DNA of 64,000 bases from Candidatus Pelagibacter communis. GTDB taxonomy: Bacteria; Pseudomonadota; Alphaproteobacteria; Pelagibacterales; Pelagibacteraceae. Where the stretch lies: positions 1 to 64,000 of the forward strand of contig NZ_CVST01000066.1 of NCBI RefSeq assembly GCF_001180225.1. The letters are read 5' to 3'. The translations under genes were made by a program, and so were the position numbers. This document shows, piece after piece, positions 1 to 64,000 of this stretch. The notes under the pieces are model-generated. The model did no database searches. It saw only the letters and a program-made list of their open reading frames with translations, and was not told the DNA's origin. Each line of letters starts with the position of its first letter. The stretch's first letter is position 1.

Positions 1-1
1 T

Positions 2-691
2 CATAGCGTTTATGATAAAGCTCGAAAAATAGAGGGAGCTGCACAAAGAGTTCAGGAAGATACTATTAAATTCTCAAGAATAATGGAATCGCTTGGAACA
101 AGTTTAATTGAAGCTTTAATGATACTTATTGAATTTATGCCAATTTTATTTGGCTTAAGTGTAGGAATTCCAATTTTTTTCTTTGGTGATTGGGATTATG
201 GATTGATAGTAGGTGCTTTAATCTGGTCAGTAGGGGGGACTATATTTTTAATTATTCTTGGTTTAATTTTAAGATTAGTAGGTGTTGAGTACGATCTACA
301 AAAAAAAGAGGCAGCTTACAGGAAAATACTCGTAATTGCAGAGGATGATGGAACTATTCGTCCAAAAACTATAGAAGAATTATTTGATGGAGTTAGAAGT
401 ATTCACTTCCTAAGTTACATTAGATATTTGTATTTTAATATTGGAAGAATTGCTTACTTACAGGCAAATGTATTATCTGCATATGTTTTTTTGGCACCAG
501 CAATTGTAGCTGGAGCAGTTACACTTGGTGTAATGCAACAGATAATTAGAGCTTTTGGTAGAGTAGAGGGTTCAATGCAATATATATTAAAAGCTTGGCC
601 TACTATAATTGAACTTGCTAGTGTATATAAACGTTTAAGAGAATTTGAATCCAAAATTATACAAGAAGAATTAATTGATAAAAAAGCCTAA
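2..691 (+). CDS. sbmA: SbmA/BacA-like peptide transporter, C-terminal part (5' end outside window)
   Basis: The reading frame is already open at the left edge, so only about the last 229 residues are visible; the ATG at 83 is internal. Just before it the frame reads IEGAAQRVQEDT, a hallmark of the SbmA/BacA family. It continues with hydrophobic membrane segments, the EAAYRK and EDD motifs after the second helix pair, and a family-like end (YKRLREFE). SbmA/BacA proteins are inner-membrane, proton-driven importers of peptides and some modified peptides; they resemble ABC exporter membrane domains without an ATPase, and none is seen here. The E. coli protein has 406 residues, so about 175 lie upstream. 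The stop codon overlaps the glpX ATG by one base, suggesting cotranscription. The substrate cannot be told from sequence. Confidence 0.88.
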   Translation, partial: HSVYDKARKIEGAAQRVQEDTIKFSRIMESLGTSLIEALMILIEFMPILFGLSVGIPIFFFGDWDYGLIVGALIWSVGGTIFLIILGLILRLVGVEYDLQKKEAAYRKILVIAEDDGTIRPKTIEELFDGVRSIHFLSYIRYLYFNIGRIAYLQANVLSAYVFLAPAIVAGAVTLGVMQQIIRAFGRVEGSMQYILKAWPTIIELASVYKRLREFESKIIQEELIDKKA

Positions 692-1638
692 TGGCAATCG
701 ATAAAAAATTTATTGACCAATTTGTTAACGTGACCTCTAAGGCTGCAATTGCTTCATCATATTTTGTTGGAAAAAAAGATAAAGTTGCAGCAGATAAAGC
801 AGCTGTAGACTGTATGAGGTCAGAGTTAAATAATATAGATATGATAGGTCAAATAGTTATAGGGGAGGGTGAGTTAGATGAGGCTCCAATGTTGTACATT
901 GGTGAAAAACTTGGTACTAAAACTGGCCCTGAATTTGATATAGCTGTTGATCCATTGGAAGGTACTAATTTTGCAGCTAATAATCTTCCAGGCGCCTTAT
1001 CAGTAATTGCAATTGGGGAAAAAAATAACTTATTTAAAGCTCCTGAAACTTACATGGAAAAAATCTCAACTAAAGTAAAGGAGAGAAACGTAGTTGATTT
1101 AGATTATTCGGTTAAAAAAAATATTTTTAATCTGAGTGAATACTTAAACAAAAAACCAGAGAATTTAACTGCATGTATTTTAAAAAGACCCAGGCATGAT
1201 AAAATTATTGCAGAATTAAGAGATTTAAAAGTTAAAATTAAATTTATATCAGACGGAGATGTATCTGGAGCACTATTAGTAACTGATGAAAAATACTCTG
1301 TTGATATTTTTTTAGGAACAGGAGGAGGACCTGAAGGAGTCTTGGCAGCTGCTGCATTAGATGCTTATGATTGTGGTTTTCAAGGTAGATTTTTATTCGA
1401 AACAGATAAAGATAAGAAAAGAGCTAAAGAAATGGGTATCAAAGATTTAACAAAAAAATATGATTTAACTGAAATTATTAAAGGTGACTCGATTTTTTGT
1501 GCAACTGGGATTACGTCAGGTGATTTAGTTTCAGGCATAAAAATTGAAGAAGATAAATTTATTTCAGAAACATTAGTGACACATAAAGTCTCGAACCTGA
1601 AAAAGGTTGTAAAATTAAATCAAAAATTAATACGATAA
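691..1638 (+). CDS. glpX: Fructose-1,6-bisphosphatase class II
   Basis: A 315-residue protein of the lithium-sensitive phosphatase superfamily, GlpX type. Visible motifs are GEGELDEAPM (residues 58-67), the metal/phosphate motif DPLEGT (87-92), SDGDVSGAL in the second half and GTGGGPEGVLAAAAL. It hydrolyses fructose-1,6-bisphosphate to fructose-6-phosphate in gluconeogenesis; some family members also act on sedoheptulose-1,7-bisphosphate. The length is normal. Its ATG overlaps the stop of the SbmA-like gene, so the two are probably translationally coupled. A terminator-like hairpin overlaps its stop codon, and a tRNA-Glu follows 41 bases later. Confidence 0.95.
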   Translation: MAIDKKFIDQFVNVTSKAAIASSYFVGKKDKVAADKAAVDCMRSELNNIDMIGQIVIGEGELDEAPMLYIGEKLGTKTGPEFDIAVDPLEGTNFAANNLPGALSVIAIGEKNNLFKAPETYMEKISTKVKERNVVDLDYSVKKNIFNLSEYLNKKPENLTACILKRPRHDKIIAELRDLKVKIKFISDGDVSGALLVTDEKYSVDIFLGTGGGPEGVLAAAALDAYDCGFQGRFLFETDKDKKRAKEMGIKDLTKKYDLTEIIKGDSIFCATGITSGDLVSGIKIEEDKFISETLVTHKVSNLKKVVKLNQKLIR

Positions 1639-1659
1639 GCTTGATTAATCGTCTTTTTT
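1632..1659 (+). terminator. Possible intrinsic terminator after glpX
   Basis: ACGAT at 1632-1636 and ATCGT at 1648-1652 can pair as a stem, extendable by A-T pairs with a one-base bulge. A run of six T follows at 1654-1659. The hairpin overlaps the glpX stop codon. The stem is short, so it would be a weak terminator. Confidence 0.45.
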
Positions 1660-1679
1660 GCAATAAAAAGCAGCAATTC

Positions 1680-1754
1680 GGTCCCTTCGTCTATCGGTTA
1701 GGACACGTGGTTTTCATCCTCGAAAGAGGGGTTCGATTCCCCTAGGGACCGCCA
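1680..1754 (+). tRNA. tRNA-Glu (anticodon TTC)
   Basis: A complete cloverleaf can be folded: a 7-bp acceptor stem GGTCCCT/AGGGACC (1680-1686 with 1744-1750), discriminator G at 1751 and an encoded CCA at 1752-1754. The T stem is AGGGG/CCCCT with loop TTCGATT. The anticodon loop TTTTCAT carries TTC at 1713-1715. The anticodon stem CGTGG/CCTCG contains a central T-T mismatch (29:41), which is unusual for a tRNA-Glu. The 3' end abuts the methyltransferase stop codon of the polysaccharide island, making this tRNA a candidate integration target. Confidence 0.95.
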
Positions 1755-1755
1755 T

Positions 1756-2361
1756 TTAGTTGGTACAAAAATAGATATTTTTAGTAGAAGAAATTTTGTA
1801 AATCTGAATTACTTTCAAGTTTTGTTTCACAATATCAGCTTTTTCTAATGTCATATTAATTAAAACAATATAACAATTATATTGTAAGTTACTCAACTTA
1901 TTAATTAACATTCTCAAATCATCTAATTGTTTTAAAGGATCATTCAATATGAATAAATCATATTCATTATTGTTCAAATCAAAATATAAAATATTATCAT
2001 TAATAATTCTTATGTTTTGATTTTCTAGAATTTTAGATTTTTTAAAAATTTCATTATTTATTTCCACACCATCTATTTTATATTTAGATAATTTGCCAAA
2101 AAAATATAATATTTTTCCATATCCAGAACCTAAATCACATAAATAATTAATATTTTTTTTTTTAATAAATTTATTAATTATTTTTAAGAAAAAATAGGGG
2201 CAAGGTATCGAATTTGATAAGGAATTGCTTTTATAAATTTTAATTTTATTTAGAAATTTATCATGTTTAAAATAAAAAAATAATTCATTAAAAATAATGG
2301 GTATGCTATATAAATGATAATGTTTAAATATATTAAGTAAAGTTTTCAAGTAGTCTATCAT
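1756..2361 (-). CDS. SAM-dependent methyltransferase, class I fold
   Basis: A 201-residue protein with a Rossmann-type SAM-binding motif I, CDLGSGYGK (residues 75-83), and an acidic residue at the end of the next strand (GVEIN, E100). An NDPL stretch near residue 138 stands where motif IV is expected. The N-terminal 70 residues are basic and hydrophobic. The methyl acceptor is unknown; in this setting a sugar, lipid-linked glycan or protein side chain is possible. Its stop codon lies one base from the tRNA-Glu CCA. Its start is only 20 bases from the divergent GT2 start, so both promoters must overlap or lie inside the neighbouring genes. Confidence 0.75.
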   Translation of the reverse strand: MIDYLKTLLNIFKHYHLYSIPIIFNELFFYFKHDKFLNKIKIYKSNSLSNSIPCPYFFLKIINKFIKKKNINYLCDLGSGYGKILYFFGKLSKYKIDGVEINNEIFKKSKILENQNIRIINDNILYFDLNNNEYDLFILNDPLKQLDDLRMLINKLSNLQYNCYIVLINMTLEKADIVKQNLKVIQIYKISSTKNIYFCTN

Positions 2362-2381
2362 TAATAGTTAATTATATTTAT

Positions 2382-3095
2382 ATGAACAATCTATCAATAG
2401 TTTTATGTACTCTTAATGAAGGAAAAAATATAGCGTCTGCAATTGATAAATTGCTAATTAAAGATACTGTAAAAGAGATAATTATTATTGATGATGATTC
2501 TCAAGACGAGACTATTGATATTTTAAATGGATATAAAAATCCAAAAATTTATTTTAAGGTAAGAAAAAATACCAAAAACTTTTCATCAGCATTTATAGAT
2601 GGGTTATATTTAGCAAAAGGTGATTATATTTTAAGATTTGATTTGGATATGTTTAATTATATTGATTTTTTTATAGACACCTTCCTCAATATTGATCACA
2701 GAACAGATTGTTTGATTTTTTCTAGATATGTTGAAAATGGCATTGACAAAAGAAGCAATTATAGAAGTATTCCTAGCTGGATATTAAACAAATTATGTCA
2801 GTTATTACTTTTTAAAGATATAAAAGATTATACTGGTTGTATTATTATAATAAAAAAAAAAGTACTAAAAGAAATCTTTCCAAAAAAAACTAATTATGCA
2901 AATTTCATTATCGATTTTATTTTTGATTTAAAAAGAAAAAATAAAATATTAATTGAAGTACCATTTACTCAAGATAAGATTACTGAATTTAATAGTAAAT
3001 CTGGACCAAATATAATTAAATTTATAATAAATGGATCTTTCTATTTAATTTCGATTTTAAGATGTTTTTTAATTAAAAATCTTAAATTAAAATAA
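2382..3095 (+). CDS. Family 2 glycosyltransferase, dolichyl-phosphate-mannose-synthase-like
   Basis: A 237-residue GT-A glycosyltransferase. Residues 4-17 form the first strand and loop (SIVLCTLNEGKN). DDDSQDET (37-44) is the nucleotide-binding acidic motif, and the metal-binding DxD is D87/D89 in RFDLDM. The C-terminus is hydrophobic and basic, ending near the membrane, but there is no full extra membrane domain. Family members transfer a sugar from a nucleotide sugar to a lipid carrier or glycan. Donor and acceptor cannot be read from sequence. It probably works with the membrane protein at 3447-5024, since GT-C enzymes use lipid-phosphate sugars made by GT2 enzymes; that pairing is inference. 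Confidence 0.82.
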   Translation: MNNLSIVLCTLNEGKNIASAIDKLLIKDTVKEIIIIDDDSQDETIDILNGYKNPKIYFKVRKNTKNFSSAFIDGLYLAKGDYILRFDLDMFNYIDFFIDTFLNIDHRTDCLIFSRYVENGIDKRSNYRSIPSWILNKLCQLLLFKDIKDYTGCIIIIKKKVLKEIFPKKTNYANFIIDFIFDLKRKNKILIEVPFTQDKITEFNSKSGPNIIKFIINGSFYLISILRCFLIKNLKLK

Positions 3096-3165
3096 ATTTA
3101 ATAAAAACTTTGTGAATTTAGGAAATTTCATTATATGATAGTTAATATTAAGAATTCATTAAATA

Positions 3166-3450
3166 ATGGACTATTATAAAAAAGCTATATTTACTTTTAT
3201 TTTAATTATTTTTTTTATTATAATATCTATTAGGTTAGTTGAGCCTGTAATAGAAAGACAGATAAAAAGTGCAATCTCAGAAAAAAAATTTTCAGAAAAA
3301 TTAAAAAAAGAATTGGAAAATAGTGTTGAAGATTTCACACCTGAAAAAAGAGATTTTTATAAAAAAATAATTAAAAAAGCATATATAAAATGGAAACCAT
3401 TAATAAATGAAGCTATCAAAGAAGCAGATAGCGAAATAAATAAAAACTAA
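3166..3450 (+). CDS. Small single-pass membrane protein of unknown function
   Basis: A 94-residue protein I do not recognise. Residues 7-23 are one strong membrane helix (FTFILIIFFIIIS). The rest is highly charged and probably helical, rich in K and E, and could form a coiled coil on one face of the membrane. It lies 70 bases after the GT2 gene, and its stop overlaps the end of the convergent membrane protein gene by four bases. The ATG is the only reasonable start. It could be an accessory subunit of polysaccharide assembly, but that rests only on position. Confidence 0.6.
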   Translation: MDYYKKAIFTFILIIFFIIISIRLVEPVIERQIKSAISEKKFSEKLKKELENSVEDFTPEKRDFYKKIIKKAYIKWKPLINEAIKEADSEINKN

Positions 3451-5024
3451 TCACATTTTTTTGGATAGAATATTATATATTCATCATCAATAATTTTTGT
3501 TGTAATTCTTTTTAGCTTTGTAAATGAATAATTTTTATTAAAATTTAGTTGTTTTTCAGAATTTTTGTGACTCAAGATAATAATATTGTTGTTGTCTATA
3601 TAATTTTGAACTTTGCTAAATAAAAAAGGATCAAATATTTCGTTAAATTGATATTTAGAACCAGTTAGATAAAAAGGAATTTTTTGAATTGTATTTTTTT
3701 TTAACAAAAGATACAAAAAAGTATCATGAGTAAGATTAACACCAGCAATTTTATTGCAGTTTTTATTTATTGAATTAATTTTTTTTTCTACTTTGAATAA
3801 AAAATCAAAATAATTTTTATCCCATTTAAAATTTTTGAAATATTCAATATTATTGCTTGATATAAGATTATTATTATATAAATTTTTAAGACTCCCACTT
3901 CTACTTTGTGCATGTTTAGAATAATGCATGTTGTAATTAAAAACACAATAAATACTCAATAAAACTAACAATGATGATATAATAAATTTATTATCTTTTT
4001 TATTTAGAGTATCAAATAAATAAGCAAAACAAATAATAGCCAACGATATGGAACAAGAGAAATACAATAAAGTTTTAGTTTGACCTAAAATATTTAATAA
4101 AAAAATAAATATAAAAATATTTAATAATTTTAAATTTAATTTCTTATATTCATTTGACTTTTTTTGAAAAAAACAAAAAAAACAAAATATATTTGAAATA
4201 AAAAAAAATGAATAAAAAACCCATTGAGGTTCATAAATTATATTTAAAATTGGATAAATAAATAAAAAATAGAAATAATCCTTTATTAAAGTAATATATG
4301 AATAATTAAAATTTTCTTTTACAATAAAAGGTATTTTTTGAAAAGATAACCATTCCAAAAAAATATTATTAATTATTAAATAATAAATAAAAATTGAAAG
4401 TAAAAAAATAAAAGTAATAAAAAAATTTATATTGAATTTATGATTACTTTTATAATTTAGATACTTGGTTAGACTAAATATAAATATTAAGTATATAATG
4501 TAAAAAAAAATTATAATATTAAATAAAGTTGTATAAGATAAGTATGCAAAAAAAAGGGCGAAGCCAGAGAGATAGGAATAGATTATTTTATTTTTTAAAT
4601 AGAAAAAAATAAATAAAATACTAAAAAAAAAAGAAATAAATGTAGGCCAGGGAACTGTCGGCCATGGATATAAAATAAAAATTAATAAAATAGAAAAAAA
4701 AGATATTTTTATATTATTAGTAATCTGTTGAATAATTAAATAAATAAAAAATAATGATGAAGCATAAATTAAGATAATAAAGTACTGTATAATAATAATT
4801 TTATCCCCAAAAATTTTAATTAAGAAAACATTAATTAAATTTTGCAAAAAACCATATTCTAAAAAAATGTCTTCATATGGTTTTTTTCCATATAAAAAAT
4901 CTGTAGAATTAGAATAAATAAATCCCCAATGATAACCATCATTTATAATGTGCGAATTTAATATTCCGCCTACTATTGATAAAGAAAGAATTAAAGTAAT
5001 TCCTATGTTATACTTTGTAATCAT
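3447..5024 (-). CDS. Multi-pass membrane protein, putative GT-C glycosyltransferase
   Basis: A 525-residue protein with about ten membrane helices spread over residues 5-370 and a soluble C-terminal domain. The first loop holds NDGYHWG (28-34) followed by GKKPYEDIFLEYG (46-58). Acidic and His residues in the first outer loop are the usual catalytic position in GT-C (PMT/GT39-like) enzymes, which use polyprenyl-phosphate sugars in the periplasm. The family match is loose, so a plain polysaccharide membrane protein is possible. It is one of the most AT-rich genes in the window. It converges on the 94-residue membrane gene with a four-base overlap. Confidence 0.6.
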   Translation of the reverse strand: MITKYNIGITLILSLSIVGGILNSHIINDGYHWGFIYSNSTDFLYGKKPYEDIFLEYGFLQNLINVFLIKIFGDKIIIIQYFIILIYASSLFFIYLIIQQITNNIKISFFSILLIFILYPWPTVPWPTFISFFFSILFIFFYLKNKIIYSYLSGFALFFAYLSYTTLFNIIIFFYIIYLIFIFSLTKYLNYKSNHKFNINFFITFIFLLSIFIYYLIINNIFLEWLSFQKIPFIVKENFNYSYITLIKDYFYFLFIYPILNIIYEPQWVFYSFFFISNIFCFFCFFQKKSNEYKKLNLKLLNIFIFIFLLNILGQTKTLLYFSCSISLAIICFAYLFDTLNKKDNKFIISSLLVLLSIYCVFNYNMHYSKHAQSRSGSLKNLYNNNLISSNNIEYFKNFKWDKNYFDFLFKVEKKINSINKNCNKIAGVNLTHDTFLYLLLKKNTIQKIPFYLTGSKYQFNEIFDPFLFSKVQNYIDNNNIIILSHKNSEKQLNFNKNYSFTKLKRITTKIIDDEYIIFYPKKCD

Positions 5025-5084
5025 TAAATATTTTTAAATCTCTTGTTTAAATTCTGTAAATTATTAATAAAATATATATAAAAA

Positions 5085-5348
5085 ATGCTATATTATGTAT
5101 ACTTAATCAAAACCTTAAATAATTTTCCAAAAAAAACATATGTTGGATTTACTAATAATCTAGATAAAAGGTTGCTCAAACATAATTCCAATAAAGGTGC
5201 AAAATCTACTAAAGGTTATAAGTGGAAGTTAATTTATAAAAAAAAATTTTATTCAAAATCAAAAGCACTTTCATTTGAATATAAGTTAAAAAAAGATAGA
5301 AAAGAAAGATCACAGATAATTTATGATTTTAACAAAAAAAAATCTTAA
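5085..5348 (+). CDS. GIY-YIG domain protein, UPF0213/YhbQ-like
   Basis: An 87-residue protein made of a single GIY-YIG fold. The two tyrosine-containing strands are YYVYLI (3-8) and TYVG (18-21). Catalytic-type residues R29 (LDKRL), H33 and E65 (SFEYKLKK) are in place, and the GAKSTKGY loop is typical of the YhbQ/UPF0213 branch. The family resembles the nuclease domain of UvrC and Slx1; the biological role of the stand-alone form is not settled. Its last 26 bases overlap the start of the following glycosyltransferase gene. Similar small genes often lie among accessory genes, so a transfer origin is plausible. Confidence 0.8.
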   Translation: MLYYVYLIKTLNNFPKKTYVGFTNNLDKRLLKHNSNKGAKSTKGYKWKLIYKKKFYSKSKALSFEYKLKKDRKERSQIIYDFNKKKS

Positions 5349-7440
5349 CATTGCAACAATATTACCCTACAAAGAAAACTATTCTCACAGCAAAGCTTCT
5401 GCGGCATCTCTTTGGGTTTCGGAATTTTTTAAAAAATCAAAATATAAAAAAGAAAATATAATTTATGGTCATACTAAACATCATGATTATTTATCTGTTA
5501 ACTATAAAAATATAAAATTAAACAACATAAAAAATAAATTAAAAAGTACGACAAATGAATATGCTTACAAATTGTCTAAAGAATTAAATAATAAAGATTT
5601 TGATCTAGTAGAAATTCATAATAGACCTCAATTGTTATTTAAATTAGTCAAGTCAGTTAAAAGTAGATTTATTTTTTATTTTCATAACGATCCTTTGTCT
5701 ATGAAAGGTTCGAAAACAGTAAAAGAAAGATTAAAAATATTAGATTCTGTTGAAAAAATAATATTTGTAAGTGAATGGGTTCGTAATAGATTTTTTTTAA
5801 ATTTAGACAAGAAATTACAGACTAAAACCGAAATAGTTTACCCAAGTGTACATAAACAAAAAAAAATTAAAAAAAAGAAAAACATAATCTTTGTTGGGAG
5901 ATTAAATTATTCTAAAGGTTATGATATTTTTAAAACATCAATATTAAAAATACTTGATGAATTTAATGATTGGAACGCTTATTCTTTAGGTGATGAAGAT
6001 AGAAGAAACATTTATATAAATCATAATAGACATAAAGAACTCGGTTTTCTCAACCATAAAAAAACTTTAAACATATTAAACCAATCTGAGATAGCTGTTG
6101 TTCCATCAAGATGGGAAGAGCCATTTGGAAGAACATCTCTTGAAGCTTCTTCTAGAGGTTGTGCTACAATAATAAGTAATAGGGGAGGTTTGACAGAGAC
6201 AACTGATGCGGCAATAATTTTAAAAAATCTTAATTCGAACGACCTTTATTTAGAAATTAAAAAGCTAATTAATAACAACCAAAAAAGGAAATTTTTACAA
6301 TTAAAAGGTAGAAATAACATCAAACATCTAATTAGTGAAAATACCAAATATATAGACCAAATAAGAGAAAGCTGTGTTCCTTTTTTCAAAATTAATTTTA
6401 ACAAAAAAAAATTAAAAATAATAAATTTATATAATCAAGGACAAAAACTTAATCATCGATTATTTAATATTTCCTTGGGTAAAAAATTCACTAATGGGTT
6501 TGTTAGGAATGGCCATGATGTATTAGAAATTAGTGATAGAGATTTTTTAAGAAATAATAAATCTTTTAGTTTAATTCCTAACAAAAGTAATTTTCAAAAA
6601 TTTTTAATTGAAACCTTTAAAAATTATAATCCTGATATTATTTTTTTTGGCCATACCAGAAATATTGAAGCTAATACTCTTGAAGAATTTAGAGCAATTA
6701 ATAAAAATCTTATTATGTCTCAATGGAATGAAGATCCAATCATGCCTAGCCTCAATTATTCAAAACAAAATATTTCTAATATCAAACTATATTCAAATTT
6801 AGTAGATCATAATTTCATTACCACCCATCCATCAGTACTAAAAAAAGAAATTAATAATAATTTTCATTTTTTCTTTGTACCTGTTGATAAAAATATTGAG
6901 AGTTTTGAAGTTTACAAAATGCGTCCTAAAAAAGATTTATTTTATGCAATGAGCCATGGTGTTAACAGAGCTACCTTAAAAGAAGGAACGGAAGATGAAA
7001 GAATTATCTTTCTTGATAAACTTGTTAAAAAAATTCCTAACATAAAATATGATTTTTATGGCTTCTCAAATAAACAACCTATTTGGGGAAATGAATTTAA
7101 CAACGCCCTTATAAATTCAAAAATGGGACTTAATCTTAGCAGAGGAAAACCAACAAAATATTATTCTAGTAATAGAATTGCTTCAATAATGGGAAATGGT
7201 TTGCTTACATTTATCGATGAAAAAGTTCAAATGAGAGATTTTTTTGATAAAAATGAGATTGTTTTTTACAAAAATATTAACGATCTAGCAGATAAAATAA
7301 AATTTTATTCTAAAAATAATAAAATCAGACAAAAAATTGCTAGATCAGGACAAAAAAAATATTTTAAATTATTTAATGAAACTAAAGTATCAAAATATTT
7401 TATAGATATATCTTTGGGTAATAATGCAAAGTTGCTCTAA
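5323..7440 (+). CDS. Large two-domain glycosyltransferase (GT4-type plus CgeB-like)
   Basis: A 705-residue protein with two GT-B type halves. Residues 1 to about 350 form a GT4 enzyme: HNDP (121-124), GRLNYSKGYDIF (192-203) and the donor-binding PSRWEEPFGRTSLEAS (261-276). Residues about 363-705 restart with a Rossmann-like strand (KLKIINLYNQG) and contain a sugar-binding-like segment near the end (GLNLSRGKPTKYY), resembling CgeB/GT1-like glycosyltransferases of polysaccharide clusters. Each half may add one sugar. The start overlaps the GIY-YIG gene by 26 bases; no later Met is better placed, because the first strand (NIATILPY) begins at residue 9. The next gene, an FkbM methyltransferase, follows after eight bases. 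Confidence 0.82.
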   Translation: MILTKKNLNIATILPYKENYSHSKASAASLWVSEFFKKSKYKKENIIYGHTKHHDYLSVNYKNIKLNNIKNKLKSTTNEYAYKLSKELNNKDFDLVEIHNRPQLLFKLVKSVKSRFIFYFHNDPLSMKGSKTVKERLKILDSVEKIIFVSEWVRNRFFLNLDKKLQTKTEIVYPSVHKQKKIKKKKNIIFVGRLNYSKGYDIFKTSILKILDEFNDWNAYSLGDEDRRNIYINHNRHKELGFLNHKKTLNILNQSEIAVVPSRWEEPFGRTSLEASSRGCATIISNRGGLTETTDAAIILKNLNSNDLYLEIKKLINNNQKRKFLQLKGRNNIKHLISENTKYIDQIRESCVPFFKINFNKKKLKIINLYNQGQKLNHRLFNISLGKKFTNGFVRNGHDVLEISDRDFLRNNKSFSLIPNKSNFQKFLIETFKNYNPDIIFFGHTRNIEANTLEEFRAINKNLIMSQWNEDPIMPSLNYSKQNISNIKLYSNLVDHNFITTHPSVLKKEINNNFHFFFVPVDKNIESFEVYKMRPKKDLFYAMSHGVNRATLKEGTEDERIIFLDKLVKKIPNIKYDFYGFSNKQPIWGNEFNNALINSKMGLNLSRGKPTKYYSSNRIASIMGNGLLTFIDEKVQMRDFFDKNEIVFYKNINDLADKIKFYSKNNKIRQKIARSGQKKYFKLFNETKVSKYFIDISLGNNAKLL

Positions 7441-7448
7441 TTAAAATT

Positions 7449-8219
7449 ATGTTAAGTTTTATTTTAAAGATACCAATTCTTAAAAGATTAATTCCCTCTT
7501 TATACAAAAAATATATTTTTTTCTTTAAAGATCATAAAAAAACAATAATTGTTAATGGTATTTATTTTGATTTAGACTTGCGACATTTAATTGATAGACG
7601 TTTTTTTTTTCACAAAGCCTATGAAAATGAGCTATTCATACCTTTGTCTAATATAATTGAAAAATATGATGTAGATTATTTTTTTGATATTGGATCTTGT
7701 TGGGGTATCTATTCCTTAAGATTGGCAAAAAAATTTAATAAACTTAATATAGTTGCCTATGACCCTATAAAAAAAAATATTGAAAGATTAAAAAATTCTA
7801 TAATTAAAAATAAAATTTCTAATGTTCGTCCTTTAAAAGTTGCAATAGGAGATAAAAAAGGTTTTGTTACTTTGGGTGCCACCGAAACTTACTCTCCAAA
7901 TTATGAGATAAATGAAAAAAATGCTGTAGTCACTGAAAAATGTGAAATTGATACATTAGATAATCTTCATAATAATATAAATGATAAATTTATTGCTTTA
8001 AAGATTGATACTGAGGGATTTGAATTTAATGTATTAAAAGGAGCTGAAAAATTGCTGTCAAATAATAAAGTATTTTGTCAAATTGAAATTAAAAATAATA
8101 ATTATCAAGAAGTTTGTTCATTTTTAAAAAATAATAATTTTAAATTAATCTCAATTAATAAATTTAATAAGACAGATTATTTTTTTTCTAACTTTTATGA
8201 AGAACGTATTACAATATAA
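7449..8219 (+). CDS. FkbM family methyltransferase
   Basis: A 256-residue SAM-dependent methyltransferase of the FkbM family. FDIGSCWG (79-86) is motif I, and YDP (104-106) ends the second strand. ALKIDTEGFEFNVLKGAE, in the C-terminal third, is the diagnostic FkbM segment. Family members often methylate sugar hydroxyls in surface glycans and antibiotics. It follows the two-domain glycosyltransferase by eight bases and is probably in the same transcript, so O-methylation of the island's glycan is a reasonable inference. It ends two bases from the stop of the convergent recombinase gene. Confidence 0.88.
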   Translation: MLSFILKIPILKRLIPSLYKKYIFFFKDHKKTIIVNGIYFDLDLRHLIDRRFFFHKAYENELFIPLSNIIEKYDVDYFFDIGSCWGIYSLRLAKKFNKLNIVAYDPIKKNIERLKNSIIKNKISNVRPLKVAIGDKKGFVTLGATETYSPNYEINEKNAVVTEKCEIDTLDNLHNNINDKFIALKIDTEGFEFNVLKGAEKLLSNNKVFCQIEIKNNNYQEVCSFLKNNNFKLISINKFNKTDYFFSNFYEERITI

Positions 8220-8221
8220 AT

Positions 8222-9175
8222 TTATATTTTTACTTTATTCAAAGCATTATTTTTAAATAAATTTGCTTCTCTGATGTATCTTCTGACCATTTGTGTAGTT
8301 TTGTGACCTGTCATTGCCATAATACTTCTTTCATCAGCTCCAGAATCGGCTGCAACAGTAGCAAAACCTGATCTCAAACTATGACCTGCAAAGTTTTTAT
8401 TTTCTATTCCTGCTAATCTCAAATGTTCCTTAATTAACAAAACTACAGATTGGTCAGTTAAGCGATTATCACTTAAATTTGATCCTTTTGAAAATCGTCT
8501 AAAAATTGGACCAGAATTAATGTTGGAAATTTCTAACCACTTTTTAAGGTTGGCTACAGGGCAATAATTTTTATCATTAAAATAGGGTAGCCCCTTAATC
8601 ATTCCCTCTCCAAATTGATCAGTTTTTGATTTTCTAATAGTTATTTTCAACCCTTCAGGTACAAATTCTAAATCTTCATAATCAATAGATATTAACTCTG
8701 ATCGTCTGAAACCACCTCCAAAACCAATTAGAATTATTGTTTTGTCTCTAAGCTTCTTAGCTTCATTTGTGTTTTGCTCATTTATTGAATTAATTATTAA
8801 TTTTAAATGATTAATTAATAAAGGTTTTTTACCTTTTTGAATGCTGCCTATAACTCTTCTAATACCTATTAAATTTTCAACAATTATTGGGTGTTTGGTA
8901 TCTAGGTAATGACCTTTTAATTTATGAACCATGCTAATAGACACAAGGCGTCTTCTTAAAGTGCTGAATTTTGAGTTTTTAGAAAGGTAGGTCAAATATA
9001 AAGAAACTATTTTAGGTTCAGTTGGTAATGAGCTTAATCCATGCCTGGAACAAAAAGCCCCAAAGTCTTTAAAATCAGATTTGTAAGCTCTTAGTGTGTT
9101 ATTTGCCTTAGAACTTTTTAAATTTTCTAATGTCGCATCATGTAGTATTTTCAGATCTGTTGTTAGCTGATTCAT
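8222..9175 (-). CDS. Tyrosine recombinase / integrase
   Basis: A 317-residue site-specific recombinase with an N-terminal SAM-like DNA-binding domain (residues about 10-100) and a C-terminal catalytic domain. The full catalytic set is visible: the first Arg in GGFRRSEL (about 157), a Lys in the beta-hairpin (RKSKTD), H265 and R268 in HSLRSG, H291 in GHKT, and the nucleophile Y300 in VRRYIRE. It should cut and rejoin DNA through a 3'-phosphotyrosine link. It marks one end of the polysaccharide island. An inverted repeat and a sigma70-like promoter sit directly upstream. A role in island integration or allele exchange is inferred; the enzyme itself looks intact. Confidence 0.93.
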   Translation of the reverse strand: MNQLTTDLKILHDATLENLKSSKANNTLRAYKSDFKDFGAFCSRHGLSSLPTEPKIVSLYLTYLSKNSKFSTLRRRLVSISMVHKLKGHYLDTKHPIIVENLIGIRRVIGSIQKGKKPLLINHLKLIINSINEQNTNEAKKLRDKTIILIGFGGGFRRSELISIDYEDLEFVPEGLKITIRKSKTDQFGEGMIKGLPYFNDKNYCPVANLKKWLEISNINSGPIFRRFSKGSNLSDNRLTDQSVVLLIKEHLRLAGIENKNFAGHSLRSGFATVAADSGADERSIMAMTGHKTTQMVRRYIREANLFKNNALNKVKI

Positions 9176-9179
9176 ATTA

Positions 9180-9237
9180 TTACTATTGATAACAATTAAT
9201 TATCGTTAGTAATATATTAATAGATTTTAATAGTCAA
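9180..9237 (-). promoter_or_regulatory. Recombinase promoter overlapping a 13-7-13 inverted repeat
   Basis: Read on the minus strand, TTGACT (9237-9232), a 17-base spacer and TATTAC (9214-9209) form a sigma70-like promoter for the recombinase. On the plus strand, TTACTATTGATAA (9180-9192) and TTATCGTTAGTAA (9200-9212) are inverted arms matching at 11 of 13 positions around a 7-base spacer. The repeat covers part of the -10 box and the expected transcription start. It has the size and shape of a tyrosine-recombinase core site (compare lox, 13-8-13), but could equally be an operator used for autoregulation. Confidence 0.5.
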
Positions 9238-9257
9238 TACTAATAATTATAAAAATT

Positions 9258-9458
9258 ATGATCAAAAAATCACAAGAACATCTCAATTCAGTTAATGAAA
9301 GTTATGCAGAACATATGAGCGTAGCGTTAAAAGTAGGCTCAAAAATGATTACTAGTGGATTTATGGCTTTAATTCATGGATTAATACCAGCAATTTTCGA
9401 AAAAAACGCAAGCAATAGAATAAAAGAACTGCATAATTTTATAAACCAAAAAAGATAA
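9258..9458 (+). CDS. DUF6356 family small protein
   Basis: A 66-residue protein matching, as I recall it, the small DUF6356 family of alphaproteobacteria: an N-terminal NESYAEHM segment followed by a hydrophobic stretch FMALIHGLIPAIF (residues 35-47) and a short basic tail. The hydrophobic part could insert in or lie on the membrane. No function is known for the family. It is transcribed away from the recombinase and followed 35 bases later by the GNAT gene. Confidence 0.7.
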   Translation: MIKKSQEHLNSVNESYAEHMSVALKVGSKMITSGFMALIHGLIPAIFEKNASNRIKELHNFINQKR

Positions 9459-9493
9459 TGATTACAATAATTTAATGTAAATAACTAATGTAA

Positions 9494-9931
9494 ATGATTA
9501 GAAAAATTAAAAGAAAAGATAAAGAAAAATGGATAAAATTGTACTGCGGGTATGCTAAATTTTATAAAGTACCTATGAAACAAGAGATTTTAGATACTTT
9601 ATGGAGTTGGATACACGATGAAAATCATGTTGTGAATGGAATATGTTACGAAATTGAAGATAAAATTGTTGGAATTGCACACTACAGAACAATGCCAAGA
9701 CCAATAAAAGGTCAATATATAGGATTTTTAGATGATTTATTTGTGGATGAACACTTTAGAGGTAAGAAAATAGCTCAAAAACTTATAAAATACCTTGAAT
9801 CTTTATCTAAAGAAAATAATTGGAATGGAATTCGTTGGATAACCCACTCTTCCAATGAGACAGCAAAAAAATTATATGATAAAATTGCAAAAAATACAGG
9901 ATTTGAATTATATGAACTTAAAAGGGACTAA
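9494..9931 (+). CDS. GNAT family N-acetyltransferase
   Basis: A 145-residue single-domain GNAT enzyme. The acetyl-CoA motif A is FVDEHFRGKKIAQKLIKYL (about residues 80-98), in the standard R/Q-x-x-G-x-G/A arrangement (FRGKKIA), preceded by the strand IGFLDDLFV. The C-terminal half has the usual NETAKKLYDK helix and GFELYEL strand. It transfers an acetyl group from acetyl-CoA to an amine; the substrate is unknown. The MGMT gene starts inside its last 20 bases, so the two are likely coupled. Confidence 0.88.
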   Translation: MIRKIKRKDKEKWIKLYCGYAKFYKVPMKQEILDTLWSWIHDENHVVNGICYEIEDKIVGIAHYRTMPRPIKGQYIGFLDDLFVDEHFRGKKIAQKLIKYLESLSKENNWNGIRWITHSSNETAKKLYDKIAKNTGFELYELKRD

Positions 9932-10187
9932 ATTTCAGATAAAAGTTTGGAATTACTTGAAAAAAATACCTAGAGGAGAAGTCAGAACCTACCTTCAGGT
10001 GGCAAAAGCTATTGGAAAGCCAAAAGCCCATAGAGCGGTAGCAAATGCAGTTGGGAAAAACCCATATCCACCTAAAATACCTTGTCATAGGGTAATTAGG
10101 ACTGATGGGTCACTCGGAGGATACTCAGGAAAAGGTGGAATTAAGACTAAACTGCGTTTACTTAGATCTGAAAAAGTAGACATTTAA
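9912..10187 (+). CDS. Minimal O6-alkylguanine-DNA alkyltransferase (MGMT catalytic domain only)
   Basis: The frame is open from 9855, but homology begins at KGTKFQIKVW, so the ATG at 9912 is chosen, giving 91 residues. It contains the MGMT DNA-binding and catalytic domain: EVRTYLQVAKAIG (helix-turn-helix), the arginine finger R41 (HRAV) and the active-site PCHRV with C58, then GGYSGKGGIKTKLRLL. The reactive Cys is present, which separates it from alkyltransferase-like proteins that carry Trp there. The N-terminal domain of Ada-C/Ogt enzymes is missing. It should remove alkyl groups from guanine O6 in a suicide reaction, or at least bind such lesions. It overlaps the GNAT gene by 20 bases. Confidence 0.85.
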   Translation: MNLKGTKFQIKVWNYLKKIPRGEVRTYLQVAKAIGKPKAHRAVANAVGKNPYPPKIPCHRVIRTDGSLGGYSGKGGIKTKLRLLRSEKVDI

Positions 10188-10731
10188 GGTTAAAAAAGTG
10201 TTGAAAATAAAGACTTTTAGACGATTTTCTTGAATAATCATGTAAATAACGCTATTCACCCTTCAGTTGTACTATATATCTAAATATAACTAAATAAGTA
10301 CCCTCTATGGGCGATTAAAGAGCATATTCTATTACTGCATTGCTCTATTTTTCAATGATATCAACCCTTTTTTAACGTCTAAAATTTGCTCTATTTTACA
10401 GGTTTTTTAAGCCACCTGCCCTACAATTTTTGATGCAAAAATATACTTTAGAATTTCATTAGTAAAAAACTGTTGCAATTAAACACTTCTAGCAATTTAT
10501 ATTATTTTTCAACGCTTTAACTAAATTTAGTTTTTTTTTCTAAATCAATGTGATCCAAAAAAGCTATTAATATTAATGATTTTAATTAAAAAACCAAAAT
10601 ATTACTCTACTTCAAAAAATTTTAATGCATTTTAATTAAATTTATATATAAATAATTTATTCAATAATTACAATAATTTAATTGTATATATTAATGTAAA
10701 AAATTAATAATTAGTATACAAATAAATACTA
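10188..10731. other. Gene-free stretch, 544 bases
   Basis: No convincing reading frame is present. The first half (about 10195-10470) has more G and C than is normal for spacers here. It holds a repeated TTGCTCTATTTT (near 10342 and 10389) and short inverted pairs: GTACT/AGTAC at 10269-10273 and 10297-10301, and CAGGT/ACCTG near 10400-10420. On the minus strand a TTGAAA box near 10355 with a TAGAAT-like box downstream could be a promoter. This may be a small RNA or a decayed gene, but I cannot support either. The second half (10470-10731) is simple AT-rich DNA. Confidence 0.4.
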
Positions 10732-11583
10732 TTAATTACTTTTTTTTAAAATATATTCTCTTCTGGTTATATAGAGACCACTTAAGACAATTATAAATAG
10801 ACCTAAATAAGTCCAATTATCTGGTAATTCATGAAAGAAATAATAGCTAATTAATATGTTTGTTATGATTTCTGTATAACCCAAAGGAGCTAATTTTGAG
10901 GCATCAGCATATTTGAGTGATAAAATTAAGAAAAGATGTGCTACAGAGGCTATAAGGCCGATTAAAGCCATTAAAATCCACTGATTTGTAGTAGGATTTA
11001 CCCATACAGTAGGCATAAATAAGCTAATAATGACCGTTCCTATTAAACCTGAAAGCAAAAGCGTTAAAAGAGGGTTGTCTGAAGTGCTAAGTTTTCTTGT
11101 TATAATAAGGTAAAATCCATAACAAATTCCATTACCTAAAGCAGCTAAAGTAGCTAGATTAAGTTCAATAAATCCAGGTCTAATAACAATTAAAGTACCA
11201 ACAAATCCTAACGATACAGCAGTCCATCTTTTTACCCCTACTTTCTCATTTAAAAAAAATGGAGATAAAGCTGTGACACAAATTGGTGCTACAAATGCTA
11301 AAGTTAAAGCTTTAGGGAGTGAAATTTCAGAAATCGCATAAAAGAATAAATACGTAGAAAAAACAAATATCAAACCTCTTATTAGTTGAAGAGCTGGTTT
11401 TTTTGTCCAAACTAATGATTGCCTATAAAATATAAGCATTAAAGACAAGGTAAAAACTACTGTAAAAAAATATCTAGCCCATGTTATTTGTAAAACATCC
11501 ATTGATGAGCTTAAATATTTTGCAAACGCATCCATAACAGGGACAATCATCCAAGCAGATGCATTTAAAATTATAGCCTTCAC
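10732..11583 (-). CDS. EamA/DMT superfamily transporter
   Basis: A 283-residue membrane protein with ten predicted helices in two EamA repeats (about 1-135 and 145-275). Typical features are the early WARYFFTVVF segment, FVAPICVTALSPFFLNE at the end of the first repeat and LGYTEIITNILISYYFFHE at the matching place in the second. DMT family members export or import small metabolites such as amino acids or nucleosides; the substrate is not predictable. It lies 16 bases downstream of the AEC transporter gene on the same strand. Confidence 0.9.
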   Translation of the reverse strand: MKAIILNASAWMIVPVMDAFAKYLSSSMDVLQITWARYFFTVVFTLSLMLIFYRQSLVWTKKPALQLIRGLIFVFSTYLFFYAISEISLPKALTLAFVAPICVTALSPFFLNEKVGVKRWTAVSLGFVGTLIVIRPGFIELNLATLAALGNGICYGFYLIITRKLSTSDNPLLTLLLSGLIGTVIISLFMPTVWVNPTTNQWILMALIGLIASVAHLFLILSLKYADASKLAPLGYTEIITNILISYYFFHELPDNWTYLGLFIIVLSGLYITRREYILKKSN

Positions 11584-11599
11584 AACTGAAAGATATATC

Positions 11600-12502
11600 T
11601 TAATAGAAGTATTTTAAAGCAAAGAATACAACTATTGGAACTGTAATAAATGACATTAATGTAGAAACAACAATTGTGCTAGCAATGTTATCGACTATTT
11701 CTTTTGGTGAGTACATTGATCCAATTAAATAATTTAAAATAGCGCTTGGCATAGCAGATTGAATTAAAATTACACCTGCACCAAATCCAGAAAGATCGAA
11801 AAAAATTATAATTAAAAAACCAATTATGGGTCCAATGATTACTCTTCCAATAGAGGCAATTATTGAATTAGTGAAAGAAAAAACTTTTAATTTTGTTAAT
11901 GCAATTCCTAACGACATTAATATTAAAACAATTGCTGTATATGTTAACAATTCAGTTAGATTAATAATTGCCTTGGGCATCTCCAAGTCAAAATAAATAA
12001 AAGTAACTGAAAATATGATTGCGTAAAAAGGTGGATTTTTAATTAAAATATTAAAGTCAAATTTTCTGTCAGCTAAAAACACTCCTAATGTAAAGTGAAG
12101 TAAAATTATAAGCGAAGATATTGATGCAGCTATTCCTAAACCTTGTGAACCATAAGCAAAAAGACAAATAGGAATACCCATATTTCCATTGTTAGGAAGA
12201 AGAAAAACTGGGATTTCTCTAATGATATCTTTAGTTTTTAATAGATATAAAATAATTATGCCTGTTAAACCAAAACCAACAATAGCAATTAAATAATAAA
12301 TAAAATAACTGGTATATTGTTCAAATGTTATACCTGTAGAAGTAATAGAATATATAACCATTGCAGGCGTACCAACATTTGAGGCAAAAGTAGTTATAAA
12401 GGAATTATCAAAATCTGGTTTTTTCTTACCAAGATAATATCCAATCCCAACAACAAAAAATACAGGAAATAATACTTCAATAAGTTTGAAATATATTTCC
12501 AT
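11600..12502 (-). CDS. AEC (auxin efflux carrier) family transporter
   Basis: A 300-residue protein with ten membrane helices in the 5+5 arrangement of the AEC/PIN-like family. Family-like segments include GYYLGKKKPDFD after the first helix, FLLPNNGNMGIPICLFAYG (about 100-118) and SAMPSAILNYLIGSMY near residues 250-265. Bacterial members carry organic acids such as malate or malonate, or amino acids; the substrate is unknown here. Its start codon shares one base with the stop end of hom, so it is probably in the hom transcript. Confidence 0.9.
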   Translation of the reverse strand: MEIYFKLIEVLFPVFFVVGIGYYLGKKKPDFDNSFITTFASNVGTPAMVIYSITSTGITFEQYTSYFIYYLIAIVGFGLTGIIILYLLKTKDIIREIPVFLLPNNGNMGIPICLFAYGSQGLGIAASISSLIILLHFTLGVFLADRKFDFNILIKNPPFYAIIFSVTFIYFDLEMPKAIINLTELLTYTAIVLILMSLGIALTKLKVFSFTNSIIASIGRVIIGPIIGFLIIIFFDLSGFGAGVILIQSAMPSAILNYLIGSMYSPKEIVDNIASTIVVSTLMSFITVPIVVFFALKYFY

Positions 12503-13794
12503 TAATCAAGCAATCTAATTAAAGTAGGTGATTTCAAGATATTCTTATTTTTTTTAAATATAGATAAACAGCTATTACAATTTAATTCTGTAGTTTTATG
12601 AGTAACTATTACGATTGTAGCTTTATTATTTTTTTTATCTGGAGTTTGAATTAATCTTTTGACAGAAATTTTATATTTAGCTAAACGATTGGTTATTTGA
12701 GATAAAACGCCTGGTTTATCTTTAACTTCAAATCTTAAATATAGAGAATTAACATAATTATTTACGTTGTAAGTCTTTAAAGTTTTTAGCTTGTTTACGC
12801 TTACACCAAATGGCTTTTTGATGTTTCCTCTTAAAATAGATAATAAGTCAGATAATAAAGATGATGATGTGGGTCCTGGTCCAGCACCCTCCCCTTGTAA
12901 TACACTTTCTCCTACTGGCTTACCATTAAGGATCACTGCATTCATTACTCCATTTACATTACCAATATATGATTTTTTACTTACAAGACATGGATGAACA
13001 GTTTCAAAAAGTTCATTGTTTTTGAGTTCAGAGATACCCAGTAGTTTAATTCTTAAATCTAATTGATTTGCAATTTTAATATCTTTTAAATCAATCTTTT
13101 CTATTCCTTCCATTAAACATTTTTTATTAGATATTTTACTATTAAAAGCCAAAGCAGATAAAATTCTTACTTTTGCAAATGCATCAAAACCATTTAAATC
13201 TAATTTAGGATTACCAGGTTCTGCATATCCAAGCAGTTGAGCTTTTTTTAAAACATCTGCAAAATTCTGCTCAGAATTTTCCATCTCTGATAATATATAA
13301 TTTGAAGTACCATTTAAAATTCCATAAACTTTAGATAATCTATTAGTAGCTAATCCTTCTTTGATTGATCTTAATATCGGTATCCCACCAGCAACTGATG
13401 CTTCAAATTCTAAATTGACATTATTTTTTTCAGCTAGTTTTGCTAAATTGTTTCCATGTTTTGAAATTAAAGCTTTGTTTGGAGTAATTACATGAATTTT
13501 ATTTTTTAAAGCAGTTTCAACTAATTTTTTAGAAACCCCATCAGATTGTCCAATTACTTCAAATAATATATCAACTTTTTCTTTTTTAAAAATTTCAAAA
13601 GGGTTTTTATAAAAAATTTTTCTATTAATTTTATATTTTCTTTTTTTATTTATATTTTTTGCTGAAATAGCTATTACATTAACTCTTTTACCTGTTTTAA
13701 GTTCAATATCTTTTTTTTTAACAATTAGTTCATTAAATAAATAATTACCGACTTGACCAAGTCCAACAACTGCAATATTCACTATATTATTCAT
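12502..13794 (-). CDS. hom: Homoserine dehydrogenase with ACT domain
   Basis: A 430-residue enzyme that reduces aspartate semialdehyde to homoserine, the precursor of threonine and methionine. The NAD(P)-binding domain starts at residue 8 (AVVGLGQVGNYL). ITPNKALISKHG, GGIPILRSIKEGLA and GILNGTSNYILSEM form the catalytic domain, and GPGPTSSSLLSDL completes it. Residues about 350-430 are an ACT domain (RFEVKDKPGVLSQIT), normally the site of threonine feedback. The homoserine it makes can feed metY after acylation. Its start overlaps the small lipoprotein gene by four bases. Confidence 0.95.
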   Translation of the reverse strand: MNNIVNIAVVGLGQVGNYLFNELIVKKKDIELKTGKRVNVIAISAKNINKKRKYKINRKIFYKNPFEIFKKEKVDILFEVIGQSDGVSKKLVETALKNKIHVITPNKALISKHGNNLAKLAEKNNVNLEFEASVAGGIPILRSIKEGLATNRLSKVYGILNGTSNYILSEMENSEQNFADVLKKAQLLGYAEPGNPKLDLNGFDAFAKVRILSALAFNSKISNKKCLMEGIEKIDLKDIKIANQLDLRIKLLGISELKNNELFETVHPCLVSKKSYIGNVNGVMNAVILNGKPVGESVLQGEGAGPGPTSSSLLSDLLSILRGNIKKPFGVSVNKLKTLKTYNVNNYVNSLYLRFEVKDKPGVLSQITNRLAKYKISVKRLIQTPDKKNNKATIVIVTHKTTELNCNSCLSIFKKNKNILKSPTLIRLLD

Positions 13795-14015
13795 TTGCTT
13801 ATATCTGGATATTTACTTTTTTTAGTATAGTCATCTATATAAATCTCATATTCTTCTAATGTCATTTTTGTTATATCGTCTGACTTTTTAAGTATTTCAG
13901 TTATTTTTTTTTGATTTTTTTTACTTTCAGCAGGATGTTCTGTCCAATACTGAGAATCTTTATTTAAAGAACAATTACTTAAAAAAATTAGAAAAATAAT
14001 TAACAAATATTTCAT
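13791..14015 (-). CDS. Small predicted lipoprotein
   Basis: A 74-residue protein with a hydrophobic signal peptide and lipobox (LIFLSNCS; Cys at residue 15), so it is probably lipid-anchored at the inner or outer membrane. The mature part is short, polar and lysine-rich, and I do not recognise the family. It overlaps both neighbours by four bases (ATGA-type junctions), placing it firmly between argC and hom in one transcript. That does not by itself suggest a role in amino-acid synthesis. Confidence 0.65.
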   Translation of the reverse strand: MKYLLIIFLIFLSNCSLNKDSQYWTEHPAESKKNQKKITEILKKSDDITKMTLEEYEIYIDDYTKKSKYPDISK

Positions 14016-15034
14016 TTTAAAGCAGTTCTTTCAGGAAAATTAAATTTATTATTTAAATTTTGAACAGCCTGACCTGCTCCACCTTTGATTAAATTGTCTA
14101 TTGCAGAAATAATAACTATTTTGTTTTTATATTTTGATTTACACACTGTGATAAAACAATTGTTTGTATTGACAACATCATTTGTGCTCAAGAGTTTATC
14201 AGAGTCTAATATTTTAACAAAATTTTCTCCTTTATAAGACATCTTAAGTGTTTTGATGATTTTCGATTGATTAACATTTTTTTCTAAATCTAAATAAATT
14301 GTACTTAATATACCTCTAAACATTGGAGATAAATGTGGAGTAAAACTAAATTGAAAATTTTTATTTGTAAATTTGTTTAAAAATTGATGAATTTCAGAAT
14401 TATGTCTATGAAAACCAACGCCATAAGCACTTAAAGACTCGTATAAATTCTTATCTTTATATTTTTTATGAACTCCTCTACCGGCACCAGAATATCCAGA
14501 TTTTGAATCAATAATTATATTGTCTAATTTAACTAATTTTTTTTTAATTAGCGGAACAAGAGGTAATAATATTGATGTTGGATAACATCCTGGACATGAA
14601 ATAATATTGTGATTTTTTAATTCATTACGATTTATTTCTGGTAAACAATAAATGCTTTTCTTCTGTAGTTTTGGAGCTCGATGTTTTTGTTTATACCATT
14701 TTAAATAATCATTAGCTTTTTTTAATCTAAAATCTGCTGCTAAATCAATTAGAGTAATATTATCATTAAGTTTTTTTGCTATATCTTGAGCTTCACCATT
14801 TGGCAGAGCTGTAAAGACAACATCAATACCATTTAACAATTTAGGATTAAATTTTACGATTTTAGGTAATTTTTTTTTTGAAAGAGATTTATCATAATAA
14901 GAAATATTTTTTCCAACAGACGAATTTCCACATAGATATTTAATATTAATATATTTATGGTTAATTAATAACTTGATTAATTGAACACCAATATATCCTG
15001 TAGATCCGGCAACTAATGCATTAAGCTTAGGCAT
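14012..15034 (-). CDS. argC: N-acetyl-gamma-glutamyl-phosphate reductase
   Basis: A 340-residue enzyme of arginine synthesis that reduces N-acetylglutamyl phosphate to the semialdehyde with NADPH. It has an N-terminal nucleotide-binding motif (GSTGYIGVQLI, residues 10-20), the catalytic Cys at 150 in SCPGCYPTS, and the conserved His region FHRHNSEIHQFL. GGAGQAVQNLN near the C-terminus is the last NADP-binding loop. The length fits the 340-350 residue family branch. It lies 33 bases after rpsI on the same strand, as in many alphaproteobacteria. Confidence 0.95.
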   Translation of the reverse strand: MPKLNALVAGSTGYIGVQLIKLLINHKYINIKYLCGNSSVGKNISYYDKSLSKKKLPKIVKFNPKLLNGIDVVFTALPNGEAQDIAKKLNDNITLIDLAADFRLKKANDYLKWYKQKHRAPKLQKKSIYCLPEINRNELKNHNIISCPGCYPTSILLPLVPLIKKKLVKLDNIIIDSKSGYSGAGRGVHKKYKDKNLYESLSAYGVGFHRHNSEIHQFLNKFTNKNFQFSFTPHLSPMFRGILSTIYLDLEKNVNQSKIIKTLKMSYKGENFVKILDSDKLLSTNDVVNTNNCFITVCKSKYKNKIVIISAIDNLIKGGAGQAVQNLNNKFNFPERTALK

Positions 15035-15067
15035 TTTTTATTATAGCAGTTTAAATTGTAAAAAAAA

Positions 15068-15505
15068 TTATCTTTTAGAAAACTGGAAGCTTCTTCTAGC
15101 TTTTCTTCTACCAGGTTTTTTTCTCTCAACAGCTCTAGAGTCTCTGGTTGTAAGCTTTTCGGTTTTCAATGTTGTTTTTAAATTTTCATCAAAGAGAACC
15201 AAAGCTTTAGAAATACCATGAACCATTGCTCCAGCTTGACCTGTGGGTCCGCCACCTTTTACGCTACATCTAACATCATAATCTGTAGCTTGATTTATAA
15301 TTTCAAAAGGTCTTGTAATTTGCATTTTGTGAATTTCATCAGCAAAATATTCATTATATAATTTGCCATTTACATAAATTTTACCAGAACCTTTTTTTAA
15401 CCATACTTTTGCTATTGAAGTTTTTCTTCTACCTGTCGCGTACTTACTATCTTTAAAATCTAATTTTAGCTTAGTAGTTTTTGTATTTGATTGTAAGTTT
15501 TCCAT
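15068..15505 (-). CDS. rpsI: 30S ribosomal protein S9
   Basis: A 145-residue protein whose core begins at YATGRRKTSIAKVWLKKGSG (residues 22-41) and ends with the typical basic tail ARRSFQFSKR, which reaches the ribosomal P site. The first 20 residues are an N-terminal extension relative to bacterial S9. It starts one base after the rplM stop, the conserved L13-S9 operon order. Confidence 0.98.
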   Translation of the reverse strand: MENLQSNTKTTKLKLDFKDSKYATGRRKTSIAKVWLKKGSGKIYVNGKLYNEYFADEIHKMQITRPFEIINQATDYDVRCSVKGGGPTGQAGAMVHGISKALVLFDENLKTTLKTEKLTTRDSRAVERKKPGRRKARRSFQFSKR

Positions 15506-15506
15506 A

Positions 15507-15965
15507 TTAATTTCTTGCTATGTTTTTATTGTTTAGTTTATCTAATTCTATAACTTTTGGATTTTGTGCAGCATGAGGATGTTCACTTCCTGAATAAATT
15601 TTTAATTTTGTTAATTGTTTTCTACCCAAAACACCACCTGGCAACATTCTTTTAACTGCTAGCTTTAAAGTTTCTCCAGGTTTTTTTTCATGAAGTTTTT
15701 CTGGTGTGGTAACTTTAATTCCACCAGGATGTCCTGTGTGTCTATAGTACTTTTTGTTTTGAAATTTATTACCAGTAAATTTTGCTTGTTCGATATTTTT
15801 TACTACAACAAAATCTCCATCATCCATGTGAGGTGTATAAGTAGTCTTATTTTTGCCTCTAATAATATTAGATACAACAGTCGCTAATCTTCCAACAACT
15901 GCATTTTTTGCGTCTATCTCGTACCAAGATGATGTAACTTGATCTTTTTTTGTGAATTTTGTCAT
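15507..15965 (-). CDS. rplM: 50S ribosomal protein L13
   Basis: A 152-residue L13. Visible family segments are WYEIDAKNAVVGRLAT (residues 14-29), the YTPHMDDGDFVVVKN region, the KKYYRHTGHPGG loop and MLPGGVLGRKQLTKLKIY. It is first of the rplM-rpsI pair, with argC following; a sigma70-like promoter lies just upstream. The following spacer also contains the metY leader on the opposite strand. Confidence 0.98.
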   Translation of the reverse strand: MTKFTKKDQVTSSWYEIDAKNAVVGRLATVVSNIIRGKNKTTYTPHMDDGDFVVVKNIEQAKFTGNKFQNKKYYRHTGHPGGIKVTTPEKLHEKKPGETLKLAVKRMLPGGVLGRKQLTKLKIYSGSEHPHAAQNPKVIELDKLNNKNIARN

Positions 15966-15974
15966 TGTGCGTGG

Positions 15975-16003
15975 ATTAATACTATTAAATTATTCAAAGT
16001 CAA
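15975..16003 (-). promoter_or_regulatory. Predicted sigma70-type promoter of rplM-rpsI
   Basis: On the minus strand TTGACT (16003-15998) and ATTAAT (15980-15975) are separated by exactly 17 bases. The -10 box ends nine bases from the rplM start codon, which implies a very short or absent leader. The -35 is near consensus; the -10 is AT-only and weaker. Confidence 0.45.
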
Positions 16004-16045
16004 TTTTATATTTAGCTTGTAAAACATAACTAATATGCTATTTAT

Positions 16046-16095
16046 CACTTGCCGATTTGATCCTATTGCGGGCATAAAACTGCTAAAATGGAATT
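16046..16095 (+). promoter_or_regulatory. SAM-II riboswitch aptamer (first of a tandem)
   Basis: The segment follows the SAM-II pattern. A short P1 stem, TGCC (16050-16053) with GGCA (16071-16074), encloses the conserved GATTTGATCC...TATTGC loop. It is followed by the A-rich linker and the TGCTAAAATGG element, which forms the pseudoknot. SAM-II binds S-adenosylmethionine. It sits about 80 bases ahead of metY, too far to cover that gene's ribosome site directly. A 6-bp hairpin (AATTTT/AAAATT, 16092-16106) follows, but there is no T run after it, so an effect through termination is uncertain. Confidence 0.8.
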
Positions 16096-16112
16096 TTCAT
16101 AAAATTATAATC

Positions 16113-16171
16113 GGTAGGCATTTGAACTGTATTGTGCGCCTTGCATAAAGCAAAAGCACTAAAAAAGGAGT
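16113..16171 (+). promoter_or_regulatory. SAM-V riboswitch aptamer covering the metY ribosome-binding site
   Basis: P1 pairs AGGC (16116-16119) with GCCT (16138-16141) around the conserved ATTTGAACTGTATT loop. A small hairpin TTGC/GCAA (16141-16144 with 16150-16153) follows. GTGC (16134-16137) can pair with GCAC (16156-16159) as the pseudoknot, immediately before ACTAAAAAAGGAG. The Shine-Dalgarno GGAG (16167-16170) lies five bases before the metY ATG. Ligand binding should therefore block translation. SAM-V is known from SAR11 marine bacteria, including tandem SAM-II/SAM-V leaders at metY; here the two aptamers are 17 bases apart. Confidence 0.88.
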
Positions 16172-16175
16172 AAAA

Positions 16176-17504
16176 ATGAGTACAAAAAGAAATAATCCAG
16201 AAACTATTGCGATACATGGTGGAGATTACAGAAGTGATCCAGCCACAAATTCAGTAGCAGTTCCAATTTATAGAACAACCTCGTATCAATTTAATAACAC
16301 TGAACATGCAGCAAATTTATTTGCGTTAAAAGAGTTTGGAAATATCTATACACGAATAATGAATCCAACTAACGATGTGTTGGAAAAGAGAATCGCTGCT
16401 CTTGAAGGTGGTCTTGCAAGTTTAACTGTTGCTTCTGGTCAAACTGCTTCTACTTTTGCAATATTAAACGTTGCTCAAGCTGGAGACAATATTGTTAGTT
16501 CAACAGATCTTTATGGTGGAACAGTTTCTTTATTTACACATACTTTAAGTAAGCTTGGTATAGAAGTAAGATATGCAGATCCATCAGATCCAAAAAACTT
16601 TGAAAAAGCAATAGACGATAAAACTAGAGCTTTTTATGGAGAAACATTACCAAACCCATATTTAAGAGTTTTTCCAATTAAAGAAGTTTCAGATATTGGT
16701 AGAAAATATAACATTCCATTAATCTTGGATAACACTGCTGCCCCTGTAATTTGTAAACCAATTGAACATGGTGCTGCTGTGGTTGTTTATTCTTTAACAA
16801 AATATATAGCTGGTCATGGAACAGTAGTCGGAGGTGCACTAGTAGATGGTGGAAATTTTGATTGGACAGCAGATCCAAAAAGACAGCCACTATTTAATGA
16901 ACCTGATGCTAGTTATGGAGGTGTTGTTTGGGGTAAAGCTGTGCCCGAATTAACAGGTGCAAATGTTGCTTTTGCAGTAAGAGCGAGAGTAACCTTGTTA
17001 AGAGATTTAGGATCAGCACTTTCTCCGGATAATGCATTCGGTGTCATACAAGGACTTGAAACAGTTGCTTTAAGGATGAAACAACACTGTGATAACGCTG
17101 CAAAAGTGGTTGAGTACTTAAAAAATCATAAAGCAGTTAAGAGAGTTATTTACGCTACTGAACATAATGAAGAGATATCAAGTCGAGCAAAAAAATATCT
17201 TAAAAATGGTAATGGTGCTTTAGTTGGTATTGAATTATCTGGTGGTATAGAAGCTGGTAAAAAATTCATTGAGGCTTTAAAAATGTTTTACCACGTTGCA
17301 AATATAGGTGACGCTAGAAGTTTAGCAATACACCCAGCAACAACAACTCACAGTCAATTAAATGAGGATGAATTAGCTGCTTCAGGTGTAACCCCAGGAT
17401 ATGTTAGACTTTGTATTGGTTTAGAACATATTGATGATATCATTGATGATTTAGATCAAGCTTTAGACAAATCTTCAAAAGGTAATTTAAAAGCAGTTAG
17501 TTAA
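16176..17504 (+). CDS. metY: O-acetylhomoserine sulfhydrylase (PLP-dependent Cys/Met metabolism enzyme)
   Basis: A 442-residue enzyme of the trans-sulfuration PLP family. Key segments are YTRIMNPTNDVLEKRIAALEGG (58-79), VASGQTAS around residue 86, LDNT (174-177) and the PLP lysine K209 in YSLTKYIAGHGT. The long insert after the lysine loop and the total length fit MetY-type enzymes rather than the shorter MetB/MetC. It makes homocysteine (or methionine, with methanethiol) from O-acetylhomoserine. The riboswitch pair upstream puts it under SAM control, which supports a methionine role. It has one of the few strong Shine-Dalgarno sites in the window. Confidence 0.93.
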   Translation: MSTKRNNPETIAIHGGDYRSDPATNSVAVPIYRTTSYQFNNTEHAANLFALKEFGNIYTRIMNPTNDVLEKRIAALEGGLASLTVASGQTASTFAILNVAQAGDNIVSSTDLYGGTVSLFTHTLSKLGIEVRYADPSDPKNFEKAIDDKTRAFYGETLPNPYLRVFPIKEVSDIGRKYNIPLILDNTAAPVICKPIEHGAAVVVYSLTKYIAGHGTVVGGALVDGGNFDWTADPKRQPLFNEPDASYGGVVWGKAVPELTGANVAFAVRARVTLLRDLGSALSPDNAFGVIQGLETVALRMKQHCDNAAKVVEYLKNHKAVKRVIYATEHNEEISSRAKKYLKNGNGALVGIELSGGIEAGKKFIEALKMFYHVANIGDARSLAIHPATTTHSQLNEDELAASGVTPGYVRLCIGLEHIDDIIDDLDQALDKSSKGNLKAVS

Positions 17505-17531
17505 TTTTATTTATATGTCTACAAATAGAAA

Positions 17532-18557
17532 TTAATTAATCTGTTTTTTGTATTTTGAGATAAATATAAAATACAAAGTTGAAAGTATTATCAAAATAGA
17601 ATTTATCTGGTGTAAAGATGCGAATAACATTTTTACTCCAGATAAAATAGTTATCACTCCAAGAAAAATTTGAAATGCCAAAGTCAAACCAATTAAAGTA
17701 ATAGGTTTGTATAATTTTTTGTTTCCAGTATTAATTACTTTAAAGAGGATTAGAGCATATATGACTATAATTAAGTATGCTAAATTTCTATGTATAAATT
17801 GAACAATAGAGGGATTATCAAATACTTTTAAATTCAAAAACTCTTTAAAACTACTATCATCAGGAAAATAATTAACACCCATCAATGGCCAAGTGTTATA
17901 AATTTTGCCAGCATCCATACCAGATACAAAAGCGCCTATAATTAGTTGCAAAAATAATAAAACTAAAAAAATTTTTACTATAAAAAAATTAATAGAAACT
18001 GTTTGATTTGAAGAGGATGATAACTTTAAAAATTGCCAATATACAATTGATAAAATGATAAAAGCTGTTACCAAATGTATTGCAAGTCTATAATGACTAA
18101 CATCAATTCTTTCAACTAATCCACTAGATACCATGTACCAACCTAAAAACCCTTGAAAACAAACCAGTAAAAAAATAAGTCCATATTTTTTTATAATCCA
18201 AACTCCTTGTTTTAGTGAAAAATAAACCATTGGGAATAATACGGTTAAACCAATTATTCTCCCTAACTGCCTGTGCCCCCACTCCCACCAGAATATTACT
18301 TTGAATTCATCAAGAGTCATATTGAAGTTTTGTTGGCTGTATTCAGGAATTGTTTTATATAAACTAAAATATTCCAACCATTTTTCATTTGTAAAAGGAG
18401 GAAAAAAACCAACAAATAATTCCCAAGTCGTAATTGATAAACCGGAGTCAGTTAATCTAGTCAAGCCTCCTACCAATATTATTAAAGAAACTAAAACTAA
18501 TAATGATAGCATCCACAATTTAAGTTGATTATTTAAATGATTATTCTCACTGTACAT
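17532..18557 (-). CDS. ctaA: Heme A synthase, Cox15/CtaA type
   Basis: A 341-residue membrane protein with about eight helices in two repeats. Family motifs are GGLTRLTDSGLSITTWE (residues 30-46), WWEWGHRQLGR with its heme-binding His (near 90-100), and a second His in FIHRNLAYL (about 250) and SLHQINS (about 315). It oxidises heme O to heme A for the aa3-type cytochrome oxidase in the cytoplasmic membrane. It is convergent with metY and divergent from aroQ, with 43 bases between start codons. The oxidase genes are not in this window. Confidence 0.93.
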   Translation of the reverse strand: MYSENNHLNNQLKLWMLSLLVLVSLIILVGGLTRLTDSGLSITTWELFVGFFPPFTNEKWLEYFSLYKTIPEYSQQNFNMTLDEFKVIFWWEWGHRQLGRIIGLTVLFPMVYFSLKQGVWIIKKYGLIFLLVCFQGFLGWYMVSSGLVERIDVSHYRLAIHLVTAFIILSIVYWQFLKLSSSSNQTVSINFFIVKIFLVLLFLQLIIGAFVSGMDAGKIYNTWPLMGVNYFPDDSSFKEFLNLKVFDNPSIVQFIHRNLAYLIIVIYALILFKVINTGNKKLYKPITLIGLTLAFQIFLGVITILSGVKMLFASLHQINSILIILSTLYFIFISKYKKQIN

Positions 18558-18600
18558 GATCAGATAAATATAATAATTATTAAGTATTCCAATAAATTAA

Positions 18601-18891
18601 ATGTCGCCAAATAATAAAAAAAAACTAGATTTAATAAGAGTTAAGCTAGATAAATTAGATAATAAACTGTTATCACTTATAAAATATAGAACAAAGCTAG
18701 TTGAGGAAGTTTTAAAGCTTAAAGAATTTAAAAAAGAAATCGTAGATAAGAAAAGAATTAATTTTATTTTAAAAAAAATAAAAGCAAAATCCTTAAAACA
18801 AGGCATAGATCCAAAAATAACTAATCGTATTTGGAAAAATATGATTTGGTCTTATATTGATTACGAAAGAAGAAATTTTAAAAAAAAATAA
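18601..18891 (+). CDS. aroQ: Chorismate mutase, AroQ class (type II)
   Basis: A 96-residue all-helical protein. The pattern LDKLDNKLLSLIKYRTKLVEEV, with Asp/Asn and Arg in the first helix (about residues 15-36), then KKEIVDKKRINFILKKI and a C-terminal helix with IWKNMIWSYIDYER, matches stand-alone chorismate mutases. It converts chorismate to prephenate for Phe and Tyr synthesis. Fusion partners such as prephenate dehydratase are absent. It is convergent with rpmG, with one base between the stop codons. Confidence 0.85.
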   Translation: MSPNNKKKLDLIRVKLDKLDNKLLSLIKYRTKLVEEVLKLKEFKKEIVDKKRINFILKKIKAKSLKQGIDPKITNRIWKNMIWSYIDYERRNFKKK

Positions 18892-18892
18892 T

Positions 18893-19084
18893 TTATTTAC
18901 TATGTGGTGGAAGTTTTTTCTCCACAAACATTTCGTGTTTTCTAGTATCAGGATTGTATTTTTTTGCAGATAATTTTACTTTAGCTTTTTCGCCACCTGC
19001 AGGTTTTTTTACATAATAAAAATAAGGACTATCTGGTTTAGCTTCAGGCACCATTCTAACTTTTACGTGTGTTTTTTTTGCCAT
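18893..19084 (-). CDS. rpmG: 50S ribosomal protein L33
   Basis: A 63-residue L33: VRMVPEA near the start, then YFYYVKK, the YNPDTRKHEMFVEKK core and a short tail. It lacks the zinc cysteines of the Cys-containing L33 type, so it is the zinc-free form. An insertion of about eight residues (KPAGGEKAK) enlarges the middle loop. It follows the MerR-type gene with no spacer. Confidence 0.93.
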   Translation of the reverse strand: MAKKTHVKVRMVPEAKPDSPYFYYVKKPAGGEKAKVKLSAKKYNPDTRKHEMFVEKKLPPHSK

Positions 19085-19447
19085 TTATTTTAATGTTTTT
19101 AAAATTTTTGATATTTTAGTTAACTTATTTTTTAATTTTTCAGCTTTTATAGATTTATCTGCCATTTCGTCAAGCTTTAAAGTATCTTCATTATTAAGGA
19201 TCTTTTTAACTCCATTAATTGTCATTCCTTGATCTTTAAGCAAATATTTAATCTTCTTAAGAAGATCAATATTTTTTTCATCATAGTATCTTCTATTAGA
19301 ATTAAGAATTTTTGGCTTGATTTGTTTAAACTGTGTTTCCCAAAATCTTATTATATGTGTAGGCAAAGAACCCTTCTTATTGACTTTTAAGTCTAAAATT
19401 TTAGCAACTTCACCAATAGTTTTATAAGCCTGATCAGCTTTATCCAT
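19085..19447 (-). CDS. MerR family transcriptional regulator
   Basis: A 120-residue protein with a MerR winged helix at the N-terminus: YKTIGEVAKILDL (residues 8-20), THIIRFWETQF (31-41), then NRRYYDEKNIDLLKKIKYLL (51-70) and the second wing-helix GMTINGVKKIL (74-84). The usual metal-binding cysteines are missing and the C-terminal helix is short. In alphaproteobacteria a MerR-type gene commonly follows ihfA, as here, where the two overlap by eight bases. The target and effector are unknown. Confidence 0.88.
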   Translation of the reverse strand: MDKADQAYKTIGEVAKILDLKVNKKGSLPTHIIRFWETQFKQIKPKILNSNRRYYDEKNIDLLKKIKYLLKDQGMTINGVKKILNNEDTLKLDEMADKSIKAEKLKNKLTKISKILKTLK

Positions 19448-19739
19448 AATCTTTAAGATTTATAAACTCTTTAAATTCTTTTGAAGGTTTAAATAAAACA
19501 ACATCCCTACTAGTTATTACTTTAGTTTCCTTAGTTTTTGGGTTTCTACCAATTCTACTTTTTTTTTGTCTAATAGAAAAAGTTCCAAATTTAGATAATT
19601 TTAGCTTTTTCTCAGATTTAATGCTGGAAATAATTGTTGATAAAAAATCATCAATTAAATTTTCTGAAATCTGTTTAGAAAAACCTAGTTGCATATAAAC
19701 TAAATTAACTAAATCTTTTTTAGTTAAATTTATTCTCAT
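19440..19739 (-). CDS. ihfA: Integration host factor alpha subunit
   Basis: A 99-residue HU/IHF family DNA-bending protein. It begins with NLTKKDLVNLVYMQLGFSK, has the KFGTFSIRQKKSRIGRNPKT arm (residues 46-65) whose Pro intercalates into DNA, and ends with FKPSKEFKEFIN. Position after plsX and before merR fits IHF-alpha rather than HU. It shapes nucleoid structure, promoters and recombination sites, including those of tyrosine recombinases. It directly follows plsX; the fabH gene usually between them is absent. Confidence 0.9.
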   Translation of the reverse strand: MRINLTKKDLVNLVYMQLGFSKQISENLIDDFLSTIISSIKSEKKLKLSKFGTFSIRQKKSRIGRNPKTKETKVITSRDVVLFKPSKEFKEFINLKDYG

Positions 19740-20741
19740 TTAAAGATTCTGTTTAATTTTTTCTATCAAATTACCTTTAACAATTCTGTGGCAAACATCT
19801 AACGAGTTAGCAAAGCCAACGTAATCGGTACCACCATGACTTTTTACTACTGGAGAGTCTAATCCTATAAAAATTGCACCATTGTACAACCTTGGATCTA
19901 ATCTTTTTTTAAATTTTTTTAAATTTGAAATATTTAGAAGAGAAGATAGTTTTCCTATCCAATTTCCAGTCATCGCTTTTTTTAATTCACTGGTAATAAA
20001 ATTTGCAGTCCCTTCAGCTGTTTTTAATGCAACATTCCCAGTAAATCCATCTGATACAATTACATCAACTTTACCGTCCATTATGTGATTGCCCTCGATG
20101 TACCCTGAGAAATTAAAATTTTCAGATTTTTTGTCATTAAGAATTTGATATGTTTCTTTTATTACTTCATTACCCTTTAATTCTTCTGAACCAATATTCA
20201 ATAAAGCAACATTGGCCATTTCATTTGGATATAACGAGTTATAAAGTGCAGCTCCCATCGAAGAAAAATCACTTAGATTTTTTGTACTGCATTCAATATT
20301 AGCTCCAAGATCTAATACAACGCTCATGCCTTTTTTATTTGGCCACAGCGCAGATAAAGCTGGTTTATCTATATTTTCAATCATTTTAAGATTCAATTTT
20401 GATACAACTAATAGAGCGCCAGTATTACCAGCAGATATAACTATATCAGCATGCTTTTCTTTAACACTTTGAATAGCAAGCCACATACTTGTGTCTTTTC
20501 CTCTTTTTGCACCTTCTAAAGGACTGTCAGTACTTTTAATTGCATTCTCTGTATGAAAAATTTCATAGAATTCTTTATTAATTTTGTTTTCAATTAATGG
20601 AGAAATTTTATTTTTATCTCCAAATATTTTGTAAAAAATGTTTTTATTTGATTGATGGTTATGAATGATTCCATCTATAATTTTTTTTGGTGAACCATCA
20701 CCACCCATTGCATCAACTGCAATTTTAATTTTTTCGGACAT
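19740..20741 (-). CDS. plsX: Phosphate acyltransferase PlsX
   Basis: A 333-residue PlsX. Family segments are the N-terminal VDAMGGDGSPKKIIDG (residues 8-23), GNTGALL (about 104-110), LGANIECS and the VSDGFTGNVALKTAEG loop. It turns acyl-ACP and phosphate into acyl-phosphate, which the membrane enzyme PlsY then uses to make lysophosphatidic acid; plsY is at 56703-57281 in this window. It starts 12 bases after rpmF and ends against the ihfA start. Confidence 0.96.
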   Translation of the reverse strand: MSEKIKIAVDAMGGDGSPKKIIDGIIHNHQSNKNIFYKIFGDKNKISPLIENKINKEFYEIFHTENAIKSTDSPLEGAKRGKDTSMWLAIQSVKEKHADIVISAGNTGALLVVSKLNLKMIENIDKPALSALWPNKKGMSVVLDLGANIECSTKNLSDFSSMGAALYNSLYPNEMANVALLNIGSEELKGNEVIKETYQILNDKKSENFNFSGYIEGNHIMDGKVDVIVSDGFTGNVALKTAEGTANFITSELKKAMTGNWIGKLSSLLNISNLKKFKKRLDPRLYNGAIFIGLDSPVVKSHGGTDYVGFANSLDVCHRIVKGNLIEKIKQNL

Positions 20742-20753
20742 TAAGTAATTATA

Positions 20754-20936
20754 CTATTCTTTTGGGTCTAAAACTTGTCTACCCTTATACATACCAGTTT
20801 TTAAATCTAAATGATGAGAAAGTCTATATTCACCTGATTTTTTATCCTCAACTATATTTTTAGTTGAAAATTTCATTGTTTGGGCTCTTCTCATTCCAGT
20901 TCTGGAAGGGGTTTGTTTTCGTTTTGGTACAGCCAT
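20754..20936 (-). CDS. rpmF: 50S ribosomal protein L32
   Basis: A 60-residue L32, starting [18 protein letters not shown] and ending in the alphaproteobacterial [16 protein letters not shown] form. No zinc cysteines are present. It sits two bases after the chaperone gene and 12 before plsX. The DUF177 gene that normally precedes rpmF/plsX is not present. Confidence 0.96.
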
Positions 20937-20938
20937 AA

Positions 20939-21406
20939 TTACGAGTTACTTACACTTTTTAAATAAGAATTCAAAGTTTTTTTTGATAAATTTAAGTTAA
21001 ATTCCTCAAAATATTTAAGTAAATAAGCAATATTGTTAAAATCAACTAAAAATATTGATAATTTTTCAATTTTGTCAGTTTCAGATAAATTATCCCAAAA
21101 ATGAATCTCTGAAACCATGGAATGAAACAAATTTATATAATCTTTCATTTTTTTGTTTATAGATTGGTCACCATATCCTATTTCTCTTATGCTTAATTCT
21201 AACTGCCTAAAATTAAAATCATAAATTTCTTGTAGAATTTTTTTATTTTCCTCATTTTTATAATTTTTGAGAAAAAATGAAAAATGAAGCAAAAATAATG
21301 TCAATCTATCAGAAAAACTATCATCCCTATTTAAATCTTTATATAAATCTTTATTTCTAGTGAAATTAATTAAATTGTTATAAATATGTATATACTCATC
21401 ATTCAT
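20939..21406 (-). CDS. Ubiquinol-cytochrome c chaperone (CBP3-like) domain protein
   Basis: A 155-residue protein matching the CBP3/UQCC1-type chaperone domain: [18 protein letters not shown] (about residues 29-46), then [19 protein letters not shown] (about 69-87), the most conserved segment, and a helical C-terminus. It is thought to help assembly of the cytochrome bc1 complex. In alphaproteobacteria this gene usually lies next to bamE, as it does here. Its ATG and the divergent bamE ATG overlap by two bases inside the sequence CATG. Confidence 0.82.
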
Positions 21407-21887
21407 GAATAAATTATATATATTTTTTTTATTTTTAATACTTTCAAATTGCTCTTTTAAGCCTGTTGTTAAACATCATGGTGTACCATTTTTGGAAAAA
21501 AAACAAAATAATTTAATAATTAATAAAAGTAATAAAAATGATATCACTAATATTTTGGGAAATCCTTCTACAACGAGTAAATTTGATAATGATGTATGGA
21601 TATATATTGAACGAAAACAAACACAATCAAAGCTAAGTAATTTTGGTAAAATGAAAATATTTAAAAATGATGTATTGGTTTTGGAAATTGATAAATATGG
21701 ATTATTAAAAAAAAAAAATTTATATAATTTAGAGGATATGGAAAATATAAAAATTTCAGATATTTCAACTAAATCAGGTATAAATAAAAGTTCTTTTATA
21801 TATTCATTTATGTCGAGTATGAGACAAAAACTAAATGACCCTCTTGGAAAGAGGGCCAAAAAACGTAAAGAAATTAACCAGCGATAA
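21405..21887 (+). CDS. bamE: Outer-membrane assembly lipoprotein BamE (SmpA/OmlA)
   Basis: A 160-residue lipoprotein. The signal peptide ends in a lipobox ILSNCS (Cys at residue 16). The SmpA/OmlA domain follows: [23 protein letters not shown] carries the conserved I-x-x-x-L-G-x-P-S core, and then WIYIERK. BamE is a non-core subunit of the BAM complex that inserts outer-membrane beta barrels. A charged C-terminal tail of about 50 residues follows the domain. The gene overlaps the end of hppA by 14 bases (convergent), and its start codon overlaps that of the divergent chaperone gene. Confidence 0.85.
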
Positions 21888-23979
21888 CTGCTAACAATAA
21901 TAAAGCTACAATATTTGTAATCTTAATCATTGGATTAACAGCTGGACCTGCAGTATCTTTGTATGGATCTCCAACAGTGTCACCTGTTACAGCAGCTTTG
22001 TGAGCTTCTGAACCTTTTCCGCCATGATTTCCATCTTCGATATATTTCTTAGCATTATCCCATGCGCCACCTCCAGCAGTCATAGAAACAGCCACAAACA
22101 ATCCAGTAATAATAACTCCTAAAAGCATAGCTCCTACTGCGGCTAAGGCTGCTACCTGACCACCTATTGATAGAATTATAAAATATAAAACTACAGGTGA
22201 TAGTACTGGTAATAATGATGGGATTATCATTTCTTTAATCGCAGCAACAGTCAATAAATCAACTAATTTCGCATAATCAGGTTTTTGTTTTCTTTTCATA
22301 ATACCTGGAAATTTTTTAAACTGTCTTCTTACTTCCACCACAACAGCACCACCTGCTCTTCCAACAGCTTGCATTCCCATAGATCCAAATAAGTAAGGCA
22401 ACATTCCACCAATTAATAACCCAACAACAACATAAGGATTTGATAAATCAAAAGTTACAACTATTCCTTCAAGTGCAGAGCCTGCTTCTTTAGAAAAATG
22501 TTTGATATCTTCAGTATAAGCTGCAAATAAAACTAGTGCACCTAAACCAGCAGAACCAATCGCATAACCTTTTGTTACAGCTTTTGTAGTGTTCCCAACA
22601 GCATCTAGAGCATCTGTTGTTTTTCTAACTTTTTTATCTAAGTTAGACATTTCTGCGATCCCTCCAGCATTGTCAGTTACTGGGCCATAAGCATCTAACG
22701 CAACAACCATTCCAGCTAACGCTAACATTGTTGTAACAGCAATTGCAATACCAAATAGGCCAGCAATAGAATTTGTAATTAAGATACCAGCAACAATAAT
22801 TAAAGCAGGTATTGCTGTCGCTTCCATTGATACAGCCAAACCTTGGATAACGTTAGTTCCGTGACCAGTTGTTGATGATAAAGCTACAGATTTAACTGGT
22901 CTATAACTTGTTCCTGTGTAATATTCTGTAATCCAGATTAACAAACCTGTAATAACTAAACCAATTACTCCACAATAATATAAATCCATTCCATTAAATG
23001 TATTTCCATTAACAGTGTATTCATTTGTAAAACCAATTACATGATCAGTTACAGGCCAAAGAATAGCTAATGATGCAACGGCAGATACAATAAACCCTTT
23101 GTATAACGCGTTCATCACATTGTTATCTTTTCCAAGTTTAACAAAGAATGTACCTATAATAGATGTTAATAAACAAGCAGCACCAATTGTAAGAGGATAG
23201 ATCATCATATTAAGATCACCTACGAAGAAAATTGATGATAAAACCATAGTTGCAACAATAGTAACGGCATATGTTTCAAATAAATCTGCTGCCATTCCAG
23301 CACAGTCACCAACGTTGTCTCCAACGTTATCTGCAATTACTGCTGGATTTCTCGGGTCATCCTCAGGAATACCGGCTTCAACCTTACCAACAAGGTCAGC
23401 TCCAACATCTGCACCCTTAGTAAAAATACCTCCACCTAATCTTGCAAAAATTGAAATCAAAGAAGCTCCAAACCCTAAAGCAACTAGAGCATTCACTATT
23501 TCTCTTTCATCCACTTCAAATTTCAATAATAAAAAATAATAAACTGCTATTGCCAACAATGCTAAACCAGCAACCAACATACCAGTTACAGCACCAGATT
23601 TAAAAGCTACTGAAAGACCTTGAGCTAGACCTTTTCTTGAAGCTTCGGCAGTTCTAACATTAGCCTCCACAGAAACTAACATGCCAACATATCCTGCAAT
23701 ACCAGATAATGCTGCACCTATTAAATAACCAAGACCAACTAATGGGCTAAATGCAATACTAACAATTACAAGAACAGCTGCACCAACAATAGCAATTGTT
23801 TTGTATTGTCTTGCTAGATAAGCTTTTGCTCCAATTTGAATAGCTGATGCAATATCCTGCATTTTTGCATTTCCTGCGCTTGAATTTAAAATGTTTTTTC
23901 CAGTTAAGAACCCGTAAACGATAGATAAAAAACCGGCTCCGATTGTGTATAATAAAATAGTTTCGACAGTTGCGCTCAT
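21874..23979 (-). CDS. hppA: Membrane-bound proton-pumping pyrophosphatase, K+-independent type
   Basis: A 701-residue integral membrane enzyme with about 16 helices that couples pyrophosphate hydrolysis to ion transport. The substrate site [20 protein letters not shown] and [18 protein letters not shown], near residues 190-240, is intact, as are [13 protein letters not shown] and the [12 protein letters not shown]-terminal site. GNTTKA carries Lys where potassium-dependent enzymes have Ala, so this should be the potassium-independent proton pump. It recovers energy from biosynthetic pyrophosphate, useful in an oligotroph. A separate promoter probably lies in the 76-base gap before thiL. Confidence 0.96.
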
Positions 23980-24055
23980 ATAACCCTTAGTTGTTGGTTG
24001 TTAATTTTTTAAGCCCGGACAATACAAAAAAAGTCAAAAAAGACAATAATTAACT

Positions 24056-25015
24056 TCAAAATTGGTGGACATAACCACTTACATTATTGGCGATTTCTCT
24101 GCCTTTTTGATCTAAAATTAAAGACTTGTTTTTACCAGATAAAATAGTTCCTATTTTGGAAATTTTTACACCGAGAGATTTACTTAATTTATTTATGATT
24201 CTGGCATTGTTTGGTTTAGCAGTAAACAAAATTTGATAATCATCTCCATTAGAAACTAGATCAATTTTTTTTAAATTCTTACTATTGATAAGATTGGTAA
24301 GATTTCTTGATACGGGAATAAACTTTTCATAAATTTTATAAGAAACATTTTGCTTGTTTATTAATTTATTCAAATCTGTGATTAAGCCATCAGATATATC
24401 CATAGAACTAGTTGCTAGAGAAAGTAAATTTTTAGAAAACTTATTTTGGATATCAGGCATATAATATTTGTTAATAAAATACTTCGTTTTAGATTTATTT
24501 AATTTTATCTTATTTTTTAAAACTTGAAGTCCAATAAAACTATCACCTAAATTTCCTGTAACATATATATCATTATTTACATTAGATTGATTTCTGTAGA
24601 TTATTTTTTTTGAATATCCAACTGAAGTTATTGTAAAACTAAGTTTATTAGAAAAAGTTGTATCCCCACCTCCTAATAATAAATCATATTTTTTTTGCTC
24701 TTCCCTTAAAGAATTAGATATTTTTTTAAGATTATTTTTTGTAAAGTTTTTTTTGTTACCTGATCCAGCAATAAAATAATATTTCGGATCTACTCCTTTA
24801 CAGATTAAATCAGAAATTGAAGATCTTAAAATCTTTTTAATAACTAAATCTGGTTTTTTAAAATCTATAAAATGTGTACCTATGTTATATGTGTCTACAG
24901 AAATAACTAATCCTTTTTTTTTATCAAAAAAAACATCGTCATTTAAACTTAAAGCAGCTTTATTTTTTTTAGAAATATTAGAAAAATAATTATTTATTAA
25001 TTCAAATTCATGCAT
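24056..25015 (-). CDS. thiL: Thiamine-monophosphate kinase
   Basis: A 319-residue enzyme of the PurM/ThiL superfamily. The Mg-ATP site is seen in SVDTYNIGTHF (residues about 34-44), LLGGGDTTFS and MDISDGLITDLNKL. It phosphorylates thiamine monophosphate to the active thiamine diphosphate. It overlaps nusB by eight bases; nusB-thiL coupling at the end of a riboflavin operon is common in bacteria. Confidence 0.94.
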   Translation of the reverse strand: MHEFELINNYFSNISKKNKAALSLNDDVFFDKKKGLVISVDTYNIGTHFIDFKKPDLVIKKILRSSISDLICKGVDPKYYFIAGSGNKKNFTKNNLKKISNSLREEQKKYDLLLGGGDTTFSNKLSFTITSVGYSKKIIYRNQSNVNNDIYVTGNLGDSFIGLQVLKNKIKLNKSKTKYFINKYYMPDIQNKFSKNLLSLATSSMDISDGLITDLNKLINKQNVSYKIYEKFIPVSRNLTNLINSKNLKKIDLVSNGDDYQILFTAKPNNARIINKLSKSLGVKISKIGTILSGKNKSLILDQKGREIANNVSGYVHQF

Positions 25016-25409
25016 TTGTTCTTAATTTTTTTCCAACATTATCAAGCAAAGCATTTAGGTACTTAGTTTGTGAATTTTCTAAGAAATAATTTGATGAATT
25101 TAAATACTCTTTAATTATAATGTTTAAGGATAAATTAGGTTTGTACATTAATTCGTATGTAGCAGCTTTTAAAATAGTTTGAAAAACCTTATCTAAATTT
25201 TCAAAGACAAATTCATCACCTAATTTATTTTTTAATTCATCTATAATTAGATCATTTCTTTCGATAGTTCCTAGTACAATATCTTTAATAAATTTTTTAA
25301 ATCTGTGTTTTGGAAACTGTAATTCATCATCTTCGTTATAAAATTTACCATAGAGTTTTTGAATTATTATAACCCTAGGATTATTTATTGGATTAAAATG
25401 TGTTCTCAT
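25008..25409 (-). CDS. nusB: Transcription antitermination factor NusB
   Basis: A 133-residue all-helical protein beginning RVIIIQKLYGKFYNEDD, with ILKAATYELMYKPNLSLNIIIKEYLN (about 82-107) as the most family-like segment. NusB binds boxA RNA with NusE (S10) in rRNA antitermination. It overlaps ribH by four bases and thiL by eight, the common ribH-nusB order. Confidence 0.9.
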   Translation of the reverse strand: MRTHFNPINNPRVIIIQKLYGKFYNEDDELQFPKHRFKKFIKDIVLGTIERNDLIIDELKNKLGDEFVFENLDKVFQTILKAATYELMYKPNLSLNIIIKEYLNSSNYFLENSQTKYLNALLDNVGKKLRTNA

Positions 25410-25795
25410 TTTTGAGATAGAACAGAAATTACTGCTTCAGCTGCTTCCGCACCTTTTTTCTTTCTCGCTTTAGCTTGAGACATATTCAAACAAGTAATTA
25501 TTCCATTCCCAATTGGTTTTTTACTTGAAATTGATAATTCCATAATGCCATTAGTTGCTGCTTGAGAAATAAAATCAAAGTGAGGAGTTTGACCTTTAAT
25601 AACACAGCCTAAAGCTAAAAAGGCATCATGCTTATTAATGTTTTTTGAAATAGTTACTGGGATTTCAAAAGCTCCTGGAACATTAATAACTTTTATATTA
25701 TTTTTTTTTGAAATTAATTTTAAAGCACTCTTAAGTAGTCCATCTGCAATATCTTTGTAATAATCAGCTATAACAATCAAAATTTTTTTCTTCAT
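25406..25795 (-). CDS. ribH: 6,7-dimethyl-8-ribityllumazine synthase
   Basis: A 129-residue lumazine synthase, shorter at both ends than the usual 150. Core motifs are VPGAFEIPVTISK (residues about 40-52), the GCVIKGQTPHFDFISQAATNGIMELS loop with the catalytic His, and PIGNGIITCLNMSQAKARKKKG. It condenses a ribitylamino-pyrimidine with dihydroxybutanone phosphate. Its start shares one base with the end of the ribB-type gene. Confidence 0.95.
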   Translation of the reverse strand: MKKKILIVIADYYKDIADGLLKSALKLISKKNNIKVINVPGAFEIPVTISKNINKHDAFLALGCVIKGQTPHFDFISQAATNGIMELSISSKKPIGNGIITCLNMSQAKARKKKGAEAAEAVISVLSQK

Positions 25796-26895
25796 TATAT
25801 CAATTCTTGTTTAGTAATTTTTATACCATAACCATCTAAACCAATAACTTTTTTTGGAGATTTTGTGATTAATATCATATTTTTAATTTTCAGATCTTTT
25901 ATAATTTGAGCTCCAATTCCGTAATTTCTTATTAATTTATCATTACCCTTTTTATAAAAATCTTTATTTTTATAATCTTTTAGAGTTTGTGTTACAGATT
26001 TTAAATTAGAGTCTTTAATAAAGATTAATACACAATTGTTATATTTTTTAAAATAATTCAAAGTTTTGTTAAATGAGTTTGGTAATTGTTGATTAATTAA
26101 ATAATTTTGAACTACATTTGAAGAGATCACTCTTACCCTTGGGGTAATACCCTTTTTTATTTTTCCTTTAATTAGAGCAAAATGTTCTGCACCATCAATC
26201 AAATTTTCATAAATTCGAATATTATACTTTTGATCTTTTACAATTATTGAGCTTTGTTTTTTTAATTTAATTAATTTTTCTTTTTTAAGTCTATAAGCAA
26301 TCAAATCTTCAATCTTACCTATTTTAAGTTTATGCTTATTTGCAAAATTAAATAAATCGTTACCTTTGGCCATTGTTCCATCTTCGTTCATAATTTCACA
26401 AATAACAGCTGAATTATTTTTTTTTGCTAATTTTGAGATATCAACTGAAGCTTCTGTATGCCCAGCTCTAACAAGTACACCTCCATCTTTTGCTATTATT
26501 GGAAAAACATGACCTGGAGATACAATTTCATTTTTGTTAGCATTTTTCTTTGAAGCAACTTTAATTGTTTTGGCTCTATCCTTCGCTGAAATTCCAGTTG
26601 TAATTCCCTTTTTAGCTTCGATAGAAACGGTAAATGCAGTTTTATTTCTTGATTGATTAATTGGTGACATTAATGAAAGGTTTAATTTTTTTGCCTGAAC
26701 ACTATCTAGAGCTAAACAAATTAAACCTCTGCCATACTTGGCCATAAAATTTATATTTTTTGAATTAGTATCTGATGTGGATATTACTAAATCGCCTTCA
26801 TTTTCTCTTTTTTCATCATCAACTAAAATGAACATTCCACCTTTTCTAGCAATACTGATAATAGTTTCTATTGATGCAAAATTATTTTTTGTCAT
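25795..26895 (-). CDS. ribB: Dihydroxybutanone-phosphate synthase fused to a degenerate GTP cyclohydrolase II domain
   Basis: A 366-residue fusion. Residues 1 to about 205 are a complete DHBP synthase (DDEKRENEGD at 26-35, then GHVFPI and RAGHTEASVD), which makes dihydroxybutanone phosphate from ribulose 5-phosphate. Residues about 215-366 align with GTP cyclohydrolase II only at the C-terminus (RNYGIGAQIIKDL, GLDGYGIKI). The zinc-binding stretch that should read GDxxxSxxCDCG is replaced by a Cys-free sequence, and the catalytic RGIGL segment is missing. GTP cyclohydrolase activity is therefore unlikely. Similar RibBX-type fusions are known in alphaproteobacteria, and a true ribA would have to lie elsewhere. 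Confidence 0.9.
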   Translation of the reverse strand: MTKNNFASIETIISIARKGGMFILVDDEKRENEGDLVISTSDTNSKNINFMAKYGRGLICLALDSVQAKKLNLSLMSPINQSRNKTAFTVSIEAKKGITTGISAKDRAKTIKVASKKNANKNEIVSPGHVFPIIAKDGGVLVRAGHTEASVDISKLAKKNNSAVICEIMNEDGTMAKGNDLFNFANKHKLKIGKIEDLIAYRLKKEKLIKLKKQSSIIVKDQKYNIRIYENLIDGAEHFALIKGKIKKGITPRVRVISSNVVQNYLINQQLPNSFNKTLNYFKKYNNCVLIFIKDSNLKSVTQTLKDYKNKDFYKKGNDKLIRNYGIGAQIIKDLKIKNMILITKSPKKVIGLDGYGIKITKQELI

Positions 26896-27475
26896 TAAAA
26901 TAATTTCTTACATATTTAGACAAGATATCAATCTCAATATTTACCAAACTAGATTTTTTTAAAGTAGATAAATTGGTCTCTTTATAAGTATGGGGAATAA
27001 TCCAAATTTGAAAACCTTTTTTTGTAATTTTTGAAATTGTGAGAGAGATGCCATTTACGCATATTGACGCCTTCTCTATTAAATGTTTTCTTTCTTTTTT
27101 TGGAATCTCAAAATCAAAAAGATAAGATTTATCTATTTTATTAATACTATTAACTATTCCAACCGTATCAACATGACCTTGGCAGATATGACCAGAAATT
27201 TTAGTTCCATATTTCAAAGGTAACTCTAAGTTCAAAACATCATTTGTTTTGAGAAATTTAAATTTGGACCTAATTAAAGTTTCATTTGATAAATAAAATT
27301 CCATTATTTTTGACTTATAGGAAATTAGTGTGAGACATACCCCATCACATGCAACTGACAATCCCATATCTTTTGATGAAACTTTTAAGTTACTTTTAAT
27401 AAATATATTGATGCCTTTTGGTCTTTTAGTAATTCTTTTGACAGTACCTTGGTTATATATAATTCCGTTAAACAT
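26882..27475 (-). CDS. ribE: Riboflavin synthase, alpha chain
   Basis: A 197-residue protein with two lumazine-binding repeats (about 1-95 and 96-190). It starts [11 protein letters not shown], where MFTGII is usual. Substrate-site segments SVACDGVCLTL and ASICVNGISLTI appear once per repeat, with GHICQGHVDTV at the junction. It dismutates two lumazines to riboflavin. It overlaps ribD by eight bases and the ribB-type gene by 14, so the rib genes are tightly coupled. Confidence 0.94.
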   Translation of the reverse strand: MFNGIIYNQGTVKRITKRPKGINIFIKSNLKVSSKDMGLSVACDGVCLTLISYKSKIMEFYLSNETLIRSKFKFLKTNDVLNLELPLKYGTKISGHICQGHVDTVGIVNSINKIDKSYLFDFEIPKKERKHLIEKASICVNGISLTISKITKKGFQIWIIPHTYKETNLSTLKKSSLVNIEIDILSKYVRNYFNDKK

Positions 27476-28580
27476 AGTTTTTATAAAATTCTATTTTATC
27501 CTTTTTTAATTTAAGGTTTAGTTTTGACTTATATCTATATTTTGATTTTAAGGTATTTAAACCGTTAAATTCAACAAAATCAGAATTTTTGGACAAATTT
27601 TTGGAACTTTTAAACAAATAAAATTTATTAAAAATTTTATCATTTATGAATGATTTTGTAAGTTTATCTCCACCTTCAACCAATAAATTTCTACTTCCTA
27701 AAGAATAAATTTTTTTTAATATCTCTTTTAAATTGAATTCTTTATTATTATTAATTTTAGATTTTATTAATAAGACTTTTTTAGATTTAAATAATGAGAT
27801 TTTTGATTTTGTTGCTTCATTATAAAAAATAATTGTTTTTATTTTAGTTGCAGATTTTATTAAGTAAGAGTTTGGATTAGAATTTAGCTTATTATCTAAA
27901 ATGACTCTTATAGGTGAAAAATTATTTTTGTTTTTAAGTCTACAATTGAGTTTTGGATTATCCTTATTTAAGGTTTTGTGTGAAATTAATATCGTATCAT
28001 TTTTATATCTTAAAAAATGTGAAAACTTATCAGAATAAATATTAGTAATTTTTTGCTTTTCTTTACTATAAATTAAATTGTTCTTTGAAACTGCAATTTT
28101 ACCTGTAACAAAAGGTATTTTATTTTTTCTGTTAAAAAAATAAGGATAGTAAAACCGACTGATTTCTTTTTTTAAAAGATTTTTTCTAACTTTTATTTTA
28201 CTTGATTTTAAAACTTTAAAAGATTTTCCACTAACACGTTCGTCAATATCAGAATTTGAGTAAATAACTTCTGATATTTTTGATTTAATTATTAAATTTG
28301 TACAAGGTGGTGTTTTTCCTTTATGACAACACGGTTCTAATGTGACATACATCTTTGAACCAGCAACATTTTCAATAGAGTCTTTAATTGCATTTCGTTC
28401 AGCATGAGGCCTTCCATCATATGAAGTCTGTCCTATAGATATAATTTTATTATTTTTAACAATTACACATCCAACAGATGGATTTGTACCGGTTAAACCT
28501 TCGCGAGCAATTGCCAAATTAAGGGCAATTTGCATGAATTGTTTATCTTTACTGGTAAATTTATCTTTTTTTGTAGACAT
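27468..28580 (-). CDS. ribD: Bifunctional riboflavin deaminase/reductase RibD
   Basis: A 370-residue enzyme. The N-terminal deaminase has the zinc site HAERNAI and [14 protein letters not shown] (about 75-108), normal for the family. The C-terminal reductase domain (about 150-370) begins [11 protein letters not shown] and keeps [14 protein letters not shown] near the end, but is otherwise lysine-rich and diverged. It catalyses the second and third steps of riboflavin synthesis. Its start lies within the last 20 bases of nrdR. Confidence 0.93.
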
Positions 28581-29019
28581 CTAATCTGTCCACGAATTGC
28601 ACAAAGTCTTTTTCTTCTCTAAAATTTCTATAAACGGAAGCAAAACGCACATATGCTACAGGATCAAGCTCTTTTAATCCTTCCATAACCATTGTTCCAA
28701 TTGTACTAGTTGATATTTCTGTTTGTCCAAGTTCTTCTAATGATCTTGAGATTTTACTTATAAATTTTTCAGCAGTTTCCGTATCAATTGGTCTCTTTTT
28801 TAGTGCTATATAGATTGATTTAGATAATTTATCTCTGTCAAAAGAAGATTTTCTTCCATTTTTTTTAACAACCATTAATTCTCTAAATTGAATTCTTTCA
28901 AAGGTAGTAAATCTTTCGCCACATATACATAATCGTCTTCTTCTTATTGCAGTTCCATCTTCAGTTGGTCTAGAATCTACAACTGACGTATCACCTTTTT
29001 TTTCACAAGGACAAATCAT
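28561..29019 (-). CDS. nrdR: Transcriptional repressor NrdR with atypical zinc ribbon
   Basis: A 152-residue NrdR: zinc ribbon, [15 protein letters not shown] (residues 15-29), [11 protein letters not shown] (34-44) and an ATP-cone domain to about residue 140. NrdR represses ribonucleotide reductase genes when nucleotides are plentiful. The zinc knuckles read C3-P-C5 and C31-I-C33 instead of the usual CxxC; the second is one residue shorter. I checked this codon by codon on the minus strand. Placement between glyA and ribD is the common alphaproteobacterial order. Confidence 0.94.
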
Positions 29020-29022
29020 TAT

Positions 29023-30336
29023 TTATAAATTTTTATATATTGGAAATGACGAAGTTAGATTAATAACTTCATTTCTTACTTCGTTTTCAACTTTACTGTT
29101 ATCATCAGGATTTTCAGATAAACCTTTAATAGTTTTTGTTATCAATTCACCTACAGTTTTAAATTCATTTAATCCAAATCCACGTGTAGTAGCAGCTTGA
29201 GTACCCAATCTAATTCCCGATGTAATCATTGGTTTCTCTGTATCAAAAGGTATTCCATTTTTATTACATGTTATGTTGGCTCTTGATAGACTTTCCGCTG
29301 CAAGATTTCCCTTAACATTAAAAGGTCTTAAATCAACAAGCATTAAATGAGTATCAGTTCCATCTGAATAAATTTTAAATCCATTGTTTTTTAAAGTTTC
29401 GGCTAAGATTTTTGCATTAGCTAAAACAGATTTTATATAATCTTGAAAATCTGGTTGAAGAGCTTCTAGAAAACCAGCAGCTTTAGCAGCAATAATATGC
29501 ATCAAAGGTCCACCTTGATAACCAGGGAAAACAGCTGTGTTAAACTTTTTACCAAGCTCCTCGTCATTAGACAAAATTATTCCACCTCTTGCACTTCTAA
29601 AAACTTTATGTGTAGTTGAGGTTACAACATGAGCATAATCACATGGATTTGGATAACCTTTACCAGCCACAAGTCCTGAGAAATGTGCCATATCAACCAT
29701 TAAATAGGCTCCTACTTTATCAGCTATTTCTCTAAATCTTTTAAAATCTATTACTCGAGAATAAGCACTGCCGCCTGCTATTATTAATTTAGGCTTGTGT
29801 TCTAAAGCAAGTCTTTCAACATTATCATAATCAATAAGCTCAGACTCTTTATCAACGTCATAACCTATAGCGTTAAACCATTTACCTGACATAGATATTT
29901 TCAATCCGTGTGTTATGTGTCCACCTGAATTTAAACTCATTCCCATAAATGTATCTCCAGGATTTAATAAAGCTAAAAATACAGCTCCATTTGCTTGAGC
30001 TCCAGAGTGCGGTTGTGCATTTGCATATTTACAATTAAATAATTTTTTTAATCTCTCAATTGCAAGACTTTCTGCAACATCTACATGTTCGCAACCATTA
30101 TAGTATCTTTTTCCTGGATATCCTTCGGCATACTTATTAGTTAAAACTGATCCTTGAGCTTCAAGAACTGCTTGTGAAACTATATTTTCTGATGCAATTA
30201 ATTCTATATGTTGTTGTTGTCTTAAGAGTTCGTCTTTTATAGCTTTATATAATTCAGGGTCCTTGCTAGACAAACCATCTTCAAAGAAACTCTTATAACT
30301 ATCGTTTAAATAACTTTTTTCACTAGACATAATCAA
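29023..30336 (-). CDS. glyA: Serine hydroxymethyltransferase
   Basis: A 437-residue PLP enzyme. The PLP lysine is K244 in [10 protein letters not shown]; other segments are [16 protein letters not shown] (71-86), [13 protein letters not shown] (107-119) and [12 protein letters not shown] (213-224). It interconverts serine and glycine while charging tetrahydrofolate with a one-carbon unit. Together with the sarcosine oxidase operon here, which also yields glycine and methylene-THF, it forms a glycine/C1 node. It abuts rpiB without a gap and lies three bases before nrdR. Confidence 0.97.
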
Positions 30337-30762
30337 TTATATTTTTTTTACTCTTTTTAAGTGTCTCCCACCTTCAAACTTTGTATTTAAAAAAATGCTA
30401 ATAAATTTTAATGCATTTTTTTTAGTTAATAATCTAGAACCCAATGTAATGATATTTGCATCATTATGCAATCTAGATAATTTAGTCGATTTTTCATTAA
30501 AGCATTGAGCGGCTCTAACATTTTTATGTTTATTTGCCGCAATATTCATTCCAGTTCCTGATCCACATACCAAAATACCAATATTTTTTTTTGATGAATT
30601 TACTTTTCTTGCAACTTTATGTGCGTAATCTGGGTAATCAACGCTATTCTCATTTGAGGGACCAAAATCTTGGAAATTAATTTTTTTCTTTTCTAAATAA
30701 ATTTTAATTGCTTCTTTAAGTTTAAAACCAGCGTGGTCTGATGAAATAAATATCTTTTTCAA
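30337..30762 (-). CDS. rpiB: Ribose-5-phosphate isomerase B
   Basis: A 141-residue RpiB/LacAB protein with SSDHAGFKLKE (residues 7-17), VDYPDYAHKVA and the active-site Cys66 in LVCGSGTGMNIAANK. It interconverts ribose-5-phosphate and ribulose-5-phosphate, and the latter is the substrate of the RibB domain nearby. It directly precedes glyA, a common alphaproteobacterial pairing, and follows the dioxygenase gene after one base. Confidence 0.95.
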   Translation of the reverse strand: MKKIFISSDHAGFKLKEAIKIYLEKKKINFQDFGPSNENSVDYPDYAHKVARKVNSSKKNIGILVCGSGTGMNIAANKHKNVRAAQCFNEKSTKLSRLHNDANIITLGSRLLTKKNALKFISIFLNTKFEGGRHLKRVKKI

Positions 30763-30763
30763 A

Positions 30764-31402
30764 CTAATTGAATTTATAATCTAGCACACAAGCAACAAGG
30801 TGGACTCTATTTTCTTCACCACCATTAAATGCATTATGATATTTTGTGTTATTAGTCACCCACACAGAACCATCTGCTGGCATATGTTTTGCAACATTAT
30901 CTATGACCATTAAGCATCCAGGATTAGTTACAATCGGAATGTGCAATCTTGGTTCTGGATCTCTATGCCAACTTAAAGTTGATCTTGGTTCTTTTAGCAA
31001 AATTCTTACTCTACCCAATTTGTATTTGCTTGATAAAACATCATAAACTTCTTTAAAATAAGTGTTCTCATAATCTTTTATAAATTCAGAATAAGCTGCT
31101 TCATCAATTTCAACATCTCTAGAAACCTCTTGTCCAGTTTTATCAGGTTTAGTCCAGTAAACACCTCTAGCTTTATTGCCTTTGATTGAGTCAGGATCAC
31201 CAGGAATTTGAGTTAATGAAATTGCTCCAAAGTGTGTTATTCCAGCATCTTCGAATTTTTTTGTCTTAATAATTTGGTTATAGGCCTCTTGAAGTTTGTT
31301 TATATCAAATTTCAAGTTTTGTTTTTGAAAATCGCTAAAATCTAAAACTCTTTCTTCTTTTTTTAGGTTTAGGTTTACAACTTTTGTGTTATCAATGTTC
31401 AT
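30764..31402 (-). CDS. Aspartyl/asparaginyl beta-hydroxylase-like 2OG-Fe(II) dioxygenase
   Basis: A 212-residue cupin-fold oxygenase. The iron facial triad is H146-x-D148 (SWHRDPEP) and H189 (TKYHNAFNGG), and R199 in ENRVHL is placed to bind 2-oxoglutarate. The segment LHIPIVTNPGC between them is typical of the aspartyl/asparaginyl hydroxylase branch. The first 110 residues have no clear domain. The substrate may be a protein side chain or a small molecule. Its position ahead of rpiB-glyA, divergent from hemB, suggests metabolic use but proves nothing. Confidence 0.75.
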   Translation of the reverse strand: MNIDNTKVVNLNLKKEERVLDFSDFQKQNLKFDINKLQEAYNQIIKTKKFEDAGITHFGAISLTQIPGDPDSIKGNKARGVYWTKPDKTGQEVSRDVEIDEAAYSEFIKDYENTYFKEVYDVLSSKYKLGRVRILLKEPRSTLSWHRDPEPRLHIPIVTNPGCLMVIDNVAKHMPADGSVWVTNNTKYHNAFNGGEENRVHLVACVLDYKFN

Positions 31403-31412
31403 AAAAATGGTT

Positions 31413-31443
31413 TTGTACTTAATTTAAGAGTTATTTGTATAAT
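31413..31443 (+). promoter_or_regulatory. Predicted promoter of hemB
   Basis: A perfect TATAAT lies at 31438-31443, 32 bases before the hemB ATG. Upstream, TTGTAC (31413-31418, 19-base spacer) or TGTACT (31414-31419, 18-base spacer) could be the -35. The 73-base gap also has to serve the divergent dioxygenase gene. Confidence 0.4.
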
Positions 31444-31475
31444 ACATTTGTCGCATTAATAAAGTAAATTTAAAC

Positions 31476-32465
31476 ATGATTGTAGGAAAATATCCAAGCC
31501 TAAGATTAAGAAGAAACAGAAAATCTTCTTGGACTAGAAAACTAATACAGGAAAATACCCTAAGTCCTAATGATTTTATTCTTCCAATTTTTCTTATTGA
31601 TGGAGTAAATAAAAAACAACATATAAAATCAATGCCTGGCGTCTACAGGTATTCAGTGGATAGAATCGGTCAAATTATTGATAAAGCGATAAGCAAAGGA
31701 ATTCCGATGGTTGCCCTTTTCCCAAACACAAAAAAGTCATTAAAAAATGAACTAGGATCAGAAGCGCTCAATGAAAATAATCTTGTTTGTAGAGCATCAA
31801 GAATGATTAAAAAAAAATACAAAAATCAAATTGGAATTATGTGTGATGTTGCATTAGATCCTTATACCTCTCATGGACATGACGGATTAATCAAATCTAA
31901 TAAAATTTTAAATGATGAAACAATTCAAGTTTTAATAAACCAATCTTTACTTCAAGCTGAAATGGGTTGTGATGTTTTAGCTCCATCAGATATGATGGAT
32001 GGAAGGATTAGTAAAATTAGAAAAGCAATAGATCAAAACAATTTCCAAGACGTTCAGATTTTATCTTATGCAGCAAAATATGCATCCAGCTTTTATGGTC
32101 CCTTTAGAGATGCTGTGGGATCAAAAAGTTCATTAAAGGGTGATAAAAAAACATATCAAATGGATTTTAGAAATTCTGATGAAGCATTAAGAGAAGTTGC
32201 TTTGGATATAAAAGAAGGAGCTGATATGGTTATGGTTAAACCAGGAATGCCATATTTGGATATAATTAAATCAATTAAAGAAAAATTCAAAATCCCAGTT
32301 TTTGCATATCAAGTATCTGGTGAGTACAGTCTAATAGAAAATGCTATTAATAAAAACCTTGTAAATAAAGATGCAGTGTATGAAAGTTTAGTGTCTTTTA
32401 AAAGAGCTGGTGCAAATGCGATTGTGAGTTATTACGCTGATCGAATTGACAAAATAATAAAGTAA
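31476..32465 (+). CDS. hemB: Delta-aminolevulinic acid dehydratase (porphobilinogen synthase)
   Basis: A 329-residue enzyme that joins two aminolevulinates to porphobilinogen in heme synthesis. The Schiff-base lysines are in SYAAKYASSFYGPFRD and VKPGMPYLD. The metal site reads DVALDPYTSHGHDG, the aspartate-rich magnesium type, not the cysteine-rich zinc type. The start is preceded by a good -10 box. Its stop codon touches the recO stop on the other strand with no spacer. Confidence 0.96.
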   Translation: MIVGKYPSLRLRRNRKSSWTRKLIQENTLSPNDFILPIFLIDGVNKKQHIKSMPGVYRYSVDRIGQIIDKAISKGIPMVALFPNTKKSLKNELGSEALNENNLVCRASRMIKKKYKNQIGIMCDVALDPYTSHGHDGLIKSNKILNDETIQVLINQSLLQAEMGCDVLAPSDMMDGRISKIRKAIDQNNFQDVQILSYAAKYASSFYGPFRDAVGSKSSLKGDKKTYQMDFRNSDEALREVALDIKEGADMVMVKPGMPYLDIIKSIKEKFKIPVFAYQVSGEYSLIENAINKNLVNKDAVYESLVSFKRAGANAIVSYYADRIDKIIK

Positions 32466-33146
32466 TCACCTTAAAGTATTTAGAAATAACAATCTATTGT
32501 TTGGAAAATTAATATTATTTGGTTTTAAAATTGTTTTATCTAGATAATCATTAACTAACTTCAAACCTTTTAGTAAAATTTTAATATCTTCAACCTCTTT
32601 ATCTTTTTCAATAAGAAAGTTTGGAACATATTTTTTTTCATTTGATGATGAAACATAGTAAACAGTTTCGTTATTTTCAGTATCTTTTTCTACTAAGTTT
32701 TCTAATTCTAAATCATAACCTAATATTTTGAGTAATTCTAATTCCCAAAAAATATATTTTTTTAACCAATTTTTATCTTGTAAAATTAAAAAAAAATTCT
32801 GAATTATGAAAAAAACTTTTTCATTTGATTGTGCGTCTGCTGTTAAAATTTTAATCAAATTCATTGCAGAAGTTAAGCATGATAATTTTTGTCTATCATC
32901 AAAATACAAAGGGCTGTAAGCATTTAAAATTTCAACTTTAAAATAGCCAATCCTATTCTCATTTTTTGAATTATAATTAACATGCAACTTATTTCCTATT
33001 TGCAGATAATTTTTAATTTTTTTTGATGTTCCACCAAATATGATGCCTGATACTTTACCTTTTTCTTTGGTGAAAATTTCTACAATTAAGGAGTTTTCGT
33101 TATATCTATTTTTACTTATCAAAAAACCTTCATCAGACCAATTCAT
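32466..33146 (-). CDS. recO: DNA repair protein RecO
   Basis: A 226-residue RecO with the N-terminal OB fold (DEGFLISKNRYNENSLIVEIFTKEKGKVSG, residues about 5-34) and a helical C-terminal domain (LELLKILGYDLEL). The zinc-finger cysteines found in many RecO proteins are missing. RecO helps load RecA onto SSB-coated single-stranded DNA. It follows rnc after one base in the lepB-rnc-recO order. Confidence 0.88.
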   Translation of the reverse strand: MNWSDEGFLISKNRYNENSLIVEIFTKEKGKVSGIIFGGTSKKIKNYLQIGNKLHVNYNSKNENRIGYFKVEILNAYSPLYFDDRQKLSCLTSAMNLIKILTADAQSNEKVFFIIQNFFLILQDKNWLKKYIFWELELLKILGYDLELENLVEKDTENNETVYYVSSSNEKKYVPNFLIEKDKEVEDIKILLKGLKLVNDYLDKTILKPNNINFPNNRLLFLNTLR

Positions 33147-33147
33147 A

Positions 33148-33813
33148 TTATTTATTGAAAGTATTTAAACACTCTGTAGCTGCACTTTGCTCGGCATTTT
33201 TTTTGGAATTGCCAATGCCAATAAAGTATTTTGTATTGGGTAATTTGACTCCTACTTTAAATACAGGTTTGTGTCTTGGACCAGTATTTGAGATTAATTT
33301 ATATTTAGGAAGACTTTTAAATTTTTTTAATGTTTGTTCTTGTAACTTGGTTTTGGCATCAATTTCGGTAACAACACTATCGCTAATTTTTGCTTCCCAC
33401 TGCTTTAAAATAAATTTTTCAACAATATTAAAGCCTTTATCGAGATAAATTGCTCCTATTAAAGCTTCACAACTATCTGCAATAATTTTATCTTCAATTT
33501 TTATTTTTTTATTTCTTGGATTAAAAGTTTTAATATATTTTTCTAAATTAATTGATTTTGCAATTTCAAGACAAGATTTTTTATTAACAAGTGAAGCAAA
33601 TTTCTTATCAAGTATTCCCTCTTTTTCATTTGGATAAATTTCTAATAATTTTTTAGCCATGACCAGTCCTAGTACACGATCACCTAAAAATTCAATTTTC
33701 TCATTATTTTTAGAGGAATTAAAACTTTTATGAGTAAGAGATTGGTATAATAAATTTTTGTTTTTAAAAACTATATTTATTTTTTTTTCTAGTTCTTGAT
33801 GCTTTATTTTCAT
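33148..33813 (-). CDS. rnc: Ribonuclease III
   Basis: A 221-residue RNase III. The signature NEKIEFLGDRVLGLVM (residues 37-52) contains catalytic acidic residues including E41 and D45. The second acidic pair is DSCEALIGAIYLDKG (about 109-123). A double-stranded RNA-binding domain follows (KTKLQEQTLK..., GIGNSKKNAEQSAA). It processes rRNA precursors and other duplex RNA. It shares one base with lepB. Confidence 0.96.
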   Translation of the reverse strand: MKIKHQELEKKINIVFKNKNLLYQSLTHKSFNSSKNNEKIEFLGDRVLGLVMAKKLLEIYPNEKEGILDKKFASLVNKKSCLEIAKSINLEKYIKTFNPRNKKIKIEDKIIADSCEALIGAIYLDKGFNIVEKFILKQWEAKISDSVVTEIDAKTKLQEQTLKKFKSLPKYKLISNTGPRHKPVFKVGVKLPNTKYFIGIGNSKKNAEQSAATECLNTFNK

Positions 33814-34550
33814 TAATTAATTACATTAAAGGTTCTTTTAAATCTTATAGATTTATGCCATTTCCAAAATTCAATAAAACTTCCTATTTTTTTATCAGAT
33901 GAAAAAAAAATAAATTGAGCCTTACCAACCAGGTTATCTTTATGAACATAACCAACACTTGAAAGAAATCTGCTATCCTTAGAACAATCTCTATTATCAC
34001 CCAAAAAGAAATAATGATCATCTGGAACTGTAAAAACATCTGAATTTTGATATGTATAATTTTTTAAATAAACTGTATGAAATTTTTTACCGTTAGGTAA
34101 TTTTTCCTCAAACTTTAAGACATCTATTGTTGTGTCACCACAATAAATTTTTGTTTTAAGTGGGATTTTAGATTTAAGTATTTCGCTACTATTTAAATAT
34201 AGATTGGCGTCAATAAACTGGATTTTATCTCCTGGCAGCCCAATTAAACGTTTTATATAATCTGTTCTATTGTCAGCTGGTGTTTTAAATACAATTACAT
34301 CCCCTCTTTCAGGACTTTTAAACATTATTCTTTTACTAAGTATTGGTGGACTAAAAGGGAAAGAATGTTTGCTATACCCATATGAATATTTTGTAACAAA
34401 TAATCTATCACCTACAAGTAATGTGGGTTCCATCGAAGAAGAAGGTATATAAAAAGGTTGCACTAAAAGTGATCTAATTATTACTGCAATTATCAAAGCA
34501 TAAAATAAAGTTTTTATATTTTCTGAAAAAAATTTTTTATCAAGTTTCAT
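33813..34550 (-). CDS. lepB: Signal peptidase I
   Basis: A 245-residue membrane peptidase with an N-terminal helix (about 12-30), the nucleophile S39 in PSSSMEPTL and the general base K100 in YIKRLIGLPGD. GDNRDCSKDSR (about 184-194) is the third conserved box. It cleaves signal peptides of exported proteins on the outer face of the cytoplasmic membrane. It shares one base with acpS upstream and one with rnc downstream. Confidence 0.96.
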   Translation of the reverse strand: MKLDKKFFSENIKTLFYALIIAVIIRSLLVQPFYIPSSSMEPTLLVGDRLFVTKYSYGYSKHSFPFSPPILSKRIMFKSPERGDVIVFKTPADNRTDYIKRLIGLPGDKIQFIDANLYLNSSEILKSKIPLKTKIYCGDTTIDVLKFEEKLPNGKKFHTVYLKNYTYQNSDVFTVPDDHYFFLGDNRDCSKDSRFLSSVGYVHKDNLVGKAQFIFFSSDKKIGSFIEFWKWHKSIRFKRTFNVIN

Positions 34551-34933
34551 TATGATTGAATAATAGCAAATGCTGTTGAATATTTTTTTTCATCCGAAAT
34601 GGATAGAAAACAATTATATTTTTTAATTTTAAATTTATTTTGGATCATTTTGGTGATTTTTTTGTTTGTAACATAATTTGGTTTACCCATTTTATCGTTA
34701 ACTACTTCTATATCTTTAAAGTTCAATTTCATTCTAAATCCGGTACCCAAAGCTTTGGCAAATGCTTCTTTTGCTGCAAATCTTTTTGAAAAAAAAGCCA
34801 CTTTATTCTTTATTAAGTTTGATTGTCTTTGCTCTCTCACACTATAAACTCGATTAATAAAAGATTTATTTTTTATAGCTTCTTTAATTCTTTTATTTTC
34901 AATTATATCAACTCCAACACCTAAAATTTTCAT
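34550..34933 (-). CDS. acpS: Holo-[acyl-carrier-protein] synthase
   Basis: A 127-residue phosphopantetheinyl transferase: GVGVDIIENKRIKEA (residues 5-19) with metal-binding D9, and FAAKEAFAKALGTG (about 52-65). It attaches 4'-phosphopantetheine to acyl carrier protein, using coenzyme A. It lies in the standard pdxJ-acpS-lepB-rnc-recO order with single-base overlaps. Confidence 0.95.
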   Translation of the reverse strand: MKILGVGVDIIENKRIKEAIKNKSFINRVYSVREQRQSNLIKNKVAFFSKRFAAKEAFAKALGTGFRMKLNFKDIEVVNDKMGKPNYVTNKKITKMIQNKFKIKKYNCFLSISDEKKYSTAFAIIQS

Positions 34934-35652
34934 TAATTTTTAATAATTTTATTAAAATCTTTAATTACTCTGGGTAGACCATAAAATATCGACTCTCCAA
35001 TAATAAAATGTCCTATATTGAATTCCTCGATTTCTTTAATTTTTGTTAAAATTTTAGTAGTCTTGTAATCTAAACCATGACCTGCATGTACTTCTATATC
35101 TAGCTTAGATGCAAGTTTTGAGCTTTTTTTAATTCTATTTAATTCGCTTGAAAAATTTTTATGCGATTTAACATAATTAGCTAGTTTTCCAGTGTGGATT
35201 TCAACACAATCCACATTTAATTTTTTTGAAAGTTTAATATCATTTAAGTTGGGGTTGATAAATAAACTAGTTCTAATATTTGACTTTTTAAATTTAAAAA
35301 TTATTTCTTTTAATTTTTTATAATTATCTTTTAGATTTAAACCACCTTCTGTGGTTATTTCTTTTCTGTTTTCTGGAACAATACAAATGTAATTTGGTTT
35401 ATATCTTAAAGCTTTTTTAATTATTTCACTATTCATTGAAACTTCAAGATTCACTAACACTTTATTCAAAGCACAAATCTCTTTAGTATCTAAATCATTT
35501 ATGTGCCTTCTATCTTCTCTCAAATGAATAGTTACAGAGTCTGCACCCAATTTTATAACTTTTTTTGCTGCAAATACTGGATTAGGATGTTTTTCACCAC
35601 GTGCATTACGCAGTGTTGCAATATGATCTATATTTACACCTAATCTTTTCAC
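34933..35652 (-). CDS. pdxJ: Pyridoxine 5'-phosphate synthase
   Basis: A 239-residue TIM-barrel enzyme. Motifs are GVNIDHIATLRNARG (residues 5-19), HLREDRRHI (44-52), the NLEVSMN strand and EVHAGHGLDYKT near residues 191-202. It forms pyridoxine phosphate from deoxyxylulose phosphate and aminoacetone phosphate. It overlaps pyrE by four bases. Confidence 0.96.
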   Translation of the reverse strand: MKRLGVNIDHIATLRNARGEKHPNPVFAAKKVIKLGADSVTIHLREDRRHINDLDTKEICALNKVLVNLEVSMNSEIIKKALRYKPNYICIVPENRKEITTEGGLNLKDNYKKLKEIIFKFKKSNIRTSLFINPNLNDIKLSKKLNVDCVEIHTGKLANYVKSHKNFSSELNRIKKSSKLASKLDIEVHAGHGLDYKTTKILTKIKEIEEFNIGHFIIGESIFYGLPRVIKDFNKIIKN

Positions 35653-36236
35653 TTAATAAATCTACTTCCTGGAGTAGTAATGGGAATTGATTTTAGAGAT
35701 TTAGGTATATTTTTAAGGTTATAGCTAGGGACATCTATTTTTAAATGAGAAACAATTTTATTTTTTATTTTCAGAGATTTTTTTGTTGATCTGTCAATTA
35801 TAGAAGCAAATCCAACAAGTCTTGCATTTGATTTTTTTATAAGTTTTACGCATTCCAAACTAGATTTACCTGTCGTAATCACATCTTCTATAATTAAAAC
35901 TCTTGCTCCCTTTTTTATACTAAAACCTCTTCTGAGAGTAAATTTTCCATTCACTCTTTCGCAAAAAATTGTTTCTTTTTTTAAAATTTTACCAATTTCA
36001 TAGCCTATTATTACACCACCCATAGCAGGAGCGAGTATTAAATCTATTTTTTTAAAATTTTTTTTAATTTTATTTGCTAGTGATTTGCAAATTTTTTCAG
36101 CTAAATAAGGAAAGCTTAAAAGTTTAGCACATTGAATATACTTTGGAGAGTGTAGTCCTGAGGATAAAACAAAATGTCCTTCTAATAACGCATCAGTCTT
36201 TTTTAAAATATTTAAGGATTTTTTGAGTGAAAGCAT
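35649..36236 (-). CDS. pyrE: Orotate phosphoribosyltransferase
   Basis: A 195-residue enzyme. The PRPP-binding motif is RVLIIEDVITTGKSS (about residues 112-126), and LEGHFVLSSGLHSPKY (18-33) is the orotate-binding start of the family. It converts orotate to orotidine monophosphate; pyrB is elsewhere in this window. The chosen ATG makes a 44-base overlap with rsh. It is kept because family homology starts within the first few residues. Confidence 0.95.
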   Translation of the reverse strand: MLSLKKSLNILKKTDALLEGHFVLSSGLHSPKYIQCAKLLSFPYLAEKICKSLANKIKKNFKKIDLILAPAMGGVIIGYEIGKILKKETIFCERVNGKFTLRRGFSIKKGARVLIIEDVITTGKSSLECVKLIKKSNARLVGFASIIDRSTKKSLKIKNKIVSHLKIDVPSYNLKNIPKSLKSIPITTPGSRFIK

Positions 36237-37938
36237 TTCTTTTTTCTTCGTGTCTAATTATCTTAAATTTTATACCTTTTTGCTTTAGCTCTGCAATAAA
36301 ATTTGTAAAATTCTTAAGATTTCTGATTATTAATCTAAATTTAAAATTAATATAGTTTGGATTTTTACCCGCCATCTCTAAATTAGAAATGTTAAGTTTA
36401 TGACTTCCAATTAAAGAACTTATATCACCAAGTTGACCGGGTTTATCAGGTAATGAAATCCAAAGTGTAGTGTTATATTTTTTTGTTTTTTCCTCTTTTT
36501 GTTCACCTTTGTCATGCCAATATCTTCTAATAGCAGCTCTTGCTTTACCTGTTTTGGTGGTAGGTATCCAATGCAGAGATGGTGAACTATTTTTAGATGT
36601 GAGAATGTTAACCCTATCACCATTTCTTAATATTGTTTGTAATTCACAGTTATTTCCATTTACTTCACAACCAATTGCGGAATTACCAATTTTAGTGTGA
36701 ACAGCATAAGCAAAATCAATTGCTGTTGCATCTTTTGGCAATTTAATTACAGATCCTTTTGGTGTGAAGCAAAAGACATTTTCCTGAAACATTTGAAGCT
36801 TTGTATATTCATAAGAGTCCTCAGGATTTTCATTTTTTTCAATAATCTCCACTAAATCTTTTAACCAATCATACTCTTTCCAACTTAATGAATTAAATTT
36901 TTCAGAAGATTTATATTGCCAATGCGATGCGACACCTCTTTGTGCAAAGTCATGCATTTCTTTAGTTCTAATTTGAATCTCTATAGGCTTTTTATTTGAA
37001 CCAATAACTGAAGTATGAATTGACTTATATCCATTTATTTTGGGCGAAGAGATGTAATCTTTAAATTTACCAGGAATACAGTTCCATTTCTTATGAAATA
37101 TACCAAGAGTTTTATAACAGTCATCAATAGTATCTAGTATAATTCTAAAGCCAATGATGTCTGTTATCTGTTCTAATGAAACTCTTTTTTTTTGAACTTT
37201 TCTCCATATTGAAAATGGAGTTTTTTCTCTTCCAAAAATTTCAGCATTAATTTCGTGATCATTCAATATTTCACTGAGTTCATATGATTGTTCTTCAAAA
37301 ATATCTTTTCTATCTAATTTTATTTCATCAAGTCTTTTTTTTATTAATTTTCTCGCATCGTAATTTAAAATTTCAAACGATAAATCTTCAAGCTCATCAC
37401 GTATTCTGTGCATACCCATTCTGTCTGCCAATGGAGCATAAATTTCCATTGTTTCTTGAGCAATCCTTTGTCTTTTTTCCACTTTAGTAATTGCTTTAAT
37501 CGTTCTCATGTTGTGCAATCTGTCTGCAATTTTTACTAATAAAACTCTAATATCTTTTGATGTTGCTAAAATTAATTTTCTAAAGTTTTCTACTTTAGAA
37601 TTTGATCCAGCTGTATTTTCAAAAACAGATATTTTAGTGACACCATCTACTAAGTCAGCAACCTCATCACCAAATTCAGCTTTTATTGTTTCATAAGTTG
37701 CAAAGGTATCTTCAATAGTGTCATGCAATAACCCAGTGGCAATTGTAGCACTGTCTAATTTTAACTCTGTTAAAATATTTGCAACTTCAATTGGATGTAC
37801 TGAGTAAGGATCACCGGAAGCTCTTTTTTGACTCTTATGGGCCTTTACAGCAAAATTATAAGCTTTATCTAATTTTTCAGGATTTAAAAATTTATTATAA
37901 TTTTTAACTTTATTAATTAGTTCATTAGAATTTAGCAT
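36193..37938 (-). CDS. rsh: Bifunctional (p)ppGpp synthetase/hydrolase (RSH), shortened
   Basis: A 581-residue RSH enzyme. The HD hydrolase domain has HPIEVANILTELKLD and LLHDTIED (70-77), so hydrolysis should be retained. The synthetase domain follows (RVSLEQITDIIGFRIIL, then KDYISSPKINGYKSIHTSV). The TGS domain spans about 387-446 and a C-terminal ACT domain about 488-562. Only about 40 residues separate TGS from ACT; full-length RSH proteins of 700 or more residues carry a helical and a zinc-finger region there. It controls the stringent response. It overlaps pyrE by 44 bases. Confidence 0.94.
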   Translation of the reverse strand: MLNSNELINKVKNYNKFLNPEKLDKAYNFAVKAHKSQKRASGDPYSVHPIEVANILTELKLDSATIATGLLHDTIEDTFATYETIKAEFGDEVADLVDGVTKISVFENTAGSNSKVENFRKLILATSKDIRVLLVKIADRLHNMRTIKAITKVEKRQRIAQETMEIYAPLADRMGMHRIRDELEDLSFEILNYDARKLIKKRLDEIKLDRKDIFEEQSYELSEILNDHEINAEIFGREKTPFSIWRKVQKKRVSLEQITDIIGFRIILDTIDDCYKTLGIFHKKWNCIPGKFKDYISSPKINGYKSIHTSVIGSNKKPIEIQIRTKEMHDFAQRGVASHWQYKSSEKFNSLSWKEYDWLKDLVEIIEKNENPEDSYEYTKLQMFQENVFCFTPKGSVIKLPKDATAIDFAYAVHTKIGNSAIGCEVNGNNCELQTILRNGDRVNILTSKNSSPSLHWIPTTKTGKARAAIRRYWHDKGEQKEEKTKKYNTTLWISLPDKPGQLGDISSLIGSHKLNISNLEMAGKNPNYINFKFRLIIRNLKNFTNFIAELKQKGIKFKIIRHEEKRNAFTQKILKYFKKD

Positions 37939-37958
37939 AACCCTATTATAACATTAAT

Positions 37959-38477
37959 TTAAATTTGTTTAATAGACCTAATGTCTGCTTGAGAGAGTGA
38001 AGAAATCAAGCTTTTAAGATCTTTTTTAATAATTGGATGATGCCATTCTTTTTGAATTTCAAAAAAAGGGATGAGTACAAAATTTCTTTTATGCATAAGT
38101 TTATGAGGCAAAGTTAATTTGTTTTTTACTTTTAAAATCTTTTTATTAAAATCAATAATGTCAATATCACAAATACGTGGATCATTTTTTTTACCTTTTT
38201 TTCTTCCTAATAAAATTTCAATTTTCTTACATATTTTAAGGAGACTTTCAGGATCAAAACAAAACTTTGCCTTGATAACTACATTTAAAAATTCAGGTTT
38301 TTTGGGGTCCGGCCAAGAAGGTGTTTCATAAAAACTTGAGATAGATAAAAAATCTAGATTATTTTCGCTTAAATGAGATTTTGCAATTTCTATATTTTTT
38401 TTTCTATCACCCAAATTAGAGCCAATACCTAAGTAAACAATTTTAGCTTGATTTTCTGATATATCTTGCCTTTTCAC
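37959..38477 (-). CDS. folK: 2-amino-4-hydroxy-6-hydroxymethyldihydropteridine pyrophosphokinase
   Basis: HPPK of folate synthesis. It has [15 protein letters not shown] at the start of the domain, [18 protein letters not shown] (substrate loop) and [12 protein letters not shown], the magnesium motif. The open frame begins at an ATG at 38537, but that would overlap smpB by 95 bases; the GTG at 38477 leaves 35 bases of overlap and starts 14 codons before the family core. An even later non-standard start is possible. The protein would have 172 residues. It transfers pyrophosphate from ATP to the pterin. Confidence 0.88.
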
Positions 38478-38913
38478 GGTTCCAGTCTCTGCTCTTTTTT
38501 GTTGCTCTTTTATCATATTGTTTCTTTCCTTTAGCAACTGCTAATTCAATTTTGGCCTTTCCTTTTTTAAAATACATTTTTGTTGGAACAATAGTAAAGC
38601 CATCTCTTTGCATTTTTCCAATCAATTTGTTTATTTCTCTTTTATTTAGTAACAACTTTCTTTCATCGGTTGGGTTATGATTGGAATAACTTGCTTGTTT
38701 GTAAGGTGAAATATGAGAATTAATTAAAATTATTTCTCCATTTTTTTCAACTGCATAAGAGTCTGCTATATTAACTTTTCCATCTCTTACTGATTTAATT
38801 TCAGAACCTTTAAGAACAATTCCTGCTTCTAAAATATCCTCAAAAAAATAATTAAAACTAGCTTTCCTATTTAAACAAATTATTTTTAAACCAGAATTGG
38901 TTTTTTTGTTCAT
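38443..38913 (-). CDS. smpB: SsrA-binding protein SmpB
   Basis: A 156-residue SmpB with [22 protein letters not shown] (residues about 15-36), [21 protein letters not shown] and the C-terminal tail [15 protein letters not shown], which enters the ribosomal mRNA channel. It acts with tmRNA in ribosome rescue; the tmRNA gene was not seen in this window. It shares one base with dapA upstream, and its end overlaps folK. Confidence 0.96.
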
Positions 38914-39788
38914 TAAATCAATTTTGCTGACTGAAGAGACTTTTTAACAATTTCCTTAGTTTGTTCGGTAACTTTTACCAGAGGTAATCTAACATCATCT
39001 TCGCATAGATTTAATAATTTAGCAGCATATTTTACTGGACTAGGATTACTTTCAACAAACATTGAATGATGAATTGGCTGTAAAATTTTATCTAATTTTT
39101 CAGCTTCACCAATATCATTTTCAGATTTAGAAAATTTTTGAAAATCTGAACAAAGTTTTGGTGCTATGTTTGCTGTTACACTTATTGCACCTACTCCACC
39201 TCTTTTATTAAATTCTAGCGCATTGTCATCATTACCAGTCAATTGAACAAATTCTTTACCCATTTTTGATAACTGTTGATCAACCCTATCCAAATCTCCA
39301 GTGGCATCTTTTACACCAACTATATTTTTTAACTCGAACAGTCTTGCCATTGTATCAACATTCATATCAATAACTGATCTACCTGGTATATTGTAAATTA
39401 TTATTGGTATCCCGCATTTGTCATTTATAGCTTTATAATGCTGGTACAAACCTTCTTGAGTAGGTTTATTATAATAAGGTGTTACGATTAGAGCACCATT
39501 TGCACCTGCCTTTTCAGCGTGTGAAGTTAAAGAAATAGCTTCCTCAGTAGAATTTGAACCTGTTCCAGCTATAACTGGAATTTTTCCATTACTTTCTTTT
39601 ATGCAGAGATCAATTACTTTTTGATGTTCATCATGACTTAATGTTGGGGATTCTCCTGTTGTACCAGCAGGTACAAGCCCACTAGTTCCATTTTCAATAT
39701 GAAAATGTATTAATTTAATATACGCCTCCTCATCTAAGAGATTGTTTTTAAACGGCGTAATTAAAGCAACATTTGATCCTTTGAACAT
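38913..39788 (-). CDS. dapA: 4-hydroxy-tetrahydrodipicolinate synthase
   Basis: A 291-residue TIM-barrel aldolase. The Schiff-base lysine is K160 in [10 protein letters not shown] and the catalytic Tyr is Y132 in [17 protein letters not shown] (42-50) is the pyruvate-binding loop. It condenses pyruvate with aspartate semialdehyde on the lysine and peptidoglycan branch, competing with Hom for the same substrate. Its start is 43 bases from the divergent transglycosylase gene; dapA-smpB adjacency is typical of alphaproteobacteria. Confidence 0.96.
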
Positions 39789-39831
39789 AAATACTTATAA
39801 CATAGTTTAAAGATTCATATACCAAAAGATT

Positions 39832-42018
39832 ATGATTAAAAAATTATTATTTTTAATAATAACTTCCTTGATTAGCTTTAATTTCAGTGGTGCACAGATT
39901 GTACCTTTAAAAAAACCATCGCTATCCTCTGAGGAATTAAATAAAAAAATAATATTAAACACAATCAAACCTCTAAAAAAACCTTCAAAAGTTAAAGTTG
40001 AGAAAAAGGTAGCTAAAAAAGAAACCAAACTTAGTATTCTTTTACCTAAAAAAAAACCAGTTATTAGAGGATTAATTAATTCAGAAACAGTAAAAATTTC
40101 TAAATTTTATAATAAAAAAGATTTTGGGATTGCAAAAAAAGCTATTGGCGAAATGCAAAAAGGCCAGTGGAAATCTGCAATTAAAATCTCAAAAAAAGCT
40201 AAAGATAGATCTATATATAATTTTATAAAATGGAGACATTTATTAACTACAGGTAATCAAGAGTCATTTTTTGATTACCAAGTCTTTATCGAAGAAAATT
40301 CAGATTATCCAAGAATAGATAGATTGAGATATTTGGCTGAACATAAACTTTCGACGGAAAAAGTTTCTCCAAAAAAAATAATCAATTGGTTTTCAAAAAA
40401 TGAACCTTTAAGTGGATATGGTAAAATGATTTTAGGTGAAAGTCATATTTTATCAGGAGACAAAGCAAAAGGTATTGCTCTAATTAAAAATGGATGGATT
40501 TCTGCAGATTTATCAAAAAGTGAGTTAAGGTTTTTCAGAAAAAAATATAAAAAATATCTTGATGCAAATGACTATATTAAGAGAGCTGATCATCTTGCAT
40601 GGAATAGTGATCATTGGGATTTAAAAAGACTAATCAGATATTTACCTAAAGACTATGAATTGCTCTATACAGCAAGACATATTTTAATGACCAAGGGATA
40701 CGGTGTAGATCAAGCAATCAAAAATGTTCCAAATAAATTTAAAAACGATGCTGGATTAAACTATGATCGTTTAAAGTGGAGAAGAAAAAAAGGACGACTG
40801 GAGTCTTCTACTGAAATTTTGCTCAAGATAAGAAATGATAAAGATTATTTAGTTAGACCTGACAAATGGTGGAAAGAAAGAGAAATCATTTCTCGAAAAT
40901 TAATTTATAAAAAACAATATGAACTAGCTTATAAAATTAGTAGCAATCACGGAATGTCTGAAGGATCTGAATTTGCTGAAGCAGAATGGATGAGTGGTTG
41001 GATAGCGCTAAGTTTTTTAAATGATCCACTTCTTGCTAAAGATCATTTTAAAAACTTTTTTGATAATGTTAATTATCCAATAAGTGTTTCTAGGGGCGCA
41101 TATTGGTTAGGTAGATCATATGAAAAACTAAAAGATAAAGATCGATCGGAAAAATGGTATAAAGAGGCTACAAAATATTTAACTACATATTACGGACAAC
41201 TAGCATTTTTAAAAATTAATCCTAATGGAAAATTTGAACTTGATAAAACAATGTTGGTTGAAGATGAATATAGAAAAGCTTTTTTTAATAAAGAATTAGT
41301 AAAAATCACACATCTTTTGCATGAATTAGATAAAGACAAGTATACAAAATTTATCTTAAGACATCTTGCTAATGATAACGTTTCTGAAGGCAGTGAACTT
41401 TTAGCTGCTGAACTTGCTACAAGTATCAGTAGATATGATTTTGCAATACAAGTATCAAAAATTGCCTCTTATCAAAAAAGATTTCATAACAAATACAATT
41501 ATCCATTAATAAGCACACCTAAATACATTAATGGAAGAAAGATTCCTGAAAGCGCATTAATTTTATCAATTATAAGACAAGAGAGTGAATTTGATTTAAA
41601 AGCAAATAGTCATGCGGGTGCAAAAGGATTAATGCAATTAATGCCTTACACAGCAAAATTAGTTGCTAAACAAGCAAAGCTTCCTTATGCAAAATCTCGA
41701 TTAACAACCGACCCAGAGTACAATATAAATTTAGGGTCTCATTATATTGCTGGTTTAATTCAGCAATATGATGGTGCTTATCCATTTGCAATAGCTGCGT
41801 ACAATGCTGGTCCAAATAGAGTTAAATATTGGAAAAAATTAAATAAGGATCCACAAAAAAAACAAATAAATTATGTTGATTGGGTTGAGCTAATTAAATT
41901 TAGAGAAACTAGAAACTATGTTCAGCGTGTATTGGAAAATTATAATGTTTACAGATATGTACTGGAACAAAATCCAATAGTAATGAAAGATTTTTTTAAA
42001 GATCAGCCTTTATATTAG
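39832..42018 (+). CDS. slt: Soluble lytic murein transglycosylase (Slt70-like)
   Basis: A 728-residue periplasmic enzyme. A signal peptide (residues 1-20, KKLLFLIITSLISFNFSGA) is followed by a basic Pro/Lys-rich stretch, then a long helical superhelix (about 90-540) and a C-terminal SLT domain: ALILSIIRQESEFD with the catalytic Glu, AGAKGLMQLMP, and FAIAAYNAGPNRVKYW. It cleaves peptidoglycan between MurNAc and GlcNAc, forming anhydro ends. The TAG stop is immediately followed by the last base of the tRNA-Ser on the other strand. Confidence 0.93.
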   Translation: MIKKLLFLIITSLISFNFSGAQIVPLKKPSLSSEELNKKIILNTIKPLKKPSKVKVEKKVAKKETKLSILLPKKKPVIRGLINSETVKISKFYNKKDFGIAKKAIGEMQKGQWKSAIKISKKAKDRSIYNFIKWRHLLTTGNQESFFDYQVFIEENSDYPRIDRLRYLAEHKLSTEKVSPKKIINWFSKNEPLSGYGKMILGESHILSGDKAKGIALIKNGWISADLSKSELRFFRKKYKKYLDANDYIKRADHLAWNSDHWDLKRLIRYLPKDYELLYTARHILMTKGYGVDQAIKNVPNKFKNDAGLNYDRLKWRRKKGRLESSTEILLKIRNDKDYLVRPDKWWKEREIISRKLIYKKQYELAYKISSNHGMSEGSEFAEAEWMSGWIALSFLNDPLLAKDHFKNFFDNVNYPISVSRGAYWLGRSYEKLKDKDRSEKWYKEATKYLTTYYGQLAFLKINPNGKFELDKTMLVEDEYRKAFFNKELVKITHLLHELDKDKYTKFILRHLANDNVSEGSELLAAELATSISRYDFAIQVSKIASYQKRFHNKYNYPLISTPKYINGRKIPESALILSIIRQESEFDLKANSHAGAKGLMQLMPYTAKLVAKQAKLPYAKSRLTTDPEYNINLGSHYIAGLIQQYDGAYPFAIAAYNAGPNRVKYWKKLNKDPQKKQINYVDWVELIKFRETRNYVQRVLENYNVYRYVLEQNPIVMKDFFKDQPLY

Positions 42019-42110
42019 TGGCGGAGAGAGAGGGATTCGAACCCTCGGTACAAGTTTCCTCGCACGGTCATTTAGCAAACGACTGGTTTCAGCCTCTCAC
42101 CCATCTCTCC
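42019..42110 (-). tRNA. tRNA-Ser (anticodon GCT)
   Basis: Read on the minus strand, the acceptor stem GGAGAGA/TCTCTCC closes the molecule (42110-42104 with 42029-42023), with discriminator G and an encoded CCA at 42021-42019. The anticodon loop TTGCTAA carries GCT (42076-42074), between GTCGT/ATGAC arms. A long variable arm (CGAGGAAACTTGTACCG region) is the mark of a type II tRNA, and the T loop is TTCGAAT. It reads AGC and AGU codons. It lies between slt and the sarcosine oxidase operon, antisense to both. Confidence 0.96.
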
Positions 42111-42177
42111 GTATGACATTGTGTAATAAGTGATTTTATTGAAAATTCAATATTTATAAAGTAATTATTCAATTATT

Positions 42178-43431
42178 ATGAGAAATAAATACTCAGTATT
42201 TTCGTTAATCAAAAACGCTCTTTCATACCATGAGAATTGGCAAAGAGCATGGAAAGACCCTACTCCAAAAAAAGAGTATGATGCTGTCATAGTTGGTGGA
42301 GGTGGTCATGGTTTAGCGACAGCATACTATTTAGCAAAAAAACACAATATGAAAAATATTGCCGTTGTTGAAAAAGGATGGATTGGTGGAGGAAACACTG
42401 GTCGTAACACAACAATTATTAGATCGAATTATTTATGGGACGCTAGTGCTGGACTTTATGATCACGCGCTAAAAATTTGGGAGGGATTATCTCAAGAGTT
42501 AAACTACAATGTAATGTTTAGTCAAAGAGGTGTAATGAATCTTGCTCACAATTTGCAAGATGTAAGAGATTTAAAAAGAAGAACACACGCAAATAGACTA
42601 AATGGCATTGATGCTGTTTACTTGAGTACAGAAGAAGTTAAAAAGTTTTGTCCAATTATAAATACATCTCAAGATATAAGATATCCTGTACTTGGTGGTA
42701 CATTACAAAGAAGAGCTGGTACAGCAAGACATGATGCTGTTGCCTGGGGTTATGCTAGAGGTGCTGATGAAATGGGTGTTGATATAATTCAAAATTGTGA
42801 AGTAAAAGGTATAAAAAGAAATGGTGATAGTGTTGAAGGTATAGAAACAACAAAAGGATTTATTAAAACAAAAAAAATTGGAGTTGTGGCAGCTGGACAT
42901 TCAAGTGTGATTGCTAATATGGCTGGAATAAGACTTCCTCTAGAGAGCAAACCTCTTCAAGCACTAGTATCAGAACCTGTGAAACCAATTATAGATACAG
43001 TTGTTATGTCAAACGCTGTACACGCTTATGTAAGTCAATCTGATAAAGGTGAATTAGTTATTGGCGCTGGAACAGATGATTATGTTTCATACACTCAGAA
43101 AGGAAGTCATCAAATAGTCGAGGGAACTCTAAATGCTATTTTAGAATTGTATCCAATTTTCAGCAGAATGAGAATGCTAAGACAATGGGGAGGAATAGTA
43201 GACATTTGTCCTGATGCAAGTCCAATATTAAGTAAAACTTCTATCAAAGGACTTTATTTTAATTGTGGTTGGGGTACAGGGGGTTTTAAAGCTACACCTG
43301 GATCAGGAGATTTGTTTGCACACACAATTGCTAATGATGAGCCACACAAACTCAACGCAGCATTTAATTTAAATAGATTTGTAAGTGGAGACCTTGTTGA
43401 TGAACATGGCGCTGCAGCAGTTGCTCACTAA
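42178..43431 (+). CDS. soxB: Sarcosine oxidase beta subunit
   Basis: A 417-residue flavoprotein of the DAO/MSOX family. The FAD-binding motif is [19 protein letters not shown] (residues 35-53), followed by [17 protein letters not shown] and a C-terminal [17 protein letters not shown] and [14 protein letters not shown]. The beta subunit carries FAD and the covalently bound FMN and oxidises sarcosine to glycine. Its stop overlaps the soxD start by one base. SAR11 bacteria use methylated amines and glycine betaine as carbon, energy and glycine sources, which fits this operon. Confidence 0.96.
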
Positions 43432-43706
43432 TGTTTGTTATTAATTGTCCATATTGTGGTGAGAGAGATCAGCAAGAATTTAAAGCTGGTGGTGAAGCTC
43501 ATATTGAAAGACCAAAACAACCGACAGAACTTAGTGATGATGAATGGGCAGAATATTTATTTATGAGAAAAAATATTAAAGGTGTTCAATATGAAAGATG
43601 GAACCATGCTCATGGTTGTCGTAAATGGTTTAATATGATTAGAGACACTTCGAATGATGAGATTAAAGCAATCTATAAAATGGGAGAAAAACCCCCTTCG
43701 ATATAA
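43431..43706 (+). CDS. soxD: Sarcosine oxidase delta subunit
   Basis: A 91-residue subunit with the zinc ligands C6 and C9 (NCPYCGERDQQEF), H59 and C63 (HAHGCRKWF). GEAHIERP and the LFMRKN segment are typical of SoxD. It is structural, completing the heterotetramer. It lies between soxB (one-base overlap) and soxA (five-base gap). Confidence 0.97.
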   Translation: MFVINCPYCGERDQQEFKAGGEAHIERPKQPTELSDDEWAEYLFMRKNIKGVQYERWNHAHGCRKWFNMIRDTSNDEIKAIYKMGEKPPSI

Positions 43707-43711
43707 AACAA

Positions 43712-46700
43712 ATGTCAGAAAATTTAAGAGTTAAATCTAGTCAATATATTGATGAAACAACAAGAGTTTCGTTTAAATTTAATGGTACAACTTATTACGG
43801 ATTTAAAGGAGACACGCTTGCTTCTGCTTTATTGGCAAATAATGTTCATTTAGTAGGTAGGAGTTTTAAATACCATAGACCAAGAGGTATAATGACATCA
43901 GGTTCTGAGGAGCCCAATGCAATTGTTCAAATTAATCCCAATACTAATAGAACTGAACCAAATGTTAGGGCAACTGAAGTTGAAATATATGAAGGAATGG
44001 AAGCATCAAGTCAAAATTGCTGGCCAAGTGTAAACTTTGATATTGGTGGAATAAATAATTTTTTATCACCCCTACTTCCTGCAGGATTTTATTACAAAAC
44101 ATTTATGTGGCCTGCAAGCTTCTGGGAAAAATATGAATACTTTATAAGACACTCTGCAGGATTAGGAAAATCACCAACGTTAAAAGATCCTGACATTTAC
44201 GATCACAGAAATATTCATTGTGATGTTCTTGTAGTTGGCGCAGGTATATCTGGAATTCTAGCAGCTAAAAATGCTGCGAAGAATAATTACAAAACTTTAC
44301 TTTTAGATGAAAAAAATGAATTAGGAGGATCAACTATTTATGAAAACAATGAAAGTAATAAAATTGATAATAAAATTTCATCTGAATGGTTAAAAAAAGA
44401 AATTGAAGAACTTAAAAATATTAAAAATTTAGAAATAAAAACTAGAACAAGTGTTGCTGCCTACCATCAATATAATTATTTGCTTGCAAGAGAGAACTTA
44501 ACAGATCATTTAGAAAAAAAAGATAAGACAAACAAAATTAGACAAAGGTTACTTAAAATAAGAGCAAAGAAGGTAATTTTGGCAACAGGTGCTTTGGAAA
44601 GACCGATGGTATTTAATAATAATGATAGACCTGGAATAATGCTTTCTTCTGCAATTAAAAAATATAGTGATTTTTATGGTGTAGCCTGTGGCAGGAAGAT
44701 TATATTTTTTACAAATAATGACAGTGCATATGAAAGTGCACTTTCATTAAACGATAAAGGTATAAAAGTTGAAGCAGTAGTTGATATTAGAAAGCAATCC
44801 GAAACAAATTTAGAAAAAAGAGTTATTGATGCCGGTATAAAAATATACTGGGAACATACAGTGGTTGATACGTCTGGTTATAAAAGATTAAACAATGTCT
44901 CAATAATGAAACTATCAAATGATGGAACTTCAGTAACTGGAAATAAAATTTCTATTTCATGTGATTGTTTAGGGGTTGCTGGTGGATGGACTCCAGCTGT
45001 TCACCTATATACTCAGTCAGGTAGCAAACTTGCTTTTGATGAGGATAAAAAAATATTTATTCCAAATAAAAATAATTCAGATCAAATAAGTGTTGGATCT
45101 TGTTGTGGTGATTTTAAGCTTGATGAAATACTTAAAAACTTAAATGAAAAACTAAAAAATTTTTTAGATATAAATAAAACAGATTTTGAAAATATTACTG
45201 TTAATAACGACCAAGAGATTTCAAAAAGAAACATTTGGTTATTACCCTCTGATAAAGCTTTAGGCAAAACTAAGCCTTTTGTTGATTATCAAAATGATGC
45301 AACTGCAAAGGATATAAAATTAGCACTAAGAGAGGGTTTCAGATCTATCGAACATGTCAAAAGATATACAACAACTGGGATGGGAACTGATCAAGGAAAA
45401 TTAGGAAATATGCATGCTTTGGGAATAATAGCAGATACAGCAGGTGTTAAGATGGGAGAACTTGGAACGACTACTTTTAGACCTCCTTATACTCCTTTAA
45501 CATTTGGAACAATTGTAGGACGTAATGTTGGTAAGTTTTTTGATATTTTTAGAAGAACGCCTATGAATGATTGGCATGTTGAACAAAAAGCAGAATTTGA
45601 AAATGTTGGTCAATGGAAAAGAGCTTGGTACTACCCTATTAATGGTGAAACTATGCACCAAGCAGTTCAAAGAGAAAGCAAAGCTGCGAGAGAAAGTTCA
45701 GGAATATTGGATGCGTCCACACTTGGTAAGATTGATATACAAGGAAGTGATGCCTCAGAGTTTTTAAATAGAGTTTATACAAATGCATGGTCAAAACTTG
45801 GCATTGGCAAATGTAGATATGGTTTAATGTTAAACGAAGATGGTATGGTATATGACGATGGTGTTACTACAAGATTAGGTGAAAATCACTATCTAATGAC
45901 AACAACAACTGGTGGTGCAGCAAATGTTCTTGGAAAATTAGAGGATTACCTTCAAACTGAATGGCCAGAATTAGATGTATATTTAACTTCAGTTACAGAT
46001 CAATTTGCTACAGCAAGTTTGTGTGGCCCAAATAGTAAAAAAATTCTTAAAAAAATTATTCCTGATTTAGATTTGTCTGATGAAAATTTTCCACACATGT
46101 CTTTTAAAGAAGCAAAAATCGGAAGCATTGTTTGCAGAATTATGAGAATAAGTTTCACAGGTGAGCAAAGTTTTGAAATTAACGTGCAATCAAGTTATGG
46201 AAAAGATCTATGGGAGAAATGCATAGAGGCTGGTAAAGAATTTAATATTACTCCTTATGGTACAGAAACAATGCACTTATTAAGAGCTGAAAAAGGTTTT
46301 ATTATTGTTGGCCAAGATACAGATGGAACAATGACACCAATAGATTTACAGATGGATTGGATTGTCAGTAAAAAGAAATATGATTTTATTGGCAAAAGGT
46401 CTCTTTACAGATCAGATACTATGAGAGAAGACAGAAAACAATTGGTGGGATTATTAACAGATGACCCTAAAGTTGTATTAGAGGAAGGAGCGCAAATTGT
46501 TTCTGAACTAAATAAAAATCCTGTTGAAATGCTTGGTCATGTTACATCAAGTTACTTTAGCCCTAATTTAAATAAATCTATAGCCCTAGCCGTTGTCAGA
46601 GGTGGGAAAGATATGATGGGTAAAAAACTATTTATCCCTATGGAAGATAAAACAATTAATGTAACTGTTTCAAATCCAGTATTTTTTGATCAAACTAATG

Positions 46701-46717
46701 AAAGATTAAATGCTTAG
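43712..46717 (+). CDS. soxA: Sarcosine oxidase alpha subunit
   Basis: A 1001-residue protein. Residues about 15-90 form a ferredoxin-like domain (FKGDTLASALLANNV, then SFKYHRPRG). A Rossmann NAD-binding domain follows with DVLVVGAGISGILAAK (171-186). The C-terminal 400 residues are an aminomethyltransferase (GcvT-like) domain with GILDASTLGKIDIQG and LRAEKGFIIVGQDTDGT. This half takes the one-carbon unit to tetrahydrofolate as methylene-THF. It overlaps soxG by eight bases. It ties to glyA and folK in this window. Confidence 0.96.
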   Translation: MSENLRVKSSQYIDETTRVSFKFNGTTYYGFKGDTLASALLANNVHLVGRSFKYHRPRGIMTSGSEEPNAIVQINPNTNRTEPNVRATEVEIYEGMEASSQNCWPSVNFDIGGINNFLSPLLPAGFYYKTFMWPASFWEKYEYFIRHSAGLGKSPTLKDPDIYDHRNIHCDVLVVGAGISGILAAKNAAKNNYKTLLLDEKNELGGSTIYENNESNKIDNKISSEWLKKEIEELKNIKNLEIKTRTSVAAYHQYNYLLARENLTDHLEKKDKTNKIRQRLLKIRAKKVILATGALERPMVFNNNDRPGIMLSSAIKKYSDFYGVACGRKIIFFTNNDSAYESALSLNDKGIKVEAVVDIRKQSETNLEKRVIDAGIKIYWEHTVVDTSGYKRLNNVSIMKLSNDGTSVTGNKISISCDCLGVAGGWTPAVHLYTQSGSKLAFDEDKKIFIPNKNNSDQISVGSCCGDFKLDEILKNLNEKLKNFLDINKTDFENITVNNDQEISKRNIWLLPSDKALGKTKPFVDYQNDATAKDIKLALREGFRSIEHVKRYTTTGMGTDQGKLGNMHALGIIADTAGVKMGELGTTTFRPPYTPLTFGTIVGRNVGKFFDIFRRTPMNDWHVEQKAEFENVGQWKRAWYYPINGETMHQAVQRESKAARESSGILDASTLGKIDIQGSDASEFLNRVYTNAWSKLGIGKCRYGLMLNEDGMVYDDGVTTRLGENHYLMTTTTGGAANVLGKLEDYLQTEWPELDVYLTSVTDQFATASLCGPNSKKILKKIIPDLDLSDENFPHMSFKEAKIGSIVCRIMRISFTGEQSFEINVQSSYGKDLWEKCIEAGKEFNITPYGTETMHLLRAEKGFIIVGQDTDGTMTPIDLQMDWIVSKKKYDFIGKRSLYRSDTMREDRKQLVGLLTDDPKVVLEEGAQIVSELNKNPVEMLGHVTSSYFSPNLNKSIALAVVRGGKDMMGKKLFIPMEDKTINVTVSNPVFFDQTNERLNA

Positions 46718-47273
46718 TTATAATCAAGTAACAAATAGTGAAATTAATAACAACGGTGTTTCCATAAAAGAAATTGCACCAATAATGAAATTAAATTTAA
46801 GAGGTAAAACAAGAGAATTTTTTACAAATGTAGGAAAAAGTTTAAATATGATTTTGCCAACAGAAGCAAATACATCCTCATCTAGTGATAAACTTACTGC
46901 GATATGGTTAAGTCCAGATGAGTGGATGATTGTATCAAATGAGACTACTAGCAAAGAAACCAATACATACGAATTAAATGATGTATTATTTAACAATATT
47001 TCAAAAACATCATTAGGAGCAGTAACTGATGTAACTGACCAGTTTGTTCAATTAGAGATAAAAGGTGAAAAAATATATGAACTTTTTTCCTCAGGATGTC
47101 CTTTTAATTTTAACTTATTTCGTGAAAAAAAAGGGTCAACAACTCAAACTTTGCTAAATCATATAGATGTTATTATTCACAATAAGGACGAAAATATTGT
47201 TAATTTATTTGTTAGAAGATCATTTGCTAAACACCTTTGGGAATGGATGGAAGATAGCTCTTCAAGATTATAA
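46710..47273 (+). CDS. soxG: Sarcosine oxidase gamma subunit
   Basis: A 187-residue SoxG. It is the most diverged subunit of the four; family-like parts are AIWLSPDEWMIVS (residues about 64-76), the TDVTDQFVQLEIKG strand-helix region and FVRRSFAKHLWEWMED near the end. Like the C-terminal half of SoxA it has a GcvT-like fold. It closes the soxBDAG operon and converges on the nuclease gene with three bases between stops. Confidence 0.9.
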   Translation: MLSYNQVTNSEINNNGVSIKEIAPIMKLNLRGKTREFFTNVGKSLNMILPTEANTSSSSDKLTAIWLSPDEWMIVSNETTSKETNTYELNDVLFNNISKTSLGAVTDVTDQFVQLEIKGEKIYELFSSGCPFNFNLFREKKGSTTQTLLNHIDVIIHNKDENIVNLFVRRSFAKHLWEWMEDSSSRL

Positions 47274-47276
47274 AGA

Positions 47277-47804
47277 TTAATTTTTACGCCTATAATCCCA
47301 CGGCATTTCAAATTTACCTTGCCAAAGACCTAATTTGTTATTTTTGGCATTAATTTCATCTGAAACATATTTTTTAGAATACTTTCTATATGCTACTGCA
47401 TAACCATTAGAAACCATCCAAGAATTTAAATTTATATTTCTTTTAAAACACTCGCCTATTAACCTTTTATACCTGTCAACATCTAGAATATTACAATTCA
47501 ATTTTTGTTTATTAATCTTTTTAATTAACTTTTGAGTAGATATTTCTCCACACATATAATCTTTAGTAAAAGACATAAAAGATATTGTTAAATAAATTTT
47601 TTTACATTTTTGTTTTTTTTCAGGTGCATCAATACCGTACAATCTAATTTTTTTTGAATTGATCTTAATTGTATCTCCATCAACAACTTTAGCAAAACCT
47701 GAGATTTTATTTATATTTTCAGATCTTACATCGTTATATGTAAGTATAAAAAATATAGATGAAATAATTATCAATATTATCAATTTCTTTTTTGTATAAA
47801 ACAT
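47277..47804 (-). CDS. Thermonuclease (SNase) family protein, exported
   Basis: A 175-residue protein with an N-terminal signal or anchor helix (residues 5-24) and an OB-fold SNase domain. GFAKVVDGDTIKINSKKIRLYGIDAPEKKQ (about 37-66) carries the calcium and catalytic residues, and RYKRLIGECF and NSWMVSNGYAVAYRKYS complete the core. It probably acts on DNA or RNA outside the cytoplasm. Some proteins of this family in bacteria have structural or unknown roles. It shares one base with the MATE gene upstream. Confidence 0.86.
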   Translation of the reverse strand: MFYTKKKLIILIIISSIFFILTYNDVRSENINKISGFAKVVDGDTIKINSKKIRLYGIDAPEKKQKCKKIYLTISFMSFTKDYMCGEISTQKLIKKINKQKLNCNILDVDRYKRLIGECFKRNINLNSWMVSNGYAVAYRKYSKKYVSDEINAKNNKLGLWQGKFEMPWDYRRKN

Positions 47805-49141
47805 TAACCAGTAGTTAATTTATTGTTAATATAATATTTAACATAAAAGAATAGTAAGATTGATATTAACCATTGCAATATTGCCCAAATATAAAAGAAA
47901 GTTTTAAAATCAGCATCAATAGAACGCGCAATATAATAAGATAAAAATGGAACAAAAACGTTCCTTAATATATTGTTAATCATTGCTTTCTCAGATTTTT
48001 TTAAAGCCATAAAGAAACCATTTGATAGAAAAAAAATTGGGTATGCTGGTAAGATAAATGCAGAAATTTTTAAATACATTGATCCATATTCAATAACTTC
48101 CGTGTTAGATGAGAAAAATTTTGGCATTAAATCTGCAGTTACAAATACCAATACTCCAGACGCTAACATTATAACCAAGCCGTATTTTACTGATGTAAAA
48201 TAAGATTGCTTTACTCTATCATAATATTTCGCACCTATATTCTGTGCAATAATTGATATTATTGCTGTATTGATCCCTAATACAGGCAACAAGACAACTT
48301 GCTCTATCCTTGTTGCTGCTCCATAACCTGCTACAGCATATTCTCCTGTAAATGCAACATAAGTAAATACAATTGTTGCAGCAATTGAATAACCAAGAAT
48401 AGCTATTGTGATTGGCATTGATTGAAAGAAAATGTTTTTAATGTAGAAAAATTTAATCTTAAAATTTTGAATATTGATCTCTTTAATACGTTTATTTTTT
48501 AACAATTTAATTAAAACGATTATTAGAGAAAGAAATTGGGCAATCAAAGTTGCATAACCTATACCCGCAACACCAAAAGCTGGGATAAATAAAAATCCAA
48601 ATATAAATATTGGATTTAATAAAATGTTTAAAAAAAAAGATAATATAAGAGCATTTCTATATGTAACTGTATCTCCCTCAGCATGTAGAAATGAATTTAA
48701 AGCAACAACCAGGATAAAGAGAATAGTTCCATAAAATATTACATTAGTGTACTCAAGGCCAAGAGTAATTACTTCTCTTGATGAATTCATGGTTAAAAAT
48801 AATTTTTCAGAAAAACTAAATCCAATTATCGATACAATTGTTGAAATTATTACTGAATAAAGAATAATATTTGTAAAATAACCTAATACATTTTTTTCAT
48901 TTTTTTCCCCAATGCTACTACCAATTAATGAAGTACCCGCAACAGTCACACCAATAGACGTAGCAATAATTAGAAAGTAGATTGGAAAGGATTTACTTAA
49001 TGCAGATAAAGCTTCAGGTGAAATTTTCCCAGCATAAAAAGTATCAACTAAAGTGTATAATGTTTGAAATAATGTCCCAACACTTGCCGGTATTGCAAGT
49101 TTTTTTATAAGTTGAGAGACGTCATCTTTTAATAAATTCAT
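47804..49141 (-). CDS. MATE family efflux transporter
   Basis: A 445-residue membrane protein with 12 helices in two MatE repeats (about 15-175 and 235-400). Family segments are SVGTLFQTLYTLVDTFYAG (residues 20-38) and VAGYGAATRIEQVVLLPVLGINTA in the second repeat. It should export small molecules or drugs against a sodium or proton gradient. It is cotranscribed with the exported nuclease. The substrate is unknown. Confidence 0.92.
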   Translation of the reverse strand: MNLLKDDVSQLIKKLAIPASVGTLFQTLYTLVDTFYAGKISPEALSALSKSFPIYFLIIATSIGVTVAGTSLIGSSIGEKNEKNVLGYFTNIILYSVIISTIVSIIGFSFSEKLFLTMNSSREVITLGLEYTNVIFYGTILFILVVALNSFLHAEGDTVTYRNALILSFFLNILLNPIFIFGFLFIPAFGVAGIGYATLIAQFLSLIIVLIKLLKNKRIKEINIQNFKIKFFYIKNIFFQSMPITIAILGYSIAATIVFTYVAFTGEYAVAGYGAATRIEQVVLLPVLGINTAIISIIAQNIGAKYYDRVKQSYFTSVKYGLVIMLASGVLVFVTADLMPKFFSSNTEVIEYGSMYLKISAFILPAYPIFFLSNGFFMALKKSEKAMINNILRNVFVPFLSYYIARSIDADFKTFFYIWAILQWLISILLFFYVKYYINNKLTTG

Positions 49142-49161
49142 TTCTTTAAAATAAAAATATT

Positions 49162-50067
49162 TTAATATTCTTTTTGAAAGATATGACTTTTTCCAGTTTT
49201 TTTGGCAAGGTTAATTTGTTTTTGTCTCATTCTAAATCTCGATTTTTGATCATTTGTTAAATTATCGTGACAATTTGGACAAGAAACCCCTTCTTCATAT
49301 TTTTTAGATTTTTTATCTTTTAAAGAAATGGGTTTTCTGCATCCACTACACATTGAGTAAGAACCTATTTTCAAACCATGCTTTAAACTAATTCTGTTGT
49401 CAAAGACGAAGCACTCACCTTTCCATAAACTTTTTTTTGGGTCTGTTTTTTTTAAATAGTTTAAAATACCACCCTTTAATTGGTAGACATTATTGTAGCC
49501 TTTATTTTCCAAAAAGACTGACGCTTTTTCACACCTAATACCTCCAGTACAAAACATAGCAATAGGTTGATTTTTTTTTAATTTTTTAAGATATTTTGGA
49601 AAATCTCGAAAGTTATCTACATCTGGATTAATTGAACCTTTAAAAGTTCCAACTTTATATTCAAAAGGTTTTCTCGCATCAATTAAAACTGTTTTTTTAT
49701 CTTTAATTAATGAGTTCCACTTTTGAGGGTTAACGTGACTATCTTTTTTTTTAATTCTCTTTTTTAAACTTAAATTCATTGGAACCACTTCTTTTTTAAT
49801 TTTTACTTTTGGTTTATGAAACGGCTGAAAAGTGCTTTTTGAATTATTAATACTATCAAATTTTTCAAATTTAAATAATTTGTGTAAATAATCCTTGATC
49901 AGTTTAATATCTTTATTCTTTCCAGAAATTGTTCCATTTAACCCTTCACTGGAAATGATAATTGTTCCACGTGTGTTTTTATTTAATAATTGATTTTGAA
50001 GTATTTTTTGATTTTTCTTTAAATAAGAAATTTTAATAAACTTATAAAATCCAAAAACATCAAACAT
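49162..50067 (-). CDS. trhO: tRNA uridine(34) hydroxylase, rhodanese-type (TrhO/YceA)
   Basis: A 301-residue protein. The N-terminal acylphosphatase-like domain has GTIIISSEGLNGTISG (residues about 34-49). The rhodanese domain (about 120-220) has the active loop FCTGGIRCEKAS. The C-terminus has a cysteine cluster, MCSGCRKP and CPNCHDNL, typical of TrhO. The enzyme makes 5-hydroxyuridine at the wobble position of tRNAs using O2. It is in line with the O-methyltransferase gene (one-base overlap), which is not the usual tRNA cmoB methyltransferase. Confidence 0.93.
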   Translation of the reverse strand: MFDVFGFYKFIKISYLKKNQKILQNQLLNKNTRGTIIISSEGLNGTISGKNKDIKLIKDYLHKLFKFEKFDSINNSKSTFQPFHKPKVKIKKEVVPMNLSLKKRIKKKDSHVNPQKWNSLIKDKKTVLIDARKPFEYKVGTFKGSINPDVDNFRDFPKYLKKLKKNQPIAMFCTGGIRCEKASVFLENKGYNNVYQLKGGILNYLKKTDPKKSLWKGECFVFDNRISLKHGLKIGSYSMCSGCRKPISLKDKKSKKYEEGVSCPNCHDNLTNDQKSRFRMRQKQINLAKKTGKSHIFQKEY

Positions 50068-50717
50068 TATAATTTTCTACAAACTGTCATACCATCACCT
50101 AATGGAACTATAATTTTTTCAACTCTTTTATCTTTGGAAACATAATTATTAAAATCTTTAATAGTTAAAGTGATTTTATCATCACTATTTTCATCGACAA
50201 CTTGACCATACCACAGAACATTATCAATTATAATTAAGCCATTTTTCTTTAATAATATTAAAGATTTTTCGTAATATTCTTTATAATTTTTCTTATCAGC
50301 ATCAATAAAGATTAAATCAAAATCCTTTTCTTCTATTTCACTCAAACTTTCTAAAGCTGGTTTAATTATTGTTTGAATTTTATGATTTTGCTTTGCTTTT
50401 TCAAAAAATTTTATTGCAATTTCGTTAGTTTCTTGATTTTTATCCAAAGCAATTATTCTACCGTCTTCTGGTAAAGCAAGAGACATTGATAAAGCGCTTA
50501 AACCGGTAAAAGTTCCAATCTCTAGTATTTTTTTAACATTAGATGTTTTTACTATTAAGTGTAAAAATTGAGATTGTGAGATAGATATTTGCATCCTTTT
50601 GATGTCTCCCAGAGACTCATTATAAGAAATAATTTCTTTTTGAACTGAATGAAGATCTAGTCCATTATTTAAAATGTATTCTTGAATTTTGGTGCTAATT
50701 TTTAGATCTGAGCCCAT
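50067..50717 (-). CDS. Class I O-methyltransferase (caffeoyl-CoA/catechol-type)
   Basis: A 216-residue SAM methyltransferase of the Mg-dependent O-methyltransferase 3 family: KILEIGTFTGLSALSMSLALP (residues about 60-80), LIFIDADKKNYKEYYE (about 133-148) with the metal ligand, and NGLIIIDNVLWYGQV. It moves a methyl group to a hydroxyl, often on a catechol; some bacterial relatives modify tRNA hydroxyuridine (TrmR-type). Because it overlaps trhO, which makes 5-hydroxyuridine, methylation of that product is an attractive inference. It lies four bases after gatB. Confidence 0.88.
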   Translation of the reverse strand: MGSDLKISTKIQEYILNNGLDLHSVQKEIISYNESLGDIKRMQISISQSQFLHLIVKTSNVKKILEIGTFTGLSALSMSLALPEDGRIIALDKNQETNEIAIKFFEKAKQNHKIQTIIKPALESLSEIEEKDFDLIFIDADKKNYKEYYEKSLILLKKNGLIIIDNVLWYGQVVDENSDDKITLTIKDFNNYVSKDKRVEKIIVPLGDGMTVCRKL

Positions 50718-50721
50718 AAAC

Positions 50722-52185
50722 CTAAAGTTTTTTCTTTAAAATCTCATTTACTAACTGAGGGTTAGCTTTTCCACCTGATACTTTCATTACTTGTCCAACA
50801 AAGAAGCCAAATAATTTAACTTTACCAGATTTATATTCGGTGGCTTTATCTCTATTGCTATCAATTACTTTATCAATTAAAGTCTCTAAAGCTTTTGGAT
50901 CACTTTCTTGTTTTAAACCTTTTTCTTCAACAATTTTTTTAGGATCCTTGTCCCCTTCCATCATTTGTTCAAAAACAGTTTTTGCAATTTTTCCAGAAAT
51001 TGTGCCATCCTTAATTAAATTAATTAATTTTGATAAATTACCAGCACTAATTGGACTATCGGTTATTTCTAAATTTTTTTCATTAAGTGCAGCAAATAAT
51101 TCACCTATAATCCAGTTTGTTGCTAATTTAACGTCAGATTTTTTAACAACATCTTCAAAATAGTTTGAAGTTTCAATATCTGAAACCATGATATTTGCTT
51201 CATATGGGGTTAATTTAAATTGATCTATAAATCTCTTTTTCTTTTCGTCGGGTAACTCCGGTATTTCTGATTGCAATTGATCGATAAATTCATCAGAAAC
51301 TTCTAGTGGTAATAAATCAGGATCTGGAAAATATCTATAATCATGAGCATCTTCTTTTGATCTCATAGATCTTGTTTCATTTTTTTTAGTATCAAAAAGT
51401 CTTGTTTCTTGATCAACAGTTTTTCCATCTTCAATTAAATCAACTTGTCTATTAGCTTCATATTCAATAGCCATTTGCATGAATTTAATAGAATTAACGT
51501 TTTTAATTTCACATCTAGTGCCAAAATCTTTTGTTCCTTTTTTTCTCACAGAAACATTAACATCTGCTCTCAAAGAGCCTTCCTGCATATTACCATCACA
51601 AGTTCCTAAATATCTCATTATTGATCTTAATTTCTTAATATAAGCATTAACTTCCTCTGGTGATCTTAAATCAGGTTTGCTAACAATTTCCATTAAAGCT
51701 ACTCCTGACCTATTTAAATCAACAAAGGTGTTTTTTGGATCTAAATCATGAATACTTTTACCCGCATCTTGTTCTAAGTGTAATCTTTCAATACCAACCT
51801 CTTTTTGACCATCAAGCATATCCAAAATAACTTTACCTTCACCAACGATTGGGTCCTTAAATTGAGAGATTTGGTATCCTTGTGGCAAATCAGCATAAAA
51901 ATAATTTTTTCTATCGAATACTGATCTTTTGTTAATTTTAGCTTTTAACCCTATTCCAGTTTTAATTGCTTGCTTAACACAAAATTCATTAATCACTGGA
52001 AGCATTCCAGGAAATGCAGCATCTACTAAACTTACCTGTGTGTTAGGCTCAGCACCAAATTTAGTAGCTGATGTAGAAAATAGCTTTGATTGGGAAAGTA
52101 CTTGAGCGTGAACTTCTAAACCTATGACAACTTCATATTGATTGTCATTTCTATTAATTAAATATTCTGACTTTTCTTTACTCAC
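50722..52185 (-). CDS. gatB: Aspartyl/glutamyl-tRNA amidotransferase subunit B
   Basis: A 487-residue GatB. The domain start [20 protein letters not shown] (residues 18-37), the kinase-like core [11 protein letters not shown] and [11 protein letters not shown], and the C-terminal YqeY-like tail ([19 protein letters not shown]) are all present. It phosphorylates and amidates mischarged Glu-tRNA(Gln) or Asp-tRNA(Asn) using ammonia from GatA. It overlaps gatA by four bases. Having gatCAB implies that direct glutaminyl- and/or asparaginyl-tRNA synthesis is missing. Confidence 0.97.
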
Positions 52186-53639
52186 TTAATCCACCAATCA
52201 GTAATTTTGTTTTTAAAATTAATTTTTTCTTCCATTGCATAAGCAATGTTTAAGATATTTTGTTCATCAAATGCTTTTCCAATAATTTGTAAACCTAAAG
52301 GGTAACCTTTGCTGTCATGACCAGCTGGAATAGAAATTCCTGGTAAACCTGCTAAATTTACAGGAACAGTAAAAATATCGTTTAAGTACATTGAAACTGG
52401 GTCATTTGTTTTTTCACCAATTTTAAAAGCTGAACTAGGTGTTGATGGAGTTAATATTGCATCTACTTTTTTGTATGCTTCATCAAAATCATTTTTAATT
52501 AGTTTTCTAACTTTTTGAGCTTTCAAATAATATGCATCGTAATAACCTGAAGATAAAACATATGTGCCTATCATTATCCTTCTTTGAACTTCGGCTCCAA
52601 ATCCCTCTGATCTAGTTTTTTCATACATATCAATAAGGTTTTCTCCATCAGCTCTAAAGCCATATTTAACACCATCATATCTTGCAAGATTAGAAGATGC
52701 TTCAGCTGGTGCCACTATATAGTAAGTTGGTAAAGCATAATTTGTGTGTGGAAGAGAAATATCAATTATTTCCGCACCACAATCTTTAGCATACTCAATA
52801 CCTTTTTGCCAAAGATCATCAATTTCTTTTGGCATTCCATCAACTCTATATTCTTTTGGTATACCTATTTTTTTTCCTTTAATGTCTTTTATTAATTCTT
52901 TGCTGTACTGGTTTCTTTTAAAATCAATAGAAGTTGAGTCTTTTTGATCATATGAGCTAATTACCTCTTGTAACAAAGCACAATCTTTAACATTTTGAGC
53001 CATTGGACCAGCTTGATCAAGAGAAGATGCAAAAGCAACTATTCCATATCTAGAACAACTACCATAAGTTGGTTTTAAACCAACTGTACCAGTAAATGAC
53101 GCTGGTTGTCTAATAGATCCACCTGTATCAGTTCCAATTGTAATTGGAGTTAATTGTGCTGCTACAGCGGAAGATGAACCACCAGATGAACCACCTGGAA
53201 CTAAATTTTTATCGATCGGATTTTGAACATTGCCAAAAAAACTTGTTTCATTTGATGATCCCATTGCAAATTCATCACAATTTAATTTACCAATAAGAAT
53301 TGCTCCCTCATTCCAAATATTCTGAGTAACGGTAGACTCATAACTAGGTACAAAATTGTTTAATATTTTGCTACCAGCTGTTGTTCTTACATTAACTGTA
53401 CAAAATAGATCTTTTACAGCCATTGGTATTCCTGGTAATTTTAAATCCAATTTTGGGTTGTCATCAAATTTTTTAGCTTTTTCTAAAGCATTACTAAAAT
53501 CTTCAGTAATATAAGTGTTTAATTCTTTTGATTTTTCTGACCTATCAACAAAAGCTTGGGTAACTTCTGAAGAAGAAAGTTTTTTTTCTTTAATATTATT
53601 AACTAATTCAGAAAGTGTTTGCTTGGTTATGTCAGACAT
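52182..53639 (-). CDS. gatA: Aspartyl/glutamyl-tRNA amidotransferase subunit A
   Basis: A 485-residue amidase-signature enzyme with the Ser-cisSer-Lys triad K76 (AVKDLFCT), S151 ([11 protein letters not shown]) and S175 (DTGGSIRQP). It releases ammonia from glutamine, which passes to GatB. It shares a base with gatC and overlaps gatB by four. Length is typical of the family. Confidence 0.97.
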
Positions 53640-53926
53640 TATTCTATAACTTTTGGTACAACAAAATAATCTTCATTATCTTTTGGAGAATTTTTTATTA
53701 TTTGTTCCCTTAAATTTTTACTTTTAACTTCATCCGGTCTTAATTTTAAAGTCGTTTCAGCCACTGATGTAAGTGGTTCAACATTTTCAGTTTTAAGTTC
53801 ATTGAGTTTTTCAATGAAATCAAAAATTGAATTCAAATCACTAGCAAGTTTTTCAGCTTTTTTCTCATCTACTGAAATTCTTGATAATTTAGATATATGC
53901 TTTATGGTTTTAAGATCGATGCTCAT
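53639..53926 (-). CDS. gatC: Aspartyl/glutamyl-tRNA amidotransferase subunit C
   Basis: The frame is open from an ATG at 53956, but the ATG at 53926 (SIDLKTIKHISKLSRI) gives 95 residues, the normal GatC length and start, so it is preferred. The LNSIFDFIEKLNELKTENVEP segment (about 34-54) and the LRPDEV motif are typical. It tethers GatA and GatB. It is first of gatCAB, divergent from ruvX across 50 bases with a perfect inverted repeat. Confidence 0.94.
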   Translation of the reverse strand: MSIDLKTIKHISKLSRISVDEKKAEKLASDLNSIFDFIEKLNELKTENVEPLTSVAETTLKLRPDEVKSKNLREQIIKNSPKDNEDYFVVPKVIE

Positions 53927-53946
53927 ATGATATTTAAATATGACGC

Positions 53947-53964
53947 AAACTATCACTATAGTTT
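53947..53964. promoter_or_regulatory. Perfect 7-bp inverted repeat between gatC and ruvX
   Basis: AAACTAT (53947-53953) and ATAGTTT (53958-53964) are perfect inverted arms around CACT. The site lies in the 50-base divergent spacer between the gatC and ruvX start codons. A TATAGT box for ruvX would overlap its right arm. It could be an operator for both genes, or part of a promoter by chance in AT-rich DNA. Confidence 0.35.
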
Positions 53965-53976
53965 AAAATATACAAC

Positions 53977-54432
53977 ATGATCACAATAGAAGAATTTAAA
54001 AAAAAACAGTCAGAAAAATGTCGTTTGATAGGTTTAGATTTGGGCTCAAAAAGAATTGGTGTATCAATTTGTGACGAAAAGCAATTAATTGCTACCCCTT
54101 ATAAAACTATACATAAATCAAAAAATAATGAATTAATTGAAGAGTTAAAAAACATTATTCAAGAGAATGACATCAAGGCAATTATCATTGGTTATCCTTT
54201 AAATATGGATGGATCTTTAGGCTCTTCAGCACAGTCAGTCAATGATGTGTCTAAAAATATAGATAAAGAGTTAGATGTTGATGTGTGTCTTTGGGATGAA
54301 AGACTATCAACTGTTGGGGCTTTTAATTTATCAAGTCAACTAGATGTTAATGTATCTAAAAGAGAGAAGAATATAGATCAGAACGCAGCAGCTTTTATTC
54401 TTCAGGGAGCCATAGACTATCTAAATAATTAA
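53977..54432 (+). CDS. ruvX: Holliday junction resolvase-like protein RuvX (YqgF)
   Basis: A 151-residue RNase H-fold protein: CRLIGLDLGSKRIGVSICD (residues 16-34) with the first metal-binding Asp, IIGYPLNMDGSLG (about 71-83), and DERLST with a second acidic residue. The last motif, DQNAAAFILQGAIDYL, closes the active site. YqgF/RuvX enzymes are linked to 16S rRNA 5' end maturation and junction cleavage. It lies ahead of pyrB, as in several alphaproteobacteria. Confidence 0.93.
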   Translation: MITIEEFKKKQSEKCRLIGLDLGSKRIGVSICDEKQLIATPYKTIHKSKNNELIEELKNIIQENDIKAIIIGYPLNMDGSLGSSAQSVNDVSKNIDKELDVDVCLWDERLSTVGAFNLSSQLDVNVSKREKNIDQNAAAFILQGAIDYLNN

Positions 54433-54474
54433 TCCTTGCCATTCAATGGCTTTATAGTTATAGAGTTAATTTTA

Positions 54475-55413
54475 ATGGCAAAAAACATCAAAGCTATTAA
54501 AATTTCTCAAAAACATTTGTTAGGTATCCAAGATCTATCAGTTAGTGATATTAACAACATCTTAGATGAATCTGAAACTTTCATTAAATTAAATCAGAGT
54601 AAGAACAAGAAAATTGACGTTCTTAGAGGCAAAACTCAAATTAATCTATTTTTTGAACCATCAACAAGAACTCAAAGTTCATTTGAGTTAGCTGGAAAAA
54701 GACTTGGTGCTGATGTGATGTCAATGAATATGAATAATTCAGCAATTAAAAAAGGTGAAACTTTAATTGATACAGCAATGACACTAAATGCGATGCATCC
54801 TGACATTATTGTAATAAGGCATCAAGATTCTGGAGCATGCAATTTATTATCTCAGAAAGTAAATTGTGTAGTATTAAATGCTGGTGATGGCAGACGTGAA
54901 CACCCTACTCAAGCATTACTGGATGCTTTAACAATAAGAAATAGAAAGAAAAAAATTGAAGGATTAAAAATTGCTATATGTGGAGATATTCTTCATTCCA
55001 GAGTAGCAAGATCAAATATTTACTTATTAACAATGCTTGGTGCTGAAGTAAATATTGTTGCCCCAACAAATTTGATGCCAAAAGAAATTGAAAAATTTGG
55101 TGTTAATACTTTTACCGATATGAAAAAAGGATTGAAAGATTGTGACATTGTAATGATGCTAAGATTGCAAAATGAGAGAATGACAAGTTCTTATTTGTCA
55201 TCAAATAGAGAGTATTATGAATATTACGGTTTAACACCTGATAAATTAGATCATGCTAAATCTGATGCACTAATAATGCATCCTGGCCCAATGAATAGAG
55301 GTATCGAAATAGATACTAGATTGGCAGACGATATAAATAAAAGTGTAATCAAAGAGCAAGTTGAACTTGGAGTTGCTGTAAGGATGGCCTGTTTAAAAAT
55401 ATTTTGTGAATAA
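54475..55413 (+). CDS. pyrB: Aspartate carbamoyltransferase, catalytic chain
   Basis: The open frame could start at a TTG at 54436, but the ATG at 54475 ([20 protein letters not shown]) is the family-like start and gives 312 residues. Carbamoyl-phosphate site [20 protein letters not shown] is intact, as are [20 protein letters not shown] and the C-terminal [12 protein letters not shown]. It joins aspartate and carbamoyl phosphate in pyrimidine synthesis. No regulatory chain (pyrI) is nearby. It abuts the pyrC-like gene without a spacer, which suits a PyrB-PyrC' complex. Confidence 0.95.
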
Positions 55414-56700
55414 ATGAAAAAACAATATTTTATTAACGCAAATATAATTGATCCTCAAAATTCAATTAATGAAAATGGAGGACTTATTGTTGGAGAAGAA
55501 GGTAAAATTGAAGCAATAGGGAAAAAAGTAAATACAAATAATTTACCGTCCAGAGAAAAACCAATTGATTTAAAAGGAAAATATATATTCCCTGGTTTAG
55601 TCGATATGAGAGTTTTTGTTGGAGAACCTGGGTATGAGTATAAAGAAAATTTTAAAACTTTAAGTAATGCAGCTCTATCTGGAGGAGTAACATCTGTAGT
55701 GACAATGCCCAACACAGATCCTGTAATTGATAATGTTTCAATAGTAGATTTTTTAAAACGAAGAGGACGAGATAAATCTAAGATTAATATATTTCCATGC
55801 GCATCTCTTACGCAAAATGTAGAGGGAACAAATATGACAGAATTTGGATTGTTAGCTAGTAAAGGGATTGTAGCTTTTACAGATGGTGTAAAGACAATTC
55901 AAAATACTAGATTAATGTCAAGAATAATGAATTCAGCAAAGGATTTAGGATGTCTAATAATGCAACATGCTGAGGATTATGAATTAGCAAAAAACGGTAT
56001 GATAAATTCAGGTATAATCGCTACAAAACTTGGATTATCAAGTATACCAGATGTGGCTGAGAGAATAATTATTGAGAGAGATTTAACATTGTTAGAAAAA
56101 GTAAAGTGTCGATATCACATATCTCAACTATCATCAGGCAAATCAGTAGAAATCATTAAACAAAGGAAAAATGATATTAAATTTTCTTGTGGAGTTTCAA
56201 TAAATAACCTTTCCTTAAATGAAAATGATATTGGAGATTTTAAAACATTTTTAAAATTATCTCCGCCATTGAGAAAAGAAGAAGATAGATTGGCTTTAGT
56301 CCAAGGATTAAAAGATAGAACAATTGATGTCATTGTTTCAGATCATAAACCTGAAGATGAAGAATCAAAACGATTGACATTTTCGCAAGCAGCAACAGGT
56401 GCTTCTGGTATTGAAACTTTATTGTCTTTAAGTTTGGAACTATTTCATAATGGATCTGTAAAACTTGAAACAATAATCCAAGCACTAACATCTAATCCAG
56501 CTAAAATTTTAAATATCAATAAAGGAAATCTTTCAATTGGTAATGATGCTGACTTTTGTATAGTTGATATAAATAAACCTTGGATTGTAAAAAAAGAAAA
56601 TTTAATTTCTAAATCTAAAAATACGTCTATTGAGGACAAAAAACTTCAAGGAAAAGTAACCAATACATTTGTAAAAGGTAAAGAATTATTTAAGATATAA
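55414..56700 (+). CDS. pyrC': Dihydroorotase-like protein without HxH (probable non-catalytic PyrC')
   Basis: A 428-residue amidohydrolase of the class I dihydroorotase branch. The metal motif that should read DxHxHxREPG is D64-MRVFVGEPG: both zinc-binding His are replaced, by R66 and F68, and the following Arg by Gly. Most of the barrel is kept (VVTMPNTDPVID, FKTFLKLSPPLR, VSDHKPED). This is the pattern of pseudo-dihydroorotases that stabilise PyrB, as known in pseudomonads and alphaproteobacteria. It directly follows pyrB. An active dihydroorotase should then exist outside the window. Confidence 0.88.
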   Translation: MKKQYFINANIIDPQNSINENGGLIVGEEGKIEAIGKKVNTNNLPSREKPIDLKGKYIFPGLVDMRVFVGEPGYEYKENFKTLSNAALSGGVTSVVTMPNTDPVIDNVSIVDFLKRRGRDKSKINIFPCASLTQNVEGTNMTEFGLLASKGIVAFTDGVKTIQNTRLMSRIMNSAKDLGCLIMQHAEDYELAKNGMINSGIIATKLGLSSIPDVAERIIIERDLTLLEKVKCRYHISQLSSGKSVEIIKQRKNDIKFSCGVSINNLSLNENDIGDFKTFLKLSPPLRKEEDRLALVQGLKDRTIDVIVSDHKPEDEESKRLTFSQAATGASGIETLLSLSLELFHNGSVKLETIIQALTSNPAKILNINKGNLSIGNDADFCIVDINKPWIVKKENLISKSKNTSIEDKKLQGKVTNTFVKGKELFKI

Positions 56701-56702
56701 AA

Positions 56703-57281
56703 ATGGAATTATTAACAATAGGTATTATCTCATACCTAATGGGTTCTATCCCTTTTGGGTTAATATTGACTAAAATTTTTTTAAAAAAAGATATCCGAGA
56801 TATTGGATCAGGCAACATTGGTGCAACAAACGCTCTAAGAACAGGAAATAAATTTATTGGTTATTCAACTTTAATACTTGATATAGTTAAAGCAGTTATT
56901 CCAGTTTTATATGTAAAGGTAAATTTTCCTGATCTGATTTATGTATCAGCTTTATGTGCTTTTCTGGGTCATGTTTTTCCAGTTTGGTTAAAGTTTAAAG
57001 GTGGTAAGGGAGTAGCAACTTATGTTGGTATATTATGCAGTATGAATATAATGTTTGGAATAGTTTTTGGTATTTGTTGGCTTGTAACTTTTTTTATTTC
57101 TAAATTTTCATCATTAGCATCGCTGACAGGATCATTCTCAGTTCCTATTTATTTGTTACTTTTTGATTCAACAGAAAATGAATTTTTTTTTGGAATAATG
57201 TTTATTTTAATATTTTATACTCATAGAGAAAATATTAAACGACTGATAAACAAAGAGGAAAACAAGACTAAAATTTATTAA
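56703..57281 (+). CDS. plsY: Acyl-phosphate:glycerol-3-phosphate acyltransferase PlsY
   Basis: A 192-residue membrane protein with five helices. Family motifs are SYLMGSIPFGLILTK (residues 10-24), DIRDIGSGNIGATNALRTG (31-49), and HVFPVWLKFKGGKGVATYVG (about 90-109). It acylates glycerol-3-phosphate using acyl-phosphate from PlsX, whose gene is at 19740-20741. The dprA gene often found between plsY and topA in alphaproteobacteria is missing here; only 37 bases separate them. Confidence 0.96.
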   Translation: MELLTIGIISYLMGSIPFGLILTKIFLKKDIRDIGSGNIGATNALRTGNKFIGYSTLILDIVKAVIPVLYVKVNFPDLIYVSALCAFLGHVFPVWLKFKGGKGVATYVGILCSMNIMFGIVFGICWLVTFFISKFSSLASLTGSFSVPIYLLLFDSTENEFFFGIMFILIFYTHRENIKRLINKEENKTKIY

Positions 57282-57318
57282 TTTGACTATCAAAGACTTT
57301 TAAGTAGTTTGTTAGATT

Positions 57319-59904
57319 ATGAATCTAGTCATAGTTGAAAGTCCCGCAAAAGCTAAAACCATCAACAAATATCTTGGCGATGATTATACTGTTTTAGCAA
57401 GTTATGGACATATAAGAGATTTACCATCAAAAAATGGATCGGTTGATCCTGATCATGATTTTAAAATGGAATGGGAAGTTGATAGTTTTTCAAAAAAATA
57501 TTTAAAAGAAATAACCGATGTTGCAAAAGAATCATCAAAAATAATACTTGCTACTGACCCTGACCGTGAAGGTGAAGCTATAGCTTGGCATGTTAAAGAA
57601 TATCTTAATGAAAAAAAACTTTTAAAAGATAAAGAAATTGAAAGAGTTGTTTTTAATGAGATAACCAAAAAAGCTGTAATTCATGGTATTGAAAATCCAA
57701 GACAAATCGAACCTTTGTTGGTGGATGCATATATGGCAAGAAGAGCTCTTGATTACTTAGTTGGTTTTAACATTTCCCCAATACTTTGGACAAAGCTACC
57801 TGGGTCAAAATCAGCTGGTAGAGTTCAGTCTGTAGCTTTAAAATTAATTACTGAAAGAGAACATGAAATAGAATTATTTAATCCAGAAGAATTTTGGACA
57901 CTTACTCTTAAATTTGGAGATGATAATAAAAACACTATTACTGCAAGCATCTCACAATTAAATGGTAACAAAGTAGAAAAATTTACTTTTAGAGACAAGA
58001 ATAGCATTGAAAAAGCAATAAAAGAAATAAAAGAGAAAAAATTTCAAATAACAGATATTTCATCAAAAGTTGTAAAAAGAAACCCCTCTGGTCCATTTAC
58101 AACCTCAACATTACAACAAGTTGCATCTAGTAGATTAGGTTTTGGAGCTTCAAGAACAATGCAAATTGCACAAAAATTATATCAAGGTGTTGAGATTGAT
58201 GGAGATACTGTTGGATTGATTACTTATATGAGAACTGATGGAACTAACTTATCAGCTGATGCAGTAAAAGATTTTAGAAATTTTATTAAAATTGAGTATG
58301 GTAATGAATATTTGCCTGAATCTGCAAATAATTATTCTGGTAAAAAAGCTAAGAACGCACAAGAAGCCCATGAAGCTATTAGGCCAACAGATATAAATAG
58401 AACACCAGACACTTTAAAAAAATATTTAAGCAATGATCAACAAAAACTATACAATTTAATTTGGTCCAGAGCTTTGTCCTCACAAATGGAAGTTGCCCAA
58501 TTTGACAGAAACACCATAACAATAGAGTCAGAAGATAATCAGACAATATGTAAGGCAAGTGGCTCTGTACTTAAATTTGATGGTTTTTTAAAAGTTTACT
58601 CAAATACAAGTAAAGATGATGATGAAGAAATTTTACCAGAAATGTCTAAAGGGCTAATTAATATTGAAGCATTAATGGATGAACAACATTTTACACAGCC
58701 ACCTCCAAGATACTCTGAAGCAAGCTTAGTCAAAAAATTAGAGGAATTGGGAATTGGTAGACCTTCTACTTATGCAAGTATAATTTCCACAATAGCTAAT
58801 CGAGGTTATGCAGAAATAGTAAATAAAAGGTTTTTTCCAACAGATCGTGGCAAACTTATCTCTGCCTTTTTAGAAAAATTGTTTTCTAAATATGTTGATT
58901 ATAACTTTACTGCAGGTTTGGAAGATCAATTAGATGAAATTACATCTGGCAAAGAAAGCTGGATAAAAGTTTTAGAGATGTTTTGGAAAGATTTTAATAA
59001 TAATGTTTCTGAAGTTAAAGAGAAAAGAACTAGAGAAGTGTTAGATCTTTTAAATGAAAGTCTAGGTGCTTTAATTTTTGATACCGATAAAGATGGAAAT
59101 ATTATTCGAAAATGCCAGCTATGTGATACGGGTTCACTAAGTCTTAAAAATAGTTTTAGAGGTGGAGCTTTTATTGGATGTTCAAATTATCCAGAGTGTA
59201 AATTCACTAGACCCTTGTCTAAAGCAAAAGCAGCAGCTCAATCACAGTTAGCAGAGCCTAAATTTTTAGGAAAACATGAAAATGGTAATGATATATATTT
59301 GAAAAATGGAAGATTTGGCCCCTATCTGCAATATGAAAAACTTAAGGAAGAGGAATTAGAGGAGACAAAAACTAAAAAAAAGAAAAAAACTAAAAAATCT
59401 AAACCGGATGTAAATGAATTAATTAAAAATGTTTCTATACCAAAAGGTTTAGAGTTAGAAAGTATAGACTTAGAAAAAGCTCAGTTTTTATGTTCTCTAC
59501 CAAAATCAATTGGGGTTAATCCTGATAATCAAAAAGAAATCATTTTAAATACCGGAAGATTTGGTCCTTATTTAAAATGTGAAAATAAATCTGCTAGAAT
59601 AGAGAATATTGATGAAATTTTCTCTATAGGATTAAATCGTGCAATTACTCTTATTGCTGAAGCGAAACCAGGAAGAATGTCTTCTTCAATTATTAAGGAT
59701 TTAGGAGAACACCCAGAAGATAAAAAACCAGTTAGAGTTATGAAGGGACAATATGGTCCTTATATTAAATATAAATCTTTAAATGCAACAATACCTGAAG
59801 AAAAAGATCCAACAGAGCTTACAATGGAAGAAGCTTTAATCTTAATTGAAAAAAGAAGAGAATACGACAAAAACAAAAAAGGCAAAAATAAAAAGAAAAA
59901 ATGA
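57319..59904 (+). CDS. topA: DNA topoisomerase I
   Basis: An 861-residue type IA topoisomerase. The TOPRIM domain has VESPAKAKTI (6-15) and DPDREGEA (80-87), and the catalytic Tyr is Y303 in GLITYMRTDG. A zinc ribbon with CQLCDTGS and GCSNYPEC starts near residue 598. After it lie three C-terminal repeats sharing the motif G-x-[YF]-GPY (GRFGPYLQYEK, GRFGPYLKCE, GQYGPYIKYKS), with a Lys-rich linker (KTKKKKKTKKSK) between the first and second. It relaxes negative supercoils. It overlaps the next small gene by four bases. Confidence 0.96.
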   Translation: MNLVIVESPAKAKTINKYLGDDYTVLASYGHIRDLPSKNGSVDPDHDFKMEWEVDSFSKKYLKEITDVAKESSKIILATDPDREGEAIAWHVKEYLNEKKLLKDKEIERVVFNEITKKAVIHGIENPRQIEPLLVDAYMARRALDYLVGFNISPILWTKLPGSKSAGRVQSVALKLITEREHEIELFNPEEFWTLTLKFGDDNKNTITASISQLNGNKVEKFTFRDKNSIEKAIKEIKEKKFQITDISSKVVKRNPSGPFTTSTLQQVASSRLGFGASRTMQIAQKLYQGVEIDGDTVGLITYMRTDGTNLSADAVKDFRNFIKIEYGNEYLPESANNYSGKKAKNAQEAHEAIRPTDINRTPDTLKKYLSNDQQKLYNLIWSRALSSQMEVAQFDRNTITIESEDNQTICKASGSVLKFDGFLKVYSNTSKDDDEEILPEMSKGLINIEALMDEQHFTQPPPRYSEASLVKKLEELGIGRPSTYASIISTIANRGYAEIVNKRFFPTDRGKLISAFLEKLFSKYVDYNFTAGLEDQLDEITSGKESWIKVLEMFWKDFNNNVSEVKEKRTREVLDLLNESLGALIFDTDKDGNIIRKCQLCDTGSLSLKNSFRGGAFIGCSNYPECKFTRPLSKAKAAAQSQLAEPKFLGKHENGNDIYLKNGRFGPYLQYEKLKEEELEETKTKKKKKTKKSKPDVNELIKNVSIPKGLELESIDLEKAQFLCSLPKSIGVNPDNQKEIILNTGRFGPYLKCENKSARIENIDEIFSIGLNRAITLIAEAKPGRMSSSIIKDLGEHPEDKKPVRVMKGQYGPYIKYKSLNATIPEEKDPTELTMEEALILIEKRREYDKNKKGKNKKKK

Positions 59905-60188
59905 AAAAATTATTTATTATTTTCATTGTTTTTTATTTCAAAAGTACCTTTTCATTTGCAGAAGAAAATAAATGTAATGAATTTAAAAAATTATCAAAAG
60001 AGTACATAGAATGTAATGCAAAAAAATTAAAAGAAGTGAGTTCAAAAAAAGCTAAAGAATTAAAGGATGGAACATCAAAAAAAACTCAAGAAATAAAAGA
60101 AGGGACATCTAAAAAAGCCAAAGAACTGAAAGAAAATCTTGTAGAAATTGGAGATAAAGTTAAAAATAAGATTAAAAAAAAAGAATAG
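59901..60188 (+). CDS. Small exported protein with 11-residue repeats
   Basis: A 95-residue protein. A signal peptide (LFIIFIVFYFKSTFSFAEE, residues 3-21) is followed by two Cys (in NKCNEF and IECNAK, about 13 apart). Then come three near-identical 11-residue units: SKKAKELKDGT, SKKTQEIKEGT and SKKAKELKENL. An 11-residue period of charged residues with regularly placed hydrophobics predicts an amphipathic right-handed helix, as in LEA and apolipoprotein-like proteins. I do not recognise the family. It overlaps topA by four bases and precedes ridA by three. Confidence 0.65.
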   Translation: MKKLFIIFIVFYFKSTFSFAEENKCNEFKKLSKEYIECNAKKLKEVSSKKAKELKDGTSKKTQEIKEGTSKKAKELKENLVEIGDKVKNKIKKKE

Positions 60189-60191
60189 TTA

Positions 60192-60653
60192 ATGAATTTT
60201 GATAAAAAAATAGAAGAATTAAAAATAGAACTTCCAGAGGCGAAGCCTCCTGTTGGATCTTATGTAGCAACAAAAAAATCTGGAAATTTACTTTTTATTT
60301 CTGGTCAAATTTCGATTAATGAAAATGGAGAATTAATTAAGGGAAAAGTTGGAAAAGATTTAACCACAGAACAAGGTTATGAAGCTGCAAAAAGATGTGG
60401 ATTAAGTTTAGTTGCTCAAGCAAAAGCTGCTTGTGATGGAGATTTGTCTAAAATAAAATCATGCATCAAATTAACTGGATTTGTTAATTCAACAAATGAC
60501 TTTACTGAACAGCCGAAAGTAATTAATGGAGCTTCAGATTTAATTGCATCAATATTTGGAGATGCTGGCATGCACACAAGAGCTGCAGTAAGTACCAATA
60601 GTCTACCACTTGGTGTTTCTGTAGAAGTTGATGCTATATTTGAATTAAACTAA
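60192..60653 (+). CDS. RidA family protein (YjgF/UK114)
   Basis: A 153-residue RidA-fold protein, larger than the classic 130-residue RidA. Its IRVEVD-like end reads STNSLPLGVSVEVDAIFEL and the N-terminal core has YVATKKSGNLLFISGQI (residues about 24-40). The conserved Arg of reactive enamine deaminases appears to be in HTRAAVST. This longer type belongs to a sub-branch of unknown substrate. RidA itself protects PLP enzymes such as metY-type and SHMT from aminoacrylate. It converges on ugd, whose stop lies one base further. Confidence 0.86.
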   Translation: MNFDKKIEELKIELPEAKPPVGSYVATKKSGNLLFISGQISINENGELIKGKVGKDLTTEQGYEAAKRCGLSLVAQAKAACDGDLSKIKSCIKLTGFVNSTNDFTEQPKVINGASDLIASIFGDAGMHTRAAVSTNSLPLGVSVEVDAIFELN

Positions 60654-60654
60654 A

Positions 60655-61950
60655 CTATCTTCCAATACCAAAATATTTTATACCCAGTTTCTCTATTTTA
60701 GTTGGTGAGAATATATTTCTCATATCGTAAATAATAAGTTTTTTATTCTTAGAAAGTTTTCTAAAATTAATTGATTTAAAGTCATTCCATTCTGTATGAA
60801 TAATTATAACGTCTGAACCAGAAATACAGTTTTGTATTGAATTAGCATATTCTACATTTTTTACATTGTTAAATTCTTTTTTGGAACCAGTGGGATCATA
60901 ATATTTAATCTTTGCTCCCCTTTTGGATAGATAAGGAATTATTTTTAAACTTGAGGAGTCTCTCATATCATCAGTGTTTGCTTTAAATGTGACTCCCAAA
61001 AATGAAACTTTTTTATTATTAAATTTTTTAATTATTGAATGAAGCCTTTTAAGTAATAAATCTGATCTATTCTGATTAGATTTAATAACACTTTTAATTA
61101 CAGATAAATTAGATTTAAATTTATCAGCTGTAGATACAATAGCTTTAGTATCTTTTGGAAAACAAGAGCCTCCATATGCAGGACCAGCTCTTAAAAATCT
61201 ACTTCCTATTCTGTTATCAAGTCCAATTCCTATGGATATATCTTCAACATCGATACCAGTTTTTTCGCATAAATTAGCAATTTCATTTATAAATGTAATT
61301 TTAGTTGCTAAAAAAGCATTAGAAGCATATTTAATTAACTCAGCAGCTCGTCTATTTGTAGAAACATATTTCGCACCTTTTGAAATTAATGGAGAATATA
61401 AATTTCTAAGTATTTTTTTTGATTTTTCTTCGTTTGAACCAACAACTACTCTATCAGGATAAATAAAATCTCTAATTGCCTCACCTTCTCTCAAAAATTC
61501 AGGATTAGATACTACTGAAAACAACCTTTTATTTACTTTTTTTGAAATAATCTTTTCTAGATCATCACCTGTAGTAACAGGAACAGTAGATTTTGTTATT
61601 ATTATTTTAAATTTATTAATTGATTTAGATATTTCTTTTCCAACTGAATAAACTTGAGAAAGGTCAGCACTGTTACTATTTTTTTTAGTTGGTGTTCCTA
61701 CGCATATAAAAATTATGTCAGATTTTCTTACAGATTCTTTTAAATTTGTTGAAAAATTTAATCTATTATTTTTTATATTTTTTTTGACTAATTCCTCTAA
61801 ACCTGGCTCGTAGATAGGTATTTTACCATTCTTTAAATTATTAATTTTATTATTATCTTTATCTACACAAATAACATCATTGCCTAAGTCTGAAAAACAG
61901 ACACCACTTACCAAACCAACATAACCAGTTCCTATCATGCAAAGCTTCAT
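60655..61950 (-). CDS. ugd: UDP-glucose 6-dehydrogenase
   Basis: A 431-residue dehydrogenase: GTGYVGLVSGVCFSDLG (residues 7-23) binds NAD, STVPVTTGDD follows, and C263 in GGSCFPKDTKA is the catalytic thiol. FLGVTFKANTDDMRDS (about 321-336) is the C-terminal family signature. It oxidises UDP-glucose twice to UDP-glucuronate, a building block of acidic polysaccharides. It overlaps galU by four bases; together they supply sugars that the island at 1755-9257 could use, though they are about 51 kb away. Confidence 0.95.
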   Translation of the reverse strand: MKLCMIGTGYVGLVSGVCFSDLGNDVICVDKDNNKINNLKNGKIPIYEPGLEELVKKNIKNNRLNFSTNLKESVRKSDIIFICVGTPTKKNSNSADLSQVYSVGKEISKSINKFKIIITKSTVPVTTGDDLEKIISKKVNKRLFSVVSNPEFLREGEAIRDFIYPDRVVVGSNEEKSKKILRNLYSPLISKGAKYVSTNRRAAELIKYASNAFLATKITFINEIANLCEKTGIDVEDISIGIGLDNRIGSRFLRAGPAYGGSCFPKDTKAIVSTADKFKSNLSVIKSVIKSNQNRSDLLLKRLHSIIKKFNNKKVSFLGVTFKANTDDMRDSSSLKIIPYLSKRGAKIKYYDPTGSKKEFNNVKNVEYANSIQNCISGSDVIIIHTEWNDFKSINFRKLSKNKKLIIYDMRNIFSPTKIEKLGIKYFGIGR

Positions 61951-62762
61951 AGTTTACCTATTTCTTTATTTGAATTAATAAATCCTTGCATTGTCCCACA
62001 GTCTAAATACTTTCCTAAAAAATTGTGAGCAATAAATTTTTCACCTTCTTTAATTAAAGTTTGAATTGCATCTGTTATATGTATTTCACCACCATTGCCA
62101 GGTTTCTGTTTAGCTAGTTTTTTAAATATAGTTTTAGGAAGAATGTACCTTCCTATCACAGCTTTATTTGAAGGAGCTTTTTTAACATCAGGTTTTTCTA
62201 CCACACCATTAATTAAATAATCATTTTTTGAAATTTTTTTATTTAAACTATAGATACCCCATCTTGAAACTGTTTTGGAATTAACCTTCATGCTAGCCAT
62301 CACAGATGCTTTATTTTTATGATGAACTTTAATCATATCTTTAGAACAGTTTTTTTTTATTATTAAATCATCTGGCAATAACATTAAAAAATATTTATCC
62401 TTTATATATTTTCTTGTTTTAAATACAGCATCACCTGTTCCTTTAGGTGTATTTTGATATACAAACTTTATTAATTTTTTATATTTTAATATTTTTTTAT
62501 ATTCAGCAATTATTCTAGAGTCTTTTTTCTTTTTTATAATTTTATTATAAAAATCGTCACTGTAGAAATAATTTTTAATCATCTTTTTTTTATTTGATAT
62601 GATAAAAACAATTTCTTTAATCCCAGCTTCAATGCACTCATCTAAAATATATTCAATTCCAGGCTTTCCATTTATTGGAAGAAGTTCTTTTGCAAAAACA
62701 CTTGTTAAAGGCAAAAGCCTAGTTCCTTGACCTGCTAGAGGAATAATTGCTTGTTTAATCAT
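61947..62762 (-). CDS. galU: UTP-glucose-1-phosphate uridylyltransferase
   Basis: A 271-residue nucleotidyltransferase. The substrate loop is IPLAGQGTRLLPLTS (residues 7-21) followed by KELLPINGKP; the TSVFAKE form differs slightly from the usual TKxxPKE. GTGDAVFKTRKYI, LLPDDLII and GEIHITDAIQTL are the other sugar-nucleotide motifs. It makes UDP-glucose for ugd and glycan synthesis. Its start is divergent from panC. Confidence 0.94.
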   Translation of the reverse strand: MIKQAIIPLAGQGTRLLPLTSVFAKELLPINGKPGIEYILDECIEAGIKEIVFIISNKKKMIKNYFYSDDFYNKIIKKKKDSRIIAEYKKILKYKKLIKFVYQNTPKGTGDAVFKTRKYIKDKYFLMLLPDDLIIKKNCSKDMIKVHHKNKASVMASMKVNSKTVSRWGIYSLNKKISKNDYLINGVVEKPDVKKAPSNKAVIGRYILPKTIFKKLAKQKPGNGGEIHITDAIQTLIKEGEKFIAHNFLGKYLDCGTMQGFINSNKEIGKL

Positions 62763-62796
62763 ATAAATGTTTTACTTATCTAGAATTTTAATACAA

Positions 62797-63612
62797 ATGA
62801 AAATTATATTAAATAATAATTCATTATTTAAATCTTTAAGGCCATTTAATGATATTGGTTTTGTTCCCACAATGGGAAGTATTCATGAAGGTCATTTATC
62901 ACTTATTGATAGATCAAATCGAACTTGCAAAAAGACAATAGTAAGTATTTTTGTTAACCCCAAACAATTTAATAACAAAAAAGATTTCAAGAATTATCCC
63001 ACAAATATTAAAGAGGATATCAAAATTTTAAAAAAAACTAAAAAGGTTGATTTCTTATACATCCCAAAATTCAAAGATATTTACAATAATAGTAAAAAAT
63101 CAAACATAAAAATTGGAAATAAAGATAAAATTTTATGCGCTAAATATAGAAAAGGCCATTTCGAAGGAGTACTAGATGTAATGGGAAGACTAACTAATTT
63201 GGTAAATCCAAAAAAAATATTTATGGGAAAAAAAGATTATCAACAATATTTCTTAATAAAAAATTATCTAAAAAATAAACATAAAACTTCTATTGTTCCA
63301 TGCAAAACTATTAGAAATAAAAACAAAATAGCTTTATCTTCCAGAAATAATCATTTGGATTTAAATGGTATTAAAAAAGCAAGTTTTCTAACCAAAAGTC
63401 TAATTAAATTAAAAAGAAATTTAGTGAAAAATAAAAAAATAAAACAAAATTTAAGAATTCAAATGAAATATTTTGAGAAATTTTTAAAAATTAAAATTGA
63501 ATACTTAGAATTAAGATCAATTAAAAATCTTAAAATATCTAATACTGTAAGAGATTCACGTTTATTTGTTGCTTATTATATTGATAACGTAAGATTGATT
63601 GATAATTTTTAG
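62797..63612 (+). CDS. panC: Pantothenate synthetase
   Basis: The open frame begins at an ATG at 62767, but the ATG at 62797 (KIILNNNSLFKSLRPFNDIGF) is the family-like start and gives 271 residues. The nucleotide-binding HxGH is in PTMGSIHEGHLSLI, FVNPKQFN is the pantoate site, and MGKKDYQQYF plus LSSRNNHL are later motifs. It joins pantoate and beta-alanine with ATP, on the way to coenzyme A. Its end overlaps mgtE (convergent) by four bases. No panB or panD is in the window. Confidence 0.93.
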   Translation: MKIILNNNSLFKSLRPFNDIGFVPTMGSIHEGHLSLIDRSNRTCKKTIVSIFVNPKQFNNKKDFKNYPTNIKEDIKILKKTKKVDFLYIPKFKDIYNNSKKSNIKIGNKDKILCAKYRKGHFEGVLDVMGRLTNLVNPKKIFMGKKDYQQYFLIKNYLKNKHKTSIVPCKTIRNKNKIALSSRNNHLDLNGIKKASFLTKSLIKLKRNLVKNKKIKQNLRIQMKYFEKFLKIKIEYLELRSIKNLKISNTVRDSRLFVAYYIDNVRLIDNF

Positions 63613-64000
63613 AGAAAGTAAGCTCCAACACCTAAAAATGAGACAAAACCTATAACATCAGTAATGGTGGTAACAAAAACACTCGATGCAATTGCAGGAT
63701 CAATATTCATTTTTTTTAAAGTAAAAGGAACAAGAATACCAAACAGTCCAGCTATAATCATAGTAAGTACCATTGATATTGAAATGATTATTGAAAGAAT
63801 ACTATCTTGAAACCAAATTTGAACTATTAAAGCACTTATAATGGCAAATATAATTCCATTTAATATACCAATTGAAAATTCTTTAAAAACATTTGATGAA
63901 AAATTATTTTGGGTTAAGTCATTTGTTGCAATTGTTCTGACTGTAACAGCTAATGTTTGCATTCCTGCATTACCACCCATTGAAGCAACAATTGGCATTA
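63609..64000 (-). CDS. mgtE: Magnesium transporter MgtE, C-terminal part (5' end outside window)
   Basis: The visible 129 residues are the end of the MgtE membrane domain, and the frame remains open past the right edge. PIVASMGGNAGMQTLAVTVR is the signature of the membrane domain, and three further helices with DPAIASSVFVTTITDVIGF, the ion-site helix, follow. The N-terminal cytosolic and CBS domains and the first helices lie outside the window. MgtE imports magnesium and is gated by intracellular magnesium. It converges on panC with a four-base overlap. Confidence 0.92.
   Translation of the reverse strand, partial: MPIVASMGGNAGMQTLAVTVRTIATNDLTQNNFSSNVFKEFSIGILNGIIFAIISALIVQIWFQDSILSIIISISMVLTMIIAGLFGILVPFTLKKMNIDPAIASSVFVTTITDVIGFVSFLGVGAYFL

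Follow-up and report, generated by a model that had tools for sequence, protein, structure and literature searches.

The closest described relatives of the leader analysed here are tandems in which a SAM-II aptamer is followed by a SAM-V aptamer. In the 120 tandems originally reported, SAM-II always precedes an intrinsic terminator, according to a review (PMC9481103), and in the bhmT tandem the linker blocks SAM-II, for a cause that the accessible text leaves open (PMC11508383). The bhmT SAM-II aptamer of HTCC1062 has a KD of 1.2 uM, as cited in PMC5069961, and three of the SAM-V positions of this genome fall within intergenic regions of metY, mmuM and bhmT tabulated in PMC2704228. A compact SAM-II in front of metY or mmuM is not described in the literature that was searched. 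The sequence-only reading from which this analysis started had called the tandem known from SAR11, which holds for the published bhmT type; there SAM-II precedes a terminator, which is present in 0 of 142 linkers here, and for HTCC1062 metY and mmuM the accessible parts of PMC2704228 and PMC5069961 give SAM-V alone.

Two SAM aptamers in the metY leader

The window, which is the whole stretch of 64,000 nucleotides that was analysed, derives from a SAR11 contig in which rplM and metY are divergent and the leader that separates them holds two SAM aptamers (Table 1). A covariance search of the whole window placed the downstream aptamer in the SAM-V family RF01826 with a score above gathering (E 4.9e-13), and its pseudoknot covers the metY Shine-Dalgarno sequence, which ends five bases 5' of the ATG, as had been proposed from the sequence. 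The metY product matched TIGR01326, O-acetylhomoserine aminocarboxypropyltransferase, with 582.7 bits against a cut-off of 495.1. SAR11 bacteria are among the most abundant cell groups in the sea and need reduced sulfur, and the metY leader is therefore one of the main switches of SAR11 methionine supply. The same genome carries a second SAM-V before mmuM (L039, G000:C44:17489-17551), also with a compact SAM-II upstream, and the linker of this mmuM leader is complementary to SAM-II L1. Elsewhere in the window, two tRNA genes were found at 42022-42110 and 1680-1751.

Table 1. Positions of the metY leader features in the window.
Feature	Position	Strand	Basis
Probable metY promoter, TTGTAA (16017-16022) and TGCTATTTA (16036-16044), TG before second hexamer	16017-16044	+	Conservation
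SAM-II P1, 5' strand GCC	16051-16053	+	Pairs with 16071-16073; 142, 141 and 141 of 142 leaders
Helix X, 5' strand GCCGATT, overlapping SAM-II P1 and L1	16051-16057	+	Pair probability 0.86-1.0
SAM-II loop L1, ligand-site strand GATTTGATCCTATTGC	16054-16069	+	Core GATTT..ATTGC in 134/134 parsed loci
SAM-II P1, 3' strand GGC	16071-16073	+	Pairing across 142 leaders
SAM-II P2/P2a, 3' strand GCTAAAATGGA	16082-16092	+	P2a pairs in 142, 140 and 141 of 142 leaders
SAM-V aptamer (RF01826)	16107-16173	+	86.9 bits, gathering 41
Helix X, linker strand AATCGGT, directly 5' of SAM-V P1	16109-16115	+	TCGG conservation near linker end
SAM-V P1, 5' strand AGGC	16116-16119	+	Complementary to GCCT 16138-16141
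Shine-Dalgarno AGGAG within SAM-V	16166-16170	+	Sequence
metY, O-acetylhomoserine (thiol)-lyase	16176-17504	+	TIGR01326

The upstream element is a 42 nt SAM-II-type sequence (16051-16092) with a P1 of 3-4 bp, in which GCC, the L1 loop and GGC are followed by the P2/P2a strand. Its sole Rfam SAM-II match was to RF01726 at 16045-16096, scoring 18.1 bits against a gathering value of 44 (E 0.62, 401-base search), while RF00521 gave no match at this aptamer up to E 10 and SAM-II was absent among the gathering-threshold matches of the whole-window covariance search. Covariance scores had been suggested as the check on both aptamers; SAM-V passed it and the upstream aptamer did not, a verdict that is invalid for SAM-II in SAR11 because the HTCC1062 bhmT SAM-II (1127457-1127532) itself scored 15.5 bits with RF00521 against a gathering value of 36. 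The HTCC1062 metX SAM-II reached 26.7 bits against the same 36, and a cmscan of the bhmT leader L168 returned no SAM-II up to E 10. Following this HTCC1062 calibration the Rfam score was rejected as a negative test, relatives of the leader were collected because the score cannot decide the matter in SAR11, and the upstream aptamer was named compact SAM-II-type, since it falls below gathering in a clade where that negative fails.

Within the genus, 183 of 399 genomes had a SAM-V, and within the order 190 of 397. The loci that were compared came from the best-scoring matches of longer lists, so that weak SAM-V leaders are under-sampled, and among these best-scoring matches a compact SAM-II lay upstream of SAM-V in 134 of 145 metY and mmuM loci. 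Ten of the 11 unparsed loci lacked the core (five of them from other genera) and one was cut by a contig end; 29 further SAM-V loci, before bhmT or an unrecognised gene, served as controls only, and L028 was left out as it had no SAM-V match to the search pattern. Added mmuM loci brought the set to 142 distinct leaders, 106 of metY and 36 of mmuM (including L215, with a degenerate SAM-V), whose counts are not independent because the leaders are related; a tree of 27 MmuM fragments gave support too weak for counting independent events. MmuM was found in 194 of 399 genomes, and 110 of about 150 listed entries were fetched, of which 48 had the compact SAM-II in the stretch and 62 did not, contig-end cuts included; absences were not counted as losses because many genomes are incomplete. 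In HTCC1062 the metY (L166) and mmuM (L167) leaders both carry the compact SAM-II. Three mmuM leaders (L230, L246 and L366) had a compact SAM-II and no SAM-V was seen in them, and two metY leaders (L101 and L127) had a longer SAM-II with a different or degenerate terminator instead of the compact form. A phage origin was rejected, as viral contigs gave 0 exact matches to the SAM-II core. Genome contigs gave at least 120 matches, and of the 80 loci listed among them 78 were titled Pelagibacter, Pelagibacteraceae or Pelagibacterales; for these listed loci, occurrence outside SAR11 was also rejected, as the remaining two (Ignavibacteriae and Vibrio) had no other part of the motif and are probably chance matches.

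Comparison of the 142 distinct leaders showed changes on both sides of the helix in P1 (GC to AU, two leaders) and in P2a (UA to AU, three leaders). The four inner P2 pairs were kept in all 142 leaders, and GATTT, ATTGC and GCTAAA in 134 of 134 parsed loci, values to be read with a search pattern that itself required most of these letters; looser patterns allowing up to four errors recovered no additional leader with an altered SAM-II core. The core GAUUU..AUUGC..GCUAAA is that of SAM-II at large, and its letters presumably correspond to the ligand surroundings of the crystal structure. The element has the H-type pseudoknot of P1 and P2 and the conserved core, and stays below the Rfam gathering value. 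The kept pairs together with the both-side changes in P1 and P2a support a compact SAM-II-type pseudoknot under selection, as judged from the leaders compared, and we infer that it binds SAM. The RF01826 score and this comparison of SAM-II across relatives bear out the earlier claim of two SAM aptamers of distinct classes in one leader, and the upstream aptamer is, as also claimed, too distant to reach the metY Shine-Dalgarno sequence. That the upstream SAM-II is a relic, its complementarity to the linker being incidental, would fit Rfam scores under the cut-off, a P1 of only 3-4 bp and the broken P1 of L234, and it is improbable given that the core is kept, that both sides have changed in P1 and P2a and that the linker motif TCGG is restricted to leaders with the compact SAM-II.

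The metY mRNA probably starts near 16051, at the SAM-II P1 strand or one to two bases away from it. A plain sigma-70 consensus scan found no promoter, and in the 106 metY leaders a TTG at -34 to -32 and a TGnTA at -15 to -11 before GCC were conserved at 81-99% per position; by this pattern the start would fall at or beside the G of GCC. A U at 16050 was present in 86 of 106 metY leaders, in 51 of which it faces U and has no P1 partner, and this conserved base may belong to the start site and not to a helix. Upstream of the metY promoter, a conserved AAAGTCAATTTTATATTT block (15996-16013) could be the -35 region of the promoter of the divergent rplM, with TTGACT on the minus strand.

The linker and its complementarity to SAM-II

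The sequence-only reading had pointed to a 6-bp hairpin at 16092-16106, after SAM-II and without a T run. The missing T run was confirmed. A role of the hairpin as the working part was not supported: it can be drawn, its pairing probability is 0.08-0.12, and it is present in only 5 of 106 distinct metY linkers. As a terminator it was rejected, being neither conserved nor predicted to form, and a scan of 15940-16200 found no terminator-like site. No linker of metY (0 of 106) or mmuM (0 of 36) contained a hairpin of 5 bp or more with a T-rich stretch after it. It is hardly credible, then, that SAM-II ends transcription at a terminator while SAM-V controls translation, as in the published bi-mechanism tandem, which requires an intrinsic terminator after SAM-II (seen in 0 of 142 linkers); what speaks for this explanation is the known bhmT arrangement, where T6 lies downstream of the longer SAM-II reading GCTAAAGCG in 29 of 31 loci. 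In bhmT-type leaders, L168 among them, CGCTT[TC]AG in the terminator region can pair with GCTAAAGCG (27 of 31 loci).

The end of the metY linker, AAUCGGU, is complementary to the SAM-II strand GCCGAUU, and we refer to this pairing as helix X. It is this element that the linker conserves, and the sequence-only reading had passed over it. The conserved complementarity uses bases of SAM-II P1 and L1, and helix X and SAM-II exclude each other. When the best-pairing of six positions close to the end of the linker was taken, all seven standard pairs were present in 60 of the 106 distinct metY leaders, six of seven in 42 and five of seven in 4, in linkers that otherwise varied in sequence and in length (19-28 bases). 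TCGG occurred within the last 10 bases of 104 of 106 tandem metY linkers, and [TCA]AGG[CT] followed CGG or a variant in 104 of 106 metY leaders, which sets the complement flush with SAM-V P1. In SAM-V leaders lacking the compact SAM-II, TCGG was found within the last 8 bases in 0 of 32, a control set with many leaders from other genes or genera and including L145, which reads TCG across the SAM-V border. A 10-bp extension into SAM-V P1 (16048-16057 with 16109-16118) is kept only as a possibility, because the mRNA probably starts at about 16051 and the extra pairs hold in 85 (16050:16116), 74 and 39 of the 106 metY leaders.

Linkers of mmuM were less fixed than those of metY, and their changes keep much of the complementarity to SAM-II. 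AAUUGGU was found opposite GCC or ACC, with ACC and GGU together in L141 and L167; AAUUAGU stood opposite GCU in L144 and L234 (C-G to U-A), and L274 combined AAUUGGC with GCC opposite GGC. The complement GCUGAUU/AAUUAGU is kept in L234 even though the 3' strand of its SAM-II P1 is broken. The register of metY was mismatched in 28 of 36 mmuM leaders, and a shifted register against L1, found by eye and by duplex prediction, was seen with AUCAAAU, AUCAAUC and GAUCAAAU, the last in L230 and L270. Because both helix X strands are nearly invariant in metY, true covariation is scarce, and a both-side change in helix X was limited to one column (X3) in two mmuM leaders.

Controls were run with reversed and with shuffled linkers. 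In linker clusters below 75% identity, pairing was better for the own linker than for its reversed copy in all 16 metY clusters (Wilcoxon p 4e-4) and in all 7 mmuM clusters (p 0.016). Single-base shuffles gave p < 0.05 in 98% of 106 metY and 53% of 36 mmuM leaders; with dinucleotide-preserving shuffles of these short linkers, leaders taken one by one reached p < 0.05 in only 20% of 106 metY and 28% of 36 mmuM. Alternatively, UCGG could owe its conservation to SAM-V, to which it would belong, or to a role as a protein or DNA site, with the SAM-II match secondary, as might be expected of a motif that adjoins SAM-V P1 and is near-invariant in metY. This is very unlikely, as the motif is missing in all 32 SAM-V leaders without the compact SAM-II and mmuM linkers change yet stay largely complementary to SAM-II.

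Nested folding, which takes no account of pseudoknots, ligand or time, gave helix X in the full window leader a probability of 0.86-1.0 and SAM-II P1 a probability of 0. Helix X emerged between transcript ends 16112 and 16116, and it held at 0.80-1.0 for transcripts starting at 16049, 16050, 16051 or 16052. Folding gave at least four expected pairs joining the linker to the 5' side of SAM-II in 100 of 106 metY and 31 of 36 mmuM leaders, in comparison to 116 of 318 and 32 of 108 with shuffled and 55 of 106 and 9 of 36 with reversed linkers. For RNA starting at GCC, the same level was reached in 93 of 106 metY and 26 of 36 mmuM leaders (shuffled 146 of 530 and 44 of 180; reversed 50 of 106 and 7 of 36). 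Such folding cannot weigh helix X against SAM-II, because P1 reached only 0.01-0.07 even before the linker strand exists. We infer that helix X forms in cells.

Helix X could also mask SAM-II constantly, so that the pairing only extends and supports SAM-V P1 by stacking and SAM-V is the sole SAM sensor. This would match the accessible account of the bhmT tandem, in which the linker makes SAM-II of the full-length RNA unresponsive to SAM (PMC11508383), and it also suits a helix X that is flush with SAM-V P1, both of which were obtained together by nested folding of 16051-16145. Mere masking would not need the SAM-II pairs and core that are kept over 142 leaders, and some mmuM leaders (L230, L246, L248 and L366) keep the compact SAM-II without an intact SAM-V; the linker complement of these gave p 0.005 in L230, 0.44 in L246 and 0.68 in L248 against shuffles, with L366 judged by eye only. 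We consider constant masking unlikely.

A possible coupling of the two aptamers

Our preferred reading, to which we assign a probability of roughly 60%, is that the formation of helix X is decided by whether SAM occupies SAM-II while the RNA is being transcribed. The first seven bases of the mRNA, GCCGAUU, would have two alternative partners. With SAM they would close the compact SAM-II pseudoknot, and the aptamer would have time to fold and bind until the linker strand had been fully made, some 23 bases later; without SAM, the linker AAUCGGU would capture them, destroying SAM-II and forming helix X, which would then lie flush on SAM-V P1. SAM-II would in this way make a co-transcriptional decision on the state of both the mRNA 5' end and the RNA next to SAM-V, and SAM-V would afterwards close or open the ribosome site. 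With no terminator in the leader and a ribosome site that lies far from SAM-II, the aptamer would have to act through helix X, and the outlet may be mRNA survival, the ease of SAM-V folding, or both. More broadly, the leader may be a one-ligand tandem without a terminator whose aptamers are mechanically coupled through shared first mRNA bases, with SAM-II occupancy setting both the 5' end and the affinity of SAM-V, an extended proposal that we hold as possible at somewhat less than even odds. If true, coupled tandems would be widespread across Pelagibacter for metY and would occur in drifting registers for mmuM.

The direction in which helix X affects metY can be argued both ways, as its flush stacking suggests support of SAM-V and a coherent logic of repression suggests the ON state. 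One tentative guess, which we hold to be rather unlikely, is that helix X represents the low-SAM state and keeps the metY mRNA productive; stacking support of SAM-V P1 by helix X would give the opposite sign. Sulfur limitation of HTCC1062 raised metY mRNA 7.1-fold and MetY protein 2.2-fold, with mmuM and bhmT mRNA up 6.1-fold and 33.8-fold, respectively (PMC5069961). As the metY and mmuM leaders of this strain are terminator-free, the mRNA level therefore responds without a terminator, and SAM-V together with translation loss could alone explain the low-sulfur rise. For S. meliloti, a SAM-II pseudoknot with bound SAM reportedly makes the mRNA more stable (PMC9373788), an effect opposite to the low-SAM guess that speaks against a simple carry-over.

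Comparison with described SAM riboswitches

Within the literature searched, part of which was accessible in excerpt, the terminator-free SAM-II/SAM-V tandem is an addition to the described tandems, and HTCC1062 gains a compact SAM-II at two further genes, metY and mmuM. By analogy, the metY linker complement suggests a sequence reason for the SAM-II masking reported for bhmT (PMC11508383), where the complement on the SAM-II 3' side of bhmT-type leaders (27 of 31) is a possible cause. Linker complementarity to SAM-II may be a shared feature of SAR11 tandems that was reached in two ways.

The metY leader resembles the bhmT tandem of 'Ca. Pelagibacter ubique', as far as this is described in the accessible texts (PMC11508383, PMC9481103), in having SAM-II followed by SAM-V, the same ligand for both and a downstream sequence interfering with SAM-II. 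The bhmT tandem has a longer SAM-II with a terminator hairpin and its U tract downstream, whereas the SAM-II of the metY leader is compact, probably sits at the mRNA start and has no terminator, and its interfering element can pair with the SAM-II 5' side (P1/L1) and is flush with SAM-V. Like the Rfam SAM-II families RF00521 and RF01726, the upstream aptamer combines an H-type pseudoknot with the GAUUU..AUUGC..GCUAAA core; it differs from them in its P1 of 3-4 bp, its 42-nt length and a score below the Rfam cut-off. The second aptamer is an ordinary member of SAM-V (RF01826), for which the accessible text on the metY crystal structure 6FZ0 gives a P1 of four base pairs (PMC6061858), and only its upstream flank with the helix X strand is different. 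The SAM-II of S. meliloti metA, which acts at a distance, is comparable in lacking a plain terminator effect and in its effects on mRNA stability, and differs in that a second aptamer and a linker complement are not mentioned in the accessible part of that report (PMC9373788).
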